DNA from: Streptomyces sp. NBC_01237
GTDB lineage: Bacteria > Actinomycetota > Actinomycetes > Streptomycetales > Streptomycetaceae
Direction: 5' to 3'
DNA length: 64,000 bases
Assembly: GCF_035917275.1 (NCBI RefSeq)
Contig: NZ_CP108508.1
Location: 4,960,001 to 5,024,000 of the forward strand
Numbering within the stretch: position 1 is the first letter of the stretch; the number at the start of each line of letters is the position of its first letter. The position numbers and the translations under genes are program-made. Shown one piece after another: positions 1-64,000 of this stretch. Under the pieces are notes generated by a model. The model was not told the origin of the DNA, did no database searches, and was given only the letters and a program-made list of their open reading frames with translations.

Positions 1-86
1 CTCGACATCCGCATCCGCCGCTGGAGCCAACGCGCCTGACGGCCTGTTGAGCATGTGACGGCCAGCAAACGGCCCAGCGCACCAAG

Positions 87-126
87 AAGCCCCCCACCAC
101 GCGGAAAACCCGCAGGTGGGGGGCTC
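87..126 (-). terminator. Terminator downstream of gpmA
   Basis: An 11-bp perfect inverted repeat (AGCCCCCCACC at 88-98 and its complement at 115-125) flanks a 16-nt loop and lies 13 bases past the gpmA stop codon. Stable GC-rich hairpins directly after a stop are the usual terminator form in Streptomyces. Confidence 0.8.
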
Positions 127-138
127 GTTCAGCTCTGC

Positions 139-900
139 TTACTTCTTCTTGCCCTGGTTCTTCACGGCCTCGATGGCGGCCTTCGCCGCGTCCGGGTCGA
201 GGTACGTGCCACCCGGGTTCAGCGGGCGGAAGTCGGCGTCGAGCTCGTAGGAGAGCGGGATGCCGGTCGGGATGTTGAGGCCCGAGATATCCGCGTCGGA
301 GATGCCGTCCAGGTGCTTGACCAGAGCGCGGAGGCTGTTGCCGTGCGCGGCGACCAGGACGGTCTTGCCGTCGAGGAGGTCCGGGACGATGCCGTCGTAC
401 CAGTACGGCAGCATGCGGACGACGACGTCCTTGAGGCACTCGGTGCGCGGGCGCAGCTCCGGCGGGATCGTCGCGTAGCGCGGGTCGTCGCTCTGCGAGA
501 ACTCGGTGCCGTCCTCAAGGGCGGGCGGCGGGGTGTCGTAGGAGCGGCGCCAGAGCATGAACTGCTCCTCGCCGAACTCGGCGAGCGTCTGCGCCTTGTC
601 CTTGCCCTGGAGGGCGCCGTAGTGGCGCTCGTTCAGCCGCCAGGAGCGGTGGACCGGGATCCAGAGGCGGTCCGCGGAGTCCAGGGCGAGCTGGGCGGTG
701 CGGATCGCGCGGCGCTGGAGGGAGGTGTGCAGGACATCGGGGAGCAGACCGGCGTCCTTGAGCAGCTCACCGCCGCGGACTGCCTCCTTCTCGCCCTTCT
801 CGGTGAGGTTGACGTCCACCCAACCGGTGAACAGGTTCTTCGCGTTCCATTCGCTCTCGCCATGGCGGAGGAGGATCAGCTTGTACGGTGCGTCGGCCAT
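139..900 (-). CDS. gpmA: 2,3-bisphosphoglycerate-dependent phosphoglycerate mutase
   Basis: This glycolytic enzyme interconverts 3- and 2-phosphoglycerate in the cytosol through a phosphohistidine intermediate. The 253-residue product opens with the family signature RHGESEWN at about residues 12-19, where the first His is the phosphorylated residue. It also carries the LNERHYG segment and a distal [10 protein letters not shown] motif with the second catalytic His. The length matches bacterial dPGM enzymes, and the C-terminus ends in a short lysine tail (QGKKK). A strong hairpin follows the stop. The gene is divergent from the MFS gene at 1175 across about 270 bp. Identification is secure; paralogous histidine phosphatases lack the LNERHYG segment. 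Confidence 0.96.
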
Positions 901-1174
901 GAGTCCGAGCGTAATCGAACCCTCCCGGCCTCCGCGCGCCCGGCCACAGGACGGACACGGGGGCGGAAGCGGGGGCCGGTCGCGGGGCGGATCCGGGGCG
1001 GCGGCAGGGTGGCCGCGACGGTCGGCCGAGGTGGCCTGAGCGGCCGGGCGCTGCGACGTTTGACGGTCGGCGTCAATCGAGTGGCGGCCCGGAACCCGCT
1101 CTTCGTAATGTTCGGATCGCCGCCGGGACTCTTACCGGTGACGCCCGTTCCGTACGTCCCCGGGGGGAACCCGC

Positions 1175-2527
1175 ATGTCTGTCGCCGGTCTCAGAAGAGC
1201 CGTACACGAGAGCGTGTCCGGGCTGCCCAGGGAGTTCTGGTGGCTGTGGGTCAGCACGCTGGTCAACCGGCTCGGGGCGTTCGTCGCCACGTTCATGGCG
1301 CTGTACCTGACGCTGGACCGGGGCTACTCGGCCTCGTACGCCGGGCTCGTCGCCGCGCTGCACGGGCTCGGCGGGGTCGTCTCCTCGCTCGGGGCCGGGG
1401 TGATGACGGACCGGCTCGGGCGGCGGCCCACGATGCTGATCGCGCAGACCTCGACCGCCGTGTCCGTGGCGGTGCTCGGGTTCATGGAGCACCCGTTCGC
1501 CATCGCCGGTGTCGCCTTCCTGGTCGGTATGGCGAGCAACGCCTCGCGCCCGGCCGTTCAGGCGATGATGGCCGACATCGTCCGGCCCGAGGACCGGGTG
1601 AGGGCCTTCTCGCTCAACTACTGGGCCATCAACCTGGGCTTCGCGGTCTCCTCCGCCGGGGCCGGGTTCATCGCCGAGTACAGCTATCTGGCGGGCTTCG
1701 TCGGCGAGGCCGCGATGACTCTGTTCTGCGCCGTCGTGGTGTTCCTGAAGGTGCCGGAATCCCGGCCGGAGCGGGCACCGGCGTCGAGCGGGGCAAAGCC
1801 GGGGTCGGACGACGGCGTGCGGCTGGGGACCGTCCTGCGCGACGGGCGGTTCATGGGCGTCGTCGGGCTGTCGTTCCTGGTGTCACTGATCTTCCAGCAG
1901 GGGTACGTGGGCCTGCCGGTGGCGATGGGCACGGACGGGCTCTCCAGCTCCGACTTCGGCACGGCCATCGCCGTCAACGGTGTGCTGATCGTGGCGCTCC
2001 AGATCCCCGTCACCCGCTTCATCGAGCACCGTGACCCGCGCCGCCTGCTGATCATCTCCTCGCTTCTCGCGGGGTACGGATTCGGGCTGACCGCGTTCGC
2101 CGGATCGGTCGCGGTGTACGCGCTGACGGTGTGCGTCTGGACCCTCGCGGAGATCGTCAACGCCCCGATCCAGACCGGCCTGGTCGTGCAGCTGTCGCCG
2201 GCTCAGGGGCGGGGTCGCTACCAGGGCATGTACACCATGTCGTGGTCGGTGGCCGCCCTCATCGCCCCGCTGATGTCCGGCATCGTGATCGACCGCTACG
2301 GCGCCGCCTGGCTGTGGGGGACCTGCGCGGTGCTGGGCACGGTGGCGGCGCTCGGCTACTGGCTGCTGATGCGGAACCTGCCGCAGTCAGGAGCGGGGGA
2401 GGTCCCCACGGGCGCCACCGCGCCGGTGCCGACGCCGGTGCCCGTGGCGGAGGCGGCTGTCCTGCCGGTGCCGGTGGCGGCCGCCGGGGGAGCGGCGAAG
2501 GACCTGGCCGCCGAGCAGACCGCCTGA
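1175..2527 (+). CDS. MFS transporter, multidrug-type
   Basis: A 450-residue major facilitator superfamily protein with about 12 hydrophobic segments in the cytoplasmic membrane. The loop after the second segment reads GVMTDRLGRRPT (around residues 76-87), the classical MFS motif A. A conserved-looking QAMMADIVRPEDR stretch follows in the N-terminal half. The last ~50 residues are a Pro/Val/Ala-rich cytoplasmic tail with PVPTPVPV-like repeats, which looks unstructured. The start is the ATG at 1175, preceded by a GGGGGGAA purine run. It stands alone, with no regulator or biosynthetic genes beside it, so the substrate cannot be told; proton-driven efflux is the likely mode. Confidence 0.85.
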   Translation: MSVAGLRRAVHESVSGLPREFWWLWVSTLVNRLGAFVATFMALYLTLDRGYSASYAGLVAALHGLGGVVSSLGAGVMTDRLGRRPTMLIAQTSTAVSVAVLGFMEHPFAIAGVAFLVGMASNASRPAVQAMMADIVRPEDRVRAFSLNYWAINLGFAVSSAGAGFIAEYSYLAGFVGEAAMTLFCAVVVFLKVPESRPERAPASSGAKPGSDDGVRLGTVLRDGRFMGVVGLSFLVSLIFQQGYVGLPVAMGTDGLSSSDFGTAIAVNGVLIVALQIPVTRFIEHRDPRRLLIISSLLAGYGFGLTAFAGSVAVYALTVCVWTLAEIVNAPIQTGLVVQLSPAQGRGRYQGMYTMSWSVAALIAPLMSGIVIDRYGAAWLWGTCAVLGTVAALGYWLLMRNLPQSGAGEVPTGATAPVPTPVPVAEAAVLPVPVAAAGGAAKDLAAEQTA

Positions 2528-2623
2528 CGGCTTCGAGGCCCTCCGCCGGGCCTCCCGGACCTGCCCGGCCGGGACGCCCCGCTGCGGATGACTCCGCCGC
2601 GGGGCGCCGTCCGTGTCCGGGAC

Positions 2624-2773
2624 TCAGCCGGAGCAGCCACCGCACTGGCACGGGCCGCCGGACTGGCAGCCGCACCCGCAGCCCGAGCCGCAGCCGCAGG
2701 CGCCGAGCACGGTCAGGCGCACCACTTCGGTCGGTGTCTCCTGCTGGGGTTCGGTCGTGGGGGAATCGGCCAT
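2624..2773 (-). CDS. Small cysteine-rich peptide, metallothionein-like
   Basis: A 49-residue open frame with ATG at 2773-2771 and TGA at 2626-2624, preceded on the minus strand by a good Shine-Dalgarno sequence (GAGGAGGG, 5-6 nt spacing). The first half is acidic and polar (MADSPTTEPQQETPTE), then a short VVRLTVLG strand. The last 24 residues hold eight cysteines in CxC and CxxxCxCxC spacing among glycines, ending CQCGGCSG. Cys-Gly-rich tails of this kind bind soft metals in bacterial metallothioneins; that role is inferred from composition only. It is monocistronic, between an MFS gene and phoU. An alternative reading is a metal-responsive leader or a precursor peptide, although no modification enzyme is adjacent. 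Confidence 0.75.
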   Translation of the reverse strand: MADSPTTEPQQETPTEVVRLTVLGACGCGSGCGCGCQSGGPCQCGGCSG

Positions 2774-2972
2774 GGTCCCTCCTCAGGTCGTACGGCTGGG
2801 CGGCGTACGACAGGTACGCCGCCGCCGGTGACGTACGACAGGTGCGCACGCCGGGGACGTACGGCATGGCGTGGCGCCCCCACCCCATTGCATGCCCACC
2901 CCGGCGGGCGCATCAACGGCGCACGCGCGCAGGACAAACGTGCGACGACCGCACTCCGGAGGCGCCCCGCAC

Positions 2973-3140
2973 GCCCCGCTTCCGTACGGGACGGTCCGAC
3001 GGGCCCCTTCCGTACGGGACGGTCCGACGGGCCCCTTCCGTACGGGACGGTCCGACAGGCCCCTTCCGTACGGGACGGTCCGACAGGCCCCTTCCGTGCG
3101 GGACGGTCCTGCACCCCCCATCCGTACGGGACGGTCCTAC
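2973..3140. repeat. Six-copy 28-bp tandem repeat next to phoU
   Basis: Six head-to-tail units of exactly 28 bp occupy 2973-3140. Units 2 and 3 (3001-3028, 3029-3056) are identical, unit 4 differs at one base, and units 1, 5 and 6 diverge more. Each holds TCCGTACGGGACGGTCC, in which CCGTACGG is palindromic (CCGTGCGG in unit 5). The last unit overlaps the phoU stop codon (3137-3139). There are no unique spacers between units, so it is not a CRISPR array. Confidence 0.9.
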
Positions 3141-3814
3141 ACGCCCTCCACCGGGGCCGCCGCCTGGATCTCGTCCGCGTGCTCACCCGTCACCAGGTAG
3201 ACCACGCGCTTGGCGACCGACACCGCGTGGTCGGCGAAGCGCTCGTAGTAGCGGCCGAGCAGCGTGACGTCGACGGCCGTCTCGATGCCGTGCTTCCAGC
3301 GGTCGTCCATCAGGTGCTGGAACAGGGTGCGGTGCAGCAGGTCCATCTCGTCGTCGTCCTGCTCCAGCTGCAGTGCCAGATCGACGTCCTTGGTGATGAT
3401 GACCTCGGCGGCCTTGGCCATCAGCCGCTGGGCGAGCTGGCCCATCTCCAGGATCGTGGCGTGCAGGTCGTGCGGTACCGCGGACTGCGGGAAGCGCAGC
3501 CGGGCCAGCTTGGCGACGTGCTGGGCGAGGTCGCCCGAACGCTCCAGGTCGGCGCTCATCCGCAGCGACGTGACCACGATCCGCAGATCGGTCGCCACGG
3601 GCTGCTGGCGGGCGAGCAGCGCGATGGCACGTGCCTCCAGGTCGTGCTGGAGGTCGTCGACCTTCTGGTCGGCGGCGATCACGGTCTCCGCGAGCTTGAG
3701 GTCGGCGTCGAGCATGGACGTGGTGGCGCGTCCGATCGCCGACCCGACGAGCCGGGCCATCTCGACCAGGCCCTCGCCGATCGAATCGAGTTCCTCGTGG
3801 TAAGCGTCGCGCAT
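3137..3814 (-). CDS. phoU: Phosphate transport system regulator PhoU
   Basis: A 225-residue all-helical protein beginning MRDAYHEELDSIGEGLVEMARLV, typical of PhoU, which has two three-helix bundles of about 100 residues each. Family-type segments are KVDDLQHDLEARAIALLARQQP, LRMSADLERSGDLAQHVAKLA and the second-bundle equivalent YYERFADHAVSVAKRVVYLVTG. PhoU links the PstSCAB transporter to the PhoR kinase and represses the Pho response when phosphate is ample. It is transcribed away from phoR-phoP, and a PHO box lies in the shared intergenic region. The open frame extends far upstream, but the ATG at 3814 gives the normal N-terminus. The stop codon lies inside a 28-bp tandem repeat. Confidence 0.96.
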   Translation of the reverse strand: MRDAYHEELDSIGEGLVEMARLVGSAIGRATTSMLDADLKLAETVIAADQKVDDLQHDLEARAIALLARQQPVATDLRIVVTSLRMSADLERSGDLAQHVAKLARLRFPQSAVPHDLHATILEMGQLAQRLMAKAAEVIITKDVDLALQLEQDDDEMDLLHRTLFQHLMDDRWKHGIETAVDVTLLGRYYERFADHAVSVAKRVVYLVTGEHADEIQAAAPVEGV

Positions 3815-3912
3815 GAGAAATGTCTCCAGTTTCTTGGACCGTCCTGGGGCCGGGCTCTGGGGCCGGCCCCCACGCTCCCACGGTGCGTGCGCAACGCGTC
3901 CGGATCCGGCCC

Positions 3913-3945
3913 CCGAAGTGAACCGGTACTTGCTCCTCGGTGAAC
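3913..3945 (-). promoter_or_regulatory. PHO box (PhoP operator) between phoU and phoR
   Basis: On the minus strand three consecutive 11-bp units read GTTCACCGAGG, AGCAAGTACCG and GTTCACTTCGG. The outer two match the GTTCACC direct-repeat unit of Streptomyces PHO boxes with the correct 11-nt register. It lies about 100 bp upstream of the phoU ATG and about 75 bp upstream of the phoR ATG, so PhoP could act on both promoters. PhoP control of this divergent region is known in S. coelicolor; occupancy here is inferred. Confidence 0.8.
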
Positions 3946-4018
3946 TCTGGGCGACGAGTGTTCGAGATGGCACCCGGATGGCTGGGAGAGTGTCGTCGCG
4001 CCCGCATAACCTTGAAGC

Positions 4019-5281
4019 ATGGACGTGAACGCGGCGGTCGCCGCAGCTGCAGCGATCGCCGGGCTGTGTACCGGTGTGATCGCCATGCTGGCGTTCCGCT
4101 GGAGCGAGCGCGACCTGAAACGGCCCACGCGTACGTCCCTGCGGCCCGACGGCAATGCCGCACTGCCCCCGGGAGTGGACACGGTCCTCTCCGTGCTCAG
4201 CTCCTCCGCCGTCGTGCTCGACGAGAGCGACAGCGTCGTCAAGGCCAGCTCCGCCGCGTACGCGCTGGGTCTGGTCAGGGGCGGGCGCCTCGCCGTCGAG
4301 CCGATGCTCCACATGGCCAGGGACGCCCGCCGCGACGGCGAGATACGGCAGGTCGAGCTGGACCTGCCCCGGCGCGGGACGGGCCGGGGCGAGGCGCTCG
4401 CCGTCTCCGCCCGGGTCGCCCCGCTGGGCTCCCGGCTGGTGCTGCTGCTGGTGGAGGACCTCACCGAGGCCCGCCGCATAGAGGCGGTACGGCGCGACTT
4501 CGTCGCCAACGTCAGCCATGAGCTCAAGACGCCGACCGGGGCTCTCTCGCTGCTCTCCGAGGCGGTCATGGACGCCTCGGACGACCCGGAGGCGGTCGAG
4601 CGGTTCGCCGGGCGGATGCAGATCGAGGCGACCCGGCTGACCAACCTCGTCCAGGAACTGATCGACCTCTCCCGGGTGCAGAACGACGACCCGCTGGAGG
4701 ACGCCGAACCGGTCCGGGTGGACGAGCTCGTCGCCGAGGCCATCGACCGCTGCCGCCAGCAGGCGGGCTCGAAGCAGATCACCATGGCCTCGGGCGGTAC
4801 CGCGGACCTGTTCATATGGGGGAACCGCGGCCAGCTCGCGGCGGCCCTCGGCAACCTCGTCGAGAACGCCGTCAACTACAGTCCCGCCCGCACCCGTGTC
4901 GGTATCGCCGCCCGCCGCATCGCCGCAACCGGCGGGGATCTGATCGAGATAGCCGTGACCGACCAGGGCATCGGCATCTCCGAGAAGGACCGCGAGCGGG
5001 TCTTCGAGCGGTTCTACCGCGTCGACCCGGCCCGCTCCCGGGCCACCGGTGGCACCGGTCTCGGCCTCGCCATCGTCAAGCACGTGGCCGCCTCGCACGG
5101 CGGGGAGGTCACCGTCTGGAGCTCCGAGGGACAGGGCTCCACCTTCACCCTGCGGCTGCCCGAATCGGGCGTCGTACGGGAGCGCACCACCGGCGGACCG
5201 CTTATCGTCAATGGTGACGACGAGGGCCCGTACGAGACCGACACCTTTGAACCATTCCCCGCCCCGGAGGCTCTTCCGTGA
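4019..5281 (+). CDS. phoR: Phosphate-sensing histidine kinase PhoR (SenX3-like)
   Basis: A 420-residue membrane-anchored sensor kinase. One N-terminal transmembrane segment (about residues 4-25) precedes a PAS-like region (about 50-150). The HisKA dimerisation helix holds the phospho-accepting VSHELKTPTG motif. The HATPase domain has the N box NLVENAVNYS, G1 VTDQGIGI, F box ERFYRVDPARS and G2 GTGLGLAIVKH. The short extracytoplasmic part fits SenX3/PhoR kinases, which sense phosphate through Pst/PhoU rather than by direct binding. The stop codon overlaps the phoP GTG start by 4 nt, so the two are translationally coupled. Divergent phoU and a PHO box upstream support the identification. Confidence 0.95.
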   Translation: MDVNAAVAAAAAIAGLCTGVIAMLAFRWSERDLKRPTRTSLRPDGNAALPPGVDTVLSVLSSSAVVLDESDSVVKASSAAYALGLVRGGRLAVEPMLHMARDARRDGEIRQVELDLPRRGTGRGEALAVSARVAPLGSRLVLLLVEDLTEARRIEAVRRDFVANVSHELKTPTGALSLLSEAVMDASDDPEAVERFAGRMQIEATRLTNLVQELIDLSRVQNDDPLEDAEPVRVDELVAEAIDRCRQQAGSKQITMASGGTADLFIWGNRGQLAAALGNLVENAVNYSPARTRVGIAARRIAATGGDLIEIAVTDQGIGISEKDRERVFERFYRVDPARSRATGGTGLGLAIVKHVAASHGGEVTVWSSEGQGSTFTLRLPESGVVRERTTGGPLIVNGDDEGPYETDTFEPFPAPEALP

Positions 5282-5958
5282 CCCGAGTGCTTGTCGTCGA
5301 GGATGAGGAATCCTTCAGCGACGCCCTGTCCTACATGCTGCGCAAGGAAGGCTTCGAGGTGGCCGTGGCGGCCACCGGCCCCGACGGTCTCGACGAGTTC
5401 GAGCGCAACGGCGCCGACCTCGTCCTGCTCGACCTGATGCTGCCGGGTCTGCCCGGCACCGAGGTGTGCCGCCAGCTGCGCGGCCGCTCCAACGTCCCGG
5501 TGATCATGGTCACCGCCAAGGACAGCGAGATCGACAAGGTCGTCGGGCTGGAAATAGGAGCCGACGACTATGTGACCAAGCCCTTCTCCTCGCGGGAGCT
5601 GGTCGCCCGCATCCGCGCCGTCCTGCGCCGCCGCGGCGAGCCGGAGGAGGTCGCCCCGGCCGCTCTGGAGGCCGGCCCGGTCCGGATGGATGTGGACCGC
5701 CATGTCGTCACGGTCTCCGGCGGCAAGGTGGACCTCCCGCTCAAGGAGTTCGACCTCCTGGAGATGCTCCTGCGCAACGCGGGCCGCGTACTGACCCGCA
5801 TGCAGCTGATCGACCGCGTCTGGGGCGCGGACTACGTGGGTGACACCAAGACCCTCGACGTCCATGTGAAGCGCCTCCGCGCCAAGATCGAGCCCGACCC
5901 GGGTGCGCCGCGCTACCTGGTGACGGTGCGGGGCCTGGGGTACAAGTTCGAGCCGTAG
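5278..5958 (+). CDS. phoP: Phosphate response regulator PhoP
   Basis: A 226-residue OmpR/PhoB-family regulator. The receiver domain carries the acidic pair near residues 8-10 (VEDEE), the phosphorylated Asp at about position 52 in LVLLDLMLPG, the T of VTAKD and the K of YVTKPF. The C-terminal winged helix contains LKEFDLLEMLLRNAGRVLTR and the recognition/wing segment DVHVKRLRAKIEPDP...VRGLGYKFEP. It binds PHO boxes and controls phosphate scavenging, and in Streptomyces also represses antibiotic and nitrogen genes. The start is a GTG overlapping the phoR stop. A perfect 38-bp palindrome ends the operon. Confidence 0.96.
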   Translation: MTRVLVVEDEESFSDALSYMLRKEGFEVAVAATGPDGLDEFERNGADLVLLDLMLPGLPGTEVCRQLRGRSNVPVIMVTAKDSEIDKVVGLEIGADDYVTKPFSSRELVARIRAVLRRRGEPEEVAPAALEAGPVRMDVDRHVVTVSGGKVDLPLKEFDLLEMLLRNAGRVLTRMQLIDRVWGADYVGDTKTLDVHVKRLRAKIEPDPGAPRYLVTVRGLGYKFEP

Positions 5959-5982
5959 ACCGGCACCTGACACGTGTGATGT

Positions 5983-6020
5983 GTGAAGGGGCGCCTCCCG
6001 GCCGGGAGGCGCCCCTTCAC
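5983..6020. terminator. Bidirectional terminator between phoP and the lipoprotein gene
   Basis: A perfect 38-bp palindrome with a 19-bp stem (GTGAAGGGGCGCCTCCCGG and its complement) lies in the 81-bp gap between two convergent genes. It can serve both. Confidence 0.9.
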
Positions 6021-6039
6021 GTGTACGCGGCTGCGTGGG

Positions 6040-6720
6040 TCAGTGACCCGTGGACTCCGAGCTGGAGGCGGTGTCGCCGGGGGTGCCCGCACCGGTCGCG
6101 CCGTCCGACGGCGTGCCGGAGGTCGCGGAGCCCGTCGGCTCTCCCGGGGTCGGGGAGGTCCCGTCGGAGGCCGTCCGCGTCGGCTTCGGCGACGGAGTCG
6201 CGGGCAGCGAGCTCGGGCCGAAGCCCTCGAAGAAGGTGGTCGCCGGGACGACGCTGGCGCCGAGCCCGATGTCGCCGGTCCGGCTGAGCTTGAAGACGAC
6301 CTGCTGGACGTCGCCGTTCCGGGCGGCCTCGCGGCCGTTCTCGATCACGGCGGCGGCGTTGCCCTTGCCGCCGATGACGACCCGTCCGCCGGCCGGGACC
6401 ACGATCGGGCCCTTGCCCTCGGCGGCGTGCAGCTTCACCTCGGCGTTGGAGCCCGGCAGCGTGATGGTCTCCAGGACCTCGCGCTTGGTGGAGTCGTTGA
6501 AGAGCGTCGCGGCGACCACGGCCGGACCCTCGGCGTCGTGCTCGGGCTGTGTGATGACGTTGACGTTCTGGATCTTGATGGTGCCGACCGAGGTGGCCGC
6601 GTTGTCGGGCCTGATCTGGAGCGTCTGTGCGTCGTTGCCCGCGCTGCAGGCGGACATCGAGGCGATCGAGAACACGAGGGCAGTGGCGGCGAGAGCGCCG
6701 TGTCGAAGGCTGCGGCTCAC
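6040..6720 (-). CDS. Secreted lipoprotein of unknown function
   Basis: A 226-residue predicted lipoprotein. A basic N-terminus and hydrophobic stretch (ALAATALVFSIASMSAC) end in a lipobox with the acylated Cys at about residue 25. A beta-rich domain of about 130 residues follows (IKIQNVNVITQPE ... VVPAGGRVVIGG), resembling small copper-chaperone-like or immunoglobulin-like secreted domains. A low-complexity Ser/Thr/Gly/Pro tail of about 60 residues completes it. I chose the GTG at 6720 because AAGGAG lies upstream and it gives a normal signal peptide; an ATG at 6777 would add 19 residues. It converges on phoP and shares its terminator. Metal or phosphate roles would be guesswork. Confidence 0.8.
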   Translation of the reverse strand: MSRSLRHGALAATALVFSIASMSACSAGNDAQTLQIRPDNAATSVGTIKIQNVNVITQPEHDAEGPAVVAATLFNDSTKREVLETITLPGSNAEVKLHAAEGKGPIVVPAGGRVVIGGKGNAAAVIENGREAARNGDVQQVVFKLSRTGDIGLGASVVPATTFFEGFGPSSLPATPSPKPTRTASDGTSPTPGEPTGSATSGTPSDGATGAGTPGDTASSSESTGH

Positions 6721-7350
6721 GGCGGCGGCAACTCCTTGAACGTTCGGTCTGCGGGCTTCGGACTCTGCGGACGGCAAGGACGGGCGACGTAAAGCCGCCC
6801 TAAGTGTGTGTCAGCGAGGTCAGGCTACCGAGCCGCCGCTCCCGCCCCGCACCCGACCCGCCCCCTTGGGCCCACTGCCTCGTGCCGCGACCTGTCCGGC
6901 ACCGCTCAGACCTGCCCGGCACCCCCGCGACCCGCCGACGCGGATTCGCAGTTCGTTCACATTACGGGGGTGATCAATTTCCCGGTCCTTGGCGTATTCC
7001 TTACGCATAATCCGTGAGCGGGAGGGTCGTTGATCGAATTCATTGGGCCTCCGCTCTTACCTCCGTACGGGTGATCGATCTCCGAACGGAGTACGGAAAG
7101 TTCACCATCTGGAATCCGGCAAAACGGGACGTTCAGCCCCTTCTGGAGGGGTTGCGACATGTGTGACGCGCGCGTTTCACCGTGGCCGCACAGTGGCTCC
7201 GACCTGCGAATACCGGCTTCCGGAAGCCTTCCGCAGCACGTTCCTGTTGCTGTTGTCAAGCCCCGAGATATGCCCTGACCTGCGAAAACGCCATTCAGGA
7301 GATGCTGTTCTCGTGTTACTCTGGATAGCCACGGAAGGGGTACCTGTCAC
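6721..7350. other. Long intergenic region upstream of carD
   Basis: About 630 bp without a supportable gene, between the divergent lipoprotein gene and carD. From 6955 to 7345 the base composition is clearly more AT-rich than the flanking genes (for example around 6970-7020 and 7225-7330), as expected for promoters in this genome. I cannot assign exact -10/-35 elements. GGAAGGGG at 7332-7339 is the carD ribosome binding site. Confidence 0.6.
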
Positions 7351-7833
7351 ATGACGTTCAAGGTTGGCGACACCGTGGTCTATCCCCATCACGGGGCCGC
7401 GCTGATCGAGGCTATCGAAACTCGCCAGATCAAAGGCGTGGACAAGACCTACTTGGTGCTCAAGGTCGCCCAGGGCGACTTGACGGTTCGTGTGCCGGCG
7501 GACAATGCGGAGTTCGTGGGCGTGCGCGACGTGGTCGGGCAGGACGGGCTGGACCGGGTCTTCGAGGTGCTGCGCGCGCCGTACGCCGAAGAGCCGACGA
7601 ACTGGTCCCGTCGCTACAAGGCAAATCTCGAGAAGCTCGCCTCCGGCGATGTCATCAAGGTCGCCGAAGTGGTGCGTGACCTGTGGCGCCGTGAGCGTGA
7701 GCGCGGTCTCTCCGCAGGTGAAAAGCGCATGCTCGCCAAGGCCCGCCAGATTCTGGTGAGCGAGCTCGCACTCGCGGAGAACACGAACGAGGACAAGGCC
7801 GAGGCCCTTCTCGACGAGGTCCTCGCGTCCTGA
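7351..7833 (+). CDS. carD: CarD-family RNA polymerase-binding regulator
   Basis: A 160-residue protein matching CarD/CdnL. The N-terminal Tudor-like RNA polymerase interaction domain (about 1-55: [20 protein letters not shown]...[16 protein letters not shown]) contacts the beta subunit. The C-terminal helical DNA-binding part contains [17 protein letters not shown], with the conserved Trp that stabilises the melted bubble, and ends with a helix of repeated Ala/Leu/Glu. The protein stabilises open complexes at rRNA and many housekeeping promoters. It is followed by ispD-ispF after about 540 bp, an arrangement shared with mycobacteria. The start ATG at 7351 has a clear purine-rich RBS. Confidence 0.95.
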
Positions 7834-8374
7834 ATCGGCTCGGGCCGATTTCGGCTCGGACCGAAACGGTCGGACCGGATCGTCCCGGACTGAACCGGAT
7901 CGGGTCATACCGATCGTAAGAATGTGTCGCGGTGCCCGTTGACCAGCCGTATTCACGCTGTGTCGTCGGGCCCTGCGGCATGTTCGGACGCGGTTACCCG
8001 AAGGGGTGTGGCGACCGGACGGACGCGGTTACCGGTGCGTATTCCGGAAACGTGCCGTACGTGGGGCCGGTGGTGTGTGCGGAACGCATGATGCCGCCCG
8101 TACCGGACGTTCATGAAGGTGCGCGACTTCCCTTTTCGGCCAAACCGCTACCACTCAATTCGGCCATGTCATGGGCAAAGCCTGCGCTGATCCGCCCCCG
8201 CCGGTTGTTCCCGGCTACCGTCCCCCAGTAGCCGACCCCGAGCCGTACGGCGACCGACTCGACCGGGTGTCACGGAAGGGGCCCGGATCAAGTCAGGTCG
8301 TCACGCCCGGCTCGCTGGGGCCATACCCATGTCGGCCGTGGAAACAAACCTGCCGAAGCTTCGGAGTGCAACCG
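7834..8374. other. Intergenic region between carD and ispD
   Basis: 541 bp with no convincing gene. Just after carD (7838-7890) several short self-complementary CGG-rich stretches, such as TTCGGCTCGGACCGAA, may form a weak terminator. The middle (7915-8165) is less GC-rich and probably contains the ispDF promoter. GGAG at 8363-8366 is the ispD ribosome binding site. Confidence 0.55.
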
Positions 8375-9139
8375 ATGTCACCGATGTCACCGCTGCCTGA
8401 TGAATCGCGTCCGCACCGCACCGCCGCGGTGATTCCCGCGGCCGGCCGGGGCGTGCGGCTCGGCCCGGGGGCGCCCAAGGCGCTCCGCGCGCTCAGCGGT
8501 ACACCCATGCTGATCCACGCGGTCAGGGCGATGGCCGCCTCCCGCGCCGTCTCCCTGGTCGTCGTCGTCGCGCCGCCCGACGGTGCGCCCGAGGTCAAGA
8601 ACCTGCTCGACGAACACGCCCTGCCCGAGCGCACCGACTACCTGGTGGTGCCGGGCGGCGACACCCGGCAGCAGTCCGTGGGGCTCGGCCTCGCCGCGCT
8701 GCCCGAGGACATCTCCGTCGTCCTGGTCCATGACGCGGCCCGGCCGCTGGTCCCGGTCGACACGGTCGACGCGGTCGTCGAGGCCGTACGCGACGGGGCG
8801 CCCGCCGTCGTCCCCGCGCTGCCGCTCGCCGACACCGTGAAGGAGGTCGAGCCCGGAGCGCCGGGGGAGCCGGAGCCGGTGCTCTCGACCCCCGTGCGCG
8901 CCAGGCTGCGCGCCGTGCAGACGCCGCAGGGCTTCGACCGGGACACGCTGGTGCGGGCGCACGCGACGGTCGCCGTCGACGGCGAGGGCGCGACCGACGA
9001 CGCGGGCATGGTGGAACAGCTCGGGGCGCCGGTCGTCGTCGTCCCCGGGCACGAAGAGGCGTTCAAGGTGACCCGGCCGCTCGATCTGCTGCTGGCCGAG
9101 GCGGTACTCGCACGCCGGAGGGCGAACGATGGCTTCTGA
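8375..9139 (+). CDS. ispD: 2-C-methyl-D-erythritol 4-phosphate cytidylyltransferase
   Basis: IspD couples CTP to methylerythritol 4-phosphate in the third step of the MEP isoprenoid pathway. The 254-residue product has the nucleotide-binding loop [21 protein letters not shown] near the N-terminus, the [11 protein letters not shown] motif typical of IspD, and [11 protein letters not shown]. Its C-terminal part reads [18 protein letters not shown]...[18 protein letters not shown]...[14 protein letters not shown]. The ATG at 8375 has GGAG 8 nt upstream; a second in-frame ATG at 8384 is possible. It overlaps ispF by 11 nt, so the two steps are co-translated. Confidence 0.95.
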
Positions 9140-9644
9140 GAACCCCGCGGGTGCGCCCGCGGCCCCCGTGATCCCGCGCGTCGGGATCGGGACCGACATC
9201 CACGCCTTCGAAGAGGGCCGCGAGCTGTGGTGCGCGGGCCTGAAGTGGGAGGGCGAGGGCCCCGGCCTCGCCGGGCACTCCGACGCCGATGTCGTCGCGC
9301 ACGCCGCCTGCAACGCGCTCTTCTCGGCCGCCGGCCTGGGTGACCTCGGGCAGCACTTCGGCACCGGGCGCCCCGAGTGGTCCGGCGCCTCCGGTGTCAC
9401 GCTGCTCACCGAGGCGGCCCGGATCGTCCGGTCCGAGGGCTTCGAGATCGGCAATGTGGCCGTCCAGGTCGTCGGCGTGCGGCCGAAGATCGGCAAGCGG
9501 CGCGACGAGGCGCAGAAGGTGCTGTCCGCCGCCGCGGGCGCCCCCGTCTCGCTCTCCGCCGCGACCTCCGACGGGCTCGGGTTCACCGGGCGCGGCGAAG
9601 GCATCGCCGGGATCGCCACCGCGCTGGTCTACCGGGTGGGATGA
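9129..9644 (+). CDS. ispF: 2-C-methyl-D-erythritol 2,4-cyclodiphosphate synthase
   Basis: IspF cyclises the CDP-methylerythritol phosphate intermediate, releasing CMP, as a metal-dependent trimer. The 171-residue product shows the Zn site motif [12 protein letters not shown] (Asp-x-His), the [31 protein letters not shown] core with the second metal His, and the CDP-binding C-terminus ([21 protein letters not shown]). Length and motif order are normal. The start overlaps the end of ispD. In the S. coelicolor order I remember, cysS comes next; here about 6 kb of other genes intervene. Confidence 0.95.
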
Positions 9645-9823
9645 CCCGTCCGCCCGGCCGGGGCCCGTTCGCGCGCCGTTCGCCACCCGCCTGACCTGCC
9701 GGTCCTCCCGGGCCCGCCCCTTGTTGCACATCGCTTGCACGTACGCTGGTACGGCAAGCGATGTGCAAGACACGTGATGTGTACGGCGGTCGATGTGCCG
9801 TACGAGGTGAGAGCGAGGGCCCG

Positions 9824-10438
9824 GTGGTGAGCACGACCACGGTGACGGTTGGTACGCCGACGACCGACGTGGACGGCTACGTCCTGCGGACCGCCACCGC
9901 GGAGGATCTCGACGGGGCCAGGGCCGTGATGCTCGACACCGTCTACGGAGACCTCAAGTCCGGTTACGTACCCCGCTGGCACGGCGACATCATCGACCCC
10001 GGTGCCGCCTATCTGCGCCCCGACCGCTGCACCCTGCTGGTCGTCGAGCGCGACGGCGAGATCGTCGCCACCGGTGCCGTACGCGACCGGGGGCCGCAGG
10101 CGCCGCCCAACCCGCAGTGGGTCGCGGACCGTTTCCCGTCCGGTTCCACCGCCCAGCTCTGCCGGATCTATGTGCGCCCCGGGCACCGCAGGCACGGGCT
10201 GGCCCGGCTGCTGGTGCGCGAGCTGGGGCTGTTCGCGGCGCGGGCGGGCGGCTACACCTCGCTCTACCTGCACACCGATCCGGCCGTGTCCGGTGCCGAG
10301 CCGTTCTGGCGCTCGCTCGCCCACGAGGTGTGCGACGAACGCGAGCTGCCGGGCGGCGGCCAGGGCATCATCCACTTCGAACTGCCGATGCCCGTGCCCT
10401 CCGCGGCATCCTCCGGAGACATCGCCCCCACCCGTTAG
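9824..10438 (+). CDS. GNAT-family N-acetyltransferase
   Basis: A 204-residue acetyltransferase fold. The acceptor-side strands (GYVLRTATAEDLDGARAVMLDTVYGDLKSGY) come first, then the acetyl-CoA loop RIYVRPGHRRHGLARLLVRELG at about 125-146, matching the R/Q-x-x-G-x-G/A pattern, and a final FWRSLAHEV segment. The start is GTG at 9824 or 9827, preceded by GAGAGCGAGG. It ends 2 nt before a Zur-like operator, so it is upstream of and probably not co-regulated with the transporter genes. Its substrate is not evident; small-molecule or amino-acid acetylation is the general possibility. Confidence 0.8.
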   Translation: MVSTTTVTVGTPTTDVDGYVLRTATAEDLDGARAVMLDTVYGDLKSGYVPRWHGDIIDPGAAYLRPDRCTLLVVERDGEIVATGAVRDRGPQAPPNPQWVADRFPSGSTAQLCRIYVRPGHRRHGLARLLVRELGLFAARAGGYTSLYLHTDPAVSGAEPFWRSLAHEVCDERELPGGGQGIIHFELPMPVPSAASSGDIAPTR

Positions 10439-10439
10439 A

Positions 10440-10454
10440 TGACAATCGTTTTCA
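10440..10454 (+). promoter_or_regulatory. Zur-like zinc-repressor operator
   Basis: TGACAATCGTTTTCA is an interrupted palindrome centred on 10447. It closely follows the Streptomyces Zur box pattern (TGAAAATGATTTTCA type). Extended by one base each side, the half sites ATGACAAT and ATGAAAAC agree at 6 of 8 positions. It lies 15 bp upstream of the ATG of the solute-binding protein gene, within its core promoter. The AT-rich sequence stands out in a GC-rich neighbourhood. Zur repression under zinc sufficiency is inferred. Confidence 0.72.
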
Positions 10455-10469
10455 TGTAAGGTCGCTGCC

Positions 10470-11996
10470 ATGCCCACGCCCCGACTCCGTCGCTCCAGGC
10501 TGCCGCTGGCCCTGTCCGCGGCCGCCCTGCTGGTCCCGCTCGCCACCGCCTGCTCCGGCGGTTCTCCGGACGGCTCCGGTGCGTCGGGGGGCGGGCAGCG
10601 GCTCCGGGTCGTCATGGCCTTCCCGCCCGCCCAGGCCATGTCGCCGTACGGGGACGACGCCGTCACCCTCAGCCGGCTCGCCGTCATCGAGGGCCTCACC
10701 ACCCTGGACAGGAACGGCGGGGCGAAGCCCGCCCTCGCCGCGTCCTGGAAGCGGGACAGCGACAACGCGTGGACGTTCACGCTCCGCGACGCCGAATTCC
10801 AGGACGGCACCGCGGTCGACCCCGCCGCCGTGGTGCGGTCCCTGAACGCCGCCCAGGCCGCGTCCCCCAAGCCCCGCGTCCTCAGCGACACCCGGCTCAC
10901 CGCCTCGGCACCGGACGCGCACACCGTACGGATCACGACGGCGGCCCCCGATCCGCTGCTGCCCCAGCGGCTGGCCAACCCGTCCCTGACGATCCTGTCG
11001 GCGGGTGCCTACAAGGGCGGCAAGGTCGACCCCGCCGGGCACGCCACCGGCCCGTTCACCCTGGCCGAGGTCAACGGCGCGGTCAGCGCCACGCTGAAGC
11101 GCAACGACACCTACTGGGGTCACCGGGCGAAGGCCCCCGGCGTCGACGTGACGTTCGTCGCCGACGGCACCGCCCGCGCCAACGCGCTGCGTACGAAGGC
11201 GGTGGACGTGGCCGAGTACGTACCGATCTCGCAGGCCTCGCTCCTCGGCGAAGCCCTCGTCCACGAATTCCCCTCCGCCCGTACCAACGGCCTCTCCCTC
11301 AACACCGCACGCGGTGTCTTCGCCGACCCGGCGATGCGCGCCGCCGCCCGCGAGGCCATCGATTCGAAGGCCCTGGTCAAGGGCGTCTACGAGGGCCGCG
11401 CCGACACCGCGCGGGGGCTCCTGGGCCCCGGCGTCCCGTGGGCCGCCGCCGACCGCACCGCGCCCATCGGCCGGGCGAAGGCCGCCACCCCGGCCGAGGT
11501 CGCGAAGACCGGGCAGATCGTCCTCGCCACGTACACCAACCGGCCCGAACTCCCCGAGGTCGCCACCATCGTCCAGCAGCAGCTGGAGAAGCGCGGCTTC
11601 ACCGTCAAGCAGGTCGTCCGCGACTACGCGCAGATGGAGGCCGACGCGCTCGGCGGGAAGTACGACGCGTTCATCCAGGCCCGCAACACCCTGCTCGACA
11701 CCGCCGACCCGGTCTCGTACCTCGCCTCCGACTTCACCTGCGACGGCAGCTTCAACATCTCCCAGCTCTGCGACAAGCGCGTCGACGCCGACGTGGACAA
11801 GGCCGCCTCCCTCGCGGACACCGACGCCCGCCACCGGGCCGAGATGACCGCCGAGGCCCGCATCCTCGGCGTCGACGCCCTCGTACCGCTCGTCCACGAA
11901 CGCTTCGTCCAGGGGTACGACGACGGCCGCGTCGAAGGCGTCGCGCTGGACCCGATGGAACGCACCCTCATCACCGCCGACACCCGCGTCGGGTGA
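10470..11996 (+). CDS. Family-5 ABC substrate-binding lipoprotein
   Basis: A 508-residue extracytoplasmic solute-binding protein of the peptide/nickel/opine class (SBP_bac_5). The signal peptide ends in a lipobox (LATACSGG, acylated Cys at about 28). The mature part shows class features: EGLTTLDRNGGAKPALAASWKRDSDNAWTFTLRDAEFQDGTAVDPAAVVRSLN, the ATGPFTLAEVNG turn, and a C-terminal lobe with AREAIDSKALVKGVYEGRA. Members bind peptides, heme, Ni-chelates or opine metallophores such as staphylopine. A Zur-type box covers its promoter, so a zinc-related ligand is the best inference. It is followed 4 nt later by the permease gene. Confidence 0.88.
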   Translation: MPTPRLRRSRLPLALSAAALLVPLATACSGGSPDGSGASGGGQRLRVVMAFPPAQAMSPYGDDAVTLSRLAVIEGLTTLDRNGGAKPALAASWKRDSDNAWTFTLRDAEFQDGTAVDPAAVVRSLNAAQAASPKPRVLSDTRLTASAPDAHTVRITTAAPDPLLPQRLANPSLTILSAGAYKGGKVDPAGHATGPFTLAEVNGAVSATLKRNDTYWGHRAKAPGVDVTFVADGTARANALRTKAVDVAEYVPISQASLLGEALVHEFPSARTNGLSLNTARGVFADPAMRAAAREAIDSKALVKGVYEGRADTARGLLGPGVPWAAADRTAPIGRAKAATPAEVAKTGQIVLATYTNRPELPEVATIVQQQLEKRGFTVKQVVRDYAQMEADALGGKYDAFIQARNTLLDTADPVSYLASDFTCDGSFNISQLCDKRVDADVDKAASLADTDARHRAEMTAEARILGVDALVPLVHERFVQGYDDGRVEGVALDPMERTLITADTRVG

Positions 11997-12000
11997 CCGC

Positions 12001-13722
12001 GTGAGGTACCTCGCGGGGCGGCTGGGCACCCTCCTGGCCGTCGTCGCCGTCATCGGGCTGCTGCCCCGGCTGACCCGCACCGACCCGGCGCTGACGATCC
12101 TGCACGCCCGGTACGCCGACCGGCCGCCCACCCCCGAGACCCTCGACGCGATCCGCGCCGAGACCGGGCTCGACGGCGGGCCCCTACGGGTACTCGGCGG
12201 CTGGTTCGGCGGGCTGCTCCGCGGCGACCTCGGCGAGTCCTGGGTCTCCGGACAGCCCGTCGCCCCCGACCTGACCTCCGCGCTCGGCGTCTCCCTCACC
12301 CTGATGGGCGTCTCGCTCGCCGTCGCCGTGCTCCTCGCCCTCGCCCTCAGCGCCGGCACCCTGCGGCGCGGGGCGGCCCGCCGGATCGACCGGGAACGTG
12401 CCGGGGTCGGCGCCGCCGTGCTCGCGGCGCTGCCGGAGTTCCTCATCGCCGCCGTCCTGGCCACCGTCGTCGCCGTGCAGCTCGGCTGGCTCCCGGCGCT
12501 CGGCTGGGGCGCCCCGGACCAGGTGATCCTGCCCGCGCTCGCCATGGGCGTCCCGGCGGGCGCGCTCCTGGGACGGCTGCTGGACGACGCGCTGCCCGCC
12601 GCGTTCGCCGAACCGTGGGCCCGTGCCGCGACCGCGGGCGGCCTGCCCGGACGCCGCATCGCCCGTCACGCCCTGCGCCGTACGCTGCCGGGTCTGCTGC
12701 CCCAGGTCGGCCTGGTCGTCGTCGGGCTCACCGGCGGCGCCGTCGCGGTGGAGACGCTGTACGCCATTCCGGGGCTCGGCGGTACGGCGCTGGGGGCCGC
12801 CCTCGCGCAGGACCTGCCGGTCCTCCAGGCGTGCGTCCTGACCCTCCTCCTGCTGGGCGTCGCGGCCGGACTGGCCGCCCGCCTCGCCTCCCGCGCCCTG
12901 CTCGGCCGGGCCCTGGCCGACGGCGCCCTGCCCGCGCTGGTCCGCCCGCCGCTGCCCACGAGCCGCCTGATCACCTCGGCCGCCGTGCTGCTGGCCGTGC
13001 TCTTCGTCGCCGTGACCGTCGCGGGCCTGCTGCGCGACCCCCTCCACGTCGACGCCGCGGCCCGCCTCGCCGCCCCGTCCGCCGCGCACCCCCTGGGCAC
13101 CGACTCCCTCGGCCGGGACGTCCTCGCCCGCCTCGGTCACGGCGCGGCCCGCACGGTCCTCACCGCCCTCGCCGTCGGCGCCGTCACCCTGCTGCTGGGC
13201 CTGGTCATCGGAGCCCTGCGCGCCGGAGCGCTCACCGAGACCGCCAACGCCCTGCCCGCCGTCCTCGCCGGACTCGTCGTCGCGGGCATCGCGGGCCCCG
13301 GCCCCTGGGGCGCCGCCGCAGCCGTCGCCGCCGTCGCCTGGGCCCCGCTCGCCGCCCACACCGCGGCCCTGTACGCCCAGGAACGCGCGGCCCCGCACGT
13401 CTCCGTGGCCGTCGCCCTCGGGGCCGGCCGATGGCACCGGCTGCGCCGCCATGTGCTGCCCGGCGTGCTGCCCCCGGTCGTCCGGCACGCGGTCCTTCGC
13501 GTACCGGCCGTCGCGCTGGCCCTCGCCTCCCTCGGCTTCCTCGGCCTCGGCACCCAGGCACCGGCACCGGAGTGGGGACGGATGCTGTCCGAGAACATGC
13601 CGTACGCGGAACGGGCCCCCTGGTCCGTCCTCGCCCCCGCCGCCGCCCTCGCCCTCCTCGGCGCCCTCGCGGTACTGACCTCGGCGGCGGTACGGGGCCG
13701 GACCCCGGCGGTCCCGAAGTGA
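12001..13722 (+). CDS. Fused DppB-DppC type ABC transporter permease
   Basis: A 573-residue membrane protein in which the two permease subunits usually encoded separately are joined. The first half (about 1-310) has the DppB/OppB layout with the EAA-like loop AFAEPWARAATAGGLPGRRIARHALRRTLPGLLPQ. The second half (about 320-573) has the DppC/OppC layout: HPLGTDSLGRDVLARLGHGARTVL-type entry, VSVAVALGAGRWHRLRRHVLPGVLPPVVRHAV coupling loop and the closing SENMPYAERAPWSVLAPAAAL. GTG start at 12001 immediately after the binding-protein stop; GTGA overlap with the next gene. No ATPase gene is present in this operon, which is unusual for this class. Confidence 0.87.
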   Translation: MRYLAGRLGTLLAVVAVIGLLPRLTRTDPALTILHARYADRPPTPETLDAIRAETGLDGGPLRVLGGWFGGLLRGDLGESWVSGQPVAPDLTSALGVSLTLMGVSLAVAVLLALALSAGTLRRGAARRIDRERAGVGAAVLAALPEFLIAAVLATVVAVQLGWLPALGWGAPDQVILPALAMGVPAGALLGRLLDDALPAAFAEPWARAATAGGLPGRRIARHALRRTLPGLLPQVGLVVVGLTGGAVAVETLYAIPGLGGTALGAALAQDLPVLQACVLTLLLLGVAAGLAARLASRALLGRALADGALPALVRPPLPTSRLITSAAVLLAVLFVAVTVAGLLRDPLHVDAAARLAAPSAAHPLGTDSLGRDVLARLGHGAARTVLTALAVGAVTLLLGLVIGALRAGALTETANALPAVLAGLVVAGIAGPGPWGAAAAVAAVAWAPLAAHTAALYAQERAAPHVSVAVALGAGRWHRLRRHVLPGVLPPVVRHAVLRVPAVALALASLGFLGLGTQAPAPEWGRMLSENMPYAERAPWSVLAPAAALALLGALAVLTSAAVRGRTPAVPK

Positions 13723-15095
13723 CGGAGCAGCGGGGACGCATCCGCGGGCCCGTTCCCCGAGGACGCACCCGCGGGTCCGCCGGAAGCCCCGCGGGCCCGG
13801 CGACCGAGGACGACGCCCCCGCCGGGTTCCTCCCCTCCACCCAGGGAGCAGCCCCCGCCGCCCCCGCCCCCGCCTCGAAGGCAGCTACCGCCCCCGCCCG
13901 GCACACGCCCTACCTCCGGCTGCTCACCGGCACCCAGTTCGCCTTCAACATCGGCTTCTACGCCGTCCTGCCCTACCTCGCCACCCACCTGGGCAGCGGT
14001 CTCGGCATGGCCGGCTGGCTCGTCGGGCTCGTCCTCGGCCTGCGTACTTTCAGCCAGCAGGGCCTCTTCGTCGTCGGCGGGGCGCTCACCGACCGCTACG
14101 GCCCCCGGCCCGTGGTCCTGGCCGGCTGCGTCCTGCGCATCGCCGGGTTCGGCTGGCTCGCGTTCGCCGGTTCCACCGCGACCGTGATCGCCGCCGTCCT
14201 CCTCATCGGCTTCGCCGCCGCGCTCTTCTCGCCCGCCGTCGAGTCGGAGACCGCCCGCGAGGCGGTCCGGCACGAGGCGGCCACCGGCATCCCGCGCGCC
14301 CGGGTACTGGCCGTGTTCTCCGCCGCCGGACAGGCCGGAGCCTTCCTCGGGCCCCTCCTCGGCTCGCTGCTCCTGCTGCTCGGCGGCGGCTTCCGGGCCG
14401 CCTGCCTGGCCGGGGCGCTCGTCTTCGTCGCCGTACTCGCCGGACACGCCCGCCTCATGCCACGCCGGGCTCCCGCCGGCCGGACGGCCGAACCCCGCCC
14501 GGCCCGGGGAGCGGTCCTCACCCACCGGCCGTTCCTCGTCCTGTGCCTGGCGTACAGCAGCTACCTCGTCGCGTACAACCAGCTCTACCTCTCGCTGCCC
14601 GCCGAGGTGGAACGCGCCACCGGCTCACAGGCGGCCCTCGGCTGGCTCTTCGCGCTCTCCTCGCTCCTCGTCGTCGGCGCGCAGCTGCCGCTGACCCGCT
14701 GGTCCGCGCACCGGATCGCCCCGCGTACCGCGCTCGTCGCCGGGTTGGTGACCGTCGCCGCGGGATTCGCCGCCGTGCCGCTGACGCCGGGCGGGCCCGC
14801 CGGACTGCTGCCCGGTGCCGTACTGGTCGTCCTGCTCACCCTGGGCCAGATGCTGCTGGTGCCCGCCGCCCGCGGGCTGGTCCCCGACCTCGTCGACGAC
14901 CGGCAGCTCGGGTTCGCCACCGGGGCGCTGTCCTCCGTCTCCGGGCTCGCGGTCCTCGGCGGCAGCGCGGCCACGGGCGCGCTCCTGGGCGCCCCCGGCC
15001 CCGTCCTGTGGACGGTCCTCGCCGCCGTCCCGCTGACCGGTGCCGTACTGGCATTCACCCTTCCGGCGGGCCGGATCGGGAAGCAGCGGGGCTGA
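13719..15095 (+). CDS. MFS transporter in the Zur-linked operon
   Basis: A 458-residue 12-helix major facilitator protein with an extra ~65-residue Pro/Ala-rich cytoplasmic N-terminus. The first helix begins near YLRLLTGTQFAFNIGFYAVLPYLATHLG. The motif A loop is GALTDRYGPRPVVLAG. The start is the GTG at 13719, whose last two bases begin the permease stop codon (GTGA), so translation is coupled. In staphylopine-type systems an MFS protein exports the metallophore that the family-5 ABC importer brings back; the pairing here is compatible with that, but no metallophore synthase is visible. It could equally be a general exporter. Confidence 0.83.
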   Translation: MTEQRGRIRGPVPRGRTRGSAGSPAGPATEDDAPAGFLPSTQGAAPAAPAPASKAATAPARHTPYLRLLTGTQFAFNIGFYAVLPYLATHLGSGLGMAGWLVGLVLGLRTFSQQGLFVVGGALTDRYGPRPVVLAGCVLRIAGFGWLAFAGSTATVIAAVLLIGFAAALFSPAVESETAREAVRHEAATGIPRARVLAVFSAAGQAGAFLGPLLGSLLLLLGGGFRAACLAGALVFVAVLAGHARLMPRRAPAGRTAEPRPARGAVLTHRPFLVLCLAYSSYLVAYNQLYLSLPAEVERATGSQAALGWLFALSSLLVVGAQLPLTRWSAHRIAPRTALVAGLVTVAAGFAAVPLTPGGPAGLLPGAVLVVLLTLGQMLLVPAARGLVPDLVDDRQLGFATGALSSVSGLAVLGGSAATGALLGAPGPVLWTVLAAVPLTGAVLAFTLPAGRIGKQRG

Positions 15096-15156
15096 CGCGT
15101 GGTTGGCGGGTAGGAGCGAATCCGACAGCCCGCCGGTACACAGGAGGACGTACGTC

Positions 15157-15561
15157 ATGACCGCCGCACTCTCCGAGAACCTCAAGAACGTGCTCGACAC
15201 GCCCGTGTTCGTCACCATCGCCACGATCCAGCCCGACGGCAGCCCGCAGGTTTCTCCCGTCTGGGTGAAGCGGGACGGCGACGACGTACTGATCTCGACC
15301 ACCGTGGACCGCCGCAAGGAGCAGAACCTGCGCCGCGACCCGCGCGTCACCGTGGTCGTGCAGCCCGCCGACAACCCGTACGCGTACGCGGAGATCCGCG
15401 GCACCGCGACCCTGACCACCGAGGGCGGCCAGGAACTGATCGACGAGCTGGCGTTGAAGTACAGCGGCAAGAAGTACGCGGAGTTCAACCCGAGCTCGGC
15501 AGACGACGCCGCCCGCGTGGTCGTGCGGATCACCCCGCGCAAGGTCGTCGGGCGCCTCTGA
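15157..15561 (+). CDS. PPOX-class F420-dependent oxidoreductase family protein
   Basis: A 134-residue split-barrel flavin-fold protein. Sequence landmarks are FVTIATIQPDGSPQVSPVWVKRDGDDVLISTT, then KEQNLRRDPRVTVVV and the YAEIRGTATLT strand, the pattern of actinobacterial PPOX-family proteins that mostly bind F420 or FMN. The ATG at 15157 has a perfect AGGAGG 9 nt upstream. It has its own RBS 61 bp after the MFS gene, so it may be the last gene of that operon or independent. Substrate unknown. Confidence 0.85.
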   Translation: MTAALSENLKNVLDTPVFVTIATIQPDGSPQVSPVWVKRDGDDVLISTTVDRRKEQNLRRDPRVTVVVQPADNPYAYAEIRGTATLTTEGGQELIDELALKYSGKKYAEFNPSSADDAARVVVRITPRKVVGRL

Positions 15562-15731
15562 GACCGGGGGCCGACGGCCTCCGGGACCCCGGTCCGGCGG
15601 CTCGGAGCCCCGCTCGGGCCGGCTCCGGGACCCGGCCCGAGGGCTCGGGGGCACCGGTCCCACGGCCTCCGCGGCACCGGCCCCCTACCTCGCGCGAGCC
15701 GGAACGGCACATCCCAATATCAGAAAGTTGT

Positions 15732-15758
15732 CCCCGCGATCCCCAAGGGGTCGCGGGG
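15732..15758. terminator. Strong hairpin between the PPOX gene and cysS
   Basis: CCCCGCGA(T)CCCC pairs with GGGGTCGCGGGG across a two-base loop, with one bulged T. It lies about 30 bp before the cysS GTG. It may end the upstream transcript or structure the cysS leader. I see no T-box or riboswitch consensus. Confidence 0.6.
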
Positions 15759-15787
15759 CACTGGTGTCGGCCTACTACCCTTGAGGC

Positions 15788-17188
15788 GTGACTATTCGCC
15801 TGTATGACACCAGCGCCCGGCAGATCCGTGACTTCGTCCCGCTCACAGCGGGCTGTGTCTCGATCTACCTCTGTGGCGCCACTGTCCAGGCCGCCCCGCA
15901 CATCGGGCACATCCGGTCCGGTCTGAACTTCGACATCATGCGCCGCTGGTTCGCCTACCGCGGCTACGACGTCACGTTCATCCGGAACGTCACCGACATC
16001 GACGACAAGATCATCAACAAGTCGGCCGAGCAGGGCCGCCCCTGGTGGTCGATCGGCTACGAGAACGAGCGCGCGTTCAACGACGGCTACGACGCGCTCG
16101 GCTGCCTGCCGCCCACCTACGAACCGCGCGCCACCGGCCACATCACCGAAATGGTCGAGATGATGCGCGGCCTCATCGAGCGTGGCCACGCCTACGCGGC
16201 GGACGGCAACGTCTACTTCGACGTGCGGTCCTTCCCCGGCTATCTGGAGCTGTCCAACCAGGAGCTGGACGACCTGCGCCAGCCCACCGGCGACGGTGAG
16301 ACCGGCAAGCGCGACCAGCGCGACTTCGCCATGTGGAAGGCCGTCAAGCCGGGCGAGCCCAGCTGGCCGACCCCGTGGGGCCGCGGCCGTCCCGGCTGGC
16401 ACCTGGAGTGCTCCGCCATGGCGCACAAGTACCTGGGCACCGCCTTCGACATCCACGGCGGCGGCATCGACCTGATCTTCCCGCACCACGAGAACGAGAT
16501 CGCCCAGGCCAAGGCCTTCGGCGACGAGTTCGCGAAGTACTGGGTGCACAACGGCTGGGTCACCATGTCCGGCGAGAAGATGTCGAAGTCGCTCGGCAAC
16601 TCCGTGCTGGTCAGCGAGATGGTCAAGGCATGGCGCCCCATCGTGCTGCGCTACTACCTCGGCACCCCGCACTACCGGTCGATGATCGAGTACAGCGAGG
16701 AGGCACTGCGCGAGGCGGAGTCCGCGTTCGCGCGGATCGAGGGCTTCGTGCAGCGCGTCACCGAGAAGGCGGGGGAGACCGTACCCGCCGCCGCCGAGGT
16801 GCCGCCCGCCTTCGCCGAGGCGATGGACGACGACCTGGGCGTTCCGCAGGCCCTCGCGATCGTCCACACCACGGTCCGGCAGGGCAATTCCGCCCTCGCC
16901 GCCGACGACAAGGAAGCCGCCGTCGCCCGCCTGGCCGAGGTCCGGGCCATGCTCGGCGTCCTCGGCCTCGACCCGCTCGACCCGCACTGGGCGGGCGAGA
17001 CCGACCGCGGCGAGGACCTGCACGGTGTCGTCGACACGCTCGTACGCCTCGTCCTCGACCAGCGCCAGTCGGCGCGCGCCCGCAAGGACTGGGCCGCCGC
17101 CGACGCCATCCGCGACCAGCTCAACCAGTCCGGCCTCGTCATCGAGGACAGCCCCAGCGGCCCCCGATGGACGCTCGGACCGCGCTGA
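15788..17188 (+). CDS. cysS: Cysteinyl-tRNA synthetase
   Basis: A 466-residue class I aminoacyl-tRNA synthetase. The Zn ligand Cys is at 29 (YLCGATVQ), HIGH at 38-41, and the specificity segment FDIHGGGIDLIFPHHENEIAQ holds further Zn ligands. MSGEKMSKSLGN carries the KMSKS loop. The C-terminal DALR-like helical part precedes KDWAAADAIRDQLNQSGLVIEDSPSGPRW. MshC, the mycothiol ligase relative, is shorter and differs in the KMSKS region, so CysS is the firm call. GTG start at 15788; a terminator-like hairpin follows at 17224. Confidence 0.97.
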   Translation: MTIRLYDTSARQIRDFVPLTAGCVSIYLCGATVQAAPHIGHIRSGLNFDIMRRWFAYRGYDVTFIRNVTDIDDKIINKSAEQGRPWWSIGYENERAFNDGYDALGCLPPTYEPRATGHITEMVEMMRGLIERGHAYAADGNVYFDVRSFPGYLELSNQELDDLRQPTGDGETGKRDQRDFAMWKAVKPGEPSWPTPWGRGRPGWHLECSAMAHKYLGTAFDIHGGGIDLIFPHHENEIAQAKAFGDEFAKYWVHNGWVTMSGEKMSKSLGNSVLVSEMVKAWRPIVLRYYLGTPHYRSMIEYSEEALREAESAFARIEGFVQRVTEKAGETVPAAAEVPPAFAEAMDDDLGVPQALAIVHTTVRQGNSALAADDKEAAVARLAEVRAMLGVLGLDPLDPHWAGETDRGEDLHGVVDTLVRLVLDQRQSARARKDWAAADAIRDQLNQSGLVIEDSPSGPRWTLGPR

Positions 17189-17223
17189 ACACCACCTCTT
17201 GGCACCGGCCTGACCGGCGCAAA

Positions 17224-17251
17224 TGTGCCGCCCGGCCGTCCGGGCGGCACA
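17224..17251 (+). terminator. Hairpin between cysS and rlmB
   Basis: A 12-bp perfect stem (TGTGCCGCCCGG and complement) with a 4-nt loop (CCGT) lies about 35 bp after the cysS stop. An AC-TTTC stretch follows. It is probably the cysS terminator or an attenuator ahead of rlmB. Confidence 0.75.
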
Positions 17252-17295
17252 CTTTCATTACGTACGTACTTCTGAAGCAACGAAACAGGTAGGTC

Positions 17296-18252
17296 ATGGC
17301 CGGGAACAGCCAGCGCAGGAACCGCCGCACGTCCAACAAGAAGGGCATGCAGGTCGGCAGCGGTGGCCAGCGACGCCGTGGTCTCGAAGGCAAGGGACCC
17401 ACGCCGCCCGCCTCCGCCCGCAAGGGACACAAGAAGAACCGGGTCGCCAACGCCCAGGCCAAGCACGCCGCGGCCCGCCGCCCCGCGCCCCGGCGCGGTG
17501 GCGTCAAGGGCACCTCGGAGATGGTGGTCGGCCGCAACCCGGTCTACGAGGCCCTGCGCGACGGTGTGCCCGCGGTCACCCTGTACGTCCAGCAGTACAT
17601 CGACAACGACGAGCGGGTCCGCGACTGCCTCAAGCTCGCGGGCGAGCGCGGCAACATCAACCTGATGGAGGCCCCGCGCCCCGAGCTCGACCGGATGACG
17701 AACGGCCTGAACCACCAGGGCCTCGTCCTCCAGGTCCCGCCGTACGAGTACGCGCACCCGGAGGACCTCACCGCGGCCGCGTACGACAACAACGAGGACC
17801 CGCTGATCGTCGCCCTCGACGGCGTCACCGACCCGCGCAACCTCGGTGCGATCGTCCGCTCCGTCTCCGCCTTCGGCGGCCACGGTGTCGTCGTCCCCGA
17901 GCGCCGCGCGGCCGGGATGACCGCCGGTGCGTGGAAGTCCTCGGCCGGTACGGCCGCCCGTACACCGGTCTCCCGCGTCACCAACCTGACCCGTGCCCTG
18001 GAGGGCTACCAGAAGGCCGGCCTCACCGTCGTGGGCCTGGCGGCGGACGGCGAGCACACGGTCGAGGACCTGGAGCAGCTCGCCGGTCCGGTCGTCATCG
18101 TCATCGGCAGCGAGGGCAAGGGTCTGGGCCGTCTCGTCGGCGAGACCTGCGACTACCGGGTCCGGATCTCGATGCCGGGCGGCGCCGAGTCGCTGAACGC
18201 CGGTGTCGCGGCCGGCATCGTGCTGTACGAGGTGGCGCGCCGCCGCGCGTAG
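17296..18252 (+). CDS. rlmB: 23S rRNA 2'-O-ribose methyltransferase, RlmB/TrmH family
   Basis: A 318-residue SpoU-class (SPOUT fold) methyltransferase. The first ~75 residues are Arg/Lys/Gly-rich and probably contact RNA. A substrate-binding domain starts at VVGRNPVYEALRDG (about 77-90). The catalytic domain contains the three knot motifs: DPRNLGAIVRSVSAFGGHGVV, VIVIGSEGKGLGRLV and VRISMPGGAESLNAGVAAGIVLYE. RlmB methylates G2251-type positions in the peptidyl transferase P loop. Adjacent to cysS, as in other actinobacteria. The ATG at 17296 follows an AGGTAGGTC leader. Exact target nucleotide is by family only. Confidence 0.9.
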   Translation: MAGNSQRRNRRTSNKKGMQVGSGGQRRRGLEGKGPTPPASARKGHKKNRVANAQAKHAAARRPAPRRGGVKGTSEMVVGRNPVYEALRDGVPAVTLYVQQYIDNDERVRDCLKLAGERGNINLMEAPRPELDRMTNGLNHQGLVLQVPPYEYAHPEDLTAAAYDNNEDPLIVALDGVTDPRNLGAIVRSVSAFGGHGVVVPERRAAGMTAGAWKSSAGTAARTPVSRVTNLTRALEGYQKAGLTVVGLAADGEHTVEDLEQLAGPVVIVIGSEGKGLGRLVGETCDYRVRISMPGGAESLNAGVAAGIVLYEVARRRA

Positions 18253-18300
18253 GCCTCGGGTGCGCCGCCCGCGCTCGTCATGCGCCTCGTGCGCCCCGTT

Positions 18301-18349
18301 CGTTCCGTGCGCTCCCCGGGCGAGGGGGAGCGCGGGGCGCACGGAACGA
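18301..18349 (+). terminator. Terminator after rlmB
   Basis: CGTTCCGTGCG (18301-18311) and its perfect complement (18339-18349) enclose an inner GCTCCCC / GGGGAGC stem. It lies about 50 bp after the rlmB stop. Confidence 0.75.
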
Positions 18350-18525
18350 GCGTGCGGCAGGGGCGAGCGGTGTTCGCGCGGGTGGCAGTGGCTGTGACCT
18401 CCGGGTCGGTTGACGCGCGAGCGCCGAACACAGTTCCTAGATGCCCGAGTTTGGCCGGATCTTGACGGGTCTCGGACACATCGGGCCCGTCAAAGCAGTG
18501 TCCTATCCACACGTCACTCGGTTAG

Positions 18526-20151
18526 ATGAGTGTGGACACCAGAACGCCTCGGTTCGACGAGCAACCCGCCCTGAGCATGACCAAGGTGGACAGCGACCCC
18601 GCGCAGGTCATCGTCAACCACGCCAGCTTCCGGGTGCAGCTCGCCCCGGGCCAGCGCGCACGGCTGCGCGGTGCCCCCGCGGGCACGGCCCGCGTCCCCG
18701 CCATGAGCGGCTCCGGCGGCCGCAGGCGGGCCCCCGTCGTCTGGAGCGGCAGATCGGCCCCCGGCGACCCGGGCGCGACCGGCCTCCTCCAGGCCGTACG
18801 CAACTCCACCGCCGGACAGCTCGATGTCGGCCCCGGCGGGCACGGCGGCCTCGGTGGGGAGTACGAGGACGGCCGCGGAGCCGTCGGGACGCAGGTCATC
18901 CCGCGCCTCGACGAGACCCAGCCCAACCCCGTACTGACCGCACCGCACCAGCCCGGACGCGGCAACGGGCCGCTGCTCCCGCCCATGCGGCAGGCCGTAG
19001 GGGCGTACGACGCGGTCGACATCGGGCCCGACGGGCCCGGAGGCGACGACGAGGAGTACGACGAGAGCCCCGCCGCCCGGGACCGCCGCCACGGCAACGA
19101 CCCGGTCAAGCACGCCTATTACCCCGGCCGCCGGATGAACCTGGGGGTCGTGCTGCTCCCCATGCGCGTCCTGCTCGGCTTCATCTCCATCTACGCCGGC
19201 ATGGGCAAGCTGTGCGACCCCGTCTACTTCGACGGCGGTGAGCGCGGCTCCATGGTCAAGTGGCTGACCTCGCTGCACCCCTGGGCGCTGGCCGAGCCGC
19301 TGCGCGACTTCGCCCTCTCCCACCCCGTCGGCGCCGGTCTGACCGTCGCCTTCCTCCAGGTCGTCGTCGGCGTCCTCACCGTCCTCGGCCTCTGGCAGCG
19401 CGTCGCCGCCTCGGTGGGCGCGCTGCTCTCCGCGGCTCTCCTGGTCACGGTCAGCTGGCGCACCGTCGCCGTCTACGACGCACCCGACATCATCATGCTG
19501 GCCACCTGGAGCCCCCTGATCATCGCGGGCGCGCCCGTCTACTCCGTGGACGCGCGCCTCGCCGGAGAGGCCTGGCGCCGGCTCGGCCCGCGCTCCGAGA
19601 TCTGGGACCTGCGCCGCCGTGTGCTGCGGCGCGGCACCGTGGTCGCCACCGTGGTCGTCGGTCTCACGCTGCTGATCGGCTCCATGCTCGGCGGCGCCGT
19701 CCGCTCCACCGAGGTCGTCACGGTCCCGGGCCCCCACGACAACCCGACCAACCAGCTCCCCGGCATGCCGCTCCCCGGCGAGTCCACCGGTGAGCGAAAG
19801 GCGTCCCGCACCCCGGACGGCCGGCGCCCCGAGCCCTCCAGCTCCGGCGCCGCCACGACCCCGTCCAGCAAGGAGTCCACGCCCGGTACGGACACCGTCC
19901 GCGAATCCGGGAGCGCCTCGGGGGCGGGCACCCAGCCCAGCCAGACCCAGGGCACGGGCCAGCAGCCCCCGCAGCAGACGACCCCGCAGCAGCCCCCGTC
20001 CACCAGCGCGGGTCCGACGTCCTCCGGCGGCACCGACGGCGGTGGCTCCACGGGCGGCGGCTCGGACAGCGGCGGCGGTTCGACCGGCGGCGACACCGGC
20101 GGCGGCTCCGGCGGGGCCGGTCGGAACCCGATCGGCGGCCTGCTCGGCTGA
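18526..20151 (+). CDS. DoxX-family membrane protein with long polar tails
   Basis: A 541-residue protein. The N-terminal ~200 residues are polar and disordered-looking. The central part (about 205-345) has four hydrophobic segments typical of DoxX (VVLLPMRVLLGFISIYAGMGKL ... FLQVVVGVLTVLGLWQRVAAS ... PDIIMLATWSPLIIAGAP). A further membrane span follows (VVATVVVGLTLLIGSMLG, about 370-390). The outer C-terminal ~150 residues are Ser/Thr/Gly/Pro/Gln-rich, ending in runs of GGGS/DGGG. DoxX proteins take part in thiosulphate:quinone or thiol-redox functions; no catalytic residues let me choose. It stands alone between two terminators. Confidence 0.8.
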   Translation: MSVDTRTPRFDEQPALSMTKVDSDPAQVIVNHASFRVQLAPGQRARLRGAPAGTARVPAMSGSGGRRRAPVVWSGRSAPGDPGATGLLQAVRNSTAGQLDVGPGGHGGLGGEYEDGRGAVGTQVIPRLDETQPNPVLTAPHQPGRGNGPLLPPMRQAVGAYDAVDIGPDGPGGDDEEYDESPAARDRRHGNDPVKHAYYPGRRMNLGVVLLPMRVLLGFISIYAGMGKLCDPVYFDGGERGSMVKWLTSLHPWALAEPLRDFALSHPVGAGLTVAFLQVVVGVLTVLGLWQRVAASVGALLSAALLVTVSWRTVAVYDAPDIIMLATWSPLIIAGAPVYSVDARLAGEAWRRLGPRSEIWDLRRRVLRRGTVVATVVVGLTLLIGSMLGGAVRSTEVVTVPGPHDNPTNQLPGMPLPGESTGERKASRTPDGRRPEPSSSGAATTPSSKESTPGTDTVRESGSASGAGTQPSQTQGTGQQPPQQTTPQQPPSTSAGPTSSGGTDGGGSTGGGSDSGGGSTGGDTGGGSGGAGRNPIGGLLG

Positions 20152-20183
20152 GCCGACCGGGAGAACGGACCGGACGTACGAAG

Positions 20184-20215
20184 AGGGACGGGCACCGATT
20201 CCGGTGCCCGTCCCT
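20184..20215 (+). terminator. Terminator after the DoxX gene
   Basis: A 14-bp perfect stem (AGGGACGGGCACCG) with a 4-nt ATTC loop, 33 bp after the stop codon. Confidence 0.88.
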
Positions 20216-20324
20216 CCGACGTGCTGCTTCCGTTTCCGGGCTCCTGGTCCACCGGGGTCCGCGCAGACGGTCCGGACCAGGGGCCGGGGAACGGTCCGCT
20301 CCCCGCTTCCCCTCAGCGGCTCTC

Positions 20325-21041
20325 TCAGCCCGTCTGGGCGCCCAGTTCCTTCGCCGCCTCGGTGAGGTCCTTCGCCGTGTCGATCGCCCGCCAGTAGGCC
20401 CCGTGCGGCAGGGGGTACCCGGCGAGGCTGCGCTCCCGGGCCAGCCGCGGGAACGTCGTCCGCTCATGGTCGCCCCGGTCGGGCAGCAGCCCTGTGAACG
20501 CGGGCGAGAACACGTACACACCGGCGTTGATCAGATACGGCGAGGGCGGCGACTCGATGAAGTCGGTGATGTGCCCGAACGCGTCCGTCTCCACGGCGCC
20601 CCAGGGAATCCGGGGCCGGGCCAGGGCCAGGGTCGCGGTGGCGTCGCGCTCGGCATGGAACGCGGCCATCTCGCGCAGGGAGAAGCGCGTCCAGATGTCG
20701 CCGTTGGTGGCGTACCAGGGCTGCTCCGGATCGGGCAGCCGGGCCGCCGCGTACTTCAGGCCACCGCCGCGGCCGAGCGGCTCCGTCTCGACGACGGTCG
20801 TGACGCGCAACGGCAGATCGGCCGAGGCCAGCCACTCCTGGAGCACCTCGGCGAGGTGGCCGCACGAGACCACGGCGTCGGTGACGCCCTCGGCGGCCAG
20901 CCAGGAAAGCTGATGGCCGATGATCGGGGTCCCGGTTCCCGGGATCTCGACCATCGGCTTGGGGCGGTCATCGGTGTACGGGCGCAGCCGCGAGCCCTGG
21001 CCACCCGCCAGGATCACCGCCTGCGTCGGATACGTATGCAT
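20325..21041 (-). CDS. Sugar-1-phosphate nucleotidyltransferase
   Basis: A 238-residue nucleotidyltransferase of the GT-A-like fold. The N-terminal signature AVILAGGQGSRLRPYTDDRPKPMVEIPG binds the NTP; the Lys of RPKPM contacts the sugar phosphate. GDIWTRFSLREMAAFH gives the Mg-binding Asp, and INAGVYVFSPAF a conserved core strand. The short length lacks the beta-helix of bifunctional enzymes, so it looks like a simple NDP-sugar pyrophosphorylase (mannose- or glucose-1-phosphate type). The start was placed at ATG 21041; a GTG nine bases upstream is equally possible. Sugar and nucleotide specificity are not readable. Confidence 0.85.
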   Translation of the reverse strand: MHTYPTQAVILAGGQGSRLRPYTDDRPKPMVEIPGTGTPIIGHQLSWLAAEGVTDAVVSCGHLAEVLQEWLASADLPLRVTTVVETEPLGRGGGLKYAAARLPDPEQPWYATNGDIWTRFSLREMAAFHAERDATATLALARPRIPWGAVETDAFGHITDFIESPPSPYLINAGVYVFSPAFTGLLPDRGDHERTTFPRLARERSLAGYPLPHGAYWRAIDTAKDLTEAAKELGAQTG

Positions 21042-21076
21042 GGCAGGCACGATATGCGGTGCCTGCCATGTCCCGC

Positions 21077-21490
21077 TCAGCTGAACTGTGCGACACCGGA
21101 GGCGAACGAGGTGTCGCAGACCGGGCGGGAGAAGCGGTGGGCGCGCGTCGGTCCGTACTGCTCGACGGCTGCCTTCCCGAGCGCCTTGGCGATCGACATG
21201 CAGTGCTGGGCGAGCGAGGGGCGCGCTTCGACGGCGCGCTGGAGGTCGGTGAGGGCCGCCGCAGGGTCCTTCTCCTGGAGTTCCACGAGCAGCTTGTCGC
21301 GCAGTACGTCCTGCGCGGCGCGCGGCTTGGCGCGCTTGGAGACGGTCTCCGATGCGGCGGCGAGCAAGGGGGATTCGTTGTTCTGCGCCGCCCACGGAAC
21401 GCGGGTCACCGCGAGGGTTCCGGAGAGAACCATGACGACGGGCAGGACGAGAGCGAGAGTTCGGCCGATTCGGCGCGCGGTGTGGGTCAC
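21077..21490 (-). CDS. Small secreted protein of unknown function
   Basis: A 137-residue product with a clear N-terminal hydrophobic signal/anchor (ALVLPVVMVLSGTLAVTRVPWAAQ, about 13-36). A helical soluble region follows (LRDKLLVELQEKDPAAALTDLQRAVEARPSLAQHCMSIAKALGKAAVEQYG), and the end holds the second of two cysteines (PVCDTSF). The two Cys (about 97 and 125) could form an extracytoplasmic disulphide. The helical stretch is reminiscent of a single TPR-like hairpin. It lies 35 bp upstream of the nucleotidyltransferase on the same strand. I do not recognise a named family. Confidence 0.75.
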   Translation of the reverse strand: MTHTARRIGRTLALVLPVVMVLSGTLAVTRVPWAAQNNESPLLAAASETVSKRAKPRAAQDVLRDKLLVELQEKDPAAALTDLQRAVEARPSLAQHCMSIAKALGKAAVEQYGPTRAHRFSRPVCDTSFASGVAQFS

Positions 21491-21663
21491 GCAGGCGAGC
21501 GTAGCGGGCAGTGATGAATTGACGACATTTCGTCACTCTCGCGGGGGATGGTTCGACGTGGTCATTCGAATCATCGGTTGACGAGAGGGTTCGAAATGTC
21601 CCGTCTGGCGCGGTATTTGGTGATGTCCATGATCGAAACGCAAACATGTCCCGCGCCATGCAA

Positions 21664-21696
21664 ACGGCCCCGCACCCTCGAAGGGTGCGGGGCCGT
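21664..21696 (-). terminator. Terminator downstream of msiK
   Basis: A 15-bp near-perfect stem (ACGGCCCCGCACCCT and its complement) with a 3-nt loop, 17 bp beyond the msiK stop codon. Confidence 0.9.
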
Positions 21697-21712
21697 GCGT
21701 ACGGCGGGGCGA

Positions 21713-22849
21713 TCAGCCGGTGAGGCGCTCACCGGTCGAGGTCGCGAAGACGTGCAGCTCGTCCGGGCGGGGGACGACGTGCAGCTTGGTGCCCTTCTCC
21801 GGGACGGCGCGGCCGCCGACGCGGACGACCAGGTCCTTGTGCTCGCCACCGACCTGGGCGGCACCGTAGACGAAGCCGTCGGCGCCGAGCTCCTCGACGA
21901 CGTTGACCGAGACGGCCAGGCCGGCCGGGGCGTCCGAGGAGTCCTTGGTGAGGGTCTTCGCGGCGGCGCCACCGTGCTCGACGATGTCGAAGTGCTCGGG
22001 GCGGATGCCGACCGTGACGGTCGTGTCGCCACGGTCCGCGGCGGCGGTGAGCGCCTCACGGGAGACCGGGACGACGCTGTTGCCGAACTTCACGCCACCG
22101 TCGGTGATCGGGACCTCGACCAGGTTCATGGCGGGGGAGCCGATGAAGCCGGCCACGAAGAGGTTCGCCGGGCGGTCGTACATGTTGCGCGGCGAGTCGA
22201 CCTGCTGGAGCAGCCCGTCCTTGAGGACCGCGACCCGGTCGCCCATGGTGAGGGCCTCGACCTGGTCGTGGGTGACGTACACGGTGGTGATGCCGAGGCG
22301 GCGCTGGAGCGACGCGATCTGCGTACGGGTCGAGACACGGAGCTTGGCGTCGAGGTTCGACAGCGGCTCGTCCATGAGGAAGACCTGCGGCTCACGCACG
22401 ATGGCGCGGCCCATCGCGACACGCTGACGCTGACCACCGGAGAGCGCCTTCGGCTTGCGGTCCAGGTAGTCGGTGAGGTCCAGCATCTTGGCGGCCTCTT
22501 CGACCTTCGCCCGGATGTCGGTCTTGTTCACACCGGCGATCTTGAGCGCGAAGCCCATGTTGTCCGCGACGGACATGTGCGGGTACAGCGCGTAGTTCTG
22601 GAACACCATGGCGATGTCCCGGTCCTTCGGCGGCAGGTGCGTGACGTCGCGGTCACCGATGCGGATCGCACCGCCGTTGACGTCCTCAAGACCCGCGAGC
22701 ATGCGCAGGGAGGTCGACTTGCCACAACCGGAGGGACCGACGAGGACGAGGAACTCACCGTCCGCGATGTCGATCTCGAGCTGGTCCACGGCCGGCTTCG
22801 TGGAGCCGGGGTAGACGCGGGACGCCTTGTCGAACGTGACACTGGCCAT
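21713..22849 (-). CDS. msiK: Multiple-sugar ABC transporter ATPase MsiK
   Basis: A 378-residue UgpC/MalK-type ATPase. It has Walker A GPSGCGKST, Q loop FQNYALYPHMSV, signature LSGGQRQRVAMGRA, Walker B VFLMDEPLSNLD and H-loop YVTHDQVEA. The C-terminal regulatory OB-fold region (about 240-378) includes the IRPEHFDI motif of this subgroup. In Streptomyces one such ATPase, MsiK, powers many sugar importers (cellobiose, chitobiose, maltose, xylobiose) encoded elsewhere without their own ATPase, which fits its solitary setting here. A palindrome resembling a DasR operator lies about 55 bp upstream of the ATG, and a terminator follows. Confidence 0.94.
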   Translation of the reverse strand: MASVTFDKASRVYPGSTKPAVDQLEIDIADGEFLVLVGPSGCGKSTSLRMLAGLEDVNGGAIRIGDRDVTHLPPKDRDIAMVFQNYALYPHMSVADNMGFALKIAGVNKTDIRAKVEEAAKMLDLTDYLDRKPKALSGGQRQRVAMGRAIVREPQVFLMDEPLSNLDAKLRVSTRTQIASLQRRLGITTVYVTHDQVEALTMGDRVAVLKDGLLQQVDSPRNMYDRPANLFVAGFIGSPAMNLVEVPITDGGVKFGNSVVPVSREALTAAADRGDTTVTVGIRPEHFDIVEHGGAAAKTLTKDSSDAPAGLAVSVNVVEELGADGFVYGAAQVGGEHKDLVVRVGGRAVPEKGTKLHVVPRPDELHVFATSTGERLTG

Positions 22850-22901
22850 GCTGGATCTTCTCCTCCACCGGCAGGAACGTGCCGGACGGTCCGAGTAAGG
22901 G

Positions 22902-22917
22902 AGTGGTTTGGTCCACT
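22902..22917 (-). promoter_or_regulatory. DasR (dre)-like operator upstream of msiK
   Basis: AGTGGTTTGGTCCACT is a 16-bp interrupted palindrome matching AGTGGTCTAGACCACT at 13 of 16 positions. It lies at about -53 to -68 from the msiK start. DasR control of sugar-uptake genes by N-acetylglucosamine is known; action at this site is inferred from similarity. Confidence 0.55.
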
Positions 22918-23028
22918 TGGGTGAACCTGATGTGACGCTACCTGGCGTTTTCGGATCTGTCAGTAGTCCGAGGCGCCGGGAATATCTCGTCCGGTCACCA
23001 CGCCGGGTTGGTTACACTGCTCCGGCAC

Positions 23029-23102
23029 GCCTCCTTAGCTCAGTTGGCCAGAGCAACGCACTTGTAATGCGTAGGTCGTCGGTTCGAATCCGACAGGGGG
23101 CT
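23029..23102 (+). tRNA. tRNA-Thr (anticodon TGT)
   Basis: A complete cloverleaf. Acceptor arm GCCTCCT pairs with AGGGGGC (one G-U), the D arm holds TTAGCTCAGTTGGCCAGAGC, and the anticodon arm is ACGCA-CTTGTAA-TGCGT with anticodon TGT at 23063-23065. The T arm is CGTCGGTTCGAATCCGACA. CCA follows at 23103-23105 and appears encoded. Its 3' half, from the anticodon loop onward, is the left copy of the 43-bp att repeat of the integrated element. So the functional gene now carries an element-derived 3' end. Confidence 0.95.
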
Positions 23103-23103
23103 C
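23061..23103 (+). repeat. Left att repeat (within intact tRNA-Thr)
   Basis: This is the first copy of a 43-bp perfect direct repeat running from the tRNA anticodon loop (CTTGTAATGCG...) through the discriminator base (...GGGGGCTC). The bases just outside differ between copies (A/C before, C/G after), which sets the limits exactly. Confidence 0.92.
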
Positions 23104-23109
23104 CACGTG

Positions 23110-23142
23110 AACCCCAGGTCAGATGGCTTCTGACCTGGGGTT
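23110..23142 (+). terminator. Element-borne terminator after tRNA-Thr
   Basis: A 14-bp stem (AACCCCAGGTCAGA with its complement) with a 5-nt loop, followed by TTTT. It lies just inside the left end of the element and replaces the original chromosomal terminator, which is now at 33109. Confidence 0.9.
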
Positions 23143-23195
23143 TTCTGCTGCTCGGTCCATGACGTGAGGGGCGGTCGAGACGCCGTGAGTCGGCT

Positions 23196-23216
23196 TGCGT
23201 GAGCGATGCGTGAGCG
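23196..23216 (+). repeat. Left arm-type doublet TGCGTGAGCG-n-TGCGTGAGCG
   Basis: Two direct copies of TGCGTGAGCG at 23196-23205 and 23207-23216, with an 11-bp period, lie 93-113 bp from the core repeat. An equivalent doublet sits near the other end (32924-32944). Paired short direct repeats near both att cores are typical arm-binding sites of tyrosine integrases. Confidence 0.7.
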
Positions 23217-23305
23217 GAGGGGGGCCAGGGCTTACTGGGTGAGCCTGCTCCGCTTGGTGATCTGGCCCCTCCGTTGCTCTCAGCCGGCGCCCTTTCCTGC
23301 TTGAG

Positions 23306-24121
23306 CTACTCGGTCATGGGCGGCGTGCCGAGTGTCTGCCGTACCGCGCTCGTGAAGCGTTCCCGACTGAGTTCCCGGGCCTGCTTGTTGCGCGTGAGGA
23401 CATCCACCATGGCGGATGCCTCTTCCACCGTCCCAGACAGGTGCGCGAGATTCTCCTCCAGTGCTCCCCGCGCTTCCCTGGAAGCGTGACGGTACTGCTC
23501 GATGCTCCTCACCACCTCGCCCAAAAGGGGGTGACCATCAAGATCTCGTAGGCTCCGCCCTTGGTCGCGATAAGAGCGCATGAGCTCACCAAGCTGCTCC
23601 GTGCGTTGCCTGTACTCCTCTGTTGCATCGGCCACGGCGTCAGCGGGAACCGCTCGGCTGTCGACCGCTGCTGTCGCGGCTTGGGCTACCTCGATGAACC
23701 GGGTGGAGACTGCGACGTCTTCCTGCATCGTCGCGGTCAGTTCCTCGGCCGTGCGTGTGACCTCTTCCGGCCCCAAGAGCGCGATGCGCCGTGCACGTTC
23801 CGCCATTCGGCCTGCGGCCTCGCTGAGATCCTCAAGGCCCGTCGAGTCTGGATCGTGCACTGCTGCCGATGCTTGGGTGATGCGTAGGCATTCATCCCAG
23901 GCTTCGAGGAAGCTCTCGTACGTATTGAGCCGCTGCTGCCTCAGCCAGTGGCCGTGTTCCACGGCGGCTTGGTCCTGTACTTGCCGCCGAACGGTCTCGG
24001 CGTTCCTCTCGGCGCCGAACCTGGTTGCTCGTGCTCCAACAAGGGCACCCAGTCCGGTTGCAGCCAATCCGATCACTGCGATCACGAGAGGAATCACGAA
24101 GTCCTTCACGGCGCTAATCAT
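23306..24121 (-). CDS. Membrane-anchored coiled-coil protein of unknown function
   Basis: A 271-residue product. One N-terminal transmembrane segment (about 8-30: FVIPLVIAVIGLAATGLGALVGA) is followed by a long, almost entirely helical, charged region rich in Ala/Glu/Arg with heptad-like spacing (RRQVQDQAAVEHGHWLRQQRLNTYESFLEAWDECL; later EEYRQRTEQLGELMRSYRDQG). Similar proteins are common orphans on actinobacterial islands. It lies between the left att end and the integrase remnant and reads toward the tRNA. No catalytic motif is visible; a scaffold or effector anchored in the membrane would be a guess. Confidence 0.72.
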   Translation of the reverse strand: MISAVKDFVIPLVIAVIGLAATGLGALVGARATRFGAERNAETVRRQVQDQAAVEHGHWLRQQRLNTYESFLEAWDECLRITQASAAVHDPDSTGLEDLSEAAGRMAERARRIALLGPEEVTRTAEELTATMQEDVAVSTRFIEVAQAATAAVDSRAVPADAVADATEEYRQRTEQLGELMRSYRDQGRSLRDLDGHPLLGEVVRSIEQYRHASREARGALEENLAHLSGTVEEASAMVDVLTRNKQARELSRERFTSAVRQTLGTPPMTE

Positions 24122-24295
24122 GTCGGTATGGCATGCACTTGGAAACGGTGCGTCGGGTGGGACGCGGTTTAGGCGAACGCTCCTCTTGGTTTGCGGGAGC
24201 GGGGCGCTGCCGTCGTCACTGCGTGGAGGTCACCCGAGGCAGGGCTTGAAAAGCAGGGGTGGGGTGCCGTGGGGTGCCTGGAGAGCCGCTGATGG

Positions 24296-25440
24296 CTACT
24301 TCTCGGGCTTCTGGTGCTTTGCCTTGGCTTGGGGGCTCACGTCGCGCTTCGGCTTGCCGTTGCCCTTGCCGGTATTCGTCGCCTTGGCCTTCTTGGCGGA
24401 CTTCGCGGCCTTGCGGGCAGCCTTCTTTTCCTCGGTCTTGCGCTGGAGGGGGACCAGCTTGGCGGTGGCCTCGGCGGCATTCTTGCCGACGTGGGGCAGG
24501 ACGCTCTGGTAGATGTCCCGTGTGATCCGGGTGTCGCTGTGGCCGAGGGTGTCCGACACGATCTTGATGTCGATGCCGGCTGCGAGCATGAGCGTTGCCG
24601 CGCCGTGGCGCAGATCGTGCAGGCGGATCGGCGGGAGGCCGGAAGCGGCGACGAGGCGCTCGAAGAGGTCGGTCACCTTGCCCGGATGGAGCCAGGAGCC
24701 GTCTTCCTGGGTGAAGACGTGGCCGGTCTCGACCCAGGCTGTACCCCATTTCTCGCGGTCTTGGCCCTGCCGTTCGCGGTAGCGCTTCAGGACATCGACG
24801 GTGTCGTCGTCGAGTGCGACCACGCGGTAGCCGCTGTCGGTCTTGGGATCGGATGCCTCGATTCCCCAGCCGTCCTGGACGAGCTGGGAGGAGACGGTGA
24901 GGGAGTGGGTGTCGAGGTTCGTCTCCGACCATGGCTGCCCGCACGCCTCGCCCCGGCGCAGGCCGCGGAAGGCGATGAGGTGCCATTCGCGTACAGCCGG
25001 TCCTCGGCGACGAAGTCGAGGAAGGCGCCGGTCTGCTGGGGTGTCCAGACCATGACGGGCGACGGCTTCTCGCCCGTCTGCTCCCACTTGGTGACCCGTT
25101 AGTCGGTCCACACGAGGGCCTTCGGCTTGCGCACGGGGTCGATCTCGACGTGGGTGGCGGGATTGAAGGTGATTATCTGCTGCCCAATCGCGTCGTTCAG
25201 CGATGCCCGGAGGGTGGCCTTGACGTGCTGGCGCGTAGCGGGCCCGGTGATGCGGCGGAAGGGCGGCATCTCGTCGATCGCGGCTCGTCGCTGGGCGTTG
25301 TCCTCCAGAATCTGGGCGTTGGCGTCGCGGATGTCCGTGAACATCTCGCTGAGGTGGCTGACGCGCAGCCGGTCGAGGCGCCGGCCGCCGATGCGCGGCT
25401 TCAGGTGCACGCGGATGTCGGTGTCGTAGCGGTTCAGGCC
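24296..25440 (-). pseudogene. Tyrosine recombinase (integrase), disrupted
   Basis: The catalytic half is intact in one frame. It has the first Arg in AFRGLRRGEACG, the HDLRHGAATLML box, LGHSDTRITRDIYQSVLP with the nucleophilic Tyr, and a Lys-rich tail. The upstream core-binding part (NRYDTDIRVHLKPRIGGRRLDRLRVSHLSEMFTDI...) is in another frame. It stops at a TAA at 25099-25101 (after KPKALVWTD), then continues past the stop as VMVWTPQQTGAFLDFVAEDRLYA. A one-base deletion near 25005-25010 then shifts into the catalytic frame. The N-terminal arm-binding domain is missing beyond about 25440, where unrelated sequence begins. At least three lesions make it non-functional. It is the probable original integrase of the tRNA-Thr element. 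Confidence 0.88.
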
Positions 25441-25441
25441 G

Positions 25442-25621
25442 GACTTGGAGGAGACAGACCTGGAGGAGCAGGAGTACCCCCGCCAGGACGTCGATCGCAG
25501 CACACACGACTGGGTCCACGCGTGGACCGCCGAGAAGATCTTTCACGCCGCGTGCGGCCCCGGCAACGTCACCGAGGCCCTCACGCTATTCCGCTCCTGG
25601 GCGACCTCGCCCACTCCCTGA
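25442..25621 (+). pseudogene. C-terminal remnant of an unrecognised gene
   Basis: An open frame with no start of its own (a stop lies at 25427) reads DLEETDLEEQEYPRQDVDRS, then THDWVHAWTAEKIFHAACG and further to a TGA at 25619-25621. Codon use is normal for the genome, suggesting the 3' end of a real gene that was cut off at the junction with the integrase remnant. I do not recognise the family. Confidence 0.45.
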
Positions 25622-25675
25622 GCAGTCGCAGAGCCAGAGACACCGACCCGGCGAACCTATGCGGTCAGAGCACTA

Positions 25676-25707
25676 GTGTGATGCGCCTGAAATCCTGATG
25701 CTTAGTT
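25676..25707 (+). repeat. IS left terminal inverted repeat (32 bp)
   Basis: Identical to the reverse complement of 27057-27088 over 32 bases. The next base differs (C versus A). The preceding TA at 25674-25675 is the target duplication. Confidence 0.93.
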
Positions 25708-27042
25708 CTGTTCGGTTTTCTGGCCGGTGGTTCCGACCTTGTTGAGGTAGTCGGCGAGGGAGTTGAGGTTCTCGTCGGCGGTCTTGGTCCAGGTGAAGGG
25801 CCATGGGTTCTCGTTCCAGGTGTCGATCCATGCTGAGATGTCGTCCTCCAGAGCCTTCACGGAGGTGTGGACGCTGCGGCGGATGAGCTTGTCGGTGAGT
25901 AGGCCGAACCACCGCTCGACCTGGTTCATCCAGGAGGAGCCGGTGGGGGTGAAATCGACGTGGAATCGGGGGTGTTTGGCGAGCCATGCCCTGATGTCGG
26001 CTGTGTTGTGGGTGGCGTAGTTGTCACAGACGAGGTGCACGTCGAGGCCATTGGGCACGGCCTTGTCGATCCGGGTGAGGAACTTCTTGAACTCGATCGC
26101 CCGGTGGCGGCGGTGCAGTGCCGATATGACAGTGCCGTCGGCGATGTTGAAGGCGGCGAACAGGCTGGTGATGCCGTGCCTGAGATAGTCGTGGGTGCGG
26201 CGTTCGGGCATACCCGGCATCATCGGCAGCACCGGCTGGGACCGGTCCAGTGCCTGGATCTGGGACTTCTCGTCCACGCAGAGAACGACCGCCTTCTCGG
26301 GCGGATGGTGGTACAGGCCGACAACGTCGACGACCTACGCGACGAACTGCGGATCGGTGGACAACTTGAAGGAGTCCTGCAGGTGGGGCTTGAGGCCGAA
26401 CCGCTTCCAGATCCGCCCGATCGTCGACTTCGACAGGCCCGTTCGCTGAGCCATTGAGGCCCGTGACCAGTGCGTGTCCTGGCCCGGCAACGACTCCAGG
26501 GTGGCCACGACGACCTCCTCGACCTGATCGAGGAGGATCGAAGGCGGCCGGCCCGAGCGCGGCTCGTCCTGCAGACCATCGAGGCGTTTCGCGATGAACC
26601 GGGCCCGCCAGCGGTCCACGGTCGATCGGTCGATACCGAGGTCCACCGCGGTTTGCTGGTTCGTCCCGCCCTCCGCGCAACGCAGCACGATCTTGGCCCG
26701 TAACGCGAGGAACTGCGCGGTCTTCGCCCGCCGCGCCCACTGCTGCAGCTGCCTGCGCTCGGCGTCGTCGAGGACAAGGTCTGCCTTCGGCCGGCCGATC
26801 CAGCCTGCGTCCTCAAGCCCAGCCATCCGATCCGCGGCGAAGGCCCGACGCCACTTGCCGACCGTCTTGGCCTGGACACCGACAAGCCGTGCCACACCAG
26901 CGTTCGACATGCCGTCCGCGCACAGGACGATGCGGGCCTTCTCAGCCGAGCGCCGGTGCGGCAATTCCGTCCAGCGCACCAACTCGGCACGCTCGGCCTC
27001 GGACAGTGTGATCTCCACAGCAGAAGGCCCGGGATGCGACAT
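25702..27042 (-). pseudogene. IS630-family transposase, interrupted by an amber codon
   Basis: A single reading frame of 447 codons is split by TAG at 26337-26335 (after STDPQFVA). The N-terminal part (from ATG 27042) holds two helix-turn-helix segments (RSAEKARIVLCADGMSNAGVARLVGVQAKTVGKWRR and AEGGTNQQTAVDLGIDRSTVDRWRARF) plus a third near GLSKSTIGRIWKRFG. The C-terminal part holds the DDE triad: CVDEKSQIQALDR, LVCDNYATH and SSWMNQVERWFGLL. Upstream and downstream pieces are in the same frame, so one point mutation (for example AAG or GAG to TAG) explains the break. Readthrough or suppression cannot be excluded. Confidence 0.87.
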
Positions 27043-27056
27043 GCCAACAGAGTAGT

Positions 27057-27088
27057 AACTAAGCATCAGGATTTCAGGCGCATCACAC
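27057..27088 (-). repeat. IS right terminal inverted repeat (32 bp)
   Basis: Perfect inverted copy of 25676-25707, followed by the TA target duplicate at 27089-27090. Confidence 0.93.
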
Positions 27089-27280
27089 TAGCCGTGGCGC
27101 ATACCCGACATCGTGCGGCGTGGCGGCGCTGACGAGCATAGCGGAATCTTTGCCTAGGGCGGACCCAATCTCGCCCGCACGGCCAGCCATGCCTTGTATA
27201 TGCGCCCACCACCGTGGAAGGGAGGCCCGTAGTTCTGCCTCTGCCACCTGCATCGCCCACTCAACGATCGAATTGTTCAT
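27083..27280 (-). pseudogene. HD-domain protein, truncated by the IS
   Basis: From ATG 27280 the frame reads MNNSIVEWAMQVAEAELRAS, then WWAHIQGMAGRAGEIGSALG and SAATPHDVGYAPRLV. The H-(x)n-HD pattern (WAHIQG ... TPHD) is that of HD phosphohydrolases; the usual Leu-His-Asp is here Pro-His-Asp. The frame ends 6 bases inside the IS at a TGA. The remainder of the domain is not recognisable on the other side of the IS, so the insertion was accompanied or followed by further loss. Only about 65 of the expected 180 or more residues remain. Confidence 0.72.
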
Positions 27281-27347
27281 GCCATGCCTCATGCCTCAAT
27301 GGTGGCGTGAAGTATGAGGCCGTAGACGTACTTTCCGGGAGCGGGCT

Positions 27348-28136
27348 TTAGCCGGTCGCGTCCCTTGATGTCTGTCGCACGATGCCCTCGATTCGAGCGC
27401 AGGCATCCACCGGATCTTCGTGTTCCCAGACGCGGATGACGGTCCACCCCGCTTCACCGAGCAGACGATCAGTCTCGGCATCGCGAGCGCGATTGCCCTC
27501 GATCTTGGTGCGCCAGAACTCGGCGTTCTTGTGTGACTCTCGAAGGTGCTCGGGGCATCCGTGCCAGTAGCAGCCGTCGACGAAGACCGCGACCTTGGGC
27601 TTGGAGAACAACACGTCAGCGGTTCGTCGCAGTTCGGGTAGTGGCCGTGCCGCCACGCGGTAGCGAAGGCCCTGCTTGTGCAGCAAGGAGCGGAGTCGCA
27701 GCTCTGGCCGGGTGTCCTTGTTCCTGTTGCCCCGCATCACCGCACGCACGGATGGCGAGGAAGCCCAGGAGCCCTCAGCCGGCGGTTCCTCGGTGAGAAG
27801 GCCCTTTTCCCAGGCCATCCTCCAACCCTCGGCGAGGTTCGCGGCCCGGGTCTCGTGCTCGACCTGTCCGAGGTAGCGGGCCGGGGACTTGCCGCCGTCG
27901 GACCAGCGCAGGTACGCGCGAATGCGTCGTGTGTCGGGAAGAACCTTCAGCTCCACAGAGGCCCGGGCGAAGCGCCCCTCGCCGAGGTCCACAGATCGTC
28001 TGTGACGACCGCCGGCCGCCCGGTCCTGCTCAGCGGCGATGGCGGAGCGTGCCCTGTCGGGCCGCCCCTTCCACGCCCGGTCCGGCGGCGGGTCGTGCTT
28101 CCAGCCGCTCTGCGCTCTGCTGGTGGGCGCCGTCAC
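27348..28136 (-). CDS. vsr: Very short patch repair endonuclease (Vsr) with N-terminal extension
   Basis: A 262-residue protein. The C-terminal ~135 residues are a Vsr endonuclease: SVRAVMRGNRNKDTRPELRLRSLLHKQGLRYRV, then ADVLFSKPKVAVFVDGCYWHGCPEHLRESHKN with the catalytic Asp and Zn/His-Cys elements, and IEGNRARDAETDRLLGEAGWTVIRVWEHE. Vsr nicks next to T:G mismatches produced by deamination of 5-methylcytosine. The first ~125 residues are an extension with a beta-rich module (RASVELKVLPDTRRIRAYLRWSDGGKSPARYLGQVEHETRAANLAEGWRMAWEKG). The GTG start (28136) overlaps the methyltransferase stop in a GTGA, so the pair is translationally coupled. Confidence 0.92.
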   Translation of the reverse strand: MTAPTSRAQSGWKHDPPPDRAWKGRPDRARSAIAAEQDRAAGGRHRRSVDLGEGRFARASVELKVLPDTRRIRAYLRWSDGGKSPARYLGQVEHETRAANLAEGWRMAWEKGLLTEEPPAEGSWASSPSVRAVMRGNRNKDTRPELRLRSLLHKQGLRYRVAARPLPELRRTADVLFSKPKVAVFVDGCYWHGCPEHLRESHKNAEFWRTKIEGNRARDAETDRLLGEAGWTVIRVWEHEDPVDACARIEGIVRQTSRDATG

Positions 28137-29449
28137 TTCTGGCGCTCCTCCGCCTCGTCCAGGACGGCGGCGACCGCCTTGGCGAAGACCTCGCCAAGGG
28201 CAACGGGTACGGCGTTGCCGAGCTGGCGCATCTTCTCCCCCCGCGGGCCCTTGAGCTCCCACGTGTCGGGGAAGGTCATGACGCGAGCGGTTTCGCGAAC
28301 CGTCATGTACCGGTACTTGTACCGGACGCCGCCCTGAGCGGCCTTGTCGGCCACCAGCTCGTCCAGGAGCATGACCGACTCGCCGCCGGGCACGCCGTGC
28401 ACGCCGGCCTTGACGGTCTTCGCCGGGCGGTCGAGTTCGTTGGGGGTGTGCCCGTCGTAGATGCGGGCACCGGGCCAACCGACGTGTTCCGTGAACCCGC
28501 CGAGGAAGTGCTCGGTGCGGTCCAGCCACTCGTCCGGTACCTCTGGCAGTGGCTTGTTGTCACCGATACCGACGATCGCGTCACGCAGGGTGTGCCAGGG
28601 GAGCAGGCCGTCGTCCATGGGCATGGTCTTCGGGAGGCGGGCCAGGACCCACTCGCGCACGTGGTCGGGCACATTCGCGTGCCGCTCCCAGTAGCTCCCG
28701 TCCTCCATGGATCGGAAGAGGGCAGTCTCGGAGTGTGTCGGCCTCACGAGGTCCTTGAAGAGCTCAAGGTCGACGTTCAGGTCGCGACGAAACGCGACGA
28801 TGATCACACGATTGCGAATCTGCGGGACCCCGTAGTCGGCTGCGTTCACCGGCATCATGACGGTGTCGTACCGCTTCCCGGGATCGTCCAGCTCCTTCTC
28901 GCGGCGCTCCAGCAGGTACTCGTAGTGCTGCTCCCAGTCGGTGCCGTCGACTCGCTCCTCGAAAGGCAGCTCCAGCTCGCGCTGGATGTAGTCGAAGTAG
29001 CGACGGAATGAGGGCCTGAGTAGACCGCGGACGTTCTCGCAGATCACGGCCTTCGGCTGGATCTGCCGGACGGCCTTGAACATCTGGGGGAACATGTTCC
29101 GCTTGTCCTCGTCGCCCTTGGCGACGCCGCCGAGGCTGAACGGCTGGCAGGGAGGGCCGCCAGCGAGGACGTCCACTTCGCCGGCCAGGTAGTCCATGTC
29201 GAGTTCTTGGACATCGCCCGCGACGAGGGGCACCTTCTCGCCGGGTTCGGGAGCCCGCGTCGGCTTCTGGCCGTCCGGCAGCCGCTGGGCCCCGTTGGCC
29301 TCCAGGGTCTCGCACGCCCGCTTGGCGAACTCATTGAAGAGCAGGGGGCGGAATCCGGCACGGTGGACGGCCATGGCCAGACCGCCGGCGCCAGCGAAGA
29401 GCTCGACACCCGTGCGGTCCTTCTTTGATCCTTCTTGCAGTTCAGCCAT
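28133..29449 (-). CDS. dcm: DNA (cytosine-5) methyltransferase
   Basis: A 438-residue C5 methyltransferase with the canonical motif order. Motif I is VELFAGAGGLAMA (about 15-27), motif IV AGGPPCQPFSLGG with the catalytic Cys at about 101, motif VI ENVRGLL at 138, and motif VIII QIRNRVIIVAF. The target recognition region covers about 270-360. Motif IX is RYMTVRETARVMTFPD and motif X QLGNAVPVALGEVF. All catalytic residues are present. It overlaps vsr downstream and is divergent from GIY-YIG nuclease genes, an arrangement of a type II restriction-modification locus. The neighbouring Eco29kI-type nuclease suggests CCGCGG as target (inference). Start ATG 29449 within an AT-rich leader. Confidence 0.95.
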   Translation of the reverse strand: MAELQEGSKKDRTGVELFAGAGGLAMAVHRAGFRPLLFNEFAKRACETLEANGAQRLPDGQKPTRAPEPGEKVPLVAGDVQELDMDYLAGEVDVLAGGPPCQPFSLGGVAKGDEDKRNMFPQMFKAVRQIQPKAVICENVRGLLRPSFRRYFDYIQRELELPFEERVDGTDWEQHYEYLLERREKELDDPGKRYDTVMMPVNAADYGVPQIRNRVIIVAFRRDLNVDLELFKDLVRPTHSETALFRSMEDGSYWERHANVPDHVREWVLARLPKTMPMDDGLLPWHTLRDAIVGIGDNKPLPEVPDEWLDRTEHFLGGFTEHVGWPGARIYDGHTPNELDRPAKTVKAGVHGVPGGESVMLLDELVADKAAQGGVRYKYRYMTVRETARVMTFPDTWELKGPRGEKMRQLGNAVPVALGEVFAKAVAAVLDEAEERQK

Positions 29450-29565
29450 TTTAAAAGCATACCGCGGAGTTGTAGATCTTCAAGCCGCTTCGAGCTGAAG
29501 GTTCGTCAGTGTGTGCAGGTCGCCGATAGGCTGCCCGCGATCATGCCGACAAGGGAGTGGGACCG
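29450..29565. promoter_or_regulatory. Divergent promoter region of the R-M island, with a CCGCGG site
   Basis: The 116-bp gap between dcm (minus) and the first GIY-YIG gene (plus) begins with the AT-rich run TTTTAAAAGCAT next to the dcm start. CCGCGG, the site of Eco29kI-type enzymes, lies at 29462-29467, 13 bp upstream of the dcm ATG. AAGGGAG at 29551-29557 is the RBS of the plus-strand gene. Self-regulation through methylation of this site is only a possibility. Confidence 0.5.
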
Positions 29566-30405
29566 ATGACGCCGGTGGTGGGCTCCGACGACGGGACGCA
29601 GTACCACAAGGACTTCACGTTGAGCATCACCAAGGCGCTCGGTGACCAGCTGGCCGCCGCCCTCGATGGACTCGACAGGGCTCCACTCACGGAGCCGAAC
29701 ATCGCGCGGCTCAAGGAGAAGCCCGGGGTCTACCAGCTCTACTTGAACGGCGAGTTCGTCTACGTCGGCAAGGCCGACAAGTCCCTGCCGGCCCGTCTCC
29801 GCAACCACCTCGGCAAGATCTCGGGGCGCCGCAACATCTCCCCGGACGAGATGGCCTTCTCGTGCCTGTACGTAGCCGAGGACTTCTCCGCCCTCGCCCC
29901 GGAACAGCTGCTCATCACCCACCACAAGGGCATGGGCGACATCCCCTGGAACAACAACGGCTTCGGCAACAAGGATCCTGGCCGCCAGCGGGACAGCACC
30001 GTCCTGAAGCAGAACCACTTCGACGTCGTGTTCCCCATCGATCTTGACCGGCCGATCAAGGGGTTGTTGCCCGGCGAGACGACGCTGCAGGAACTCCTGG
30101 AGACGATCAAGGCTGGCCTCCCGTACAACTTCAGGTACGGAAAGTCGGCGGACTTCAAGGCTCGAAGCGTCCACGTGCCATCGGCCGCAATGACCGCCGA
30201 CGAGGTCTTCCAGCTGGTCTCGGCGGAGATACCGGCTAAATGGCAGGTCGCCGCTCTCATGGGCTACGTGATCATGTACGACGACAGCCCCAATGACTAC
30301 AAGAGCGCGTGGCGGTACTACCGCGCTGGCCAACGCGTCAACGCCGTGCCCGAGGCCGAGCCGGCAGGGGACATCGAAGTCGATCCGCCAACAACAGGGG
30401 GCTGA
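29566..30405 (+). CDS. GIY-YIG nuclease-family protein (probable restriction subunit)
   Basis: A 279-residue protein. The GIY-YIG core starts at residue 54: GVYQLYLNGEFVYVGKADK gives GVY (54-56) and YVG (66-68). ARLRNHLG follows with the conserved Arg and a His. Then EQLLI with the metal-binding Glu at about 113 and IPWNNNGFGNKDPGRQR with the Asn. This last segment resembles the WN..GFG motif of the Eco29kI group, and the next two genes share it. The C-terminal ~120 residues form an unassigned domain (KGLLPGETTLQELLETIKAGLPYNFRYG...). The ATG at 29566 has AAGGGAG at 8-nt spacing. Role alongside the Eco29kI gene 69 bp downstream, as a second nuclease or partner subunit, is inferred. Confidence 0.82.
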   Translation: MTPVVGSDDGTQYHKDFTLSITKALGDQLAAALDGLDRAPLTEPNIARLKEKPGVYQLYLNGEFVYVGKADKSLPARLRNHLGKISGRRNISPDEMAFSCLYVAEDFSALAPEQLLITHHKGMGDIPWNNNGFGNKDPGRQRDSTVLKQNHFDVVFPIDLDRPIKGLLPGETTLQELLETIKAGLPYNFRYGKSADFKARSVHVPSAAMTADEVFQLVSAEIPAKWQVAALMGYVIMYDDSPNDYKSAWRYYRAGQRVNAVPEAEPAGDIEVDPPTTGG

Positions 30406-30473
30406 CCCAGCCCGCGCGGACCAGCATCCCATCCAGTAGCCAACGATTCCGAACAAGAAAAGGAGTAGCCGCC

Positions 30474-31163
30474 GTGTCAGCCCAACTTCCCTTCGATGGC
30501 GTCGTGGACGAGCCGCCAAAGGCTGGCGCCGACAGCATCTACGACCCGCTTCGACGGGAAAACCTCGGGCGCAGTGTGCTCTGGGCGCTAACGTCCGGCG
30601 AGCCTATTCGGATGGACAGGGTCCGGTCGTTCAACGGCTGCGGGATCTACGCGATCTACTACGCGGGGGACCACGAGCTGTACGCGCCGATCTCCGGATC
30701 GTTCGAGGTGCCCATTTATGTGGGCAAGTCTGATCCTGAGGGCGGCCGCAAGGGCGTTGAGGTCGCTGAAGCGTGGGCAGGAACGCCGCTTTGGAAGCGA
30801 CTCTCGACCCATCGGCGGAAGCTCAAAGCGGCCGCTGATTTCGAACTGGAAGACTTCTACGTCCGCTACCTCCCCGCCGACGACCTCTTCACGCCGATGG
30901 CCGAGCGCTTGATGATCCAAGACCTCCAGCCTGTCTGGAACGTGATACTTGAGGGCTTCGGTGTGAACCCCCAGGGAGGGCCCCGCCAGGCCGAACAGAT
31001 GCGACCAAAGTGGCATGAGGTCCACACCGGTGTGGCGTGGGCCGACGGGATGCGCCCCCAGCCATCGGGGCCCGTGCCACTCCGAGAAGCGGTCCGCGAG
31101 CACCTGAAGCTGCATGCAACGCCTCCGACGAGCGCGGCCGGGCGGCCCCCCGGAGCGATCTGA
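30474..31163 (+). CDS. Eco29kI-family type II restriction endonuclease
   Basis: A 229-residue GIY-YIG restriction enzyme. It begins with the family opening YDPLRRENLGRSVLWAL (about 23-39). GCGIYAIYYAGDHELYAPI and VPIYVGKSDPEGG give GIY (57-59) and YVG (82-84). WKRLSTHRRKL supplies Arg109 and His113, AERLMIQDLQPVWNVILEGFG supplies Glu144 and Asn156. Spacing agrees closely with Eco29kI (CCGCGG cutter), so the active site looks complete. GTG start at 30474 with AGGAG at 8 nt. It lies 68 bp after the first GIY-YIG gene, probably co-transcribed. The divergent C5 methyltransferase is the expected protective partner. Confidence 0.92.
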   Translation: MSAQLPFDGVVDEPPKAGADSIYDPLRRENLGRSVLWALTSGEPIRMDRVRSFNGCGIYAIYYAGDHELYAPISGSFEVPIYVGKSDPEGGRKGVEVAEAWAGTPLWKRLSTHRRKLKAAADFELEDFYVRYLPADDLFTPMAERLMIQDLQPVWNVILEGFGVNPQGGPRQAEQMRPKWHEVHTGVAWADGMRPQPSGPVPLREAVREHLKLHATPPTSAAGRPPGAI

Positions 31164-31439
31164 TCACGCTCTAAGCCGACCCGTGGGCGGTGGCTCACTG
31201 GCGGAATGATCAGGGAACCAGCCGAGGCCACCATCTCCGAAGCAGGCGCCATCGAGATTCCCTTGGGGTACTCGCGGAGGCGCGGCTGTCTCCAGGAGCC
31301 GCTGTCGTTGTGTATAGCGCCGGGGATGGGCGGATCGTTGTTTCGCAGGCGAGACGACGCGATCCGTGATCTGTTGGAGAAGGGCATGCTGTGTAGTCCG
31401 GGTGCCCCCAGCCTGGTCCGTCGGTCGAAGCCATGCGCT

Positions 31440-32315
31440 TTAGTCACTTGCCACGCGAGCGAAGTGCTGCCGCACCGCCCGTTGCAGATCGGCGCGGCTC
31501 AACTCGGCGTCCCTCTGGCGCTCGGACTGCGGCCTTCCCGGATGCAGCTCATCCCAGAACGTCCGAGGGGTCGTTGCCGCCCGAAAGCTCCCCTGCATGT
31601 GGACCCCGAAGCCTTCGACGACGTTCCAGACCGGTCGGTGATCACCGATCATGAGCCGCTCAGGGCCGATCGTCCAGATTTCGTCTACTGGGAGATACCG
31701 CACCAGGAAGTCCAGGGCATCAAGGTCGTGTACGTCCTCAAGCGATCTCAGATGAGTGCGCAGCCGACGATTCATGGAACCCCGGACGGCCATCCCGCTA
31801 CGAGACTTCCCACTCGGCAGGGACTTGTCGACATAGATCGGAACCGCGCAAGCCGATGAGGACACCGGGCGATAGAGCGAGTGCGACCCCACGTAATACA
31901 GGGCGTACAGACCTTCGACCGGCGCCGCAGGGAACGAGGCAAGCGGGACGGGTGGAGCACTTTCCAGCGCCCACTGCACTGACCGTTCCAGGTTCTCGCG
32001 CCGTAGCGGGTCGAACCGGCCTGAAGTGTCGGCGGCATCGTCTACCTCAGAGCTGGGTTCTCGGGCGAACTGCCGGCTCCGGTCCTCTGCTCGCGGCCCG
32101 GGGGGCGGGGTCCGCCGATCCTCCTTGGCTTGCCTGAGCAGTTCAAGCAACGGGGTCGAGTCCGCGCCGAGAGCCTGGCAGATCCTAACGACCGTATCCG
32201 CAGATGGGATTTTCCGGCCCTTACGGGCGTTCAGTGCGTTGCTGATCACTGTCCGCCCCAGAGAACCGCACCTAGCGACGAGCTGATTGACGTTCCAGCC
32301 GCTCATCACACGCAA
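31440..32315 (-). CDS. HTH domain fused to an Eco29kI-like GIY-YIG nuclease domain
   Basis: A 291-residue fusion. Residues 1-60 are an XRE-type helix-turn-helix (WNVNQLVARCGSLGRTVISNALNARKGRKIPSADTVVRICQALG). A polar linker (about 62-98) leads to an Eco29kI domain: FDPLRRENLERSVQWAL, GLYALYYVGSHSLY (135-137), VPIYVDKSLPSG, MNRRLRTHLRSL, ERLMIGDHRPVWNVVEGFG. The Arg/His, Glu219 and Asn231 equivalents are kept, but the Gly of the YVG motif is Asp163 (YVDK). So the protein might bind the R-M promoter or DNA site with reduced or no cleavage. The start is uncertain: TTG 32315 or ATG 32306; no good RBS. It converges on the nuclease gene. Confidence 0.88.
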   Translation of the reverse strand: MRVMSGWNVNQLVARCGSLGRTVISNALNARKGRKIPSADTVVRICQALGADSTPLLELLRQAKEDRRTPPPGPRAEDRSRQFAREPSSEVDDAADTSGRFDPLRRENLERSVQWALESAPPVPLASFPAAPVEGLYALYYVGSHSLYRPVSSSACAVPIYVDKSLPSGKSRSGMAVRGSMNRRLRTHLRSLEDVHDLDALDFLVRYLPVDEIWTIGPERLMIGDHRPVWNVVEGFGVHMQGSFRAATTPRTFWDELHPGRPQSERQRDAELSRADLQRAVRQHFARVASD

Positions 32316-32394
32316 GTCAGTCAGTGCATGGTGAACAAAAAGTGTCGATCACGGGTGAAAGGTAGGTCCGGACAACGACGAAGGAGGGCTGCAG

Positions 32395-32598
32395 GTGTCA
32401 TACGAGTACATCGTCATCTGGGTGTTGAGCGGGGTGGTAGCCGTGGAAACGGCCGTGATCTGCGGAGGGATCACGGGCGTACTGCACCACCTCGGCGGCA
32501 ACCCTCTTCCGGCTGTCCTGCTGAAGGCTGGCACGGCGTTCGGAGCCTGTCTCACGTTGAGCGCCGCGATGGCAGGGCTCGTGATCAGCAAGGGTTGA
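32395..32598 (+). CDS. Small two-helix membrane protein
   Basis: A 67-residue hydrophobic protein with two predicted membrane spans: YEYIVIWVLSGVVAVETAVI (about 3-22) and FGACLTLSAAMAGLVIS (about 49-65). A HHLGGNPLPAV loop separates them. The GTG start at 32395 has an excellent AAGGAGG 7 nt upstream, which makes it a convincing gene despite its size. It is divergent from the HTH-nuclease gene, across about 80 bp, and is the last gene before the right att end. Function unknown; small membrane proteins next to R-M genes are sometimes defence or addiction components, but nothing in the sequence shows this. Confidence 0.75.
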   Translation: MSYEYIVIWVLSGVVAVETAVICGGITGVLHHLGGNPLPAVLLKAGTAFGACLTLSAAMAGLVISKG

Positions 32599-32617
32599 TG
32601 ATCCCGGCAAGGCCAGA

Positions 32618-32651
32618 CAGGGCCCTTCCGGATCTCGCTGGACGGGCCCTG
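32618..32651 (+). terminator. Terminator after the small membrane protein gene
   Basis: CAGGGCCC (32618-32625) and its complement GGGCCCTG (32644-32651), 20 bp past the stop codon. The loop of 18 nt is rather long. Confidence 0.55.
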
Positions 32652-32923
32652 CCTCACCGCATGCGTGCAACCGCTTCACCCTGAAGCGGCGGTGGGGCCG
32701 GCCACCCGCTACGACAAAGCCACCACCACCTCGCCGCCATCTTCATCGGTCAGCGCGATGATCGGAAGGAAGCGCCCGGGGCCCCTGGGCTCCAGCCGAG
32801 GGGTGAGGTTTGAGGCCCCCGGCTCGGGGGCGAGTCACGCAGGGCCAGGAGTGAGGGCCCGTACGGATGGTCGCCTTTCGAAGGCCAGCGACCTGCGGTT
32901 TTTCGGTCGTCGAACGTCTCGCT

Positions 32924-32944
32924 TGCGTGAGCGCTGCGTGAGCG
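32924..32944 (+). repeat. Right arm-type doublet TGCGTGAGCG-n-TGCGTGAGCG
   Basis: Two direct copies at 32924-32933 and 32935-32944, with the same orientation and 11-bp period as the left doublet. They end 117 bp before the right att core; the left doublet begins 92 bp after the left core. Flanking sequence CTTGCGTGAGCG...TGCGTGAGCGGA is shared by both ends. Confidence 0.7.
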
Positions 32945-33061
32945 GACTGGGTAGCACTAGGGTGGACCCAGCGTCATAGTGATCAAGGTCAGGTGTCTCT
33001 GACCTGGGGATACGGGATTCTGTGGCATCGTCCGGCACCACCCGGGATGATCTTTCGGGCC

Positions 33062-33104
33062 CTTGTAATGCGTAGGTCGTCGGTTCGAATCCGACAGGGG
33101 GCTC
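33062..33104 (+). repeat. Right att repeat (tRNA-Thr 3' half remnant)
   Basis: The second perfect copy of the 43-bp repeat. Only the anticodon-loop to 3'-end part of the tRNA is present, so this is not a functional tRNA gene. It is the displaced original chromosomal 3' end. Confidence 0.92.
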
Positions 33105-33108
33105 GCTG

Positions 33109-33143
33109 AAGGACCAGGTCAGACACCCTCTGACCTGGTCCTT
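33109..33143 (+). terminator. Original chromosomal tRNA-Thr terminator
   Basis: A 15-bp stem (AAGGACCAGGTCAGA and its complement) with a 5-nt loop, running into CCTTTTCC. It lies just outside the right att copy, where the tRNA terminator would have been before integration. It resembles the element-borne hairpin at 23110 around a shared CAGGTCAGA / TCTGACCTG core. Confidence 0.85.
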
Positions 33144-33670
33144 TTCCGTTCCGTGCCCTTGAGTGCGAAGGGGCGGCGGAGGCGACGGTGCCAGGGGTGG
33201 CCGTTCGGGAGCCGAGTGGAACCGCCGTGGTCGGGGCTCCGTACGCGATCGATCCGGGCGGTGGGCCTGCTCACGTGCGGCTCGGCGGTCGCCGGGGGCC
33301 CAAGTGCTGTCCCGGGGTGCGGGGTGCGCGGATCCGCGGGGGATCGGCCGTGCTCGGGGATTCGGTGCGTGCCGGAGTTCCGGGTCGGCGGGGAGAAGGC
33401 GTTGGGTCACGGCGAAATGGGCGTGATTCGCCACCGGGTCGGCTCCGGATGCGAAGCCTTTCCCTGGATCGCTCGGAAATGCGCGAACGGACCGGGTTCG
33501 GATTCCGGTGTGATGAAGTCGCCTTCGCCCTTCCGGGAACAGCGTGCGATGGACGTATGGCGCGCGGCCCCATGAACTGGCTCTTGTCCTACCGAAATTC
33601 TATTCATCCCAACGAGTGCACCGAATTCAGAAGGGCGGTGGAAGGCCCATAAGAATGGTGGAGCCTCCCG
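33144..33670. other. Non-coding stretch right of the element
   Basis: About 530 bp with no supportable gene. Open frames on either strand have no family resemblance and poor starts. The last 150 bp (33540-33670) are less GC-rich and probably hold the promoter of the next gene. Confidence 0.5.
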
Positions 33671-35059
33671 TTGTTGCAGTCGTTGGAGATGCTGTTGACC
33701 AGTTATGACATGCCCGCCCACGACCACAACGCCTCGTCCCGGGCTCCGGCTCCGGGATTGTTCCGCGGTCCGGGGGACGCGGCGAGTTTCGCGCCCGCCG
33801 CGCTCGGATACGCCCTCTTCGCCACCCGCTGGCTCCAGGCCCCGCTGTATTTCGGACTCGTCGCCGCGCAGGGCGTCTATGTCTACAAGTTCTTCAACGA
33901 GCTGTGGAAATTAATCGGTCATGTCATCAACGGTTACGCGGACGAGACGTATGTCATGCTCGCCGTCCTCAAACTGGTCGACGTCGTGATGATCGCCAAT
34001 CTGCTGATCATGACGATCGTCGGCGGCTACGAGACCTTCGTCTCGCGCATCAATCTCCAGGGTCATCGAGATCAGCCGGAATGGCTCTCGCACGTCAACT
34101 CGAACGTGCTCAAGGTCAAGCTCGCCACCGCCATCGTGGGTATTTCGTCCGTACATCTGCTTCAGATGTTCGTCGATGTGCACCACACTTCCCGGCACGC
34201 GCTGCTGTGGGGGACCGTGATCCACATGGCCTTCATCCTGTCCGCCGCGATTCTGGCCTATATGTCGGGCCCCATGCTGGAGTCGCGGAAGGGCGGTCAT
34301 GGGGACGGTGGGGGCGGTGGCCATGCGGAGGGTCACGGGGGAGGGAATCCGCAGCTGATCCCGAAGCAGTCCGGCGGGACGCACGGCGAGGTCACGTCGG
34401 TGGGGCGGGCGGTGCCTTCCGCGTCGGCGGCGATGCCGGCCGCCTCGCGTGGAGGTTCGGGCGCCGATTCCCGTATCCGCGCCGCGGGCTTCCCCGCCCC
34501 CAAGACCCTGGAGGACTTCGACCACGACTTCGTCAGGTCGCTCGACCGGGAGGCGGTGGACACGCTCGGGAAGCTGGACTTCATCACCGCCAAGGAGAAC
34601 GTGGTGCTCCTCGGTCCGCCCGGCACCGGCAAGACCCACCTCGCCGTCGCCTTCGGTACGCGCGCCTGCCAGGCCGGCCACCAGGTGCTGTTCGCCACCG
34701 CCGCCGAATGGGCCGCCCGGCTCGCCGACGCCAAGGCCGCGGGCCGCCTCACCAAGGAACTGGCCCTGCTGGACCGGTACCCCCTGCTGATCGTCGACGC
34801 GCTGGGCTGCTTCCCTCTGGAGGCCGAAGAGGCCCAGCTCCTCTCCCGACTCGTGGCGCACCGCTACGAGCGCGGCTCGCTGGTCGTCACCAGCGACAAG
34901 CCCCTGAGCGGCTGGGACCTCGTCCTCGGCGACGCCGCGGTGGCCTCGGCCGTGATCGACCGCCTCGTCCACCACTGCGAGATCATCGGCGTCGAGGGGG
35001 ACAACTACCGGATGCGCGACCACGGCGGCTTCGGTTTCGCGTCCTCGGCCGCCCGCTGA
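33671..35059 (+). CDS. YqhA-type membrane domain fused to an IstB-like AAA+ ATPase
   Basis: A 462-residue fusion. Residues ~45-205 match the YqhA/UPF0114 membrane family (RWLQAPLYFGLVAAQGVYVYKF, VMLAVLKLVDVVMIANLLIMTIVGGYETFVSRI, EWLSHVNSNVLKVKLATAIVGISSVHLLQMF), with 3-4 membrane spans. A Gly/His-rich linker (~209-228) follows. Residues ~265-455 match IstB/DnaC-like ATPases: Walker A GPPGTGKTH (315-323), LLIVDALGCFPLEAEEAQLL, then RYERGSLVVTSDKPLSGWD. The usual Walker B Asp-Glu is Asp376-Ala, and sensor-1 TSN is TSD, so hydrolysis may be impaired. A TTA codon lies at 33911 (residue 81). The start is TTG 33671 with GGAG at 8 nt; ATG 33710 is an alternative. No IS21 partner is nearby. Confidence 0.85.
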   Translation: MLQSLEMLLTSYDMPAHDHNASSRAPAPGLFRGPGDAASFAPAALGYALFATRWLQAPLYFGLVAAQGVYVYKFFNELWKLIGHVINGYADETYVMLAVLKLVDVVMIANLLIMTIVGGYETFVSRINLQGHRDQPEWLSHVNSNVLKVKLATAIVGISSVHLLQMFVDVHHTSRHALLWGTVIHMAFILSAAILAYMSGPMLESRKGGHGDGGGGGHAEGHGGGNPQLIPKQSGGTHGEVTSVGRAVPSASAAMPAASRGGSGADSRIRAAGFPAPKTLEDFDHDFVRSLDREAVDTLGKLDFITAKENVVLLGPPGTGKTHLAVAFGTRACQAGHQVLFATAAEWAARLADAKAAGRLTKELALLDRYPLLIVDALGCFPLEAEEAQLLSRLVAHRYERGSLVVTSDKPLSGWDLVLGDAAVASAVIDRLVHHCEIIGVEGDNYRMRDHGGFGFASSAAR

Positions 35060-35098
35060 GGGCTGTCCCCTCCGAGCCGGGATCTGCCGCGGTCCGCC

Positions 35099-35593
35099 TC
35101 ACCCGTCGAGGAACTCCGCGCACCGGTACGGGCCCAGCGTGGTTCCTTCGGAGGGGCGCAGCGTGACCTCGACGTCGTCGGTCCGCACCTTCGGGTCGAT
35201 GACGGACTGGGCACGCGCCAGGGTGCACACCAGCTGGCCGGTGCCCTGGTCGCGGCCCGTCGCCGTGTAGGCGCCGTCGATGCGCACCGTGACGCGGGTG
35301 CCCGTTCCGGTGGCCCGGTAGCCGCCCAGCTGGACGAGCGAGGTGAGGCCGTCGCGCTGTTCGGCGGGCGGGGGACCCTGGGCGAGGTACTTGATCACCG
35401 TGTTGAGGTCCTCGACCTCTACGTCGATCAGGGGCACCCCGCGCAGCCCGGCGGCGGAGGCGTAGTACAGCCGGATGCCGCGCGTCAGTCCGGACGCGGG
35501 CTCGCCCGCGCCTATCACTCCGGTCGGCTGGACGCCGCAGCCCATGAGGGCGGCCCCCAGCACGGCGGCCACGACCCCCTGCCGGACCTTCAT
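35099..35593 (-). CDS. GerM-like lipoprotein of the two-component operon
   Basis: A 164-residue lipoprotein with signal peptide VRQGVVAAVLGAALMGCGVQ (acylated Cys at about 19). The mature part resembles a GerMN-type domain as in LpqB: RLYYASAAGLRGVPLIDVEVEDLNTVIKYLAQGPPPAEQRDGLTSLV. It is the third gene of a regulator-kinase-lipoprotein operon and overlaps the kinase stop by ATGA. By analogy with MtrAB-LpqB and CseA systems it probably tunes the sensor from outside the membrane; that is inference. It contains two further Cys (near LVCTLA and YRCAEF) that may pair. Confidence 0.8.
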   Translation of the reverse strand: MKVRQGVVAAVLGAALMGCGVQPTGVIGAGEPASGLTRGIRLYYASAAGLRGVPLIDVEVEDLNTVIKYLAQGPPPAEQRDGLTSLVQLGGYRATGTGTRVTVRIDGAYTATGRDQGTGQLVCTLARAQSVIDPKVRTDDVEVTLRPSEGTTLGPYRCAEFLDG

Positions 35594-37113
35594 TCCGGGC
35601 ACTCCGGGCTCCCTTCGGTACGTCGCAGGGGCAGCCGCAGCGTGAACACCGCCCCGCCCTCGGGGCCCGCGGTCACATCGATCGTGCCGCCGTGCAGCCG
35701 GGCGTTCTCCAGTGCGATCGCCGTGCCGAGACCGCTGCCCTGGCCGCTGTCGTCGGCCGCGCCACGGGTGCGGGCCGCGTCCGCCTTGTAGAAGCGGTCG
35801 AAGACCCGCTCCCGGGCCTCCGGCGGCAGCCCCGGACCGTGGTCGGCGACCTCCAGCGTCACCCACTCCCCGTCCGCCGCGAGGGCCGTCCCGAGGGTCA
35901 CGGTGACCGGCGGGGCCCCGTGCCGCAGCGCGTTGCCCACCAGGTTCGCGGCGATCACGTCGATGCGGCGCCGGTCGACCACCGCCCGTACGCCCTCGGG
36001 GAGGTGCGTCCGTACCCGGTCCGTCCAGCCGCGCAGCGCCAGCGACGCGCGTACGGTGTCGGCGAGGTCCGTCCCGGCCGCGTTCAGCCGTACCGCCTTG
36101 GCGTCGAAGCGGGAGATCTCCATCAGGTCCTCGACCAGCCGGGACAGCCGGGCCGTCTCCGCGCCGACGGTACGGGCCGCCCGCGCCGCGTCCGGCGGCA
36201 GCTGGTCGGCGTCCTCGTCCAGGACGGTCGCCACCATCGTCATCGCCGCGAGGGGCGTGCGCAGTTCGTGCGACACGTCCGCGACGAAGCGGCGCGCCTT
36301 CGCCTCCTGCTCGCGCAGTTCCGCGTCGGAGTGCTGGAGCGCGTCGGCGGTCTCGTTGAACGTCCTCGCCAGTTCGGCCAGTTCGTCGTGGCCGGAGACG
36401 GCGACCCGGCTGCCGAGGTCTCCGGAGGCGAGTTCACGGGTCGCGCGGCCCAGCTTCCGTACCGGACGGAGGACGGTTCTCGCGGCCAGCAGCGCCAGCA
36501 CGGCGGCCAGCAGCACCACCGGCGCGATGCCGTCGCGCACGGAGTCGAGCAGGGCGGCCGTGTCGTCGCGCTCGGCCCGCAGGTCGGAAATCGCGAAGAC
36601 CTCCAGGCCGGAGGCGCTGCGGTCGCCGTCGGCGAACGTGACGGGCGTGCCGACGACCAGGTAGGGCTCGCCCCGCCAGACCACCCGCTGGAACTCGGCG
36701 TCGTCGCCGGTCATGACGGCGGTGCGCAGTTCGGTGGTGATCCGTCCCTCCGTATCGGCGAGCGAGTCGGAGACCGCGACGAGGTCCTGGTAGTGGGCGA
36801 CCACGATCTTCCCGCCGATGCCCTCCGACACCTGCGCCGTGAACCGGGACAGCGACCGCTGGTCGGGCGGTACGTCGAAGTCGGCGGCCACCGTGCCGAC
36901 CCGTTCCCGGAAGTCGTTCACGGTCGCGTTCTGGGCGCGCTGGAGAACGGCGGTGCGGGCTTCCCGGTAGGCGAGGGCGGTCGCGGTCACCGCGCTGATC
37001 AGGGCGACGACGACGAACGCGACGACGAGCCGGCTGCGCAGCCCGACGAGGAGCCGCAGGGAGCGCCGCGCCGAAGCGGCACCGTACGTGCCTCCCTCGT
37101 CCCTCCGGGTCAC
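35590..37113 (-). CDS. Envelope sensor histidine kinase
   Basis: A 507-residue kinase of the MtrB/CseC type. Membrane spans at about 27-50 (LVVAFVVVALISAVTATALAYR) and 210-235 (IAPVVLLAAVLALLAA) flank an extracytoplasmic sensor of about 160 residues. HAMP follows (LRPVRKLGRATRELASGDLGSRVAVSGHDELAELARTFN), then HisKA with VSHELRTPLAAM. The ATPase domain has NLVGNALRHG, VADHGPGLP, ERVFDRFYKADAAR and GSGLGTAIALENARLHGG. The GTG start at 37113 overlaps the regulator stop. The operon is divergent from a MacAB-like export operon, so cell-envelope or antimicrobial stress is the likely signal. Confidence 0.93.
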   Translation of the reverse strand: MTRRDEGGTYGAASARRSLRLLVGLRSRLVVAFVVVALISAVTATALAYREARTAVLQRAQNATVNDFRERVGTVAADFDVPPDQRSLSRFTAQVSEGIGGKIVVAHYQDLVAVSDSLADTEGRITTELRTAVMTGDDAEFQRVVWRGEPYLVVGTPVTFADGDRSASGLEVFAISDLRAERDDTAALLDSVRDGIAPVVLLAAVLALLAARTVLRPVRKLGRATRELASGDLGSRVAVSGHDELAELARTFNETADALQHSDAELREQEAKARRFVADVSHELRTPLAAMTMVATVLDEDADQLPPDAARAARTVGAETARLSRLVEDLMEISRFDAKAVRLNAAGTDLADTVRASLALRGWTDRVRTHLPEGVRAVVDRRRIDVIAANLVGNALRHGAPPVTVTLGTALAADGEWVTLEVADHGPGLPPEARERVFDRFYKADAARTRGAADDSGQGSGLGTAIALENARLHGGTIDVTAGPEGGAVFTLRLPLRRTEGSPECPE

Positions 37114-37820
37114 AGCGGCCCGAAGCGGTAGCCGAAGCCCCGCACCGTCTGTACGTAACGCGGCTTCGCCGGTACGTCCTCCAGCTTGGCCCGCAGCCGG
37201 CCGACCGCCGCGTCCACCAGCCGGGAGTCGCCCAGGAAGCTGTGGTCCCAGACGGATTCGAGGAGCTGTTCGCGGCTGAGGACCCGGCCGGGGCAGGCCG
37301 ACAGCTCCAGCAGCAGCCGCAGTTCGGTGGGCGGCAGCGGGACCGGTGTGCCGTTCTTGGTGACGGTCAGGCCGGCGCGGTCGATGAGCAGGCCCCCGAG
37401 GCCGGGCGGGCCGCCCGCCTGCGCGGGTGAGGACCCGGAGGGCGACGGTTCCGCGCGTCGCAGCGCGGCCCGGATGCGGGCCTCCAGCACGGGCGCGGTC
37501 ACCGGTTTGACGACGTAGTCGTCGGCGCCCGCCTCCAGGCCCGTCACGATGTCGGAGTCGTCGCCGCGTGCGGTCAGCATGATGACCGGCAGGGTCGCGG
37601 AGCGGGCACGGATGCGGCGGCACACCTCGAAGCCGTCCATGCCGGGCAGCATCAGGTCCAGTACGGCCAGTTCGACCCGCGCACCCTGCTCCCCGGCGAG
37701 CAGGGCGAGGGCCTGTTCGCCGGTGGCGGCGGTGTCCACGCCGTACCCGTGCCGGCGCAGCACGAGCTCCATTCCGTCCCGTACGGACGCGTCGTCCTCG
37801 ATGAGCAGCACATGCGGCAT
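37110..37820 (-). CDS. OmpR-family response regulator
   Basis: A 236-residue regulator. The receiver has IEDDASVRDG and Asp55 in ELAVLDLMLPGMDGFEV, with MLTARGD and DDYVVKP completing the active site. The C-terminal winged helix includes LPPTELRLLLELSACPGRVLSREQLLESVWDHSFLGDSRLVDAAVGRLRAKLEDVPAKPRYVQTVRGFGYRFGPL. The start was taken as ATG 37820 (MPHVLLIEDD); an upstream in-frame ATG at about 37838 is possible, with no clear RBS for either. It faces the lipoprotein-ABC operon across about 125 bp and is likely its activator. Confidence 0.93.
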   Translation of the reverse strand: MPHVLLIEDDASVRDGMELVLRRHGYGVDTAATGEQALALLAGEQGARVELAVLDLMLPGMDGFEVCRRIRARSATLPVIMLTARGDDSDIVTGLEAGADDYVVKPVTAPVLEARIRAALRRAEPSPSGSSPAQAGGPPGLGGLLIDRAGLTVTKNGTPVPLPPTELRLLLELSACPGRVLSREQLLESVWDHSFLGDSRLVDAAVGRLRAKLEDVPAKPRYVQTVRGFGYRFGPL

Positions 37821-37945
37821 GGGGCCGATTATGGGCATGCCGGGACCGGGTCCGCCTGCTTCGTACGGGATGGATCCGCAGGTCGGGGGCATTGTTACGT
37901 TCCCATCATGTGGCCATGGACCCGTCATCATCCGCGACGGCGAAC

Positions 37946-38626
37946 GTGAAGCGCATGAGCTTCCTCAGGACCGATTCCCGTGCCGCCAGCCGGCTCCGCG
38001 CCACCGCCCGGCTCCGTGTGGCCACCCTGGTGGCCGTGCCCGTACTCGCCTTCTCCGTCGCCTGCGGTGGTGGTGCGGACAGCGCCGACGGAGCGAAGAA
38101 GGACGACGCGATCGCCGACGTACCGGACGCCCCGGCCGGGAGCACCGCGAAGAGCGGGAGCTCGCCGAGCGCCAAGCCCGCGGCCAAGAGCGCCTTCTAC
38201 GACGCCCAGATGACGTACGTCCAGTGCATGCGCGTCAAGGGCGGCTACAAGGACTTCCCCGACCCCAAGCTCAGCGGATACCTCGACTGGTCCAAGATCA
38301 ACGAGATCGCCTCCCGGCCCGGCAGCAACGACGCCTTCAAGGGGGGCAAGAACCGCGCCTGCGTCCCCGAGCTGCTGGCCGCGTCGGACGCCGCGCCCAA
38401 GGTCGACCAGCAGAAGGCCTACGAGTCGATGCTGGCGCACGCCCAGTGCATGCGGGACAACGGGGTCTCCAAGTTCACCAACCCGACGATGTCCGGCGGC
38501 CAGGCGATCCCCGGCGGCGACCCGACCCCGGGCTCCCCGTCCATCGACCAGGAGTCGCCGTCGTACAAGCAGGCCCGCAAGGCGTGCGAGTCGAAGCTGC
38601 TCGAAGGTCTGGACGGCATGCAGTGA
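37946..38626 (+). CDS. Lipoprotein with duplicated QCMR motif
   Basis: About 226 residues. A twin-basic N-terminus and hydrophobic stretch (RVATLVAVPVLAFSVACGG) end at a lipobox Cys. The mature protein contains two copies of a motif: TYVQCMRVKGGYKDFPDPKL (around 75-95) and AHAQCMRDNGVSKFTNPTM (around 150-170), each followed later by a Cys (NRACVPELL, RKACESKLL), so two disulphides are likely. Similar secreted proteins often precede MacA-MacB genes in actinobacteria. The start is uncertain (ATG 37916, GTG 37946 or ATG 37955); GTG 37946 gives the best signal peptide. The stop overlaps the next GTG. Confidence 0.8.
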   Translation: MKRMSFLRTDSRAASRLRATARLRVATLVAVPVLAFSVACGGGADSADGAKKDDAIADVPDAPAGSTAKSGSSPSAKPAAKSAFYDAQMTYVQCMRVKGGYKDFPDPKLSGYLDWSKINEIASRPGSNDAFKGGKNRACVPELLAASDAAPKVDQQKAYESMLAHAQCMRDNGVSKFTNPTMSGGQAIPGGDPTPGSPSIDQESPSYKQARKACESKLLEGLDGMQ

Positions 38627-39702
38627 AGCGCCGCGCGGCCTTCCTCGCGCTGGGCGCGCTGACCGTCGCCGCCGCCGTCACCGGGGGAGTCCTGTTCCTC
38701 GGCGGCGGTGACGACGCGGGTGCCTCCGGCAGGGGCGGCGACCTGCCGCCCGCCACCACGGCCGTCGTGCGCACCGACCTCGTGCAGTCCAGGACGGTCG
38801 ACGGCAAACTCGACTTCGCGCAGCGCCGCGTCGTCAAGTCCGCCGTCGAGGGCACCGTCACGGTGGCCGCTTCCGAAGGGCGGACGCTGACCAGGGGACA
38901 GGCGCTGTACGAACTGAACGACAAGCCCGTCACGCTCCTCTACGGGCCGGTCCCGATGTTCCGCGAGATGAAGGTGGGCGACCGGGGCAGCGACGTACTC
39001 CAACTGGAGCGCAATCTGCGTGACTTGGGGTACGGGGCCGGGGTGTACGTCGACGTCCGGTACGACGAGGGCACCGCGGCCGCCGTCGAGCGGTGGCAGA
39101 AGTCCCTGAACCGTGACGGCACCGGCAGGGTCGGCAAGGGCGATGTCGTCTTCCAGCCCGGCCAGGTCAAGGTGGCCGCCGCCGACGCCGCGCTCGCCGA
39201 CTCGGTCGGCCCCGGTGACGCGGTCCTGACGATCGCCTCCACCAAACCCGTCGTCAGGGCGGAACTGGAGCAGACCGACGGCGCGCTCACATCGAGCGGC
39301 ACCAAGGTCGACGTCATCCTGCCGAGCGGGAGGACCGCGCCCGGCCGGGTCGCCGGGACGGTGCGCCCGGAGGAGCCGGCCGCCGGGGGCGGTGCGGCCG
39401 CCCAGGAGGGCATCACCGTCGAGGTCGTCCTGAACGGCGGGGCGGACGCCGTGTCCGGCGAGGACGTCAAGGCGCCCTTGAGCGTGAAGTTCGTCAGCGA
39501 GGCGCGCAGGGGGGTCCTCGCGGTCCCCGTCGAGGCGGTCGTCGCCCTGCGCGGCGAGAGGGGCGGCTACGGCCTCCAGGTCGTCCGGGGCACCACCTCG
39601 ACGATGGTGCGGGTGGAGACCGGGATGACCGCCGACGGGCTGATCGAGGTCAGCGGCCCGGAGCTGCGTGAGGGCATGAAGGTCGGGGTGGCGAAGTCAT
39701 GA
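38623..39702 (+). CDS. MacA-like adaptor with peptidoglycan-binding domain
   Basis: A 359-residue extracytoplasmic adaptor anchored by an N-terminal membrane segment (AAFLALGALTVAAAVTGGVLFLGGG). It shows the HlyD/MacA plan: strands starting TAVVRTDLVQSRTVDGKLDF and VVKSAVEGTVTVAASEGRTLTRGQALYELNDKPV. A peptidoglycan-binding domain (MKVGDRGSDVLQLERNLRDLGYG...AAVERWQKSLN) replaces the usual coiled coil. The membrane-proximal strands EITVEVVL-type...GLIEVSGPELREGMKVGV end the protein. It couples the MacB-like permease to the wall rather than to an outer membrane. GTG start overlaps the previous stop; ATGA overlap with the ATPase. Confidence 0.87.
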   Translation: MKRRAAFLALGALTVAAAVTGGVLFLGGGDDAGASGRGGDLPPATTAVVRTDLVQSRTVDGKLDFAQRRVVKSAVEGTVTVAASEGRTLTRGQALYELNDKPVTLLYGPVPMFREMKVGDRGSDVLQLERNLRDLGYGAGVYVDVRYDEGTAAAVERWQKSLNRDGTGRVGKGDVVFQPGQVKVAAADAALADSVGPGDAVLTIASTKPVVRAELEQTDGALTSSGTKVDVILPSGRTAPGRVAGTVRPEEPAAGGGAAAQEGITVEVVLNGGADAVSGEDVKAPLSVKFVSEARRGVLAVPVEAVVALRGERGGYGLQVVRGTTSTMVRVETGMTADGLIEVSGPELREGMKVGVAKS

Positions 39703-40568
39703 CACTACCGGCGGACCCGGTGATCGAACTGCGGGATGTCACCAAGTCCTACCCCGGTGGCGTCCATGCCCTGCGCGGGGTGGACCTCACCGTCGGAGCG
39801 GGCGAACTGGTCGCCGTCGTCGGCCCGTCCGGCTCCGGCAAGTCCACGATGCTCAACGTCATGGGCACCCTGGACAGACCCACCACGGGAACCGTCCGGA
39901 TCGCCGGGTACGACGTCTCCGAACTCTCCGACTCCCGGCTCTCCGCACTGCGCGCCCGCCACATCGGCTTCGTGTTCCAGCACTTCCACCTGGCGGCGGG
40001 ACGCGACGCGGTGGACAACGTCGCGGACGGGCTGCTCTACGCGGGCGTCCCGCTGAAGGAACGCCGGGCCCGTGCCCGGGACGCGCTGGCCAAGGTGCGA
40101 CTTGACCACCGCTGCTCGCACACGCCGAGCGAGCTGTCCGGCGGCGAGAAGCAGCGCGTGGCCATCGCCCGCGCCCTGGTGGGGAACCCCCGGCTGCTGC
40201 TGGCGGACGAACCGACCGGGGCGCTGGACACGGCGTCCGGCGAGATCGTCATGGAGCTGCTGCGCGAGCTGAACGCGTCCGGCACCACCATCTGCGTGAT
40301 CACCCACGACAGCGGGATCGCGGACTCGCTGCCGCGCCGGGTCCGGTTCAAGGACGGCGAGATCGTCGCGGACGCCCGTACCGGAAGGCGCGCCGGCGCG
40401 CCTCCCGGTGTGCGACCCGGTACGGACCCAGGCGCGCGTCCCGATGTGCGTGCCGTCCCGGGTTCCGGTGTGCGTCCCGGTGTGCGCGCCGTTCCGGATG
40501 CCGATCTGCGCGCCGTCCCGGATTCCGGTGCGCGCGCCGTCTCCCGTACGGAGGAGGCCGGTTCATGA
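39699..40568 (+). CDS. MacB-type ABC transporter ATPase with repetitive tail
   Basis: A 289-residue ATPase of the LolD/MacB class. Walker A is GPSGSGKST, then FVFQHFHLAAGRDAVDNVADGLLYAG, signature LSGGEKQRVAIARAL, Walker B LLLADEPTGALD and H-loop ITHDSGIA. The ABC fold ends by about residue 228. The remaining ~60 residues are a low-complexity Arg/Val/Pro/Asp tail built from degenerate repeats (GVRPG, VRAVPDS, LRAVPDSGARAV), encoded by imperfect direct repeats at about 40400-40550. The tail is unusual for the class. It overlaps both neighbours by ATGA. Confidence 0.92.
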   Translation: MTLPADPVIELRDVTKSYPGGVHALRGVDLTVGAGELVAVVGPSGSGKSTMLNVMGTLDRPTTGTVRIAGYDVSELSDSRLSALRARHIGFVFQHFHLAAGRDAVDNVADGLLYAGVPLKERRARARDALAKVRLDHRCSHTPSELSGGEKQRVAIARALVGNPRLLLADEPTGALDTASGEIVMELLRELNASGTTICVITHDSGIADSLPRRVRFKDGEIVADARTGRRAGAPPGVRPGTDPGARPDVRAVPGSGVRPGVRAVPDADLRAVPDSGARAVSRTEEAGS

Positions 40569-41758
40569 GGAACGACCTCAAGCCCTCCCGTCTCTCCCTC
40601 CGCGACATCTTCCGGGTCGGCGCGGTCGGCCTCCGGGCGCGCCGGGCGCGCGTGGTGCTCTCGGCGCTCGGGATCGCCATCGGTATCGCGACCATGGTCG
40701 CGGTCGTCGGCCTGTCCGAGTCGAGCCGCGCGGACCTGATGGCCCAGCTCGACCGGCTCGGCACCAACCTCCTCACCGCGGAGGCGGGCGAGGACGAGAC
40801 GGGGAACCCGGTCAAGCTCCCCAAGAACGCGGTCGCGATGGTCGAGAGGGTCGGCCCGGTGCGGCACGCCACGGCCACCGCCGACGTCGACGCCCGTATC
40901 CGCCGCAGCGATGTGGTCCCCGAGGAGCGGACCGCCGGTGTCATCACCCAGGCGGTGCGCACCGACCTGCTGTCCACGCTCGGCGGCGAGGTCGCCAGGG
41001 GCGTCTGGCTGAACCCGGTCGGCGAACGCCTCCCGACAACGGTCCTCGGCGCGGTGGCGGCGGAACGCCTCGGCATCACCCGCCCCGGCGGGACGATCAT
41101 GATGAACGACACGCGCGTGGTCGTCGTCGGCATCCTCGAACCGATCGAACTGGTCCCCACCCTGGACCGGGTGGCCATGGTCGGATTCCCCGCCGCCGAG
41201 CGCTACTTCGGCTTCGACGGCCACCCCACCACCATCTTCGAGCGTTCCACGGACGCTTCGGTGGAGGATGTGTGGGCGATCCTGGCCCGCACCATCAGCC
41301 CCGGCCGCGAGTCGGGCGTCAAGGTCTCCCGCCCCTCGGACGCGCTGGCCGCCAAGGCCGCCACCGACAAGGGTCTGACGACCCTGATGCTCGGTCTGGG
41401 CGCGGTGGCCCTCCTGGTCGGTGGTGTGGGCGTCGCCAACACCATGGTCATCTCCGTCCTGGAACGCCGCCGGGAGATCGGCCTGCGCCGCTCGCTGGGC
41501 GCGACCCGCAACGCGATCCGGCTCCAGTTCCTCACCGAGTCGCTGCTGCTGTCGGCGCTGGGCGGGGCGACGGGCGCACTGCTCGGCGCGGCGGCGACGT
41601 ACGGCTTCGCGCAGGTCCAGGGGTGGACGGCGGTGGTGCCGCCCTGGTCCCTGGCGGGCGGCCTGGCCGCCACCCTGCTGATCGGCGTGGTCGCGGGCCT
41701 CTACCCGGCGATCCGCGCCTCCCGTCTCCACCCGACGGTGGCTCTGAACGCGACGTGA
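40565..41758 (+). CDS. MacB/FtsX-like ABC transporter permease
   Basis: A 397-residue permease with the FtsX-MacB topology. One N-terminal span (RVVLSALGIAIGIATMVAVVGLS) precedes an extracytoplasmic MacB_PCD domain (about 60-270). Three C-terminal spans follow, with the conserved ANTMVISVLERRREIGLRRSLGATRNAIRLQFLTESLLLSALGG coupling segment, and the end AGLYPAIRASRLHPTVALNAT. It completes a lipoprotein-adaptor-ATPase-permease operon probably exporting or resisting a lipophilic or peptide compound under control of the divergent two-component system. Confidence 0.92.
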   Translation: MRNDLKPSRLSLRDIFRVGAVGLRARRARVVLSALGIAIGIATMVAVVGLSESSRADLMAQLDRLGTNLLTAEAGEDETGNPVKLPKNAVAMVERVGPVRHATATADVDARIRRSDVVPEERTAGVITQAVRTDLLSTLGGEVARGVWLNPVGERLPTTVLGAVAAERLGITRPGGTIMMNDTRVVVVGILEPIELVPTLDRVAMVGFPAAERYFGFDGHPTTIFERSTDASVEDVWAILARTISPGRESGVKVSRPSDALAAKAATDKGLTTLMLGLGAVALLVGGVGVANTMVISVLERRREIGLRRSLGATRNAIRLQFLTESLLLSALGGATGALLGAAATYGFAQVQGWTAVVPPWSLAGGLAATLLIGVVAGLYPAIRASRLHPTVALNAT

Positions 41759-41814
41759 GGCGGGGCGTACGGGGGCGTGCGGCGGTGCTCGTGAGGTGGA
41801 GGGGCGCGTGCCGG

Positions 41815-42429
41815 TCACCCCTCCGTGTGCTTCGTGCGCGGGCCGGGGGCCGAGGCCAGGCGTCGCGCGTCGTGCTCCGGCCGGATCGCGGCGACCGCGA
41901 ACGCCCCGGCGACGACCATGACGACGGCGGTGACGAGGAACGCGGTCCGGTATCCCGCCGCCTGCGTGGTTGCCGCGTCGATGAGGTGGCCGGTGAGCGA
42001 CGGCGCGATGAGGCCGGGGAGGGTGCCGGTCGCGGCGACGATGCCGAACACCGCTCCGCGCTGGGCGGTGGGGACCACCTCGGCCGTGGTCATGTAGTGC
42101 GGGGGGATCGCGACGGCGGTGCAGCCGAAGGTCATGCCGATCAGCAGGAGGCGGGGGCCCGACGCGTCGACGAAGGGGAAGGAGGCCATCGCCGTCCCCG
42201 CGACACATACGGCGGTGCCCTGTAGAGCACCGCTCGACCAGCGGCTCGTCAGGCCGCGCGCCTTGAGGGCGTCGATGAGCCGGGAGACCTCGACTCCGAA
42301 GGCGCCGAGTCGGCCCGCGGCGGTTTCAGCGCGACCGCACGCGATGTGGGCCCGGCTCGGCGAGATGATCCGCTGCGGCGGTGCTGTCGGGGGCCTCCAG
42401 ATGGTGCCGGAATCCGTCGCCTCAGCCAT
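41815..42429 (-). pseudogene. MFS transporter, C-terminal remnant
   Basis: About 150 residues at the 3' end match the last third of an MFS protein: RLLLIGMTFGCTAVAIPPHYMTTAEVVPTAQRGAVFGIVAATGTLPGLIAPSLTGHLID and AFLVTAVVMVVAGAFAVAAI. The upstream ~50 residues of the open frame (MAEATDSGTIWRPPTAPP...) are not membrane-like and read across an apparent junction near 42300-42400. The N-terminal helices are missing. It faces the similarly truncated hydrolase fragment, which reads away from it. Confidence 0.75.
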
Positions 42430-42706
42430 CGCGACCGGGGTTCCCGACGGCTACCCCCGGCGCGTCCGCTTTCCCGGCGCCCCCGGGACGACGCCCGCCA
42501 CCCTCTCGTACCACGACCTGTGGTGGATCCCGAACGACCCGTACGGCTCCTTCATGGCGAGCGGGATCCACGGTCATCGGCTGTTCGTCCCGCCCGGACT
42601 CGGCCTGGTCGTCACGCACTTCGCCTCGCAGGTCATGCCGCCGACGGTGCCCCCGGCCCCGCTGGTCCAGGCGTTCCTCCGGATCGGCGCGCACCTCAAC
42701 GGCTGA
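42401..42706 (+). pseudogene. Serine hydrolase (beta-lactamase family), C-terminal remnant
   Basis: About 100 residues correspond to the C-terminal end of a class C beta-lactamase / 6-aminohexanoate-dimer hydrolase type enzyme: LSYHDLWWIPNDPYGSFMASGIHGHRLFVPPGLGLVVTHFASQ, then VQAFLRIGAHLNG. The GIHGHRLFV part aligns with the family's terminal G-x-x-G motif. The catalytic SxxK and YxN regions are absent, so the piece cannot act as an enzyme. It begins where the MFS remnant also breaks off. Confidence 0.78.
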
Positions 42707-42751
42707 CGGGCGCCCGGCGGAGCTCGAAGGGCGGCCGGGGGCGTCCGTGTC

Positions 42752-44158
42752 TCAGTGCCGCCCGGCGATGCGGTCCGCCACCTTGGCGATCGGGTCGGTG
42801 CCCGTGCGCGGGGAGGTGGCCTCCCGCCGGTCGGCGGCGCGGTAGGCGGCGTACATGCCGTGGACGCCGAGCCAGCGCAGCGGTTCGGGTTCCCAGCGGC
42901 GGACCTTGTGGTTGACCCAGGGCAGGGTGGTCAGGTCGGTGGGGCCCGCCTGGCCGGAGTCCTGCTGGATCAGGTCGCGCAGGGTGCGGGCGGCGAGGTT
43001 GGCGGTGGCGACGCCGGAACCGACGTAGCCGCCCGCCCAGCCGAGACCGGTGGAGCGGTCCAGGGAGACGGTGGCGCACCAGTCGCGGGGCACGCCGAGG
43101 ACGCCGGACCAGGTGTGGTCGATACGGGCGCCGGCCGTGGTGGGGAAGAGCCGGACCATGAGGTCGCGGAGGGCCTCGACGGTGGCGGGCCGGGTGCGGC
43201 CGTCGCCGGACCGCGCGGCGGCCGAGGCGTAGCGGTAGGGGACGCCGCGGCCGCCCAGGGCGATGCGGTCGTCGGCGGTGCGCTGGGCGTAGACGTAGGC
43301 GTGCGCCAGGTCGCCCAGCGTTTCGCGGCCGTCCCATCCGAGGGTGTCCCAGACGGACCGGGGGAGCGGTTCGGTCGCGATCATCGAGGAGTTCATCGGG
43401 AGCCAGGTGCGCTTGTGTCCCTTGAGGTTCGCGGTGAAGCCCTCGGTGCAGCGCAGGATGTAGGGGGCGCGGACCGTGCCGTACGGGGTGACGGCGTGTT
43501 TGGGTCTGATCTCGGTGACGGGGGTGGACTCGTGGAGGGTGACGCCGAGGGCTTCCACGGTGTCGGCGAGGCCCTTGACCAGTTTGACCGGGTGCAGCCG
43601 TGCGCCGTGCGGGGTCCAGGTGGAGCCGATGGCTCCGGTGACGTTGACGCGTTCGGCGGTCTCGCGGGCGCCGCGCAGGACGCGGTCGGTCTCGCCGAAC
43701 GCGATCTCGACGGAGTGGAAGTCCTTCAGGCGGGCGAGCTGGGCCGGGGTGTGGGCCACTTCCAGGACGCCGCCCCGGTGGATGTCGGCGTCGATGTTCT
43801 CCTCGGCGGCGACGGCGATGACCTCGTCGACGGTGCTGTTCATCGCCTTCTGGAGCCGGACCGCCGCGTCGTGGCCGTGGAGTTTCGCGTACCGGTCGCG
43901 GCCCGCGATGCCGTTGTAGAGCCAGCCGCCGTTGCGCCCGGAGGCGCCGTACCCGCAGAACTTCGCTTCCAGCACGGTGATGTTGAGGAAGGGGACGGCC
44001 TTCTTGAGGTAGTACGCCGTCCAGAGTCCGGTGTAACCGCCGCCGACGATGCAGACGTCGGCGGTCGCGTCGCCCGGCAGGGGTTCGCGGGGTGTGGGGG
44101 TGCCCTCCTGCGCGTACCAGAACGATATGCCGCCGTTGACGGTACTGACGGTGTTCAT
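42752..44158 (-). CDS. FAD-dependent amine/amino-acid oxidase (DAO family)
   Basis: A 468-residue flavoprotein. The dinucleotide fold starts at DVCIVGGGYTGLWTAYYLKK (about 34-53), with ITVLEAKFCGYGASGRNGGW next, as in gamma-glutamylputrescine oxidase and related DadA-like enzymes. FAD contacts recur in the C-terminal part (WSGVLGVPRDWCATVSLDRSTGLGWAGGYVGSGVATANLAARTL). Such enzymes oxidise glutamylated polyamines, sarcosine or similar amines to aldehydes with H2O2. A diamine-acetyltransferase-like gene lies 2 kb away, but they are not in an operon. The start ATG 44158 is followed by the typical short leader before the fold. Confidence 0.87.
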   Translation of the reverse strand: MNTVSTVNGGISFWYAQEGTPTPREPLPGDATADVCIVGGGYTGLWTAYYLKKAVPFLNITVLEAKFCGYGASGRNGGWLYNGIAGRDRYAKLHGHDAAVRLQKAMNSTVDEVIAVAAEENIDADIHRGGVLEVAHTPAQLARLKDFHSVEIAFGETDRVLRGARETAERVNVTGAIGSTWTPHGARLHPVKLVKGLADTVEALGVTLHESTPVTEIRPKHAVTPYGTVRAPYILRCTEGFTANLKGHKRTWLPMNSSMIATEPLPRSVWDTLGWDGRETLGDLAHAYVYAQRTADDRIALGGRGVPYRYASAAARSGDGRTRPATVEALRDLMVRLFPTTAGARIDHTWSGVLGVPRDWCATVSLDRSTGLGWAGGYVGSGVATANLAARTLRDLIQQDSGQAGPTDLTTLPWVNHKVRRWEPEPLRWLGVHGMYAAYRAADRREATSPRTGTDPIAKVADRIAGRH

Positions 44159-44241
44159 GATGCCCCTGCTGTCCGATGTGCGCCGAGAGTACGTGTGGCC
44201 GGACGTTACTGCGCCGCGGGGCGTTTCGTCTCGTGCGGAGC

Positions 44242-45003
44242 TCAGGAGGTGCGCGGGCCCCGGGGGTGGGGGTGACGGGTCAGCGGGTAGCAGGCGAGCC
44301 CGATCAGTACGGCGGTGAAGTGGCCCAGGTCGGTGAAGGAGCGGCCGGTGACGAGCGGGATGCCGTAGAAGACGAGGACGGCGAAGGCATACACGTGCCG
44401 CCAGGGGCGCGGGACGCGGTAGACGAGGACGGCGACCACCCCCGCGAGCGCGTAACTGACCCCGATGTCCAGGGTGTTGACGGAGGACTGCGGTGCGTGG
44501 CCGTGCCGGACCGCCCAGGCCAGGACGCCCTCGCTGACGAGGGTGGCGAGGACGTGGGCGGCGGCGGCGACGGTGAGCCAGCGCAGGGTGCCGAGCCAGT
44601 GTTCGGCGGTGGCGTGGAAGACGGTGAACAGGACGGCGTACGGGAGCCATCGGCCGCCGTCGATCCACAGGGCGCTGGAGACGAGGACCCGGACCGGGTT
44701 CTGCGAGAGCTCGTGGATGTTGGTCGAGCGCTGGCGCAGGAAGTCCTCCTCGAAGTCCGGCGACATCCGGTGCATCACGACGGTGGTGGCGAAGAGGATC
44801 GCCAGCCAGACGTACGTGCCGGGGGCGGTGGTGATCCAGCGGCGGAGGGCGGTGCTGGCAGCGCGGGCGGTGGTGGCCAGGCTGCCGGCCGCACGGGCAT
44901 CCGGCCCGCTCTCCGGCCCGCTCTCCTGATGGCTCGCCGTGACGTGCTCCGGGACGTTGGCCGGGATGTGCTCCGGCTCGTCCTCCGGCTGGTTCTGGGG
45001 CAT
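44242..45003 (-). CDS. Rhomboid-like membrane protein
   Basis: A 253-residue protein. The first ~60 residues are polar. Six hydrophobic segments follow, from TYVWLAILFATTVVMHRMS through RWLPYAVLFTVFHATAEHWLG and DIGVSYALAGVVAVLVYRV to FTDLGHFTAVLIGLACYPL. The arrangement of a GVSYALAG segment and a late GHFTAVLIGL helix with a His resembles the rhomboid Ser/His dyad (Ser in GVSYALAG, His in GHFTAV). Whether it is an active protease or only rhomboid-fold cannot be decided. It is divergent from the kinase-type gene at 45037, sharing only 33 bp. Confidence 0.75.
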   Translation of the reverse strand: MPQNQPEDEPEHIPANVPEHVTASHQESGPESGPDARAAGSLATTARAASTALRRWITTAPGTYVWLAILFATTVVMHRMSPDFEEDFLRQRSTNIHELSQNPVRVLVSSALWIDGGRWLPYAVLFTVFHATAEHWLGTLRWLTVAAAAHVLATLVSEGVLAWAVRHGHAPQSSVNTLDIGVSYALAGVVAVLVYRVPRPWRHVYAFAVLVFYGIPLVTGRSFTDLGHFTAVLIGLACYPLTRHPHPRGPRTS

Positions 45004-45036
45004 AACCGATTGACGCACGGGCCTACGATCGGAGGC

Positions 45037-45954
45037 GTGATCGACATTCCGGATGCCCTGATCGAGACCCAGTCCAAGTACAACGGGGAGGCCGGGCGGG
45101 CGTTCATCGCCACGCTGCCGTCGCTGGCCGCCCGGTTCCTGGAGGAGTGGGGGCTGCGGCGGGACGGCGCCGCGATGTACGGCGTGAGCGCGCTGGTGCT
45201 GCCGGTGGTGCGGGATTCGGACGGGTGCCCGGCGGCCCTCAAACTCCAGCTGCTGGACGAGGAGTCGGTGGGCGAGCCGGTCGCCCTGCGGGTCTGGGGT
45301 GCGGCGGGGTCCGGGGCGGTGGGGCTGCTCGACCACGATCCGCTGACCGGCACGATGCTGCTGGAGCGGCTGGACGAACGCCGCCCGCTGTCGGCCGTGG
45401 CCGACACGCGGGAGGCGGTCGGCGTCCTCGCACAGGTCCTGTCCCGGCTGGTGGCCGTACCGGCTCCGGAAGGACTGCGCGGGCTCGGGGACATCGCGGC
45501 GCGGATGCTGGACGCGGTTCCGGGCGCGGTCGGTTCGCTGGTGGAGGAGTCGGAACGGCAGCTGCTGCTGGACTGCGCGGCGGCGGTACGTGAGGTGGTG
45601 GGCGAGCCGGGCGACCGGCTGCTGCACTGGGACCTGCACTACGACAACATCCTGGCGGGCCGGGCGGAGGCGGGCCGGGCGCACGAGTGGCTGGCGCTGG
45701 ACCCGAAGCCGCTGGCCGGGCACCCGGGCTTCGATCTGTTCCCGGCCCTGGGCGACCGGTTCGACGCGGCGGAAGTGCGGTGGCGGTTCGACGCGTTGAC
45801 CGAGGCGCTGGGCATGGAGCGGGACCGGGGGCGGGCGCGGGCCTGGACGCTGGGCCGGGTGCTCCAGGACGGGCTGTGGGACATCAAGGACGGCGAGGTA
45901 CGGCTGCCGGAGAGGCATGTGGAGATCGGCCGGCAGCTGCTGGAGCGGGGATAG
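45037..45954 (+). CDS. APH(6)/hydroxyurea-type phosphotransferase
   Basis: A 305-residue phosphotransferase of the streptomycin 6-kinase/hydroxyurea kinase family. The N-lobe ends with ALKLQLLDEESVGEPVALRVW (ATP-binding Lys and Glu). The catalytic loop is LLHWDLHYDNILAG, matching H-x-D-x-x-x-x-N, and LALDPKPLAGHPGFDLFPAL is the metal-binding segment. These enzymes inactivate streptomycin-like compounds in producers or act on unknown substrates. No aminoglycoside cluster is near. The GTG start has GGAGG only 1-2 nt away, so initiation may be atypical or leaderless, but no later start fits. Confidence 0.83.
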   Translation: MIDIPDALIETQSKYNGEAGRAFIATLPSLAARFLEEWGLRRDGAAMYGVSALVLPVVRDSDGCPAALKLQLLDEESVGEPVALRVWGAAGSGAVGLLDHDPLTGTMLLERLDERRPLSAVADTREAVGVLAQVLSRLVAVPAPEGLRGLGDIAARMLDAVPGAVGSLVEESERQLLLDCAAAVREVVGEPGDRLLHWDLHYDNILAGRAEAGRAHEWLALDPKPLAGHPGFDLFPALGDRFDAAEVRWRFDALTEALGMERDRGRARAWTLGRVLQDGLWDIKDGEVRLPERHVEIGRQLLERG

Positions 45955-46019
45955 GGACAGGGGCTGTACCGGGCGGGGCCAGTCGTGGGGCGCGGGGGAG
46001 ACGTGTTTACGCTGCCCCC

Positions 46020-46496
46020 ATGATTCGTACCGCTACTCCCGACGATGTCCCGGTCATCCACGCCATGGTGCGGGACCTGGCCGACTACGAGAAGGCCCTG
46101 CACGAGGCGAACGCCACCGAGGAGCAGCTGCACGAGGCGCTGTTCGGCGAGCGGCCCGCCGCGTACGCGCACGTCGCGGTGTCGGACGAGGACGGCGAGG
46201 TCGTCGGGTTCGCGCTGTGGTTCCTCAACTTCTCGACCTGGCGCGGGGTCCACGGCATCTACCTGGAGGACCTGTACGTACGTCCGGAGCGGCGCGGCGG
46301 CGGCCACGGGAAGGCGCTGCTGACGGAGTTGGCGCGGATCTGCGCCGAGCGCGGGTACGAGCGCCTGGAGTGGTCGGTGCTCAACTGGAACGCCCCGTCC
46401 ATCGCCTTCTACGAGTCGCTGGGCGCCCGGCCGCAGGACGAGTGGACGGTGTACCGGCTGACGGACGGGGCGCTGGCGGAGCTCGGAGGGCGCTGA
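46020..46496 (+). CDS. Diamine N-acetyltransferase-like GNAT protein
   Basis: A 158-residue GNAT enzyme with clear likeness to spermidine/diamine acetyltransferases: MVRDLADYEKALHEANATEEQL, GFALWFLNFSTWRGVHGIYLEDLYVRPERRGGGHGKALLTELA, then ERLEWSVLNWNAPSIAFYESLGA. The acetyl-CoA loop is RPERRGGGHGKAL. The STW...GIYLEDLYV and LEWSVLNWN motifs are those of the SSAT group, so a polyamine or small amine acceptor is likely. The ATG at 46020 was chosen over a long upstream extension that overlaps the previous gene in another frame. Confidence 0.88.
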   Translation: MIRTATPDDVPVIHAMVRDLADYEKALHEANATEEQLHEALFGERPAAYAHVAVSDEDGEVVGFALWFLNFSTWRGVHGIYLEDLYVRPERRGGGHGKALLTELARICAERGYERLEWSVLNWNAPSIAFYESLGARPQDEWTVYRLTDGALAELGGR

Positions 46497-46649
46497 ACGG
46501 GGCCTGGGGCGACGGGTTCTGGCGGCGCGGAGACGGGAGGCATGGCTTCCCGGGCCTTCGTGTCCTCAGGCCCTCGTGGCTTCGCAGCCCCGCCTTCGCG
46601 TCCTGGCGTGGACCGGGTCCCGGTCCACGCCCCACTGTTCGTCGCGCCG

Positions 46650-47651
46650 TTACGGTTCCAGGACGACCTTGCCCATCGTGCCGCGGGTTTCCAGGGCGCG
46701 ATGGGCCGCCGCCGCTTCGGCGAGCGGGTAGCGCTGGACGGCGGGCCGCAGCCTGCCGGCCGCGGCCTCGGCGAGGGCCAGGGTCTCCAGGGCGCGCAGC
46801 CCGCCGCCCTTGCGGATCATGGCGGGGCCGAGCACGTTCTCGGACGTGATGCCGCGCTCGGCGAGTTCCTCGGGGGTGAAGGACAGCGGCTTTCCGTCGT
46901 GGAGGTCCTCGCCGGACCAGCCGAAGACGATGTGCGCTCCGCCTTCGCCGAGGAGGTCGACGGCGGCGCGGGCGGTGACTCCGCCCACGGAGTCGAAGAC
47001 GACGGTGGCGCGCCGGCCGAGCGACTCCAGGTGGCCGCGGACCGTGCGGGGCCAGTCGGGGAGCGTGTAGTCGACGGCGAGGTCGGCGCCGTTGGCCTTG
47101 ACCGCGGCGACCTTCGAGGGGCCGCCCGCGAGGCCGATGACGGTGGCTCCGGCGTTCTTGGCGTACTGCACCAGCAGCGTGCCGATGCCGCCCGCGGCGG
47201 CGGGGACGATGACGACGGAGTCGGGGCCCAGTTCGGTGAACCGGAGGATGCCCAGGGTCGTGCGGCCGGTGCCGATCATCGCGACGGCCTCGGCCTCGTC
47301 GAGCCCGGCCGGGATCTCGTGGAGCCGGTCGGCGTCGGCGACGGTGAGTTCGGCGTAACCGCCGGGGGCCATGCCGAGGTGCACGACGACGCGCTTGCCG
47401 AGCCAGCCGGGGTCGGTGCCCTCGCCGAGCGATTCGACGGTTCCGGCGACTTCCCGGCCGGGGATGGTGGGCAGTTCGGCCGGCGCCGGGTACGGGCCGG
47501 TCATGCCTTCGCGCAGGGCGGTGTCGAGGAGGTGCACGCCGGCCGCGGCCACGGCGATCCGTACCTGGCCGGGGCCGGGTACGGGGTCCTCGGCCGACTC
47601 GTGGGTGAGGTTTTCGGCGGGGCCGAAGGCATGGAGGCGGACGGCGTACAT
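46650..47651 (-). CDS. Zinc-less MDR-type quinone oxidoreductase / alcohol dehydrogenase-like
   Basis: A 333-residue medium-chain dehydrogenase. The GroES-like N-terminus (DPVPGPGQVRIAVAAAGVHLLD, TIPGREVAGTVESLGEG) lacks the structural-zinc Cys set. The NADPH fold VVIVPAAAGGIGTLLVQYAKNAGATVIGLAGGPSKV has the AxxGxGG motif, fitting NADPH:quinone oxidoreductase. FDSVGG and a C-terminal LAEAAAAHRALETRGTMGKVVLEP end are typical. It reduces quinones or enones. Single gene, ATG at 47651. Confidence 0.9.
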   Translation of the reverse strand: MYAVRLHAFGPAENLTHESAEDPVPGPGQVRIAVAAAGVHLLDTALREGMTGPYPAPAELPTIPGREVAGTVESLGEGTDPGWLGKRVVVHLGMAPGGYAELTVADADRLHEIPAGLDEAEAVAMIGTGRTTLGILRFTELGPDSVVIVPAAAGGIGTLLVQYAKNAGATVIGLAGGPSKVAAVKANGADLAVDYTLPDWPRTVRGHLESLGRRATVVFDSVGGVTARAAVDLLGEGGAHIVFGWSGEDLHDGKPLSFTPEELAERGITSENVLGPAMIRKGGGLRALETLALAEAAAGRLRPAVQRYPLAEAAAAHRALETRGTMGKVVLEP

Positions 47652-47782
47652 GGTGGTCTCCCCGGGGTGGTCGCTGTCGGTTGTCCTCAGTCTGTGACCT
47701 CAATCGCCCTTGAGGTCAACCCGGTCCATCGGACGGTTGGCGGCTCATTCCGCGTCATACGCGTCACGGGTGTCACGGCGTG

Positions 47783-48976
47783 TCAGGCGCTCCTGAGGTC
47801 CGCTCCGGTGTCCGTGCGCCGTTCGGCGGCCTTCAGCGCGAGCGTCGCCGCTTCGATGCCGCTGTTGAACGACACCTCGCTGAGGAGCCCCGGGGCCGCC
47901 ACCTGGTCGCCCGCGAGGAAGACGCCGTCGCCCCGGATGATGGAGGGGCGGTCCCGCCAGGTGGTGCCGGGCCGGTCGACCGCACCCGTACGCCCGGTGG
48001 CGAGGGCCTCGCGACGCCAGGTGACGCGGTCGCGCCAGCCGTCGAAGCCGAGGTCGAGGAGCTGTTCGGCGCGGGCGACACCGTCCGCTTTCGGGGCGCC
48101 GGGAGCGATCGGCACATGGCCCTGCACGAGCTGTTCGCCAGCCGGGGCGAGGGTCCGGTCCTGGGCGCTGAACCGCTCGATCCAGCCCGGAGCGTCCAGG
48201 TCGGACACCACGAAAGCGTCGCCCCGCCGGGTCCGTACCGCCAGGTCGATCAGGGCCGTACGGCCGCTGTCCCAGGTCAGGGCGGGATCGTCGAGCAGGG
48301 TACGGGCGGCGTCCAGGGAGGTCGCGACGATGACGGGGCCGGTCCGTGCCAGGGCGGCGAGGGCGGGGGCGTCGATCCGGGCGGTGGTCTCGACGCGCAC
48401 GCCGAGGTTCCGGGCGCGGGCGGCCATCCGGTCGACGACCTGGGCCCAGCCGCCGACCGGGTAGCGCGCCTCGGGCGGGAGCGCGGCGGCGCGGCGGAAG
48501 CGTTCCTGGACGAAGGCGGCGGAGAGCGAACCGGGGTCGTGGTGGAAGAGCGCCACACCCATGTAGTGCGCCGCCGCGCGGGCGCCCTCCTCGCCGACCT
48601 GGCCGCCGGCCCAGCCGAGGTAGTCCGCGTCGACGGGGGCGTGCCGGGCGCTGCGGCGGGCGAGGCGCAGCATGCCGAGGGGCGGGGTCCGGCGGGAGAC
48701 GCCGTCGCGGCGGAAGCGGAAGCGGGTGCCTTCGAGGAGCGGTACGGCGGCGACGGGCCCGAGGAGGCCGCGTCGGGCGAGCCAGGTCCAGTGGGGCCCG
48801 CCGTTGTACAGGGCGTGCGGCCCCTCGTTGGTGCGGTACGGGCCCTCGGCGGTCCTGGCCCGGCCGCCGAGGGTGTGGTGGGCCTCGTGGAGGGTGACCT
48901 GTGCGCCGGATTCGGCGGCGGTGACCGCGGCGGTGAGCCCGGCGAAGCCGCCGCCGATGACGTGGATGCGCTGCAT
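47783..48976 (-). CDS. NAD(P)/FAD-dependent amine oxidase-like protein
   Basis: A 397-residue flavoprotein beginning MQRIHVIGGGFAGLTAAVTAAESGAQVTLHEAHHTLGGRART, the amine-oxidase/phytoene-desaturase type Rossmann motif with the second GG-doublet. The C-terminal FAD contact is GVFLAGDQVAAPGLLSEVSFNSGIEAATLAL. The middle has a long helical substrate domain. Such enzymes desaturate or oxidise hydrophobic substrates; no carotenoid or other pathway genes adjoin. Start ATG 48976 with GGAG upstream; a pentapeptide-repeat gene diverges 112 bp away. Confidence 0.85.
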   Translation of the reverse strand: MQRIHVIGGGFAGLTAAVTAAESGAQVTLHEAHHTLGGRARTAEGPYRTNEGPHALYNGGPHWTWLARRGLLGPVAAVPLLEGTRFRFRRDGVSRRTPPLGMLRLARRSARHAPVDADYLGWAGGQVGEEGARAAAHYMGVALFHHDPGSLSAAFVQERFRRAAALPPEARYPVGGWAQVVDRMAARARNLGVRVETTARIDAPALAALARTGPVIVATSLDAARTLLDDPALTWDSGRTALIDLAVRTRRGDAFVVSDLDAPGWIERFSAQDRTLAPAGEQLVQGHVPIAPGAPKADGVARAEQLLDLGFDGWRDRVTWRREALATGRTGAVDRPGTTWRDRPSIIRGDGVFLAGDQVAAPGLLSEVSFNSGIEAATLALKAAERRTDTGADLRSA

Positions 48977-49087
48977 GGCTGGGTTTCTCCCTTGGCTGTG
49001 GGCGCTTCTGCGTACGTGACGGTCGGGCGGTGGTGGTTTGTGACATCGGGGCGGGGCGTTGTCAGTGCGGTGCGTCACGATGGGGGC

Positions 49088-49777
49088 ATGGCAGGAAGCG
49101 CGGGCAGGACCAGAGGCAAGAAGGACACCGTGACGGCGGCTCGGCGTCCGGAGGTGCGGCTGCCGCCGCTCGTTCCGTACGAGGGGGCGGAGCTGGAGCC
49201 GGACGGGGACTACGACGGTGTGCGGTTCGACGCGGTGGACCTCGCGGACCAGTCGGGTCCGGGCGCCCGCTTCATGGACTGCGCGCTGGAGGGCTGCGCC
49301 CTGGACCGTACGGAGCTGGTCAGGGCCCGCTTCATCGATTCGGTGCTCACGGGGGTACGGGGGGTGGGCACCGATCTCGCGGGGGCGTCGCTGCGTGACG
49401 TGGAGATCGTGGACGCGCGGCTGGGCGGGGTGCAGTTGCACGGAGCGGTGCTGGAGCGGGTGGTGGTGCGCGGCGGGAAGATCGACTACCTGAATCTGCG
49501 GAAGGCGCGGCTGAAGGACGTCGTGTTCGAGGGCTGTGTGCTGTCCGAGCCGGACTTCGGGGACGCGCAGCTGGTGCGGGTGGAGTTCCGGGACTGTGTG
49601 CTGAAGCGGGTCGACTTCAGCGCGGCGCGGATGGAGTCGGTGGACCTGCGGGCGGTCGCCGAGCTGGACATCGCCCGGGGGGTGGAACGGCTGGCGGGTG
49701 CGGTGATCAGCCCGGTCCAGCTGATGGAGCTGGCACCGGCGTTCGCGGCGCAGATCGGAGTACGGGTGGAGGCATGA
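49088..49777 (+). CDS. Pentapeptide-repeat protein
   Basis: A 229-residue protein. After a basic N-terminus (GRTRGKKDTVTAARR) the region from about residue 50 to 195 is built of A(D/N)Lxx-like pentapeptides (VRFDAVDLADQSGPGARFMDCALEGCALDRTELVRARF; ASLRDVEIVDARLGGVQLHGAVLERVVV; ADFGDAQLVRVEFRDCVLKRVDFSAARM), which fold into a right-handed quadrilateral beta-helix. The C-terminus (GVERLAGAVISPVQLMELAPAFAAQIGV) is the cap helix. QnrB/MfpA relatives protect DNA gyrase by mimicking DNA, but most family members have unknown targets. Monocistronic. Confidence 0.9.
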   Translation: MAGSAGRTRGKKDTVTAARRPEVRLPPLVPYEGAELEPDGDYDGVRFDAVDLADQSGPGARFMDCALEGCALDRTELVRARFIDSVLTGVRGVGTDLAGASLRDVEIVDARLGGVQLHGAVLERVVVRGGKIDYLNLRKARLKDVVFEGCVLSEPDFGDAQLVRVEFRDCVLKRVDFSAARMESVDLRAVAELDIARGVERLAGAVISPVQLMELAPAFAAQIGVRVEA

Positions 49778-49871
49778 CGGGCGCGGGGCGCCGGGGCGCG
49801 TGACGGTGCCGCGCGCCGCCCGCTGCCGGGGCGTTCGGGTGGCCGGTTCCGGGGGCGGGGCGCGGGGGCGG

Positions 49872-50369
49872 TCACATACGGGGGAAGCGGGCCTGGAGGT
49901 CCCAGATCACGGGGTTCTCGGTGAGACCGTCGTGCATGTCGGCCAGATCGGCGATCAGGTCGTGCAGGAAGTCGCGGGCCTCACGGCGCAGGACGGAGTG
50001 GCTGAAGGTCAGCGGGGGCTCGTCACCGGGCATCCAGTCGGCCTCGACGTCGACCCAGCCGAAGCGCCGCTCGAACATCATCCGGTCCGTGGACTCGGTG
50101 AAGTCCAGCTCGGCGTACTGCTGCCGGTGCGAGCGGTTGCCCCGGGGGTCCTGGTCGATCTGCTCGACGATGTCGCACAGCGCCCACGCGAAGTCGAGCA
50201 CCGGAACCCATCCCCAGGCTGTGGATACTTCGCGGTCCGCCTTGGTGTCCGCGAGATAGACGTCCCCGGAGAACAGGTCGTGCCGCAGGGCATGGACGTC
50301 CGCACGGCGGTAGTCGGTCTGCGGGGGATCCGGGAAGCGCCGGGAGAGGGAGTAGCCGATGTCGAGCAC
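49872..50369 (-). CDS. Conserved hypothetical cytoplasmic protein
   Basis: A 165-residue acidic protein without signal or membrane segments. Notable segments are DVHALRHDLFSGDVYLAD, WGWVPVLDFAWALCDIVEQI and MMFERRFGWVDVEADWMPG, then REARDFLHDLIADLADMHDGL. The Trp-rich, Asp-rich composition looks like a toxin-immunity or small regulatory protein fold, but I cannot name a family. The start ATG 50369 has no strong RBS. It is followed by the convergent pentapeptide-repeat gene about 95 bp away. Confidence 0.7.
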   Translation of the reverse strand: MLDIGYSLSRRFPDPPQTDYRRADVHALRHDLFSGDVYLADTKADREVSTAWGWVPVLDFAWALCDIVEQIDQDPRGNRSHRQQYAELDFTESTDRMMFERRFGWVDVEADWMPGDEPPLTFSHSVLRREARDFLHDLIADLADMHDGLTENPVIWDLQARFPRM

Positions 50370-50461
50370 GGGTCGATGGTGTCATGCCCGGTGACGGGAG
50401 GCCGACACGATCGGGTGAGCGGTGGGCGCTCCGCCTGACGCGGCCGGGCGGTGGGCGCCCT

Positions 50462-50526
50462 GCCTGACGTGCCTGCCTGATGTGCCTGCCTGACGTGCCC
50501 GCCTGACGTGCCCGCCTGATGTGCCC
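50462..50526. repeat. Five-copy 13-bp tandem repeat
   Basis: Units of GCCTGAYGTGCCY follow one another five times (50462-50474, 50475-50487, 50488-50500, 50501-50513, 50514-50526). A 19-bp direct duplication and a run of GCCGGT hexamers follow to about 50620. The whole lies in the 292-bp gap before senR. Confidence 0.88.
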
Positions 50527-50661
50527 GCCGCCGGTGCACACTGCCATCGCCGGTGCGCACTGCCATCGCCGTCGCCTACGCCGGTGCCGGTGCCGGTGCC
50601 GGTGCCTACGCCGTCGCCTGTGCCTGCGGCCCTTGCCTGCTGTCCTGCCTGCCGTCCTCGC

Positions 50662-51300
50662 CTAGGGCAGCAGGCGCTGTTCCTTCGCGACGGCGACGGC
50701 GCCCGCCCGTGTGTCGACGCCGAGCTTGTCGTAGATCCGGCCCAGGTGGGTCTTGACCGTGGCCTCGCTGATGAACAGGGCGCGGGCGATGTCCCGGTTG
50801 CCGAGCCCCCGCGACAGCTGACCCAGGATGTCGAGTTCGCGTTCGGTGAGGGTGGGCACCGGCTTGCGCATCCGGGCCATGACCCGGCTGGCCACCGGGG
50901 CGGAGAGCGTCGTGCGGCCCTGGGCCGCCGAGTGGATCGCGGCGAACAGTTCCTCCGGGCGTTCGGCCTTCAGCAGGTAGCCGGTGGCTCCCGCCTCGAT
51001 CGCGCGGGTGATGTCCGCGTCCGTGTCGTACGTCGTGAGCACCAGCACATGGACGGTTCCGCTTCCGGCCGCGGTGATCCGGCGGGTGGCCTCGACGCCG
51101 TCGATGCCCTCGCCCAGCTGGAGGTCCATCAGCACGACGTCCGGAGCGAGCCGGGCCGCCAGGGCCACCGCCTCCTCGCCGCTGCCCGCCTCGCCGACGA
51201 CCTCGATGTCCGGTTCGCTGCCGAGCAGGGCGAGCAGCCCGGCGCGGACGACGGCGTGGTCGTCGCAGAGCAGGATGCGGACGGTCGCGGTCGCGGTCAT
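50662..51300 (-). CDS. senR: NarL/LuxR response regulator SenR-like
   Basis: A 212-residue regulator. Receiver: LLCDDHAVVRAG with the acidic pair, Asp59 in PDVVLMDLQLG, VLTTYDTD and GYLLKAERPEEL. The LuxR HTH at about 150-205 reads LTERELDILGQLSRGLGNRDIARALFISEATVKTHLGRIYDKLGV. It overlaps the kinase gene by ATGA. Together with the divergent hbpS it matches the SenS-SenR-HbpS redox/heme system described in Streptomyces reticuli; the gene symbols rest on that context. Confidence 0.87.
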   Translation of the reverse strand: MTATATVRILLCDDHAVVRAGLLALLGSEPDIEVVGEAGSGEEAVALAARLAPDVVLMDLQLGEGIDGVEATRRITAAGSGTVHVLVLTTYDTDADITRAIEAGATGYLLKAERPEELFAAIHSAAQGRTTLSAPVASRVMARMRKPVPTLTERELDILGQLSRGLGNRDIARALFISEATVKTHLGRIYDKLGVDTRAGAVAVAKEQRLLP

Positions 51301-52661
51301 GCGGATTCCTCCGGGGGGTTCTGCGGGCCGTTGCGCGGAACGGGGGGCGGTACGGGGGTGAGCGGGACGACAGCCGAGAGCACCGTTCCCTCGCCCGGTG
51401 CGGACTCGATCGTCAGTGTTCCGCCGAGCTGGCGCACCCGGGCCCGCATCGCGGGCAGCCCGTGGCCGCGTACGCCGCCCGCCGGGCGCGGCTCCGGCGC
51501 CGAGGGGGTGAAGCCCCGGCCGTTGTCGGCGATGTCGAGGACCACCCGGTCGTCCAGGTGCGTCAGGGTCAGTCCGGCGGCCGTCGCTCCCGCGTGCTCG
51601 CGTACGTTCGCCAGGGCCCCCTGGGCGATCCGCAGCAGTGCCGACTGCACCCGGTCGGGCAGCGCGGTGTGCGCGGTGCCCTCCACATGGCAGCGGACGG
51701 CGACCGCGCCCTGTGTCTGGGCCGTCTCACGGGCCGCGAGTGCGTGCAGCGCCGCCTCCAGACCGCCGCCCTCCGCGAGATCGGCCGGGGCCAGGTCGTG
51801 GACGAAGCGGCGGGCCTCGGCGAGGTTGCGCTCCGCGATACCGGTCGCCGTACGGACATGGCGGCGGGCGGCGGCCGGGTCGTTCTCCCAGGTGCGGTCG
51901 GCGGCCTGGAGCAGCATCTGCTGACTGGAGAGACCCTGCGCGAGGGAGTCGTGGATCTCCATGGAGAGCCGCTGGCGTTCGGCGAGGGTGCCTTCGCGGC
52001 GTTCGGTGGCGGCCAGTTCGCGCCGCGTACGCAGCAGGTCGTCGATCAGCTCGCGCTGCCGTGCGGCCAGTTCCCGCTGGCGTACCGCCTGGCGCTGCAT
52101 ATGGACGAAGACGGCGGTCGCCACGGCCGCGACGGCGGGCGGGGCGAGCACCAGATTCGGGTCGAAACCGGTCGCCAGCCGCAGTTGTGCGGCGACGACG
52201 AACGCGGTCAGCAGCGCGACGAGGGCGAGTGCGGCACGCGGTGGGAGTATCCGCAGCCCCGTGTAGAACAGCGGCACCGCACACCACGCGAAGCTCGGCG
52301 CGAGGACGACCAGCACCATCCAGACGACGACGAGAATCCCGAGCCAGGTCAGCCTGCGGGGCGTCGGGCGGGAACCGAGCACCGGCCCCACCAGGTAGAG
52401 CGCGGCGAGGACGACCGACAGCGCGATGATCCACGGGGTGCGGTCCTCGCCGGGGTGCCGCATCAGGAACCGGGTGAGCGAGGCGCCGAGCAGCAGGAAG
52501 AACGCGGCGTGCATGAGGAGCGCCAGCCAGCGGGCGTCGGGGTCGCCGGCGGTCAGGTCGGGATCCGCGCCGGGGGGACGGACGGGGCCGGCGTCCGGGG
52601 GACGACCGGGATGCGGGCCCGGGGCACGGTCGGGGTGCGGCGGCTCGCTGCGGTGCTGCAC
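51297..52661 (-). CDS. senS: Sensor histidine kinase SenS-like
   Basis: A 454-residue NarX/DesK-type kinase. After a polar N-terminus (~45 residues) five or six hydrophobic segments occupy about 46-190. The HisKA_3 box is ERQRLSMEIHDSLAQGLSSQQMLLQ with the phospho-His. The ATPase part has LLRIAQGALANVREHAGATAAGL, VLDIADNGRGF and GHGLPAMRARVRQLGGTLTIESAPGEGT. SenS of S. reticuli senses the heme-binding protein HbpS; the hbpS gene here lies divergently about 410 bp away, which supports the same role. The C-terminal tail is Pro-rich. Confidence 0.87.
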   Translation of the reverse strand: MQHRSEPPHPDRAPGPHPGRPPDAGPVRPPGADPDLTAGDPDARWLALLMHAAFFLLLGASLTRFLMRHPGEDRTPWIIALSVVLAALYLVGPVLGSRPTPRRLTWLGILVVVWMVLVVLAPSFAWCAVPLFYTGLRILPPRAALALVALLTAFVVAAQLRLATGFDPNLVLAPPAVAAVATAVFVHMQRQAVRQRELAARQRELIDDLLRTRRELAATERREGTLAERQRLSMEIHDSLAQGLSSQQMLLQAADRTWENDPAAARRHVRTATGIAERNLAEARRFVHDLAPADLAEGGGLEAALHALAARETAQTQGAVAVRCHVEGTAHTALPDRVQSALLRIAQGALANVREHAGATAAGLTLTHLDDRVVLDIADNGRGFTPSAPEPRPAGGVRGHGLPAMRARVRQLGGTLTIESAPGEGTVLSAVVPLTPVPPPVPRNGPQNPPEESA

Positions 52662-53072
52662 CTCGTACCTCGCACTCCCCGTCGACGATCCGGTGGACGA
52701 CCCGCTGCTGCCTGCCGTCTGCCGTCAGCCGCCGCCTGTCGCTGACCGCTGCTGACCGCTGCTGACCTGCGCAGACCTCTCCATGGTGGCCCGAACCGAC
52801 CACCCCCGCATCAACCGATCGGCCGATGGGGCCGTCAGCCGACCTGCGCGGCTCCTCCAGCCGGTACGCCGACCGTACGCGCCCGGATCCGGCCGGAGGA
52901 TCGATAGCAGAGCGGAACGGCGGATCAGCGGAACAGCGGAACACCGAAAAGCCACAGGCCCGCTCGCCCCACCAGAGCCACTCCGGTCACCAGAGCCACC
53001 TCGATCACCAGAGCCACCCGGCCATCAGAGCCGCACCCCACCCCCAGTCACCAGAGCCACAAGGAGCCCACC
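52662..53072. promoter_or_regulatory. senS-hbpS divergent region with direct repeats
   Basis: A 411-bp gene-free region. Next to senS lie repeated GCTGACC(G/T) units (about 52739-52772). Next to hbpS, CACCAGAGCCAC recurs at 52970, 52988 and 53006 with an 18-bp period, and again in degenerate form at 53023 and exactly at 53049. The hbpS RBS is AAGGAG at 53060-53065. Regular 18-bp direct repeats in front of hbpS could be regulator binding sites. Confidence 0.6.
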
Positions 53073-53630
53073 ATGAAGAAGATGTCGCTGCGCACCCGCG
53101 TCCTGACCGGTGCCGTTGCCGCCGCCGCCCTCGGTGCCGGAACCTTCGGCGCGATGTCCGCGAACGCCTCCACCCCGGCCGCCGCCCCCGCCGCCGCCGT
53201 CAAGGCGGACGCCGCCGACCGGAACCTCCAGCAGAGCACCCACCTGACCGTGGCCGCCGCGACCAAGGCCGCGCAGGCCACCCTGGACGCCGCGAAGAAG
53301 GAGAACCAGCGCGTCTCCGTCGCCGTCGTCGACCGCAACGGCAACACCATCGTGACCCTGCGCGGCGACGGCGCGGGCCCGCAGTCCCCCGAGTCGGCCG
53401 TGAAGAAGGCGTACACCGCCGTCTCCTGGAACGCGCCCACCTCCGAGCTGGTCAAGCGCCTGGAGCAGGCCCCGAACCTGAAGGACATCCCCGGCACCCT
53501 GTTCCTCGCGGGCGGTGCCCCGGTGCAGGTCAAGGGCGCCCCGGTGGCCGGCATCGGCGTGGCCGGCGCCCCCAGCGGCGACCTCGACGAGAAGTTCGCC
53601 GCGGCGGGCGTCGCCGCCCTCGCCCGGTAA
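53073..53630 (+). CDS. hbpS: Secreted heme-binding protein HbpS-like
   Basis: A 185-residue GlcG/HbpS-family protein. The signal peptide (MSLRTRVLTGAVAAAALGAGTFGAMSANA, with an RTR motif) is followed by an Ala-rich linker. The DUF336 fold shows HLTVAAATKAAQATLDAAKKENQRVSVAVVDRNGNTIVTLRGDGA, AVKKAYTAVSWNAPTSEL and the C-terminal GGAPVQVKGAPVAGIGVAGAPSGDLDEKFAAAGVAAL. HbpS binds and degrades heme-iron outside the cell and triggers SenS under redox stress. Adjacent senS-senR make this assignment firm in context. An ankyrin-repeat gene follows after 80 bp. Confidence 0.9.
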   Translation: MKKMSLRTRVLTGAVAAAALGAGTFGAMSANASTPAAAPAAAVKADAADRNLQQSTHLTVAAATKAAQATLDAAKKENQRVSVAVVDRNGNTIVTLRGDGAGPQSPESAVKKAYTAVSWNAPTSELVKRLEQAPNLKDIPGTLFLAGGAPVQVKGAPVAGIGVAGAPSGDLDEKFAAAGVAALAR

Positions 53631-53710
53631 CCGCCCGCTACGGTGACCGCCCGCCGCCGCGACCGCCCCGTCGCGGCGGCAACCCCACCGACCCACGTAC
53701 GGAGAAGCGC

Positions 53711-54307
53711 ATGAACGCCCTCGATCACGACCTGCTCACCGCCGCGCGCACCGGCGACACCGCCGGAGTGCGGACCGCGATCGAGGGCGGCGCACGCGTC
53801 GACGCCCGCGACGAGGAACTGCGCACCCCGCTGCTCCTCGCCGTCCACGGCGACCAGGTCGAGGCGGCCCGGCTGCTGGTGGCGGCGGGTGCCGATCCGG
53901 ATGCCCAGGACCGGCGCGAGGACAGCCCCTGGCTCGCCACCGGCGTGACCGGAAGCGTCGCGATGCTGCACGTCCTGCTTCCGGCCGGTCCGGATCTGAC
54001 GCTCCGCAACCGGTTCGGCGGCATCTCGCTCATCCCCGCCGCCGAGCGCGGCCATGTCGCGTACGTACGGGAGGTGCTCCGGGTCACGGACATCGACGTC
54101 GACCACGTCAACCGGCTCGGCTGGACCGCCCTGCTGGAAGCGGTGATCCTCGGCGACGGCGGCCGGGCGCACCAGGAGATCGTGGAGGTGCTCCTCGCGG
54201 CCGGGGCGACGCCCGGTCTGCCGGACGGCGACGGGGTCACGGCCCTGGCCCACGCCGAACGGCGGGGTTTCGCGGAGATCGCGGCACTGCTCCGGGACGA
54301 CCGGTGA
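53711..54307 (+). CDS. Ankyrin-repeat protein
   Basis: A 198-residue protein of five or six ankyrin repeats: DLLTAARTGDTAGVRTAIEGGARVDARDEELRTPLLLAVHGDQVEAARLLVAAGADPDAQDRREDSPW, and later RLGWTALLEAVILGDGG...EIVEVLLAAGATPGLPDGDGVTALAHAERRGFAEIAALL. No signal peptide, so it is cytoplasmic. Bacterial ankyrin proteins of this size next to oxidative-stress genes (for example catalase) are protein-binding partners. GGAGAAGCGC precedes the ATG. Its stop overlaps the next gene's GTG start. Confidence 0.9.
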   Translation: MNALDHDLLTAARTGDTAGVRTAIEGGARVDARDEELRTPLLLAVHGDQVEAARLLVAAGADPDAQDRREDSPWLATGVTGSVAMLHVLLPAGPDLTLRNRFGGISLIPAAERGHVAYVREVLRVTDIDVDHVNRLGWTALLEAVILGDGGRAHQEIVEVLLAAGATPGLPDGDGVTALAHAERRGFAEIAALLRDDR

Positions 54308-55581
54308 CGACGGCCGGGCGCCGGGCCGGCGCACGCCGGGCGGTCCTGGCGGCCGGCACCTCACGCCGTGTGGCACTCGGGGCCGGCACCGTACGCCGGG
54401 TGGCCCTGGCCCTTGCCGCGGCCGCCGTACTCGCCGGGTGCGCGACGGACAGCACGACGGGTGCTGCCGGTCCGGCGGCGGACGGCACCGCCTCGCGCGC
54501 CCCGGAGGAGCCCCGTGCCGCAGGCAGCGCCCCGGCGGGCCCGGGGCCCGCCGTCACCACTCCCCGGGGCACCCTTCTCGTCGCCGACTTCGGCGGCGAC
54601 ACCGTGACCTTCGTTGACCCGCGGCCCGGCGAGGGCCGCGGACCCATCGCCACGGTGAAGGCGGGCACCGCCCCGTACGGGCTCGTCGTCGGCAAGGACG
54701 GGCGGGCCTGGGTGGCGACCGCGGAAGGGGTCGCCGTCATCGACACCGCGACCCGGACCCGGCTGGCACTCGTCCCGTACGAGACGGAGAGCGGCCCGGT
54801 CACGACCGGCGAGTACCGGGGCGGCGGGATGGGTATCGCCCTCGCCCCCGACGGCAGGCACGTCTATGTCGGCGTCAACGTCCCCGGCGGCAACGGGACG
54901 CTGGAGGTCATCGACACGGCGACCCGTGAGGTGACCGGCACCGTTCCCGTCGGCCGCCGCCCCTTCGACGTGGACGTCTCGCCCGACGGCGGCGAGGTGT
55001 ACGCCACCGGCCACGACTCCTTCGACGTGACGGTGGTGGACACGACGACGCTGGAACCGCGGCGGAGGGAAGTCGCCCCGTACGGCACCGAGGGCGGTCT
55101 CGGCTCCTGGCTGAAGCCGCACTACGCCGTCGTGCGCCCGGCGGACGGAAAGCTGCTCCTGCCCTTCGAGGGCGAACGGCTCGCGGTCCTCGACCCGCGC
55201 ACCGGCAAGGTGACGACCGAGAGGATGACCGCCGACACGCACCAGCACGGGGCGGCCCTCGCCCCCGACGGCACCCTCCTCGTCGTCGGAACCGGCCCGA
55301 TCGCCGCGGACGACGAGGACCCCTCCCTCACCGTCCGCAGCCCGGACGGCAAGGAGCGCGTCGTCCCCCTGGAGGGCCCGCACGAGGATGTGGCGGTGTC
55401 CGAGGACGGCCGTACCGCGTACGTCACGGGGGGCTTCACCCGCGACGGCTACTGGAACGGCATCACGGTGGTCGACCTCCACGACGACGGTGACGGTGAC
55501 GGTGACGGGGACGGGGACGGGTACAGCGCACCGGTGCGGATCGACGCGGGCGAACGGCCCCTGGGTATCGCCGTCCTCTGA
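54304..55581 (+). CDS. YncE-like beta-propeller lipoprotein
   Basis: A 425-residue lipoprotein (lipobox LAAAAVLAGCATDS, Cys at about 46). The mature region has repeated ~40-residue blades with the YVTN pattern: TAPYGLVVGKDGRAWVATAEGVAVIDTATR, GMGIALAPDGRHVYVGVN, RPFDVDVSPDGGEVYATGHDSFDVTVVDTTT, HEDVAVSEDGRTAYVTGG. Near the end a hexanucleotide repeat encodes DGDGDGDGDGDG, which may bind calcium or be a slippage product. The GTG start overlaps the ankyrin gene stop, so they are coupled. Substrate unknown. Confidence 0.85.
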   Translation: MTTAGRRAGARRAVLAAGTSRRVALGAGTVRRVALALAAAAVLAGCATDSTTGAAGPAADGTASRAPEEPRAAGSAPAGPGPAVTTPRGTLLVADFGGDTVTFVDPRPGEGRGPIATVKAGTAPYGLVVGKDGRAWVATAEGVAVIDTATRTRLALVPYETESGPVTTGEYRGGGMGIALAPDGRHVYVGVNVPGGNGTLEVIDTATREVTGTVPVGRRPFDVDVSPDGGEVYATGHDSFDVTVVDTTTLEPRRREVAPYGTEGGLGSWLKPHYAVVRPADGKLLLPFEGERLAVLDPRTGKVTTERMTADTHQHGAALAPDGTLLVVGTGPIAADDEDPSLTVRSPDGKERVVPLEGPHEDVAVSEDGRTAYVTGGFTRDGYWNGITVVDLHDDGDGDGDGDGDGYSAPVRIDAGERPLGIAVL

Positions 55582-55724
55582 ATCACTCCGTTCACTCCGC
55601 TCGCCCCGCCGACGCCGACGGTCACCCGCCGACTCCCGGCGACCACCTGCCGACGCCGACGGTCACCCCGCTCACTCCGACGACCACCTGCCGACTCCGA
55701 CATTCCGCACATAGGATCATCGGT

Positions 55725-57167
55725 GTGGATCAACGAACCCCGATACGGCGAGCCCCGACGGGGCACAGCTCGATACGGCGCACGACGCCCGCGGCCGCCC
55801 TGCTGCTCGCGCTCGCCGTCCTCGGCACCGTCTCCGCCTGCACGGGCGGGGTGACGGGCACCCCCGGTGCCGCCGGGCTGCGCGACCCGTACTTCCCCAA
55901 GCTGGGCAACGGCGGCTACGACGTCACGCACTACGGTCTGACCCTCGACGTCGATCCCACCGCGCACCGGCTGCGGGGCACGGCGGAGATCACCGCCCGC
56001 GCCACCCAGGATCTCAGCGCCTTCCATCTGGACCTCGCCGGGCTCGACGTCGAGAGCGCCACCGTCGAGGGCCGCCCGGCCGCCGTCAACCGGGCGGGCA
56101 GGGAACTGACCCTGCGCCCGGACGCGGACGTCGAGGACCGGCTGCGCGAGGGCAGGACGTTCCGTACGGTCGTCCGCTACTCCGGCTCCCCGCAGACCAT
56201 CACCGACGCCGACGAGTCGGAGGAGGGCTGGCTGCGGACCGCGGACGGTTCGCTGGCCCTCGGCGAACCGACCGGCTCCATGGCCTGGTTCCCCGGCAAT
56301 CACCACCCGAGCGACAAGGCCACGTACGACATCGAGGTCACCGTGCCGAAGGGGCTGACGGCCGTCTCCAACGGAGAGCCGGCCGCCCGCCGGACGGAGG
56401 GGGACCGCACCACGTACAGCTGGCACACGCCCGAACCCATGGCGAGCTACCTCGCCACCGTCGCCATCGGGAAGTTCGAGACGAAGGAGTCGGTCACCCC
56501 GGACGGCATCGAGGTGTTCACGGCCGTGGACCCGGAGGTGGCGGAGGAGAGCGCCCCGGTGCTCGGCCGGCTCCCGGAGGTCATGGAGTGGGCGGCGGAG
56601 AACTTCGGCCCGTACCCCTTCACCTCCACCGGTGTGATCATCGACCGCGAGGACGATGCCGGGTACGCCCTGGAGACCCAGAACCGGCCGTTCTTCCCGG
56701 GCCCGCCCGACATCGGGCTCCTCGTCCACGAGCTGGCCCACCAGTGGTTCGGGAACTCCGTCACGCCCGCCACCTGGCAGGACATGTGGCTGAACGAGGG
56801 TTTCGCGACGTACGCGGAGTGGATCTGGAGCGAGGACTTCGAGGACACCCCGGCCCAGGACAGCTTCGACGAGGCGTTCGACGACGACGAGAACTGGGCC
56901 TTCCCGCCCGCCGAACCGCCGTCGGCCGCCGATATCTCCGAGTCGCCGGTGTACGGGCGCGGGGCGATGGTCATCCATGAGATCCGGCTGGCCATGGACG
57001 ACGACGAGGCGTTCTTCGACCTGATCGCCGGATGGCCGAAGGCCCACCGGCACGGCAACGCGTCGACCGAGGACTTCATCGCGTACGTGGAGGAGGAGAG
57101 CGGGCAGGACCTGACGGAGCTGTGGGACACCTGGCTGTACGGCGAGAGCCGGCCGCCCGAGGGCTGA
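55725..57167 (+). CDS. Secreted M1-family zinc metallopeptidase (lipoprotein)
   Basis: A 480-residue extracytoplasmic aminopeptidase-type enzyme. The signal peptide ends at lipobox LGTVSACTGG. The N-terminal beta-domain (YDVTHYGLTLDVDPTAHRLRGTAEITARA) precedes the catalytic domain. That domain has the exopeptidase-type GYALETQNRPFFPG segment (replacing GAMEN) and HELAHQWFGNSV at 335-346. The third zinc ligand is in WLNEGFATYAEW. The length is that of short actinobacterial M1 proteins lacking the C-terminal helical domain. The GTG at 55725 lies in a GGTGTG context; several short GACGCCGACGGTCACC repeats precede it. Confidence 0.9.
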   Translation: MDQRTPIRRAPTGHSSIRRTTPAAALLLALAVLGTVSACTGGVTGTPGAAGLRDPYFPKLGNGGYDVTHYGLTLDVDPTAHRLRGTAEITARATQDLSAFHLDLAGLDVESATVEGRPAAVNRAGRELTLRPDADVEDRLREGRTFRTVVRYSGSPQTITDADESEEGWLRTADGSLALGEPTGSMAWFPGNHHPSDKATYDIEVTVPKGLTAVSNGEPAARRTEGDRTTYSWHTPEPMASYLATVAIGKFETKESVTPDGIEVFTAVDPEVAEESAPVLGRLPEVMEWAAENFGPYPFTSTGVIIDREDDAGYALETQNRPFFPGPPDIGLLVHELAHQWFGNSVTPATWQDMWLNEGFATYAEWIWSEDFEDTPAQDSFDEAFDDDENWAFPPAEPPSAADISESPVYGRGAMVIHEIRLAMDDDEAFFDLIAGWPKAHRHGNASTEDFIAYVEEESGQDLTELWDTWLYGESRPPEG

Positions 57168-57261
57168 CCGGCTCCCACCACACGTCACCGCACTCACCAG
57201 CTGCGGAACAGCTGTTGACTACGTCACCGCACTACTGCACCACTGCACTGCATGCACTGGT

Positions 57262-58848
57262 TCACTTCACGTTGACGCCGGTCCAGGCGTCGCCCACGGC
57301 CTTGAGCTCGGCGCTGTCCGCGCCGAACAGGTCGGTCGCCGCCTTCTCGGTCGCGACGCGCGCGCCCGCGTAGTCGGTGGAGGACGTCATGTAGACGGAG
57401 AGGGCCTTGTACCAGATCTGGTAGGCCTTCTCGCGTCCGATGCCGGTGACCGTCGAGCCGTCGGAGGTCGGGGAGTCGTAGTCGACCCCGTTGATGGTCT
57501 TGGCGCCGCTGCCCTCGGACAGCAGGTAGAAGAAGTGGTTCGCGACGCCGGACGAGTAGTGCACGTCCAGGTCGCCGACGCTGGAGTCCCAGGAGTCCGC
57601 CGAGCCGCCGTCCTTGCTGGGCTTGTCCATGTAGCGCAGCGGGGTGCCGTCGCCGTTGATGTCGATCTTTTCGCCGATGAGGTAGTCCCCGACGTCCGTG
57701 GCGTTGTCGGCGAAGAACTCCACCGAGGTGCCGAGGATGTCGCTGGTCGCCTCGTTGAGACCGCCGGACTCGCCGACGTAGTCGAGGTTGGCGGTGGCCG
57801 CGGTCAGACCGTGGCTCATCTCGTGACCGGCGACGTCGAGGGCGGTGAGGGCGCTCTTGTTGTCGGCCCCGTCGCCGTACGTCATGCAGAAGCAGCTGTC
57901 GTCCCAGAACGCGTTGACGTACGCGTCGCCGTAGTGGACGCGGGAGTACGCGGCCTTGCCGTCGCCCGCGATGCCGTCGCGGCCGAGCGCGGACTTGTAG
58001 AAGTCCCAGGTCTTCGCGGCGCCGTAGTGGGCGTCGACCGCGGCGGTCTGGCGGTCGTTGCCGGTGCCGTCGCCCCAGGTGTCGTCGTCGTCCGTGACGA
58101 GGTCGCCGGTGCCGCTCTCGCCCTGGTTGAGGTCGTACGTCTTGTGGCCGCCGCGCTCGCCGTCGGTCAGCTCGAAGCCCGAGCCGCCCTGCGTCGTGGA
58201 CAGCTCGACCTCGCCGCTGTACTGGCTGTTGCCGGTGCCGGTCTCGATGGCCTCGAAGGAGTGCAGCTTCTTGCCGGTGACGGCGTCCGTGATGATGTGC
58301 AGCTTGCTGGGCGTGCCGTCCTTCTGCACACCGGTCTTCACGGTCTCGAACGCGAGGACGGGCTTGCCGCTGCCCGCGAAGATCACCTTGCGCGCGGCGG
58401 CGGCGCTCTTCACCTTCGGCGTGGTCGACGGCACCGATATCGGGGCCTTGGTCGCCTTGTCGACGCTCTTGAGCTTGCCGTTGCTCGCGATGTGGGTGAC
58501 GAGGTCGCCGCCGAGGACCGGCAGTCCGGCGTAGGTGCGCTCGTAGCGGGTGTGCACCGTGCCACTGGCGTCCTTGATCACATCACGGACGATCAGTTTC
58601 TCCTGGCTGCCGAGCCCGAGGGAGTCGGCCGCCGAAGCCGCGTCCGCCTGGGCGGACTTGATGGCCGTGCCACGCTGCGACGCGGTGTTCACACCGAGCG
58701 CGGAGGCGGAGGCGGTGCGGGACGAGGAGTCTCCGTTGTCCGCGGCCTTGGGGGCGGCGCCGGCCGAACCGGCCTGCACGCCCGCGACCACCATGGCGGC
58801 CACTGCTGCCAGGGTTGCGGCACGACGAGTGTTCATGTGGAGGGTCAT
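57262..58848 (-). CDS. Secreted M4-family (thermolysin-like) metallopeptidase
   Basis: A 528-residue preproprotein. A signal peptide (TLAAVAAMVVAGVQAGSAGAA) and an FTP/PepSY propeptide (~70-200: VRDVIKDASGTVHTRYERTYAGLPVLGGDLVTHI) precede the mature enzyme. Catalytic motif DVAGHEMSHGLTAATANLDYVGESGGLNEATSDILG contains HExxH and the Glu ligand. HYSSGVANHFFYLLSEG supplies the C-terminal His. FCMTYGDGADNKSALTALDVAGHE is the usual preceding strand. It is secreted and self-activated, for extracellular protein digestion. ATG at 58848 with GGAG upstream; converges on the M1 gene. Confidence 0.93.
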   Translation of the reverse strand: MTLHMNTRRAATLAAVAAMVVAGVQAGSAGAAPKAADNGDSSSRTASASALGVNTASQRGTAIKSAQADAASAADSLGLGSQEKLIVRDVIKDASGTVHTRYERTYAGLPVLGGDLVTHIASNGKLKSVDKATKAPISVPSTTPKVKSAAAARKVIFAGSGKPVLAFETVKTGVQKDGTPSKLHIITDAVTGKKLHSFEAIETGTGNSQYSGEVELSTTQGGSGFELTDGERGGHKTYDLNQGESGTGDLVTDDDDTWGDGTGNDRQTAAVDAHYGAAKTWDFYKSALGRDGIAGDGKAAYSRVHYGDAYVNAFWDDSCFCMTYGDGADNKSALTALDVAGHEMSHGLTAATANLDYVGESGGLNEATSDILGTSVEFFADNATDVGDYLIGEKIDINGDGTPLRYMDKPSKDGGSADSWDSSVGDLDVHYSSGVANHFFYLLSEGSGAKTINGVDYDSPTSDGSTVTGIGREKAYQIWYKALSVYMTSSTDYAGARVATEKAATDLFGADSAELKAVGDAWTGVNVK

Positions 58849-58987
58849 CTGAGTTCTCCGTAGGTCGTCCTGTGGGGGGACTACGAGCGGAGAGCGTGCC
58901 ACCGAATGACCGTCTTTGACGGTGTGCCGACAATTGCCTCACAAGTTTTTGACCAGTTCTTGTCCGACTGGAGTCCATGTGTGTCCG

Positions 58988-59524
58988 TTATTCGGCGGAC
59001 TTGAGAGGGTGCAGTGAGGTGCGCAGCACCGCGCAGGGGCGGCCCAGTTGACGGTCCGGCCGATGGCCGATGACTTCGTAACCGAGTGAGGTCCAGAAGG
59101 CGAGCGCGCGGGGGTTGTTCTCCAGGACCGCGATCCGCAGGCCGTCCCGTCCCGCCGCCCGGAACCGCTCGGCGACGAATCCGGCCAACTGCCGCCCGTA
59201 CCCGGAGCGCTGCCGCCCGGCGTCGACCATCAGGAGGCCGATCCAGGGGTCGGGGTCGGCCGGGTCCGGATGGTGGGCGAGCGTCACGGCGACGCCGACG
59301 AGCGCGCCGTGCGAGCGGGCGAGCAGCACCTCGGCGTCCGGGTGGGCCAGGTCGTCGGCGAGTGCGGCGGCGACCTGCTCGGGGCGGATGTCGTCCGGGT
59401 CCGGGAAGTCGCCGCTGAGCTGATGGAACGCCCGGTTGGAGGCGTAGAGCGCGGCGAGTTCGGTGAGCAGCGGACCGGGGATGTCGTGGGTCACCGTGTC
59501 GAGGCCCAGCGGTTCGATGATCAT
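58988..59524 (-). CDS. GNAT-family N-acetyltransferase
   Basis: A 178-residue GNAT protein. WIGLLMVDAGRQRSGYGRQLAGFVAERFRAAGRDGLRIAVLENNPRALAFWTSLGYEVIGHR contains the acetyl-CoA loop (Q-R-S-G-Y-G) and the ENNPRALAFWTSLGYE C-terminal motif. The N-terminal half is divergent (ASNRAFHQLSGDFPDPDDIRPEQV), a pattern seen in aminoglycoside-like acetyltransferases, though without clear identity. Start ATG 59524; a longer upstream reading through tandem repeats is not supported. Confidence 0.85.
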   Translation of the reverse strand: MIIEPLGLDTVTHDIPGPLLTELAALYASNRAFHQLSGDFPDPDDIRPEQVAAALADDLAHPDAEVLLARSHGALVGVAVTLAHHPDPADPDPWIGLLMVDAGRQRSGYGRQLAGFVAERFRAAGRDGLRIAVLENNPRALAFWTSLGYEVIGHRPDRQLGRPCAVLRTSLHPLKSAE

Positions 59525-59590
59525 GCGGCGCACCCTACGCGGGGGGTGTACCGGGCCCCTTGAGGCATGCACCCGTGCCGCCGCCGTCCG

Positions 59591-59717
59591 CGACGTACGG
59601 GAGCTCCGGGACGTACGGCGACTGGGACGTACGGGGACTCCGCGACGTACGGGAGCTCGGGGAGACACGGGGACTCCGCGACGTACGGGGACTCCGCGAC
59701 GTACGGGAGCTCCGGGA
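59591..59717. repeat. 9/18-bp tandem repeat with GACGTACGGG units
   Basis: About 125 bp consist of a 9-bp beat: units of GACGTACGG or GGACTCCGC alternate to give an 18-bp period (GACTCCGCGACGTACGGG twice in a row near 59671-59707). It lies between the acetyltransferase and the terD terminator and has no credible coding capacity. Confidence 0.8.
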
Positions 59718-59745
59718 GGCGCGGTGCCAACCGCTCGCGACGCAC

Positions 59746-59780
59746 GGGAGCCCCCGGCCGGGGTACGGCCGGGGGCTCCC
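59746..59780 (-). terminator. Terminator downstream of terD
   Basis: A perfect 15-bp stem (GGGAGCCCCCGGCCG and complement) around GGGTA, 20 bp past the terD stop codon. Confidence 0.9.
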
Positions 59781-59800
59781 GCGGAACAGTCAGGAGCGCG

Positions 59801-60376
59801 TCAGAGGTTGACGCCGAAGTCCTGGGCGATGCCGCGCAGGCCCGAGGCGTAGCCCTGGCCGACCGCGCGGAACTTCCACTCGGCACCGTTGCGGTAGAGC
59901 TCGCCGAAGACCATGGCGGTCTCGGTGGCGGCGTCCTCGCTCAGGTCGTAGCGGGCGAGCTCGGTGCCGCCGGCCTGGTTGATGATGCGAATGAACGCGT
60001 TGCGGACCTGGCCGAAGTTCTGGCTGCGGTTCTCGGCGTCGTAGATGGAGACCGGGAAGACGATCTTGTCCACGTCGGCCGGCAGACCCGCCAGGTTGAC
60101 GTTGATCTGCTCGTCGTCGCCCTCGCCCTGGCCCGTGACGTTGTCACCGGTGTGGACGATTGTCTGGTCCGGCGTCGACTTGTTGTTGAAGAAGACGAAG
60201 TGGCCGTCGGAGACGACCTTCCCCGCCGGGTTGACCGCGATCGCCGAGGCGTCGAGGTCGAAGTCGGTGCCGGTGGTGGTGCGGACGTCCCAGCCGAGGC
60301 CGACCGTAACGGCGGTCAGGCCCGGTGCCTCCTTGGTGAGCGAGACGTTGCCGCCCTTGGACAGGCTTACAGCCAT
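59801..60376 (-). CDS. terD: TerD-family stress/tellurium resistance protein
   Basis: A 191-residue TerD protein: [32 protein letters not shown], then [50 protein letters not shown], and [38 protein letters not shown]. The acidic GDDEQI and FDLD sites are the calcium-binding positions of the family. Streptomyces carry many TerD paralogues linked to development and membrane-associated stress complexes; the tellurite role is not assured. AAGGGAC precedes the ATG. Confidence 0.93.
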
Positions 60377-60570
60377 GGGAAGTCCCTTTCCTTCGTCGTG
60401 TACGGGCTTCGTGTCATCACGAAAGCTACCGTCACCCGTCATAACGCAGGCAATGGACCACGAGGTTCCTGGTCGCTTTACTTTCTTTGCCGAACTTCTG
60501 GCCCAATGGGCCGGACGGGTGTGGCAAAAGAAGGTGACGGACGGCCCGTGGGGCAGGGAACATGGGTGTC

Positions 60571-60996
60571 ATGTCCGGGCCCTATGTCATCCGCGGTTCG
60601 GTCTCCCTGCCGGAGGCCGAGCTCATGTGGCGTTTCTCGCGGTCCTCCGGGCCCGGGGGACAGCACGTCAACACCAGCGACTCCCAGGTGGAGCTGCGCT
60701 TCGACGTGGCGGCGACCGAGTCGCTCCCCGAGGTGTGGAAGGCGCGGGCGCTGGAGCGGCTGGCGGGCCGGCTGGTCAACGGCGTGGTGGCGGTACGGGC
60801 CTCCGAGCACCGTTCCCAGTGGCGCAACCGCGAGACGGCCGCCGTCCGGCTCGCCGCGCTGCTGGCCGAGGCCACGGCGCCACCGCCCAAGGCGCGCCGC
60901 AAGAGCCGGATCCCGCGCGGGATCAACGAGCGCAGACTGCGGGAGAAGAAGCAGCGCGGCGACACGAAGCGCGGCCGGTCGGGCCGCGACTGGTAG
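60571..60996 (+). CDS. arfB: Peptidyl-tRNA hydrolase ArfB / release factor-like protein
   Basis: A 141-residue stop-codon-independent ribosome rescue factor. The RF domain begins at VIRGSVSLPEAELMWRFSRSSGPGGQHVNTSDSQVELRFDV with the GGQ at 29-31. A basic C-terminal tail (PPPKARRKSRIPRGINERRLREKKQRGDTKRGRSGRDW) enters the empty mRNA channel of stalled ribosomes. Lacking codon-recognition domains, it is distinct from RF1/RF2. The start was set at ATG 60571 because AGGGA lies 11 nt upstream; ATG 60562 would add three residues. Confidence 0.92.
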   Translation: MSGPYVIRGSVSLPEAELMWRFSRSSGPGGQHVNTSDSQVELRFDVAATESLPEVWKARALERLAGRLVNGVVAVRASEHRSQWRNRETAAVRLAALLAEATAPPPKARRKSRIPRGINERRLREKKQRGDTKRGRSGRDW

Positions 60997-61167
60997 CCGG
61001 GCCGGTGGCGGGGCCGCCGACGGCTGCCCCGCGTGCCGGTCCCGGTGGGCGTCGGCCCGCGTGTGAGTCGGCCCACGTGTGCGTCGGCCCGGGGGCGCGT
61101 CGGCCCACGTGGGCGTCGACCCCGGGGGTGCGTCGACCCCGGGGGTGCGCGCCGGTCCGGGTGTGCG

Positions 61168-61740
61168 TCAGTCCAGCTGGCGGTAGCGCCCCTTGAAGTA
61201 CGCCAGCGGGTCGCCGTCCGCGCTCGGCAGGGCCGCCGTCAGCACCCGCCCGATCACGAGCGTGTGGTCACCGGCGGGGACGCGCTGCTCCGTGCGGCAT
61301 TCCAGTGTCGCGAGCGCCCCGCCGACCAGCGGCGCGTTCGTCACCTCTCCCCTGATGTAGGGGATGTCCTCGAAGAGCAGCCGGTCGCTGATCCGGCCCT
61401 TCATGGCGAACCGGCCCGCGATGTGCCGCTGGCTCCCCGCCAGTACGGAGACCGCCCACAGCGGCTGCTCCGACAGCAGGTCGTCCATCCGGGAGTCGTT
61501 GCGCAGGCTCACCAGCACCAGGGGCGGGTCCAGGGACACGGACATGAAGGCGGTCGCCGTCATCCCGACGTCCTCGCCCCGGCCGTGCTCGTCGAGCGGT
61601 GGTTCCTGCGCGGTGACCAGCACCACTCCTGCGGCCAGCCGCGCGAGGGCGGCACGGAACTCGTCGTTGCTCACCCCCTCAGCATGGGGGACGGGCTCGG
61701 GACGCGGGGCGGGGGGCTTTGTCTGCAACACACGGGGCAC
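61168..61740 (-). CDS. Flavin reductase-domain protein
   Basis: A 190-residue FMN-binding split-barrel of the HpaC/flavin reductase family. It has FRAALARLAAGVVLVTAQEPP, GMTATAFMSVSLDPPLVLVSLRNDSRMDDLL and FAMKGRISDRLLFEDIP...LECRTEQRVPAGDHTLVIGRVL. Members supply reduced flavin to monooxygenases or reduce small substrates themselves. No monooxygenase is next to it. The N-terminal ~22 residues are Pro-rich and not part of the fold; GTG at about residue 23 is an alternative start. Confidence 0.87.
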   Translation of the reverse strand: MPRVLQTKPPAPRPEPVPHAEGVSNDEFRAALARLAAGVVLVTAQEPPLDEHGRGEDVGMTATAFMSVSLDPPLVLVSLRNDSRMDDLLSEQPLWAVSVLAGSQRHIAGRFAMKGRISDRLLFEDIPYIRGEVTNAPLVGGALATLECRTEQRVPAGDHTLVIGRVLTAALPSADGDPLAYFKGRYRQLD

Positions 61741-61913
61741 GCTAGCCGCGAGCGCCGGGCGACCGCATCGGGCCAGGGGACCAGCCGGGTCCTAGGACTC
61801 CGGAACCACGGGGGGCTCCACGGCGTGGCGGGGGCCGCTGCAACGCCGAGGATTTGCGTTCAAGAAAACGATGGGCGACTTGGGAGAGTCACTGGCAACC
61901 CTTTACCATCTGT

Positions 61914-61987
61914 TGTGACTTGAGTCACAGAGTGCAGTATTTGTTGACCCTGTGTACCGGGTGCACAGCTCACTGTGATTCAGTGAG
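61914..61987 (+). promoter_or_regulatory. Palindromes and BldD-like site upstream of cdgB
   Basis: TGTGACTTGAGTCACA (61914-61929) is a perfect 16-bp palindrome. TTGACCCTGTGTACC (61944-61958) fits the BldD consensus nTnACnC(A/T)GnGTnAn at all fixed positions but one. CTCACTG/CAGTGAG (61969-61987) is another inverted repeat, and GTGACACTG follows at 61989. cdgB is a known BldD target in S. coelicolor; binding here is inferred. Confidence 0.6.
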
Positions 61988-62056
61988 CGTGACACTGCAA
62001 GAAGTACGTCGATATGAAACCTGGAGTTGCTGTCGAGGTCTCGGGGAGTGCGAGCA

Positions 62057-63712
62057 ATGGAGGCCGAGTCGGAACCGTACGTTCGTCTTGCGACCATGCG
62101 GCAGCTGCACCAGGCCGTCGCTGATCTCAATACGGCGCGGAGTCTGGCGGACACGCTGCAGACAGTGGCCGACGGCATCGTCGCCGGTCTCGGCTACGAA
62201 CTGGGCTGTGTGAACCTCGTCCGGCCCGACGGTGACCTCGTCATCGCCGCCTTCGCGGGCAATTCCGCGGCCGAAGCCCTGATCACCGGACGTGTCGGCT
62301 CCCGTTCCTCGTGGGAGCGCAGGCTGACCATGGGCGAAGCCTGGGACGAGCTCCGGTTCATACCGCACACCGAGGGCTGGGTCCTCCTCGACGACGACGT
62401 ACCGCAGTGGCACACCGAGGGGCCCGAACCCCGGTTCGAGGACGAGTGGCATCCCCTGGACCGGCTCTACGCCCCGATGTACGCGTCCGGCGGTGGGCAG
62501 GATCTTCTGGGCGTTCTCTCGGTCGACCGCCCCCGCAACGGTCGCCGCCCCGGCGCGTGGGGGCGCGAAGCCCTTCAGATGTACGCATCACAGGCGGCGA
62601 TTGCGATCAGTAACGCTCGCCTCAGAGCAAATATGCAGCGCGCACTGGTCAGGCTCGAACGGGAACAGCAGGCGCTGCGGGCCAGCGAGGAGTCCTTCCG
62701 CCAGGCGTTCGAGTACGCCCCCAGCGGGATGGCCATCGCCGAGATGGGCGGGGACCAGCACGGCCGGCTGCTGCGCACCAACGACGCCCTGTGCCGGCTG
62801 CTGGGCCGCCCCGCCTCCGTACTGCGCCGCTACTCCTTCGCCGACCTGGTCCACCCCGAGGACATCGGCACCCTGCTGCGCACGTCGGCCGAGGGCGGCC
62901 GGGCCGAGCTGCGGCTGGGGCGCCGGGACGGCACGTACCTCTGGGTCTCGCTGCGCAACTCCGTGGTGGCCGACACCGCGGACGGCCCGCGCTTCCTGCT
63001 CACCCATGTCGAGGACATAGAGGAGCGCAAGCGCCACGAGCTGAACCTCGCGCACCGCGCCTCGCACGACGCCCTCACCGGGCTGCCCAACAGTGCCGAG
63101 CTCAAGTCCCGGCTCAGCGCCCGCATCTGCGAGCGCCCGCACTCCACCGCCACCACCGCCATCGAGGCGCTGGACGCGGCGTACGGCGATGTCGAGACCT
63201 CCCGTACGCATGGCTTCCAGCCCGACGGCTACGAGACGGACCCGGTGCTGGGCGGCGGCCCGTACGACCACCATGTGCACACGGCGGCACCGGACGCGGA
63301 CAAGGACGACGGGGCGAAGGGGCTCGCTGTCCTCTTCTGCGACCTCGACGGCTTCAAGTCCATCAATGACCGTTTCGGGCATCACACAGGGGACGCCGTA
63401 CTGATCGAGGTCGCCCGGCGGCTCACCACCTGTGTGCGTGACGGGGACACCGTCGCGCGGCTCGGGGGTGACGAATTCGTCGTGCTCGCGGACGGGCTGG
63501 GCGCCGCGGACGCCGCTGACCTGGCTGTACGTCTACGAAATGCCATCATTCCGCCCATTCGGGTGGATGGCAGGGCGGTCCGGGTCGGGGCGAGCTTCGG
63601 CATCGGATGGGCCGAGTGCGGCATGACGGTGGAAGAGGTCCTGCGCTCCGCCGACCAGCGGATGTACGTGGAGAAGCGGTCCCGGTCGAAGGTTCACCGC
63701 AGGGCGGGCTGA
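62057..63712 (+). CDS. cdgB: GAF-PAS-GGDEF diguanylate cyclase CdgB
   Basis: A 551-residue c-di-GMP synthase. GAF domain about 15-205 (ADTLQTVADGIVAGLGYELGCVNLVR...AWGREALQMYASQAAIAISNARL), then a helix (LVRLEREQQALRASEESFRQAFEYAP) leads into PAS/PAC (about 215-335). The GGDEF domain starts at LAHRASHDALTGLPNSAELKSRL and carries GLAVLFCDLDGFKSINDRFGHHTGD and RLGGDEFVVLADG (GGDEF 470-474), so it is catalytically intact. A ~60-residue insertion (ERPHSTATTAIEAL...) lies inside the GGDEF domain. The domain order and locus match cdgB, which controls aerial growth through BldD. ATG 62057 has GGGGAG at 8 nt. Confidence 0.9.
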   Translation: MEAESEPYVRLATMRQLHQAVADLNTARSLADTLQTVADGIVAGLGYELGCVNLVRPDGDLVIAAFAGNSAAEALITGRVGSRSSWERRLTMGEAWDELRFIPHTEGWVLLDDDVPQWHTEGPEPRFEDEWHPLDRLYAPMYASGGGQDLLGVLSVDRPRNGRRPGAWGREALQMYASQAAIAISNARLRANMQRALVRLEREQQALRASEESFRQAFEYAPSGMAIAEMGGDQHGRLLRTNDALCRLLGRPASVLRRYSFADLVHPEDIGTLLRTSAEGGRAELRLGRRDGTYLWVSLRNSVVADTADGPRFLLTHVEDIEERKRHELNLAHRASHDALTGLPNSAELKSRLSARICERPHSTATTAIEALDAAYGDVETSRTHGFQPDGYETDPVLGGGPYDHHVHTAAPDADKDDGAKGLAVLFCDLDGFKSINDRFGHHTGDAVLIEVARRLTTCVRDGDTVARLGGDEFVVLADGLGAADAADLAVRLRNAIIPPIRVDGRAVRVGASFGIGWAECGMTVEEVLRSADQRMYVEKRSRSKVHRRAG

Positions 63713-63856
63713 CGTTCACGGCATGGTCCCTCCCCTGCCCCGTATCGGTCCGCGGGACCGCACGGGTGGAGTGACGGCAAATTCGGCGAGTGCTCCGTTC
63801 GAGGTAGGCTCGGCCGGTCGGCGACGGCTGGCGACATGGTGAGGAGTGACCCAGGG

Positions 63857-64000
63857 ATGACGGCCGGAAACAACGGCGCGAGCAAGCCCGAGGACGACGA
63901 TCCGTTCGGCTACCTGTACGCGGACGGACAAGCGGCGGGAGCCCAGCCGCCCGGTCAGGGCGGTTACGGCTACCCCGGCCCGGCCGCGCAGCCCGGTGTG
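63857..64000 (+). CDS. N-terminus of a Gly/Pro/Gln-rich protein (cut by window end)
   Basis: The frame from ATG 63857 reads MTAGNNGASKPEDDDPFGYL and continues with YADGQAAGAQPPGQGGYGYP through the window edge, 48 codons so far. The start is supported by GAGGAG 10-15 nt upstream. The acidic then Gly/Pro/Tyr-rich beginning is the disordered cytoplasmic or surface leader seen on many Streptomyces membrane proteins. The function cannot be judged from this part. Confidence 0.65.
   Translation, partial: MTAGNNGASKPEDDDPFGYLYADGQAAGAQPPGQGGYGYPGPAAQPGV

Follow-up and report, generated by a model that had tools for sequence, protein, structure and literature searches.

A conserved fusion of a YqhA-type membrane domain with an IstB-type AAA+ domain in Streptomyces

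Proteins of the YqhA family (UPF0114, TIGR00645) are present in bacteria and archaea, as seen in our control genomes, and they also occur in plant chloroplast envelopes. Neither a known function of YqhA nor a solved relative was found in literature and structure searches. As far as the sections used here of two studies tell, a W14L substitution in E. coli YqhA arose in an inhibitor-tolerant strain (PMC10991953), and overexpression of E. coli YqhA raised the resistance to H2O2 (PMC8228696). IstB (PF01695) is the AAA+ helper ATPase of IS21-type elements. For IstB of IS5376, the part of the published account drawn on here describes that the N-terminal domain dimerises the protein and contacts DNA, that the AAA+ module on its own has a 30-fold lower affinity for duplex than the full-length protein, and that the E167Q exchange lowers the ATPase activity and renders the complex more stable (PMC11208146). 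For two other AAA+ proteins, DnaA and DnaC, the excerpted section of a review gives KD values for ATP of ~0.03 uM and ~8 uM, respectively, and the title of a reference cited there credits the sensor-1 Asp with the tight ATP/ADP binding of DnaA (PMC5872134). No description of a YqhA-IstB fusion was found in print in the open-access literature.

Such a fusion is encoded in the 10.19 Mb genome of Streptomyces sp. NBC_01237, within the stretch of 64,000 nucleotides that was analysed here (the window). A single open frame without internal stops runs from 33671 to 35059 on the plus strand and codes for 462 amino acids. It begins with TTG, but several relatives start around residues 9-14 of the window protein, so that the start codon is uncertain and an ATG at 33710 is a possible alternative. 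On the same strand follow the UPF0114/YqhA membrane domain at 33815..34171 (PF03350 at residues 49-167, 125.9 bits versus a Pfam cut-off of 23.1; TIGR00645 at residues 48-199, 177.7 bits versus an NCBIfam cut-off of 144.4), a fast-evolving, disordered linker at 34277..34456 (approximately residues 203-262; counted as 65 residues, with 19 Gly and 4 His), and the IstB AAA+ domain at 34469..35020 (PF01695 at residues 267-450, 204.6 bits versus 24.1; NF038214 IS21_help_AAA, 224.6 bits versus 200). A first-pass annotation, made from the DNA letters alone, had described YqhA joined to IstB through a Gly/His-rich linker in one frame, and the open reading frame with both Pfam domains above their cut-offs bears this out. 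The protein is a new domain combination of two known families.

The search for further fusions that this annotation had suggested revealed a conserved arrangement. Both domains are present in 120 of 120 relatives at 60-99% identity. These are the best 120 of 6,259 passing proteins, and since they are the nearest relatives, counts based on them are biased towards the window's kind; P0001 among them represents the cluster to which the window protein itself belongs and differs from it at three residues. PF03350 was found in 33 of the 199 Streptomyces genomes searched, and 30 of these 33 carry the IstB fusion in one frame, which rules out two genes joined by a sequencing error. The remaining three comprise two loci cut by contig ends (G032 and G081) and a divergent unfused gene (G012). 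A family-level search gave a match in 23 of 297 genomes, and 14 of 16 further genomes with PF03350 carried the fusion, the exceptions being an unfused gene in a Streptomyces (G806) and a yqhA remnant in another genus of the family (G608). In this latter genome, what appears to be only the 3' half of a yqhA is present, with 83% identity over 72 residues (L212/L210). A scan covering 84,980 species with one genome each gave 182 relatives, of which 80 were kept, all titled Streptomyces, and the fusion occupies one open frame at all 80 of these named loci. In a phylum-wide sample of 396 genomes, 24 of them with a match, IstB was absent at 21 of 21 non-Streptomyces loci, 18 of which were also too distant for the single-sequence YqhA query; for L145-L162, unfused means no IstB match within 3 kb, and tblastn matched neither domain query there. 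The complete set of 210 loci includes duplicates and non-fusion controls, so that the 161 counted in it are no rate, and a simple gene finder made no fusion call in 7 of 81 sets (the 80 named loci and the window).

Some database records, among them P0126, P0128 and P0148, show apparent frame breaks, as judged by eye, in or near the linker or the last helix, or they end at contig edges; these breaks may reflect sequencing error or decay. Many of the fusions are listed at NCBI as "IS21-like element helper ATPase IstB", with no hint of the membrane half, and others are named after TIGR00645 only.

Structure prediction, which had likewise been proposed beforehand, yielded a full-length model in which the membrane part has four helices, the linker is unstructured (pLDDT <50 at 208-261) and the AAA+ domain is confidently predicted; its pTM of 0.45 makes the model uninformative on the relative placement of these parts. 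The YqhA part was modelled with a pLDDT of 86 as four long helices at residues 41-86, 92-127, 137-168 and 175-199, with mean hydropathies of 0.98, 2.41, 1.58 and 1.87, the first helix being weakly hydrophobic. Three basic residues lie on the N-terminal side, two just past helix 4, four in the helix 2-3 loop when its edge is counted (two without it), and one in each of the two other loops. As the basic residues concentrate at the N-terminal side, in the helix 2-3 loop and after helix 4, both termini of the membrane part are likely cytosolic, which would place the ATPase in the cytosol. The best Foldseek matches of the AAA+ model are the IstB structures 8q3w, 8q4d and 5bq5 (E 1e-13 to 1e-12), and DnaA and DnaC come next.

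With IstB of IS5376 the fusion thus shares the AAA+ fold (35% identity), and with the ten closest stand-alone Streptomyces IstBs that were fetched it shares 55-60% identity together with Walker A and the arginines. In contrast to these proteins it lacks the N-terminal dimerisation and DNA domain, has a membrane protein attached and no IstA partner that was found, and it differs in its sensor 1 Asp, its mostly negative net charge and, in the window's clade, its Walker B Ala. The membrane domain is complete as in stand-alone YqhA proteins, with up to 87% identity to unfused Streptomyces YqhA and 80-82% to that of Kitasatospora. Unfused YqhA, which occurs in sister Streptomyces and in Kitasatospora, ends after a short tail, whereas the fusion continues into the ATPase in the same frame. 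Since a His/Pro-rich tail is already present in unfused YqhA proteins, part of the linker probably descends from this C-terminal tail.

The absence of the N-terminal IstB domain had escaped the first-pass annotation. The PF01695 match spans profile positions 51-234 of 238, and a comparison of the junctions, which read ...REVAARDSHGAESRI in stand-alone helpers and ...GA(E/D)SRIRAA in the fusions, places the cut at the end of this domain. An HMM of 17 stand-alone N-terminal domains did not find the domain in 102 linkers (best E 0.14, versus 1.5e-34 for the best control); the search covered 102 of 105 distinct fusions, as three were without linker anchors. By these comparisons, the three-helix N-terminal domain for dimerisation and DNA contact is lost from the fusion. 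Of the 19 stand-alone IstB loci fetched, 17 were compared, and L180 and L181 were left out, the latter being read separately.

A tree computed from the IstB part with a quick method (140 rows, without the motif columns) unites the 122 fusion rows, which include the window twice, in one group with a support of 98 that adjoins stand-alone Streptomyces IS21 helpers. In the tree of the YqhA part, unfused rows from Catenulispora, Kitasatospora and 16 from Streptomyces branch first, and 36 fusion rows are grouped (98/91), with one unfused row, P0131, nested within at an exact position that is weakly supported. One unfused row among fusions calls for two changes, the simplest assumption being a gain followed by a loss. 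The trees fit a single fusion event inside Streptomyces with one later loss, and the strain with P0131 seems to have lost the ATPase again.

The Walker A motif GPPGTGKT (residues 315-322, 34613..34636) is intact. Arg431 in a DRL motif (34961..34963) is a residue that we take to be a candidate arginine finger, and together with K321 and T322 of Walker A, D376 of Walker B and R447 it is invariant in 120 of 120 relatives (the best 120 of 6,259). Arg447 (35009..35011) is the equivalent of the sensor 2 Arg237 of IS5376 IstB, going by the part of that account used here (PMC11208146). The same source gives E167 as the Walker B Glu and Tyr170 as the switch residue; in the window protein, Walker B is Asp376-Ala377 (GAC GCG, 34796..34801), with Ala at the Glu position, and in the alignment Cys380 (34808..34810) replaces Tyr170, a change that the first-pass annotation had not listed. 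Asp409 (34895..34897) replaces the sensor 1 residue Asn199 of IstB, again by alignment. The intact Walker A, the Asp-Ala at 376-377 and the TSD at sensor 1 were therefore read correctly at the outset, and with Ala377 and Asp409 the complete IstB hydrolysis motifs, Walker B Glu and sensor 1 Asn, are absent. Both are present in 18 of 18 stand-alone IstB rows of the tree and likewise in the additional L181, whereas the motifs of L180 were not recovered.

These two changes differ in their distribution. Of the best 120 of 6,259, 95 have Glu as the second Walker B residue and 25 have Ala (D-E and D-A in the following), so that the Asp-Ala change, whose conservation was to be checked, does not characterise the family. 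It is confined to the window's clade and needs no more than one change on the tree. Within the fusion rows of the IstB-part tree, a single group with a support of 100 holds all 12 D-A rows. Sensor 1, on the other hand, is Asp in 117 of the same 120 proteins, with Gly in two and Ala in one, and in the broader set it is Asp in 108 of 122 fusion rows, Asn in nine and another residue in five, with a minimum of nine changes on the tree. By this distribution, the sensor-1 change from Asn to Asp is older and wider than the Walker B change from Glu to Ala; the nine rows with Asn and the at least nine changes also indicate that the Asp is not strictly required. The nine fusions with sensor-1 Asn form one subclade (L010, L014, L095, L097, L101, L109, L132, L195 and L019), eight of them with Arg-Pro next, and their Asn may be a reversion from Asp. 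The switch Tyr is retained in 115 of the best 120 of 6,259, and the five exceptions all belong to the 25 D-A members. A D-E row with His at this position (L119) was seen in the broader set.

The sensor-1 motif reads TSDKP in the window protein and TSDRP or a close variant in most fusions, compared with TSNKP in the closest stand-alone helpers and SSDRP in DnaA of the window's genome. The fusion therefore resembles the AAA+ domain of DnaA in having the sensor 1 Asp within an S/T-S-D-R/K-P motif. Unlike DnaA, however, the window protein is far below the cut-off of the DnaA family (TIGR00362, 22.2 bits versus 343.9), and because the domain scores as IstB and groups with it, in a tree without DnaA, we read the resemblance as convergence. 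The loss of the Walker B Glu has a laboratory counterpart in the IstB mutant E167Q (PDB 8q4d), which stabilises the transposase complex according to the portion of the study used here (PMC11208146), but the D-A change is natural, fixed in a clade and leads to Ala instead of Gln. Judged from these residues, the form found in the window's clade is probably non-hydrolysing.

The D-A protein is under purifying selection, as the codon-model omega of its IstB part is 0.073 (four genomes) and similar to the values of 0.047-0.074 in five D-E clades of three to seven genomes each, from which the set DE_N was excluded and three rows of DE_e were left out. The YqhA part gave values of 0.010-0.019. Pair counts gave a median omega for the IstB part of 0.38 in the D-A clade versus 0.24-0.32 in the five D-E clades, and two of six D-A pairs were indistinguishable from neutrality, so that some mild relaxation is compatible with the small sample of four genomes. 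In pairwise comparisons, the linker is almost free of constraint, three of 20 pairs being without a value.

Changes in charge accompany the fusion. For the ten closest stand-alone IstBs, the net charge of the domain ranges from +1 to +5, compared with a median of -2 (-9 to +3) in the fusions and of -3 in the D-A clade. At the stretch of the initiator-specific motif, stand-alone IstBs have charges of 0 to +2, whereas 89 of 122 fusion rows have negative ones; with values of -1 to +1, the window's clade shows a slight loss here. As positive charge is lost and the N-terminal domain is gone, DNA clamping by the fusion protein appears unlikely. A partner transposase was also sought. No IS21 transposase was found above the cut-off in the window's genome, which has three weak matches below it, and five IstA queries found none in the window and none in 79 of the 80 named loci, with flanks of up to 10 kb per side. 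The one match in these flanks is a fragment of 65 amino acids at L062. The sole other PF01695 match above the cut-off in the genome, with 39.8 bits, lies inside dnaA.

A conserved and probably non-coding leader of ~75 bases precedes the fusion gene at 33586..33660 on the plus strand; its frame relative to the open reading frame is not kept. With at most 14 substitutions allowed, 92 of 107 upstream regions contain its 37-base core but none of 107 shuffled ones does; the window is counted twice and one unfused gene is included. The leader occurs in many clades, including the window's clade, whose gene sits at another place, and it was not found at L062, L070, L076 and L017, nor at the unfused L199; it matches no Rfam family. 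The leader is probably regulatory DNA of the fusion gene. An XPB-like helicase gene lies within the flank of the fusion in 54 of the 80 named loci, usually on the opposite strand, and in the window's genome the helicase region lies ~77 kb away with several of the usual neighbours and without the fusion gene. An island upstream in the window (27348-32315) encodes a C5 cytosine methylase and a Vsr-like protein as well as three Eco29kI-family restriction endonucleases, of which two score above the Pfam cut-off and one just below it. At 25702-27066 on the minus strand, a helix-turn-helix and a DDE_3 open reading frame adjoin each other like a split transposase, presumably of the IS630 type.

We tentatively favour, with a little less than even confidence, the explanation that the fusion protein is a host-domesticated, membrane-tethered ATP switch that binds its nucleotide tightly and acts on YqhA, with a hydrolysis-free reset in the D-A clade. 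YqhA would have been joined once inside Streptomyces to the AAA+ core of an IS21 helper ATPase, and the AAA+ domains would no longer hold DNA or transposase. Instead, they would bind ATP tightly, as in DnaA with the same sensor-1 Asp, and pack together via ATP and the arginine finger beneath a YqhA oligomer, so that nucleotide occupancy would determine how the YqhA part assembles or is gated. For the D-A clade, a reset by ATP binding and release, or by ADP exchange, would take the place of hydrolysis. An early step after the fusion looks like a shift to tight nucleotide binding, as suggested by the DnaA-like sensor-1 Asp motif and the low KD of DnaA for ATP; the window's clade would then have lost the Walker B Glu in a later step. 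The first-pass annotation had proposed a membrane-tethered, ATP-binding, hydrolysis-poor switch. With the conserved fusion and the intact ATP pocket, the tethered switch is still reasonable, but hydrolysis-poor cannot define the family, since D-A is confined to the window's clade (25 of the best 120 of 6,259). The switch explanation draws on the conserved fusion with its single origin, the absent N-terminal domain, the lowered net charge, the sensor-1 Asp of most fusions, the invariant pocket residues among the best 120 of 6,259, the purifying selection and the lack of an IS21 transposase above the cut-off in the genome. Against it speak the unfused YqhA that serves sister Streptomyces, the apparent renewed loss of the ATPase in one strain, the nearly free linker, the sensor-1 Asn of nine of 122 fusion rows and the slight change of charge at the initiator-specific stretch in the window's clade, as well as a D-A omega that comes from four genomes and pair counts that are higher for D-A. 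What the switch would control is a guess, as no YqhA function or solved relative was found.

Several of these points would equally suit a passenger domain, where yqhA reads through into a transposon relic that is tolerated and has no function of its own. The unfused YqhA in close Streptomyces and Kitasatospora, the nested unfused P0131 with its weakly supported placement, the nearly unconstrained linker, the several records apparently frame-broken by eye in or near it, and the hint of mild relaxation in the D-A pair counts all agree with this. We nevertheless consider it unlikely, because the codon-model omega of 0.047-0.074 for the ATPase part, D-A clade included, the ATP-pocket residues invariant in the best 120 of 6,259 and the single open frame in all 80 named loci speak against it. 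Similarly improbable in our opinion is an ordinary cycling ATPase, in which ATP hydrolysis by D-E members powers YqhA, the D-A form being a locked or weakened derivative without a special role. Among the best 120 of 6,259, the Walker B Glu in 95 members, all of them with the switch Tyr, and the variation of this Tyr in five of 25 D-A members would be understandable in this way, the broader set adding one D-E row, L119, with His at the switch position; yet sensor 1 is altered in most D-E members too, and the codon model gives no weaker selection on the D-A clade.

It is also conceivable that the IstB part has kept its hold on the chromosome and thereby anchors it at the membrane, given that IstB clamps DNA (PMC11208146, in the part used) and that the stretch of the initiator-specific motif is retained and about neutral in the D-A clade. 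This seems quite improbable, as most fusions carry a net negative charge (with a D-A median of -3) and the missing N-terminal domain contributes to the 30-fold gain in DNA affinity in IS5376 IstB, as given in that same part of the account (PMC11208146). That the fusion still assists IS21 transposition, as the NCBI name of many such proteins and the passed NF038214 cut-off would imply, is very hard to believe in view of the absent N-terminal domain, the lack of an IS21 transposase above the cut-off in the genome and the IstA queries that stayed empty in the window and in 79 of 80 named loci (flanks of up to 10 kb per side).

Seen more broadly, a target-DNA clamp of a transposon would have been captured as a cytosolic regulatory module and turned stepwise into a DnaA-like nucleotide switch, with one clade as a natural ATP-binding pseudo-ATPase under selection; we regard this as a possible course of events that deserves some doubt. 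If true, an IstB-type AAA+ protein would have taken on a role in the cell that does not involve DNA. The steps by which a transposon ATPase became a cell protein would include the loss of the N-terminal domain, the loss of positive charge and the sensor-1 change, in whichever order, and the loss of the catalytic Glu as a later step in one clade. Many Streptomyces genes called "IS21-like element helper ATPase IstB" are, in consequence, misnamed, and a nucleotide-binding module on YqhA would provide a handle on what YqhA does.
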